A DNA stretch of 8,162 bases, from positions 1 to 8,162 of the forward strand of contig JACCTK010000217.1 in NCBI GenBank assembly GCA_013812465.1, written 5' to 3'. Origin of the DNA: Actinomycetota bacterium. GTDB lineage: Bacteria; Actinomycetota; Thermoleophilia; Gaiellales; Gaiellaceae. The notes beneath the pieces are model-generated. The model saw only the letters and a program-made list of their open reading frames with translations. It searched no databases and was not told where the DNA came from. Numbering within the stretch: the first letter of the stretch is position 1; every line of letters begins with the position of its first letter. Below are positions 1 to 8,162 of this stretch, one piece after another. A program made the position numbers and the translations under genes.

Positions 1-1236
1 GATCTCGAGCACGAGATTGTCAACGCCGCTCGCGTGCACGGCGCCTGCGGGAATCAGGTACAGGCGGTGCTGAACGGCGGGATGCGTCTGGAGATAACGC
101 TCCGGGTCCAGCTCGAGTCCCGGATCCTCCGCCCGCGTCGCCTCGACCCGAAAGGCTTCGAGGTCGGCGTCTTCCCGCAGCCCGAGGAAGATCTCCGCCC
201 CTGGCTTGGCATCCACGACGTAGTACGTCTCGTGTTGAGTGTACGGAAGCCCAAAGGTGTCGCGCATGTACTCCTCGGTCGGGTGGCACTGGATCGAGAG
301 ATGGCCTCCCCCGAACGTGTCCAGGTAGTCGAACCGGATCGGGAACGAGACCCCGAAACGCGCGGCGAGCTCGGCGCCGAGGACGCGCTCGCCTTCGGCC
401 GCCATCAGGAGCTCGAATCCGACCTCGATCGGATCGTCTGCGCCGAGGAGAATCCCGCTCTCGGGAGTGATCAGCTCGTAGGACCAGGCGAGGTTCGGCG
501 CAGTGGTCGAGATCCCGAGGACATCGCGGAGCCACTGGCCACCCCAAGGGCCGGGGAAAAACGTCGGACGGGTGCGGAAGGGCCTGCCGGCGAGCTCGTG
601 CAGCGAGCGCCGGAGCGTGTTCCCGTCGAGCGAGCGAGGCGCCTCAGGCTCGCTTAGGTCGATGTAGAGGTCGAGTCGCGGGAGGAGCTCCTGCTTGTGC
701 CGCCCGAGCACCGGCCAGTCGACGAAGAGGAGACGCTGCTCGGATCCGGCCGCCCCGACCGGCTGTCCGAGGTTGCCGGCCTCACCCCGCCGCACGCCCG
801 CGAGGCTTTGCCACTTCGGAAGATCCGCGTACCAGAGAACGTCGTGCGCGACGAGGGCGCTGCCCGGACCGAAGATCACGACAATGTCCGCGTCAGCACC
901 CGAGGCGGGCGCTAGCTCGTCGAAGAGGTCCGCCAGCGATCCCTCGAAGATGCGGCCGAAGACGGGATCGCCAGGGAGGATGCTCGCAGCCGTGCGCCGC
1001 TGGATCTCTTCCCAGGAAGCGAGAGAACGGCGCGCATCGACGAGCGCTGTCTTGACGTCCCGCTCGGCGAGCCCCGCGCTGAGGCCGGCGAGGAAGCCCT
1101 CCCAGGAAAGAGCAGCCGGGCCGTCGATCGCGAGCGCTCGAGGCCTCGTGCGGACGATCGCGTCCGCCAGCGCGCCGAATCCATTCTCGACTCTGCCTCC
1201 CGTGAGTGGGTAGCGGGGACTCGGGTCGTAGCTCAT
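1..1236 (-). CDS. manA: Class I mannose-6-phosphate isomerase, long form with N-terminal extension (C-terminus beyond window edge)
   Basis: This cytoplasmic zinc enzyme is expected to interconvert mannose-6-phosphate and fructose-6-phosphate. The reading frame is open for 412 codons from an ATG at 1236 to the window edge, so the C-terminus (roughly 170 residues if it has the usual ~590 of the long form) is missing. Residues 1-215 are the extension typical of long class I enzymes. The cupin part begins with PFRTRPTFFPGPWGGQW (219-235), followed by LSIQCHPTEEY (313-323), YTQHETYYVVDA (332-343) and LIPAGAVHASG (394-404). By family knowledge, Q316, H318, E336 and H401 are the zinc ligands, and all are present. 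The start was chosen because the N-terminus then matches the family; no strong Shine-Dalgarno is seen, and an in-frame GTG at 1293 is an alternative. It lies 130 bp downstream of a glycoside hydrolase on the same strand. The family call is firm; the native substrate is inferred. Confidence 0.9.
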   Translation of the reverse strand, partial: MSYDPSPRYPLTGGRVENGFGALADAIVRTRPRALAIDGPAALSWEGFLAGLSAGLAERDVKTALVDARRSLASWEEIQRRTAASILPGDPVFGRIFEGSLADLFDELAPASGADADIVVIFGPGSALVAHDVLWYADLPKWQSLAGVRRGEAGNLGQPVGAAGSEQRLLFVDWPVLGRHKQELLPRLDLYIDLSEPEAPRSLDGNTLRRSLHELAGRPFRTRPTFFPGPWGGQWLRDVLGISTTAPNLAWSYELITPESGILLGADDPIEVGFELLMAAEGERVLGAELAARFGVSFPIRFDYLDTFGGGHLSIQCHPTEEYMRDTFGLPYTQHETYYVVDAKPGAEIFLGLREDADLEAFRVEATRAEDPGLELDPERYLQTHPAVQHRLYLIPAGAVHASGVDNLVLEI

Positions 1237-1267
1237 TGGCCGATCTTTGGCCCATGAGCGGGGAGGG

Positions 1268-1293
1268 GTGTGGGGAACCGGGAGGTTCCACAC
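1268..1293. repeat. Inverted repeat (imperfect hairpin) between hydrolase and isomerase genes
   Basis: The left arm GTGTGGGGAACC (1268-1279) pairs with GGTTCCACAC (1284-1293) across a GGGA loop, giving ten base pairs with a two-base bulge. It lies 31-56 bp upstream of the isomerase start. It resembles the second inverted repeat at 1315-1341 (shared TGTGGGG...AAC / GTT...CCACA pattern). No T-tract follows on the minus strand, so a classic intrinsic terminator is unlikely. It could be an RNA structure in the transcript or a protein-binding site. The pairing is seen directly; the role is unknown. Confidence 0.5.
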
Positions 1294-1314
1294 GCTTTCG
1301 AGAAGAAGGGGGGA

Positions 1315-1341
1315 TGTGGGGGGAACATGGTTTCCCCCACA
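1315..1341. terminator. Strong GC-rich hairpin 26 bp after the hydrolase stop; possible weak terminator or attenuator
   Basis: TGTGGGGGGAA (1315-1325) pairs with TTTCCCCCACA (1331-1341) around a five-base loop. This is an 11-bp stem with one G-T wobble. Read on the minus strand, it follows the glycoside hydrolase gene that ends at 1367. It is followed by a pyrimidine-rich run (C and T, with CTTCTTCT) rather than a clean T-tract. It may partly end or process the regulator-hydrolase transcript before the isomerase gene. Alternatively it may be a paired operator with 1268-1293. Termination is an inference. Confidence 0.4.
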
Positions 1342-1366
1342 AACGCGAGTCGTAGGCGAGCGTTGC

Positions 1367-2638
1367 TCACGTGCGCAGCAGAAGGTCGAGCGTCAAGGCC
1401 GCGCTCCAGGAGAAGTCGCTGACCCCGAGGGGCTCGCCGGTCCTCGGGTCGTAGTACTCGACGAACCCGGACCGGCTGACGAGCTCGAGGGTCATCCGCC
1501 GTAGCTCGTCCGCCTCAACGTGCAGCCCGTACCGCTCGAGGCCCTGGATGAAGAACCAGTTGACGTTCACCCAGACGGGGCCGCGCCAATAGCGTCGCGG
1601 GTCGTACGCGACGCTCGACTTCGAGGCCGAGGTCACCGGCCACGGGGCCTCGGGCGAAGGGCCAAAACGGGTCGGCGACCAGAGAGCCTCGTCGAAGAGA
1701 CGACGGGCCTGCTCGGGCCGCGGAACGCCGGCGTAGAGCGGGAACATGGCGTCGATGGTCTCGTCACCCGTCAGCGGGTCACCGTCGTCCTCGACATAGA
1801 CCGCGCTGGATTCGTCCCAGCGCTCCGCGAGCGCGTCGCGGAGTCGTCCGGCGGCAACGCTCGCGCGCGCGCCGTCCCCGCCGAGCTCGCCCCAGAGCCA
1901 GGCGAGGTCGTCCTCGGCCGCCGCGAGGATCGAGTTCAAGGTGAGATCGACGAAGACGAACGGCCAGCTCTCGAGAGCGGGCCGATAACCGTGAGTCTGC
2001 AAGCGACGGACGAGGTACAGGTAGCGCACATAGTCGTCGTCGGTCGGCCGCTCCGAGGCGTCGAGCTCGTGGCTGTCGGTCCGCCTTATGTCGAGCTCGC
2101 CTTCGACCTCCAGCCGCGCCAGCGCCCGGTCGAACCGTGGCGAGTTGTCCGCCCCTTCCCAGGGATGGACGATGGCGATGAGACCCGAGTCGATGGCCCG
2201 CTCGCGGTGCAGCCAGTCGTGCCAGCGCTCGAGAGCGGGGACGACCTCCTCCAGAAACGACCGGTCCGGTGACGCCTCGTGCAGCACGCGGACAGCGGTT
2301 GCGAGGACCGGCGGTTGCGTGAGGCCGCTCGTCGGGACCTCGGGCGCCTGCTCGCAGGCCGCGGAGTCCCATAGCTCCGGTCCCGGCGAGTAGTCGGGCG
2401 CCGGGATGTGGAACACGATGTGCGGGACCATCCCGTCGCTCCACTGCCCTCTCAGGAGCGATCGCGCCTCAGCTCGGCCGCGCTCGGGATCGACGTGCGC
2501 CAGCCCGAGCGCGACGAAGGCCGAGTCCCAGTTCCACTGGTGCGGGTAGAGCTCTCTCCCCGGCCGGACGAACGGCCCCATGTCGTTGCCGGCGAGGAGC
2601 GCCCGGGCTCCGTCGATGAGGACTCGGCGGGGATTCAC
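1367..2638 (-). CDS. MGH1-like (GH63-type) glycoside hydrolase, mannosylglycerate/glucosylglycerate hydrolase family
   Basis: This is a 423-residue (alpha/alpha)6-barrel hydrolase with no signal peptide, so it should act in the cytoplasm. Landmark motifs are LYPHQWNWDSAF (30-41), GQWSDGMVPHIVF (64-76), HPWEGADNSPRFD (158-170), YWRGPVWVNVNWF (350-362), GFVEYYDP (391-398) and FSWSAAL (409-415). By comparison with characterised mannosylglycerate and glucosylglycerate hydrolases, D164 is the likely general acid and E394 the likely general base; both are present. The length fits those enzymes (about 420-450 residues). The GTG start (2638-2636) overlaps the TGA of the upstream regulator as GTGA, implying translational coupling. 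It is a clear paralogue of the plus-strand hydrolase at 4354-5736. The exact substrate cannot be read from the sequence. An alpha-mannoside or alpha-glucoside of glycerate is favoured by family, and mannose release would suit the nearby isomerase gene. Confidence 0.85.
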   Translation of the reverse strand: MNPRRVLIDGARALLAGNDMGPFVRPGRELYPHQWNWDSAFVALGLAHVDPERGRAEARSLLRGQWSDGMVPHIVFHIPAPDYSPGPELWDSAACEQAPEVPTSGLTQPPVLATAVRVLHEASPDRSFLEEVVPALERWHDWLHRERAIDSGLIAIVHPWEGADNSPRFDRALARLEVEGELDIRRTDSHELDASERPTDDDYVRYLYLVRRLQTHGYRPALESWPFVFVDLTLNSILAAAEDDLAWLWGELGGDGARASVAAGRLRDALAERWDESSAVYVEDDGDPLTGDETIDAMFPLYAGVPRPEQARRLFDEALWSPTRFGPSPEAPWPVTSASKSSVAYDPRRYWRGPVWVNVNWFFIQGLERYGLHVEADELRRMTLELVSRSGFVEYYDPRTGEPLGVSDFSWSAALTLDLLLRT

Positions 2639-4110
2639 CTCGTCAGGCTGCGGCCGCCGCGACCACGCTCCCGTTCAGGGACGAGCGGGAGCCCAGTGAT
2701 CGCTCCGATCATCTCCGCGGTCCGTTGCGCCGCAGCCGCTGGACCGAGCCGGCCGGTGAGAACCGCCTCGAGCATCGTCTGCAGCTGGACCGAGACCCGT
2801 GGGTACGAGGGCATCCAGGGCCTCGCCACTGCCAGCTCGATGATCTCGGCGATCTCCGGGAGGAAGGGCAGGTCCGAGGCGACGAGCTCGATCGCCGAGC
2901 GGCGCGACGGTATCCGTCCGGTGGAGCGTGCGACTCGGGCGAGAGCGTCCGGCTCCACCGCGCGCTGCAGAAGCTGCATCGCAAGGCGGGGTTGCGCCGC
3001 CTGTCGGAAGATCGCGAACATCATTCCGCCAGCCACGCTCGCGGGCATTCCTTTGGGGCCGGCGGGCACGCGCGTGAAGCAGAAGTGTTCCCAGACATCG
3101 TGGTGATGGACTCCCAGGGCCTCGGCGAGAGCCTGCGCCTCGTAGACGCCGCCGAGTGAGAGCGCGGCGCGTCCCTCGGCGAGCAGTCGAACCGCGTAGT
3201 CCCACTCGTACCCAACCACCTCCGAAGGGACGATGCCCTCGTCGACCAGCCTGCGGAGGAAGCGAAGCGCCTGTGCGGTCGCGCGAGAGCTGAGACTCAC
3301 TCCCCCAGGCCCGAGCACGTGGGCTGCGTTGGACGCCAGGACGGCGATCAGGCAGTACGTGGTCGTCTCTCCGGCCATGCCGCCGCCCGGCATGACCATG
3401 GGAGTGCGAACGCCGCCCTCCGCGAGCGCGTGACCGGCCGCTCGCAGCTCCGTCCAAGTCGTTGGTGGCGAGATGCCGAGCGACTCGAGCTTGCGCCGGC
3501 TGTACCAGAGCCCGCTCGCGTCGGCGAAGGGCGAGACGCCGAAGGTCTTGCCCTCGTAGCGGTTCGCGCGCACGAGAGGCTCGAGGAAGTCGACCTCGTG
3601 CTCCTGACGAACCCAGCCCTCGTTCAACTCCTCGAGCGCGTGAATGAAACCCGCCGCCGCGAATTCCGGCGCCCAGACCGAGTCGATGACCGCCAGATCC
3701 GGCGCCTGGCCTTCGGCGACGGCATGCGTGAGAGTCTGGTGGAGCGACTGGCGCGGGACCTTCACGACGCTGATCTGATTTCTGGCGCCGGCGGCATCGC
3801 GGACCATCCGCGCCCACGGGCCCTCGGTCGGCACGATGACGCGAACTTCGGGCTGGTCCGGTCGGCGACTGAGCCAGTGCGGATTGACGAACGATCCTCG
3901 CCGGCGATGGCGGAGGATCACACCCTCGTCTGCAAGCTCGGAGAGCGCACGGCTCACCGGAGTTCGGCTGAGCTTGTAGCGCTCGCACAGCTCGTGCTCG
4001 GTCGGCAGACGATCGTCGGCGCCGCCGTAGTGACCGCTCAAGATCTCCTCTAGGAGAAGCGTCTTCAGCTGGAAGTAGAGCGGAATCGGCTGCCGAGGAT
4101 CGATCCCCAT
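2635..4110 (-). CDS. GntR-type wHTH regulator fused to a cytoplasmic ABC solute-binding domain
   Basis: This 491-residue protein is a probable one-component sugar sensor. Residues 8-76 are a GntR winged helix, with PIPLYFQLKTLLLEEILSG (9-26), LPTEHELCERYKLSRTPVSRAL (35-56) and the wing GVILRHRRRGSFV (63-75). Residues 88-475 resemble an extracellular family 1 solute-binding protein: PDLAVIDSVWAPEF (137-150), GVSPFADASGLWYSRRKLESLGI (191-213), PPTTWTELRAAGHAL (215-229) and LAEGRAALSLGG (310-321). No signal peptide or membrane segment precedes the HTH, so the binding domain stays in the cytosol. The ATG at 4110 is preferred because GAGGAG lies just upstream and GntR domains usually begin near here; the ATG at 4128 is an alternative. 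Its TGA overlaps the next gene's start. Position at the divergent promoter suggests it controls both arms. Repressor or activator mode is unknown. Confidence 0.87.
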   Translation of the reverse strand: MGIDPRQPIPLYFQLKTLLLEEILSGHYGGADDRLPTEHELCERYKLSRTPVSRALSELADEGVILRHRRRGSFVNPHWLSRRPDQPEVRVIVPTEGPWARMVRDAAGARNQISVVKVPRQSLHQTLTHAVAEGQAPDLAVIDSVWAPEFAAAGFIHALEELNEGWVRQEHEVDFLEPLVRANRYEGKTFGVSPFADASGLWYSRRKLESLGISPPTTWTELRAAGHALAEGGVRTPMVMPGGGMAGETTTYCLIAVLASNAAHVLGPGGVSLSSRATAQALRFLRRLVDEGIVPSEVVGYEWDYAVRLLAEGRAALSLGGVYEAQALAEALGVHHHDVWEHFCFTRVPAGPKGMPASVAGGMMFAIFRQAAQPRLAMQLLQRAVEPDALARVARSTGRIPSRRSAIELVASDLPFLPEIAEIIELAVARPWMPSYPRVSVQLQTMLEAVLTGRLGPAAAAQRTAEMIGAITGLPLVPERERGRGGRSLTR

Positions 4111-4256
4111 CTGCTCCTCGCTCGCCATGGAGAACCGCACTCTACTCACCGGGTCGGGAGCGATCTTCAGGTCGCGGGACATGGCTTCGGGGAACCAGGA
4201 GACGCGACGGAAAGTGAATAGGACGGGAGCGCGAGCCGGAGAAGATTTGCTATTCG

Positions 4257-4268
4257 AAGATAACAAAA
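4257..4268 (-). promoter_or_regulatory. Possible extended -10 element for the minus-strand regulator operon
   Basis: On the minus strand the left arm of the inverted repeat reads TTTTGTTATCTT, which fits an extended -10 (TGT plus TATCTT) facing the regulator gene. No convincing -35 hexamer lies 16-19 bp upstream. This is only a symmetry-based suggestion; the same bases may be purely an operator. A start here would give a leader of about 140 nt before the ATG at 4110. Confidence 0.3.
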
Positions 4269-4315
4269 CTGGAACCAGAACGGGTATTGACTCGGAGGCG
4301 CTCATTTTGTTATCT
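4258..4315. promoter_or_regulatory. Candidate operator: perfect 11-bp inverted repeat in the divergent regulator/hydrolase region
   Basis: AGATAACAAAA (4258-4268) and TTTTGTTATCT (4305-4315) are exact reverse complements, with centres 47 bp apart, about 4.5 helical turns. They sit in an AT-rich island within a GC-rich locus, between the regulator and the plus-strand hydrolase. A near copy (TTTTGTTACAT, 5750-5760) lies in the promoter of the solute-binding protein gene. GntR regulators commonly bind near their own divergent promoter, so this is the best candidate binding site for the GntR-SBP fusion. The repeat is seen directly; binding is inferred. Confidence 0.6.
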
Positions 4316-4316
4316 G
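4287..4316 (+). promoter_or_regulatory. Predicted sigma-70-type promoter for the plus-strand hydrolase
   Basis: The -35 TTGACT (4287-4292) is separated by 18 bp from TATCTG (4311-4316), which is preceded by TGT as in an extended -10. The -10 lies inside the right arm of the inverted repeat, so a protein bound there would block the polymerase. The arrangement repeats that of the promoter at 5733-5761. The hydrolase start at 4354 is about 38 bp downstream. Confidence 0.5.
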
Positions 4317-4341
4317 ACGATTGCAATATCGAAGGCCACGC

Positions 4342-4348
4342 GAAGGGA
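4342..4348 (+). promoter_or_regulatory. Shine-Dalgarno that sets the hydrolase start at GTG 4354
   Basis: GAAGGGA ends five bases before GTG (4354-4356). The frame remains open back to a TTG at 4321, but that codon has no ribosome-binding site and lies only a few bases after the predicted -10. The GTG start is therefore preferred. Confidence 0.6.
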
Positions 4349-4353
4349 CGAGT

Positions 4354-5736
4354 GTGAGCGACGGCTTGCTCGAGATTGAGCAGACGACCGAGCCCGCCGA
4401 CGACGCGGGGCTGATCGGCCAGGCGAGGGCCGTGCTGGAGGCGAACTGGCTCGGCCACGCGACCTCTCCCAACCGCCGCCTCTATCCGCATCAATGGAGC
4501 TGGGACGCGGCCTGTATCGCGATGGGCTATGCCTCCTGGAATCAGGAGCGCGCGGAGACCGAGCTTCGCTCGCTCTTCTCCGGACAGTGGCGCGACGGCC
4601 TCCTCCCCCACATCGTGTTCACGGACGGCGCCCGGTACTTCCCCGGCCCCGACTTCTGGCAGACGGAGCGCTCGCAAGACGCGCCGGCGTCGCCGAGGAC
4701 CTCGGGAATCGTCCAGCCACCGATCCACGCGACGGCGGCCTTGCAGGTGTATCGCCTGGCGAGCGACCGACCGAGGGCAGCCGCCTTCCTGGAGAAGCTC
4801 CTGCCGAAGCTCGCCGCCTGGCACGCTTACCTGTATCGCGAGCGCGCACGAGTCGAGGGCGGTCTCGTCGAGATCTGGCATCCGTGGGAGTCGGGCATGG
4901 ACAACTCTCCGCTCTGGGACGTCGCGCTCGAGCGCATGTCGTTCGATCCCGAGCTGTTGCCGGAGTACGAGCGGGTTGACGTCGACGTCGCCGAGGTGAC
5001 CGAGCGTCCCTCCGACGGGGAGTACGACCGCTACGTCTACCTGGTGAGCTTGTTTCGCGAGCTCGCCTACGACTCGTCACGAATCAAGCGCGTGACGCCG
5101 TTCGCGCTCCAGCCCGTTCTGTTCAACTCGCTCCTCGTCCAGTCGAACCGGGATCTGGCCGAGATCGCACGCGTCGTCGGCGCCGACCCGGAGCCGTTCG
5201 AGGCTTGGGCGGAAAGCACCGCCGCCGCGCTCGAGGAGACGCTGTGGGACGACGAGCACGCCATCTATGTCGACTACGACGTCGAGGCGGGCGAGCGTGT
5301 CGCGGCGCGGACTGCCGCCGGTCTCGCGCCGCTCTACGCGGGAGTGCCCGCCCGCGCGCGAGCCGAGCGCATGGTCGAGCTGCTGGCGAACTCGCGGGTG
5401 TCGGTTGGCGCTCGAGGCTGGGCGGTAACGAGCCTGGCGCCGAGCGATCCGGGCTTTCAGGCGGCGCGCTACTGGCGAGGCCCCGTCTGGCCGATCCTCA
5501 ACTGGGTCCTTCAGCGCGGCCTCGATCGCTACGGGTATCCGACGCTCGCCGCGGAGGTTCGCCGCGCGGTTGTCGAGCTGGCGAGGGGCGCCGGCTTCTG
5601 GGAGCACTACTGCCCGGAGAGCGGCCGCGGGCAGGGCGGAGACCGGTTCGCCTGGACGGCGGCGCTCGTCCTCGACCTCCTGCGCGAGAACAAGGCCAAG
5701 CCGGAGAGCGCATCGCGGATGGGGATCGCGCATTGA
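4354..5736 (+). CDS. Second MGH1-like (GH63-type) glycoside hydrolase, paralogue of the 1367-2638 gene
   Basis: This 460-residue cytoplasmic (alpha/alpha)6-barrel hydrolase has the same motif series as its minus-strand paralogue: LYPHQWSWDAACIAMGY (43-59), GQWRDGLLPHIVF (77-89), WHPWESGMDNSPLWD (175-189), YWRGPVWPILNWVLQRG (373-389), GFWEHYCPESG (414-424) and FAWTAALVLDLL (432-443). D183 and E417 occupy the positions of the catalytic acid and base in characterised glucosylglycerate and mannosylglycerate hydrolases. Differences from the paralogue include WESGMDNSP in place of WEGADNSP, and EHYCP in place of EYYDP next to the base. These may signal a different substrate or aglycone. A hydrophilic 30-residue N-terminal stretch precedes the domain. 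The gene has its own predicted promoter. Its stop codon lies within the -35 box of the next promoter, so it leads the uptake genes without any gap for a terminator. Family is confident; substrate is not. Confidence 0.85.
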   Translation: MSDGLLEIEQTTEPADDAGLIGQARAVLEANWLGHATSPNRRLYPHQWSWDAACIAMGYASWNQERAETELRSLFSGQWRDGLLPHIVFTDGARYFPGPDFWQTERSQDAPASPRTSGIVQPPIHATAALQVYRLASDRPRAAAFLEKLLPKLAAWHAYLYRERARVEGGLVEIWHPWESGMDNSPLWDVALERMSFDPELLPEYERVDVDVAEVTERPSDGEYDRYVYLVSLFRELAYDSSRIKRVTPFALQPVLFNSLLVQSNRDLAEIARVVGADPEPFEAWAESTAAALEETLWDDEHAIYVDYDVEAGERVAARTAAGLAPLYAGVPARARAERMVELLANSRVSVGARGWAVTSLAPSDPGFQAARYWRGPVWPILNWVLQRGLDRYGYPTLAAEVRRAVVELARGAGFWEHYCPESGRGQGGDRFAWTAALVLDLLRENKAKPESASRMGIAH

Positions 5737-5761
5737 CTTCGTCTGCGTTTTTTGTTACATC
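5733..5761 (+). promoter_or_regulatory. Predicted promoter with operator-like motif ahead of the solute-binding protein gene
   Basis: TTGACT (5733-5738) is followed after 17 bp by TACATC (5756-5761), preceded by TGT as in an extended -10. The -10 region reads TTTTGTTACAT (5750-5760), closely matching the inverted-repeat arm TTTTGTTATCT at 4305-4315. The -35 overlaps the stop codon of the hydrolase gene. The shared motif suggests joint regulation of the hydrolase and uptake genes, possibly by the GntR-SBP protein. Confidence 0.5.
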
Positions 5762-5821
5762 CGCATGGCAAATAAGGATCGCCAAGTGGTGAAGCGACGC
5801 TGGCTTCTAGATCGGAGGAGC

Positions 5822-5929
5822 ATGGGGCAGAAGTCTCCGCCGAAGGTGGGTTGGAGGGCACGGGTCATGGGTGTGCGGCCGGTCGAATCGGCGCCGCACG
5901 CTCCCTACCGGCACAGGAGGATCGCATGA
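5822..5929 (+). CDS. Possible small upstream ORF (35 aa) overlapping the solute-binding protein start
   Basis: An ATG at 5822, three bases after GGAGG, opens a 35-codon frame ending in a TGA that overlaps the next ATG as ATGA (5926-5929). The peptide is basic and rich in Arg, Pro and His, with no recognisable family and no signal or membrane segment. An in-frame ATG at 5765 would give 54 residues but lies almost at the predicted transcription start. The strong ribosome site and the ATGA overlap fit a translated leader coupled to the transporter gene. The frame may equally be chance in a GC-rich leader. Confidence 0.3.
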   Translation: MGQKSPPKVGWRARVMGVRPVESAPHAPYRHRRIA

Positions 5930-7296
5930 GCACCGAGAACGACCACAACTTGTCCCCTTGGGAGAAGCCAATCGACAGGCGTTCAGCGCTGGTAAAGGCC
6001 GGCGGCGTCGGGGCCGTGCTCGCGCTCGGCGGCCTGGCCGGAGCGAGCCGTGCAACCGCTGGCTCATCCCAGAACGCCGGCAAGGTGACGGCCTTCTTCG
6101 GCCAGTTCGGCGGGATCGCCGAGCAGGAGGGGATTCGCAAGTTCGTCTTCAAAGGCTTCAGAGGGGACGTCGATCCCGTATTCGCGCCGATCAGCAACCC
6201 CGCCCTCTTCGTCGACCGGGTCAGGGCGGAGGCGAAGGCCGGAAAGGGCAACATCGACCTTCTCGTCGGCCTGCACGGCGACTTCGTGACGTTCCAGAAC
6301 GAGGGCCTCATTCGCGGCGTCGACGACGTGACCAAGCAGGTCAAGAACTTGCCCCCGCCGCTGGTCAAGATCGGGAAGCTGGGCACCTCGACCCAGTTCT
6401 ACGTCCCCCACTCGACGGCGACCTACGTGATGGTCGCCAACAAGGACGTGCTCAAGTACATGCCCAAGGGCGCCAACATCGACGCGCTCACGTACGGGCA
6501 GGTGTTCGCGTGGGCCAAGGCCATCCGCAAGGGCACTGGGCAGAACAGGTTCGGGCTGCCCGCCAGCGACACCGGCCTGCTCCACCGTTACCTCCAGGGC
6601 TTCCTCATTCCGTCCTTCACCGGCGGCTTCGTCACAGGGTTCCGCTCGAAGGAGGCCGTGCGGGCGTGGGAGTACATGCGCCAGCTCTGGCAGTACACCC
6701 ATCCGCAGTCATTGACGTATGCGTTCATGCAGGATCCGCTGCTGAGCGAGGAGGTCCTACTGGGTTGGGATCATGTCGCACGCTTGAAGACGGCGCTCGA
6801 CCAGCGTCCCGACGACCTCGTCGCGTTCCCTGTCCCGAAGGGCCCGAAGGCGCGGTCGTACATGCCGGTCCTCGTCGGCCTCGGAATTCCCAAGAACGCA
6901 CCGAATCCTGCGGGCGCCAAGGCGTTGATCCGGCACATGCTGACGATCGGCGCGCAGGCGCAGATCCTGTCTCTCACGGGATTCTTCCCCGCCGCCGGCG
7001 GAAGGTTGTCCAAGAGGATCTCACCCGGGCTGCTCGCAGAGGCGGCCGCGGTGCGCAAGCAGCAGAAGGCGCCCGACGCCATCCAGGCCTTGCTCCCGAT
7101 CGGGATCGGGGCCGAAGGCGGAAACTTCAACAAGATCTACCGCGACACCTTCACGCGGATCGTGCGAAACAACGAGAACATCCAGACCGTCCTCAAGGAG
7201 CAGGGCGATCTGCTGCAGGCGATCTTCGACAAGACCGGCGCGCCGTGCTGGGCGCCAGATCCATCGAGTGGAAAGAATCCTTGCCGCGTGAGGTAG
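5926..7296 (+). CDS. Exported ABC sugar-type solute-binding protein with Tat-like signal
   Basis: This 456-residue protein should capture the substrate outside the membrane for the permease encoded next. ATG 5926 is set by AGGAGG (5915-5920) five bases upstream. The N-terminus has a twin-arginine pattern (RRSALVK, 18-24), a hydrophobic core (GGVGAVLALGGLAGA, 26-40) and an ATA-G cleavage site after residue 45. No lipobox cysteine is present, so it is probably not a classic lipoprotein. The mature part has the two-lobed family 1 binding-protein layout: IDLLVGLHGDFVTF (about 105-118), VPHSTATYVMVANKDVL (about 150-166), LPIGIGAEGGNFNKIYRDTF near the C-terminus and a helical end. The only two cysteines, C441 and C453, lie in the C-terminal tail and may form a disulfide. 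The ligand is not evident; by context it is the glycoside degraded by the flanking hydrolases. Confidence 0.85.
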   Translation: MSTENDHNLSPWEKPIDRRSALVKAGGVGAVLALGGLAGASRATAGSSQNAGKVTAFFGQFGGIAEQEGIRKFVFKGFRGDVDPVFAPISNPALFVDRVRAEAKAGKGNIDLLVGLHGDFVTFQNEGLIRGVDDVTKQVKNLPPPLVKIGKLGTSTQFYVPHSTATYVMVANKDVLKYMPKGANIDALTYGQVFAWAKAIRKGTGQNRFGLPASDTGLLHRYLQGFLIPSFTGGFVTGFRSKEAVRAWEYMRQLWQYTHPQSLTYAFMQDPLLSEEVLLGWDHVARLKTALDQRPDDLVAFPVPKGPKARSYMPVLVGLGIPKNAPNPAGAKALIRHMLTIGAQAQILSLTGFFPAAGGRLSKRISPGLLAEAAAVRKQQKAPDAIQALLPIGIGAEGGNFNKIYRDTFTRIVRNNENIQTVLKEQGDLLQAIFDKTGAPCWAPDPSSGKNPCRVR

Positions 7297-7326
7297 AGAC
7301 GACCTGAGTAACAGCCCTTAGCGCGT

Positions 7327-8162
7327 GTGACGACGATAGCCCAAGAGACCGCTCCGCTCACGCGCCGGAAGCGACGGTGGGAGGGTTTGCCCTACTGGCT
7401 GATCCTCCCCACCGTCGCCTACCTCGGCCTCTTCTTCGTGTGGCCGATGATCCAGGGCTTCGGGCTCGCCTTGAGAGACGAGAGCGGCCACTGGACTATC
7501 TCCGCGTTCCGAACGATGGTCGACGACGCGGCCTTCGGCGAGGCGATGAGCTTCACGTTCCTCCTGATCCTCGTGATCGTGCCCATCCAGTTCGTCCTCG
7601 CCTTGGGCATGGCGCTCCTCTTGAACGCGAGACTTCGTGGCAGCGGCCTCTTCCTGTACATCTTCCTGCTCCCCCTCGCGATCTCGGATCTCGCAGCCGG
7701 TATCGCCTGGTCGGCGATCTTCACCGAGCGCGGCTACCTCAACACCATTCTCGAAGGTGTCGGGGTGCTCGAGCAGCCGTTCATCTTCCTCGACCCGACA
7801 TCCAAGACGCAGCTCGTCATGGTTGTGGCGACCGCCGAAATCTGGCGTTCGACCACCTTCATGATGGTCATCCTCTTCGCCGGACTGCAGGGCATCCCGC
7901 GCGATTACGTCGAGGCTGCCGAGGTCTTCGGCGCCGGATTCTTCCAGCGCGTGCGGCATGTGATCTTCCCCATGCTCAAGCCCTCGATCCAGGTCGCGCT
8001 CCTCCTCCGCTTGATCTTCGCCTTCGAGGTGTTCGCCGTTGTGATCGCGCTGACCGGGTCGGGCGCGACGGTGCTTGCGGCCGAGGCCTATAAATGGCAG
8101 GCAACCAACGAGAACGAGCATGTCGCCGCCGCGTACTCGATGGTCATCCTCGGGCTCTCCCT
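7327..8162 (+). CDS. ABC sugar transporter permease, MalF/UgpA type (C-terminus beyond window edge)
   Basis: This inner-membrane subunit forms part of the channel for the substrate delivered by the upstream binding protein. The frame starts at GTG 7327, after an in-frame TAA at 7309, and stays open for 278 codons to the window edge. About 15-30 residues are probably missing. A basic cytoplasmic N-terminus (LTRRKRRWEG) is followed by membrane segments near residues 22-48, 76-100, 107-131, 163-187 and 222-244, and a last one begins near 267. The ATPase-docking loop EAAEVFGAGFFQRVRHVIFP (196-215) matches the family EAA pattern with G202 and P215. It lies 30 bp after the binding protein gene, so they are likely co-transcribed. 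No strong Shine-Dalgarno is visible. A second permease and an ATPase should lie further right or elsewhere. Confidence 0.9.
   Translation, partial: MTTIAQETAPLTRRKRRWEGLPYWLILPTVAYLGLFFVWPMIQGFGLALRDESGHWTISAFRTMVDDAAFGEAMSFTFLLILVIVPIQFVLALGMALLLNARLRGSGLFLYIFLLPLAISDLAAGIAWSAIFTERGYLNTILEGVGVLEQPFIFLDPTSKTQLVMVVATAEIWRSTTFMMVILFAGLQGIPRDYVEAAEVFGAGFFQRVRHVIFPMLKPSIQVALLLRLIFAFEVFAVVIALTGSGATVLAAEAYKWQATNENEHVAAAYSMVILGLS

What the first reader, a model, noticed from the sequence alone, without database searches (positions are those of the whole stretch)
2635..4110. GntR DNA-binding domain fused to an ABC-type solute-binding domain kept inside the cell
Sugar-responsive regulators of this size usually carry UTRA or LacI-type sensor domains. 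Here the sensor looks like a family 1 extracellular solute-binding protein, with the GVSPFADASGLWYSRRKLESLGI and TTWTELRAA landmarks and no export signal. A transporter-binding fold appears to have been recruited as the ligand sensor of a one-component regulator, next to genes for an actual binding protein and permease. I do not know of a well-characterised member of this architecture. It is the most unusual element of the window.
Basis: partly seen in the sequence, partly recalled or inferred. Interest (0 to 1): 0.7.

Follow-up and report, generated by a model that had tools for sequence, protein, structure and literature searches.

The report
GntR regulator with transporter-type sugar sensor
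A bacterial gene switch whose DNA-binding head is joined to a sugar-binding protein of the kind that normally works outside the cell for an importer; it belongs to a conserved but apparently undescribed family and most likely lets the cell switch on sugar-uptake and sugar-splitting genes when the sugar comes in.

Summary

New here: a candidate family operator, TTGTYAT-N6-ATRACAA. It recurs in 19 of 32 fusion loci, mostly beside the fusion gene or a binding-protein gene. Most likely a ligand-released repressor of glycoside uptake and hydrolysis; ligand and sign of control are inferred. SgrR and AraR are concept precedents, but their defining sensor domains are absent. My literature searches showed no described GntR/family-1 sensor fusion. 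New variant of a known kind.

The parts
2635..4110 (-). GntR - solute-binding-protein fusion regulator, 491 aa (alternative start at 4128)
3886..4077 (-). GntR winged-helix DNA-binding domain (residues 12-75)
   Evidence: Pfam PF00392, E 1.2e-15; R49 and G72 identical in 82 of 82 fusions of A2
2689..3855 (-). family-1 sugar-binding-protein sensor domain (residues about 86-474)
4247..4266 (.). candidate operator palindrome 1 (1 mismatch to TTGTYAT-N6-ATRACAA), divergent intergenic region
   Evidence: not conserved in L002
4307..4326 (.). candidate operator palindrome 2 (2 mismatches), divergent intergenic region
   Evidence: identical 20-mer in L002 in a poorly conserved stretch
5752..5771 (.). 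candidate operator palindrome 3 (2 mismatches), between the second hydrolase gene and the exported binding-protein gene
   Evidence: identical 20-mer in L002, but the whole stretch is conserved (92%)
1367..2638 (-). MGH1-like glycoside hydrolase gene; its start overlaps the regulator's stop, likely same operon
   Evidence: PF22422 E 1.9e-98; glucosylglycerate-hydrolase model hit but below its cut-off, 337 of 550 bits
4357..5736 (+). second MGH1-like glycoside hydrolase gene, divergent from the regulator (5' end uncertain; longest frame 4321-5736)
   Evidence: PF22422 E 2.8e-104 on 4321-5736; closest solved sequences are TTHA0978 and a mycobacterial hydrolase
5926..7296 (+). exported ABC sugar-binding protein (twin-arginine-like N-terminus by eye; longer frames exist)
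   Evidence: PF01547 E 1e-18
7327..8160 (+). ABC permease, runs off the window
   Evidence: PF00528
1..1293 (-). gene for a protein with a distant mannose-6-phosphate-isomerase-like C-terminal part, runs off the window
   Evidence: PDB 1qwr E 8.4e-4 over residues 237-429; no Pfam hit at E<=0.1

Best explanation
A one-component transcription regulator. The GntR head of (presumably) a dimer binds the 20-bp palindrome TTGTYAT-N6-ATRACAA at 4247-4266, 4307-4326 and 5752-5771. These positions would let it control its own operon (regulator, hydrolase, isomerase-like gene), the divergent hydrolase, and the binding-protein/permease operon. The C-terminal half is a family-1 sugar-binding protein kept in the cytoplasm. 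It should bind an imported glycoside in the cleft between its two lobes, and closure of the cleft would move the DNA-binding heads and release the operator. Shown by computation: domain make-up, fold, conservation, the motif and its placement, one fusion clade in the best-resolved tree. Inferred: dimerisation, direct operator binding, repression rather than activation, and a mannosyl- or glucosyl-glycoside ligand.
Against: No binding or expression data. 13 of 32 loci have no motif at <=2 mismatches, among them L014, the one full-length fusion locus from a named cultured species, where no sugar ABC operon is adjacent; neighbours of L010 and L019 are not obviously sugar-catabolic either. The 32 loci are not independent (L010-L012 are close kin) and one (L026) is truncated. 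Operator 1 is not conserved in L002. No sigma-70-type promoter was called over the window's operators, and 15 of 25 sites showed none, so repression by occlusion is argued from some relatives. Part of the motif was read from the same upstream regions in which it was then counted.
Confidence: 0.75

Rival explanations
1. Same architecture, but an activator: ligand-bound (or free) protein recruits RNA polymerase at the transporter promoters.
For: SgrR, the concept precedent, is described as an activator of sgrS that represses its own gene (passages of PMC7786190), and DsvR has a proposed box needed for zapC promoter activity (passages of PMC13060122). No promoter was called over the window's operators.
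Against: In L018, L006 and L010-L013 the operator overlaps or lies between promoter-like -35 and -10 hexamers, the usual place of a repressor; these hexamers were found with loose criteria.
Confidence: 0.2
2. The binding-protein domain is a dimerisation or docking module that no longer binds a ligand; regulation comes from elsewhere.
For: The sensor shows no significant similarity to the window's own transporter binding protein, so no shared ligand is proven.
Against: Residues invariant in the standalone relatives are invariant in the fusions, 82 of 82; D143 and R430 align with an Asp and an Arg of the trehalose/maltose-binding protein 1eu8 that I recall as sugar contacts.
Confidence: 0.08
3. 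A misannotated transport binding protein: the real gene starts near residue 80 and the GntR part is a separate or spurious frame.
For: Many named database rows call it 'multiple sugar transport system substrate-binding protein'.
Against: Uninterrupted frame, conserved junction and both domains in 120 of 120 listed homologues; no signal peptide near residue 80 by eye; 49 other GntR loci of the same scan show 0 of 49 with this domain, so the two architectures are distinct.
Confidence: 0.01
4. The opposite direction of evolution: the exported binding proteins of the sister group arose from the intracellular regulator by loss of the GntR part and gain of a signal peptide.
For: Two quick trees put 30 of 31 standalone proteins, as one clade, inside the fusions, and so did the free quick tree.
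Against: In one search the tree holding the fusions together is 15.4 log units better than the free quick tree (p-AU 0.835, so neither is rejected), and the 92-row trees, quick and careful, make the fusions one clade (96; 99/96).
Confidence: 0.1

Closest known systems
SgrR / DsvR (HTH regulator with SBP_bac_5 solute-binding domain, Enterobacteria and Vibrio)
   Same: Intracellular one-component regulator whose sensor is an ABC solute-binding domain; SgrR regulates itself (passages seen).
   Different: A different binding-domain family (SBP_bac_5) and, as I recall, another helix-turn-helix family; here GntR plus family-1 sugar-binding domain.
AraR of Bacillus subtilis (GntR head, LacI-type sensor)
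   Same: GntR winged helix joined to a recruited binding-protein fold that senses a sugar (recalled; AraR is one of six GntR families in PMC4746285, passage seen).
   Different: AraR's sensor is the LacI / type I periplasmic fold (recalled); here the family-1 ABC sugar-binding fold.
HutC/UTRA GntR regulators (YvoA/NagR, TreR, PhnR)
   Same: Closest GntR heads: PDB YvoA and the HutC, PhnR and TreR models hit within residues 1-86; five of five control relatives checked carry UTRA.
   Different: No UTRA domain found; about twice the length.
Family-1 exported sugar-binding proteins: 5ci5, SmoF, TMBP, MalE3
   Same: Sensor fold and a number of core residues.
   Different: No export signal; covalently joined to a DNA-binding domain.

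Membership tests
GntR superfamily | N-terminal GntR winged helix-turn-helix | tested here: met
   PF00392, 57.3 bits against cut-off 27
HutC subfamily of GntR | C-terminal UTRA domain | tested here: not met
   No UTRA at E<=0.1; SBP_bac_1/8 instead; UTRA found in 5 of 5 control relatives
AraR subfamily of GntR | C-terminal LacI-type (Peripla_BP) sensor | tested here: not met
   No Peripla_BP family in the Pfam scan at E<=0.1
MocR subfamily of GntR | C-terminal aminotransferase-like domain | tested here: not met
   No aminotransferase family in Pfam at E<=0.1; MocR-type NCBIfam models hit the head (one match, PdxR, runs to residue 134) far below cut-off
SgrR family | SBP_bac_5 solute-binding domain | tested here: not met
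   SBP_bac_5 not matched at E<=0.1
Family-1 extracellular solute-binding protein | Family-1 sugar-binding fold and Pfam match | tested here: met
Family-1 extracellular solute-binding protein | Export signal or lipobox | tested here: not met
   N-terminus is the GntR domain (by eye, no signal-peptide program)
Family-1 extracellular solute-binding protein | Delivers ligand to an ABC permease | not testable with these tools
   Needs a transport assay
Ligand-responsive transcription regulator | Specific operator near target genes | tested here: inconclusive
   Candidate motif enriched and placed before relevant genes, but binding itself not tested and 13 of 32 loci lack it

The most novel reading that the evidence does not exclude
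A further GntR subfamily (GntR plus family-1 sugar-binding protein), born once from a transporter's own binding protein. In at least one spirochaete a matched pair remains side by side: one copy of the pocket outside feeding the permease, one inside controlling the genes. The same pocket would set uptake and induction. The heads, mounted on a two-lobed clamp, would read an operator with widely spaced half-sites.
Probability: 0.5. Interest if true: 0.75.

Novelty: new variant of a known kind. Interest (0 to 1): 0.6.

Why it matters
It shows, with a conserved family, a candidate operator and an exported sister protein in one genome, how a transport receptor can become a gene switch. Probably hundreds of such proteins exist (856 hits at E<=1e-3; only the best 120 were seen, all fused), and many of those with a name carry that of a transport protein, so predicted regulons and predicted binding proteins of these bacteria are both affected. 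If family-1 sugar-binding proteins can be made into one-component switches by nature in one step, their many known ligand specificities become a source of sensors.

Tried and rejected
First structure job (26 close sequences) gave a poor model and was not used for fold comparison. A simple 12-bp palindrome TTGTYATRACAA was tried as the operator and did not hold across loci; the N6-spaced form did better. Spacings 0-12 were scanned: N6 has the most upstream hits (23), but other spacings are also enriched with fewer hits, two of them (N1, N12) at a higher ratio. Early quick trees with standalone proteins nested in the fusions (outgroups 6, and 9 of 10 candidates) were set aside after the constrained tree scored better (119 of 122 rows; P0124, L021 and P0158 left out) and the 92-row trees agreed with it. 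Those used 92 of 122 rows: of the 30 dropped, L021, L015 and P0214 had long branches, P0124 and P0214 lack an export signal and look truncated, P0183 is a longish row, P0158 is identical to another row over the part used, and the rest were dropped only to thin the set. The result thus depends on sampling. Window promoters and terminators: none called. Naming the ligand: the hydrolases do not reach the glucosylglycerate-hydrolase cut-off. Independent fusions in the 49 other GntR loci: none found. Literature: open-licence PMC library only, read as capped listings (searches returned nothing; searches matched 468 and 3,618 papers, of which 25 and 20 were listed). No listed title or abstract start describes a GntR/SBP_bac_1 regulator; subscription papers are not covered.

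Full report

IT IS NOT AN ARTEFACT. A search of 5.8 billion proteins gave 856 hits at E<=1e-3 (only the 7,995 candidates sharing most words were scored). The best 120 are shown, and 120 of 120 carry both Pfam families in one chain. A 26-row alignment has no break at the junction. One scan of genome contigs returned 80 loci. L001-L030 and L057 hold the fusion (L026 only a truncated piece, residues 3-199): Actinomycetota including Acidimicrobiia, Euzebyaceae and the named strain Phytoactinopolyspora halophila, Chloroflexota and Spirochaetes. The 49 other loci hold GntR frames of 197-434 aa (stop to stop), 0 of 49 with the binding-protein domain; five of five checked carry UTRA. The fusion is rare in genomes. 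In Actinomycetota 5 of 396 matched the window protein at E<=1e-30 over nearly its full length, two of them genomes already known. With the standalone P0122 as query, 3 of 301 Chloroflexota (one already known) had a match of 300 bits or more in a frame of 495 aa or more, and 1 of 247 Spirochaetota, the known L023 genome, had the family. Three and four further genomes in those two calls had weaker matches of 107-137 bits in frames of 431-494 aa, which I did not examine or count. Only a few candidates per genome were scored, so these are lower bounds.

WHERE IT CAME FROM. In locus L023 (a spirochaete) the gene order on one strand is exported binding protein (5780-7102), a permease (7168-8067), a probable second permease (8064-8909, not tested), a nitrilase-family gene (9075-9911) and the fusion (9992-11491). 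The exported protein and the fusion's sensor are 54% identical over 398 residues. A search with that exported protein returned 193 hits, the 120 listed being standalone and fused relatives mixed. Of the 113 rows in alignment A2, 82 are fusions and 31 standalone. By eye 29 of the 31 begin with a hydrophobic, export-type N-terminus or lipobox; P0124 and P0214 do not. In nine genomes the family stands apart: members score 188 bits or more with the query, the next binding proteins 106 or less. Quick trees placed 30 standalone proteins, one clade, inside the fusions. With three rows left out, the tree holding the fusions together was 15.4 log units better than the free quick one, p-AU 0.835. A tree of 92 of the 122 rows makes the 66 fusions one clade, 96 in the quick version and 99/96 in the careful one, with the standalone proteins outside it. 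I take one fusion event from an exported binding protein as most likely; the root rests on distant outgroups and on which rows are in.

THE SENSOR POCKET. D138, D143, E248, G320, P349, R430 and S440 are the same in 82 of 82 fusions and 31 of 31 standalone proteins. In the alignment with the trehalose/maltose-binding protein, D143 and R430 fall on an Asp and an Arg that I recall as sugar contacts. So the fused domain has kept what the transport proteins keep. The window's own exported binding protein is a different branch (BLASTP E 0.10).

THE OPERATOR. Expected 0.06; 0 of 200 shuffles reach three. In 32 loci (window, L001-L030, L057; 396 kb, not all independent) there are 24 matches with <=2 mismatches in 19 loci. 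209 palindromes with permuted half-sites average 1.8, and none reaches 24 (the best, 17, are permutations almost identical to the real one). The motif was first read by eye from upstream regions, chiefly those of the window, L004, L008, L016 and L019; the copies beside the binding-protein genes of L006, L007, L015, L023 and L030 and the window's third copy lay outside those regions. One search placed 20 of the 21 matches outside the window (one of two overlapping L021 matches was left out). One (L012) lies inside a gene. The other 19 lie before or between starts of the fusion gene, a binding-protein gene or another operon gene; for L002:2223, L003:8615, L004, L007, L009, L016 and L021 an over-long frame has to be shortened to the start indicated by homology or by eye. 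The gene after L003:2764 was not identified, that of L030 is called a binding-protein gene by position only, and that of L015 by its place in the tree. Thirteen of 32 loci have no such match, including L014 and the deep Chloroflexota branch. Between window and L002 the site 4307-4326 is an island of 20 of 20 identical bases, the site 4247-4266 is not conserved, and the third site lies in a stretch conserved throughout (92%).

HOW IT PROBABLY WORKS. Of 25 operator sites looked at with loose promoter criteria and no shuffle control, 10 overlap promoter-like hexamers. In L018 it is a consensus promoter (TTGACA, TATAAT) reading toward the divergent binding-protein gene; in L006 the operator overlaps the second hexamer before the binding-protein gene; in L010-L013 it lies between the two hexamers of the regulator's own promoter-like site; L004, L016, L019 and L023 show weaker cases. 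The three window sites showed none, and no promoter was called there by the stricter scan. This favours a repressor that ligand lifts, and one that also controls itself, without proving it. The genes around the window's three sites are two MGH1-like hydrolases, the exported binding protein and permease, and an isomerase-like gene. Relatives sit beside a GH125 mannosidase and a ROK/mannose-6-phosphate-isomerase fusion (L006), a GH38 mannosidase (L023) and a GH65 enzyme (L024); L010, L014 and L019 have other neighbours. A mannosyl- or glucosyl-glycoside (for instance a glycerate derivative) is my guess for the ligand; the hydrolases do not reach the cut-off of the glucosylglycerate-hydrolase model.

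WHAT IS KNOWN. [quoted passage not shown] as far as I know none of these is a family-1 ABC binding protein. DsvR, and by homology SgrR, show that an SBP_bac_5 solute-binding domain can serve an intracellular regulator (passages of PMC13060122 and PMC7786190). Nine searches of the open library, seen as capped listings, showed no paper on a GntR/SBP_bac_1 regulator; this does not cover subscription journals. Database names such as 'multiple sugar transport system substrate-binding protein', or a joint name with a DNA-binding regulator, show that automatic annotation has seen the domains without describing the family.

VERDICT. The observation and the interpretation hold. The architecture is a new variant of a known idea (a binding protein as intracellular sensor), with the family, its likely single origin, its sister exported protein and its candidate operator added here. 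Function is predicted, not shown.

Noticed in passing
window 1-1293 (-); L001:4004-5731; L002:5271-6995: A roughly 575-aa protein (longest frames in L001/L002) with only a faint mannose-6-phosphate-isomerase match in residues 237-429 of the window's piece and no Pfam hit; its first half matched no PDB chain at E<=1 and looks, by eye, like a nucleotide-binding fold.
   Followed up: partly
L009:5826-6599, L018:6666-7499, L023:9075-9911: A nitrilase-family (CN_hydrolase) gene follows the permease genes of the fusion-linked ABC operon in three loci of two phyla; role unknown.
   Followed up: no
L018:3208-6470: The fusion gene stands directly before two permease genes, the place a binding-protein gene would take, while an exported binding protein is divergent; suggests how an adjacent gntR and binding-protein gene could have fused.
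   Followed up: partly
L014:4672-19142: In Phytoactinopolyspora halophila the fusion lies near molybdopterin-oxidoreductase genes on one side and an oligopeptide-type ABC operon (SBP_bac_5) on the other, with no operator match: a different regulon, or a stranded gene.
   Followed up: partly
L024:2734-2753, L029:9961-9980 and the upstream region of L057: The deep Chloroflexota branch has other AT-rich upstream sequences (ending TATACCAA in L024 and L029) that may be a variant operator.
   Followed up: no
L117 (G630:C8:95516-96955): An actinobacterial fusion homologue with one in-frame TGA inside the match: decayed copy or sequencing error.
   Followed up: no
L029:11601-13979: A 792-aa frame with two SBP_bac_8 stretches beside a fusion gene: a tandem binding protein.
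   Followed up: no
L004:7364-9016; protein P0081; upstream DNA of L001-L003: A major-facilitator transporter gene adjoins the fusion in L004, and by eye the upstream DNA of L001-L003 and the N-terminal extension of P0081 look like remains of such a gene.
   Followed up: no
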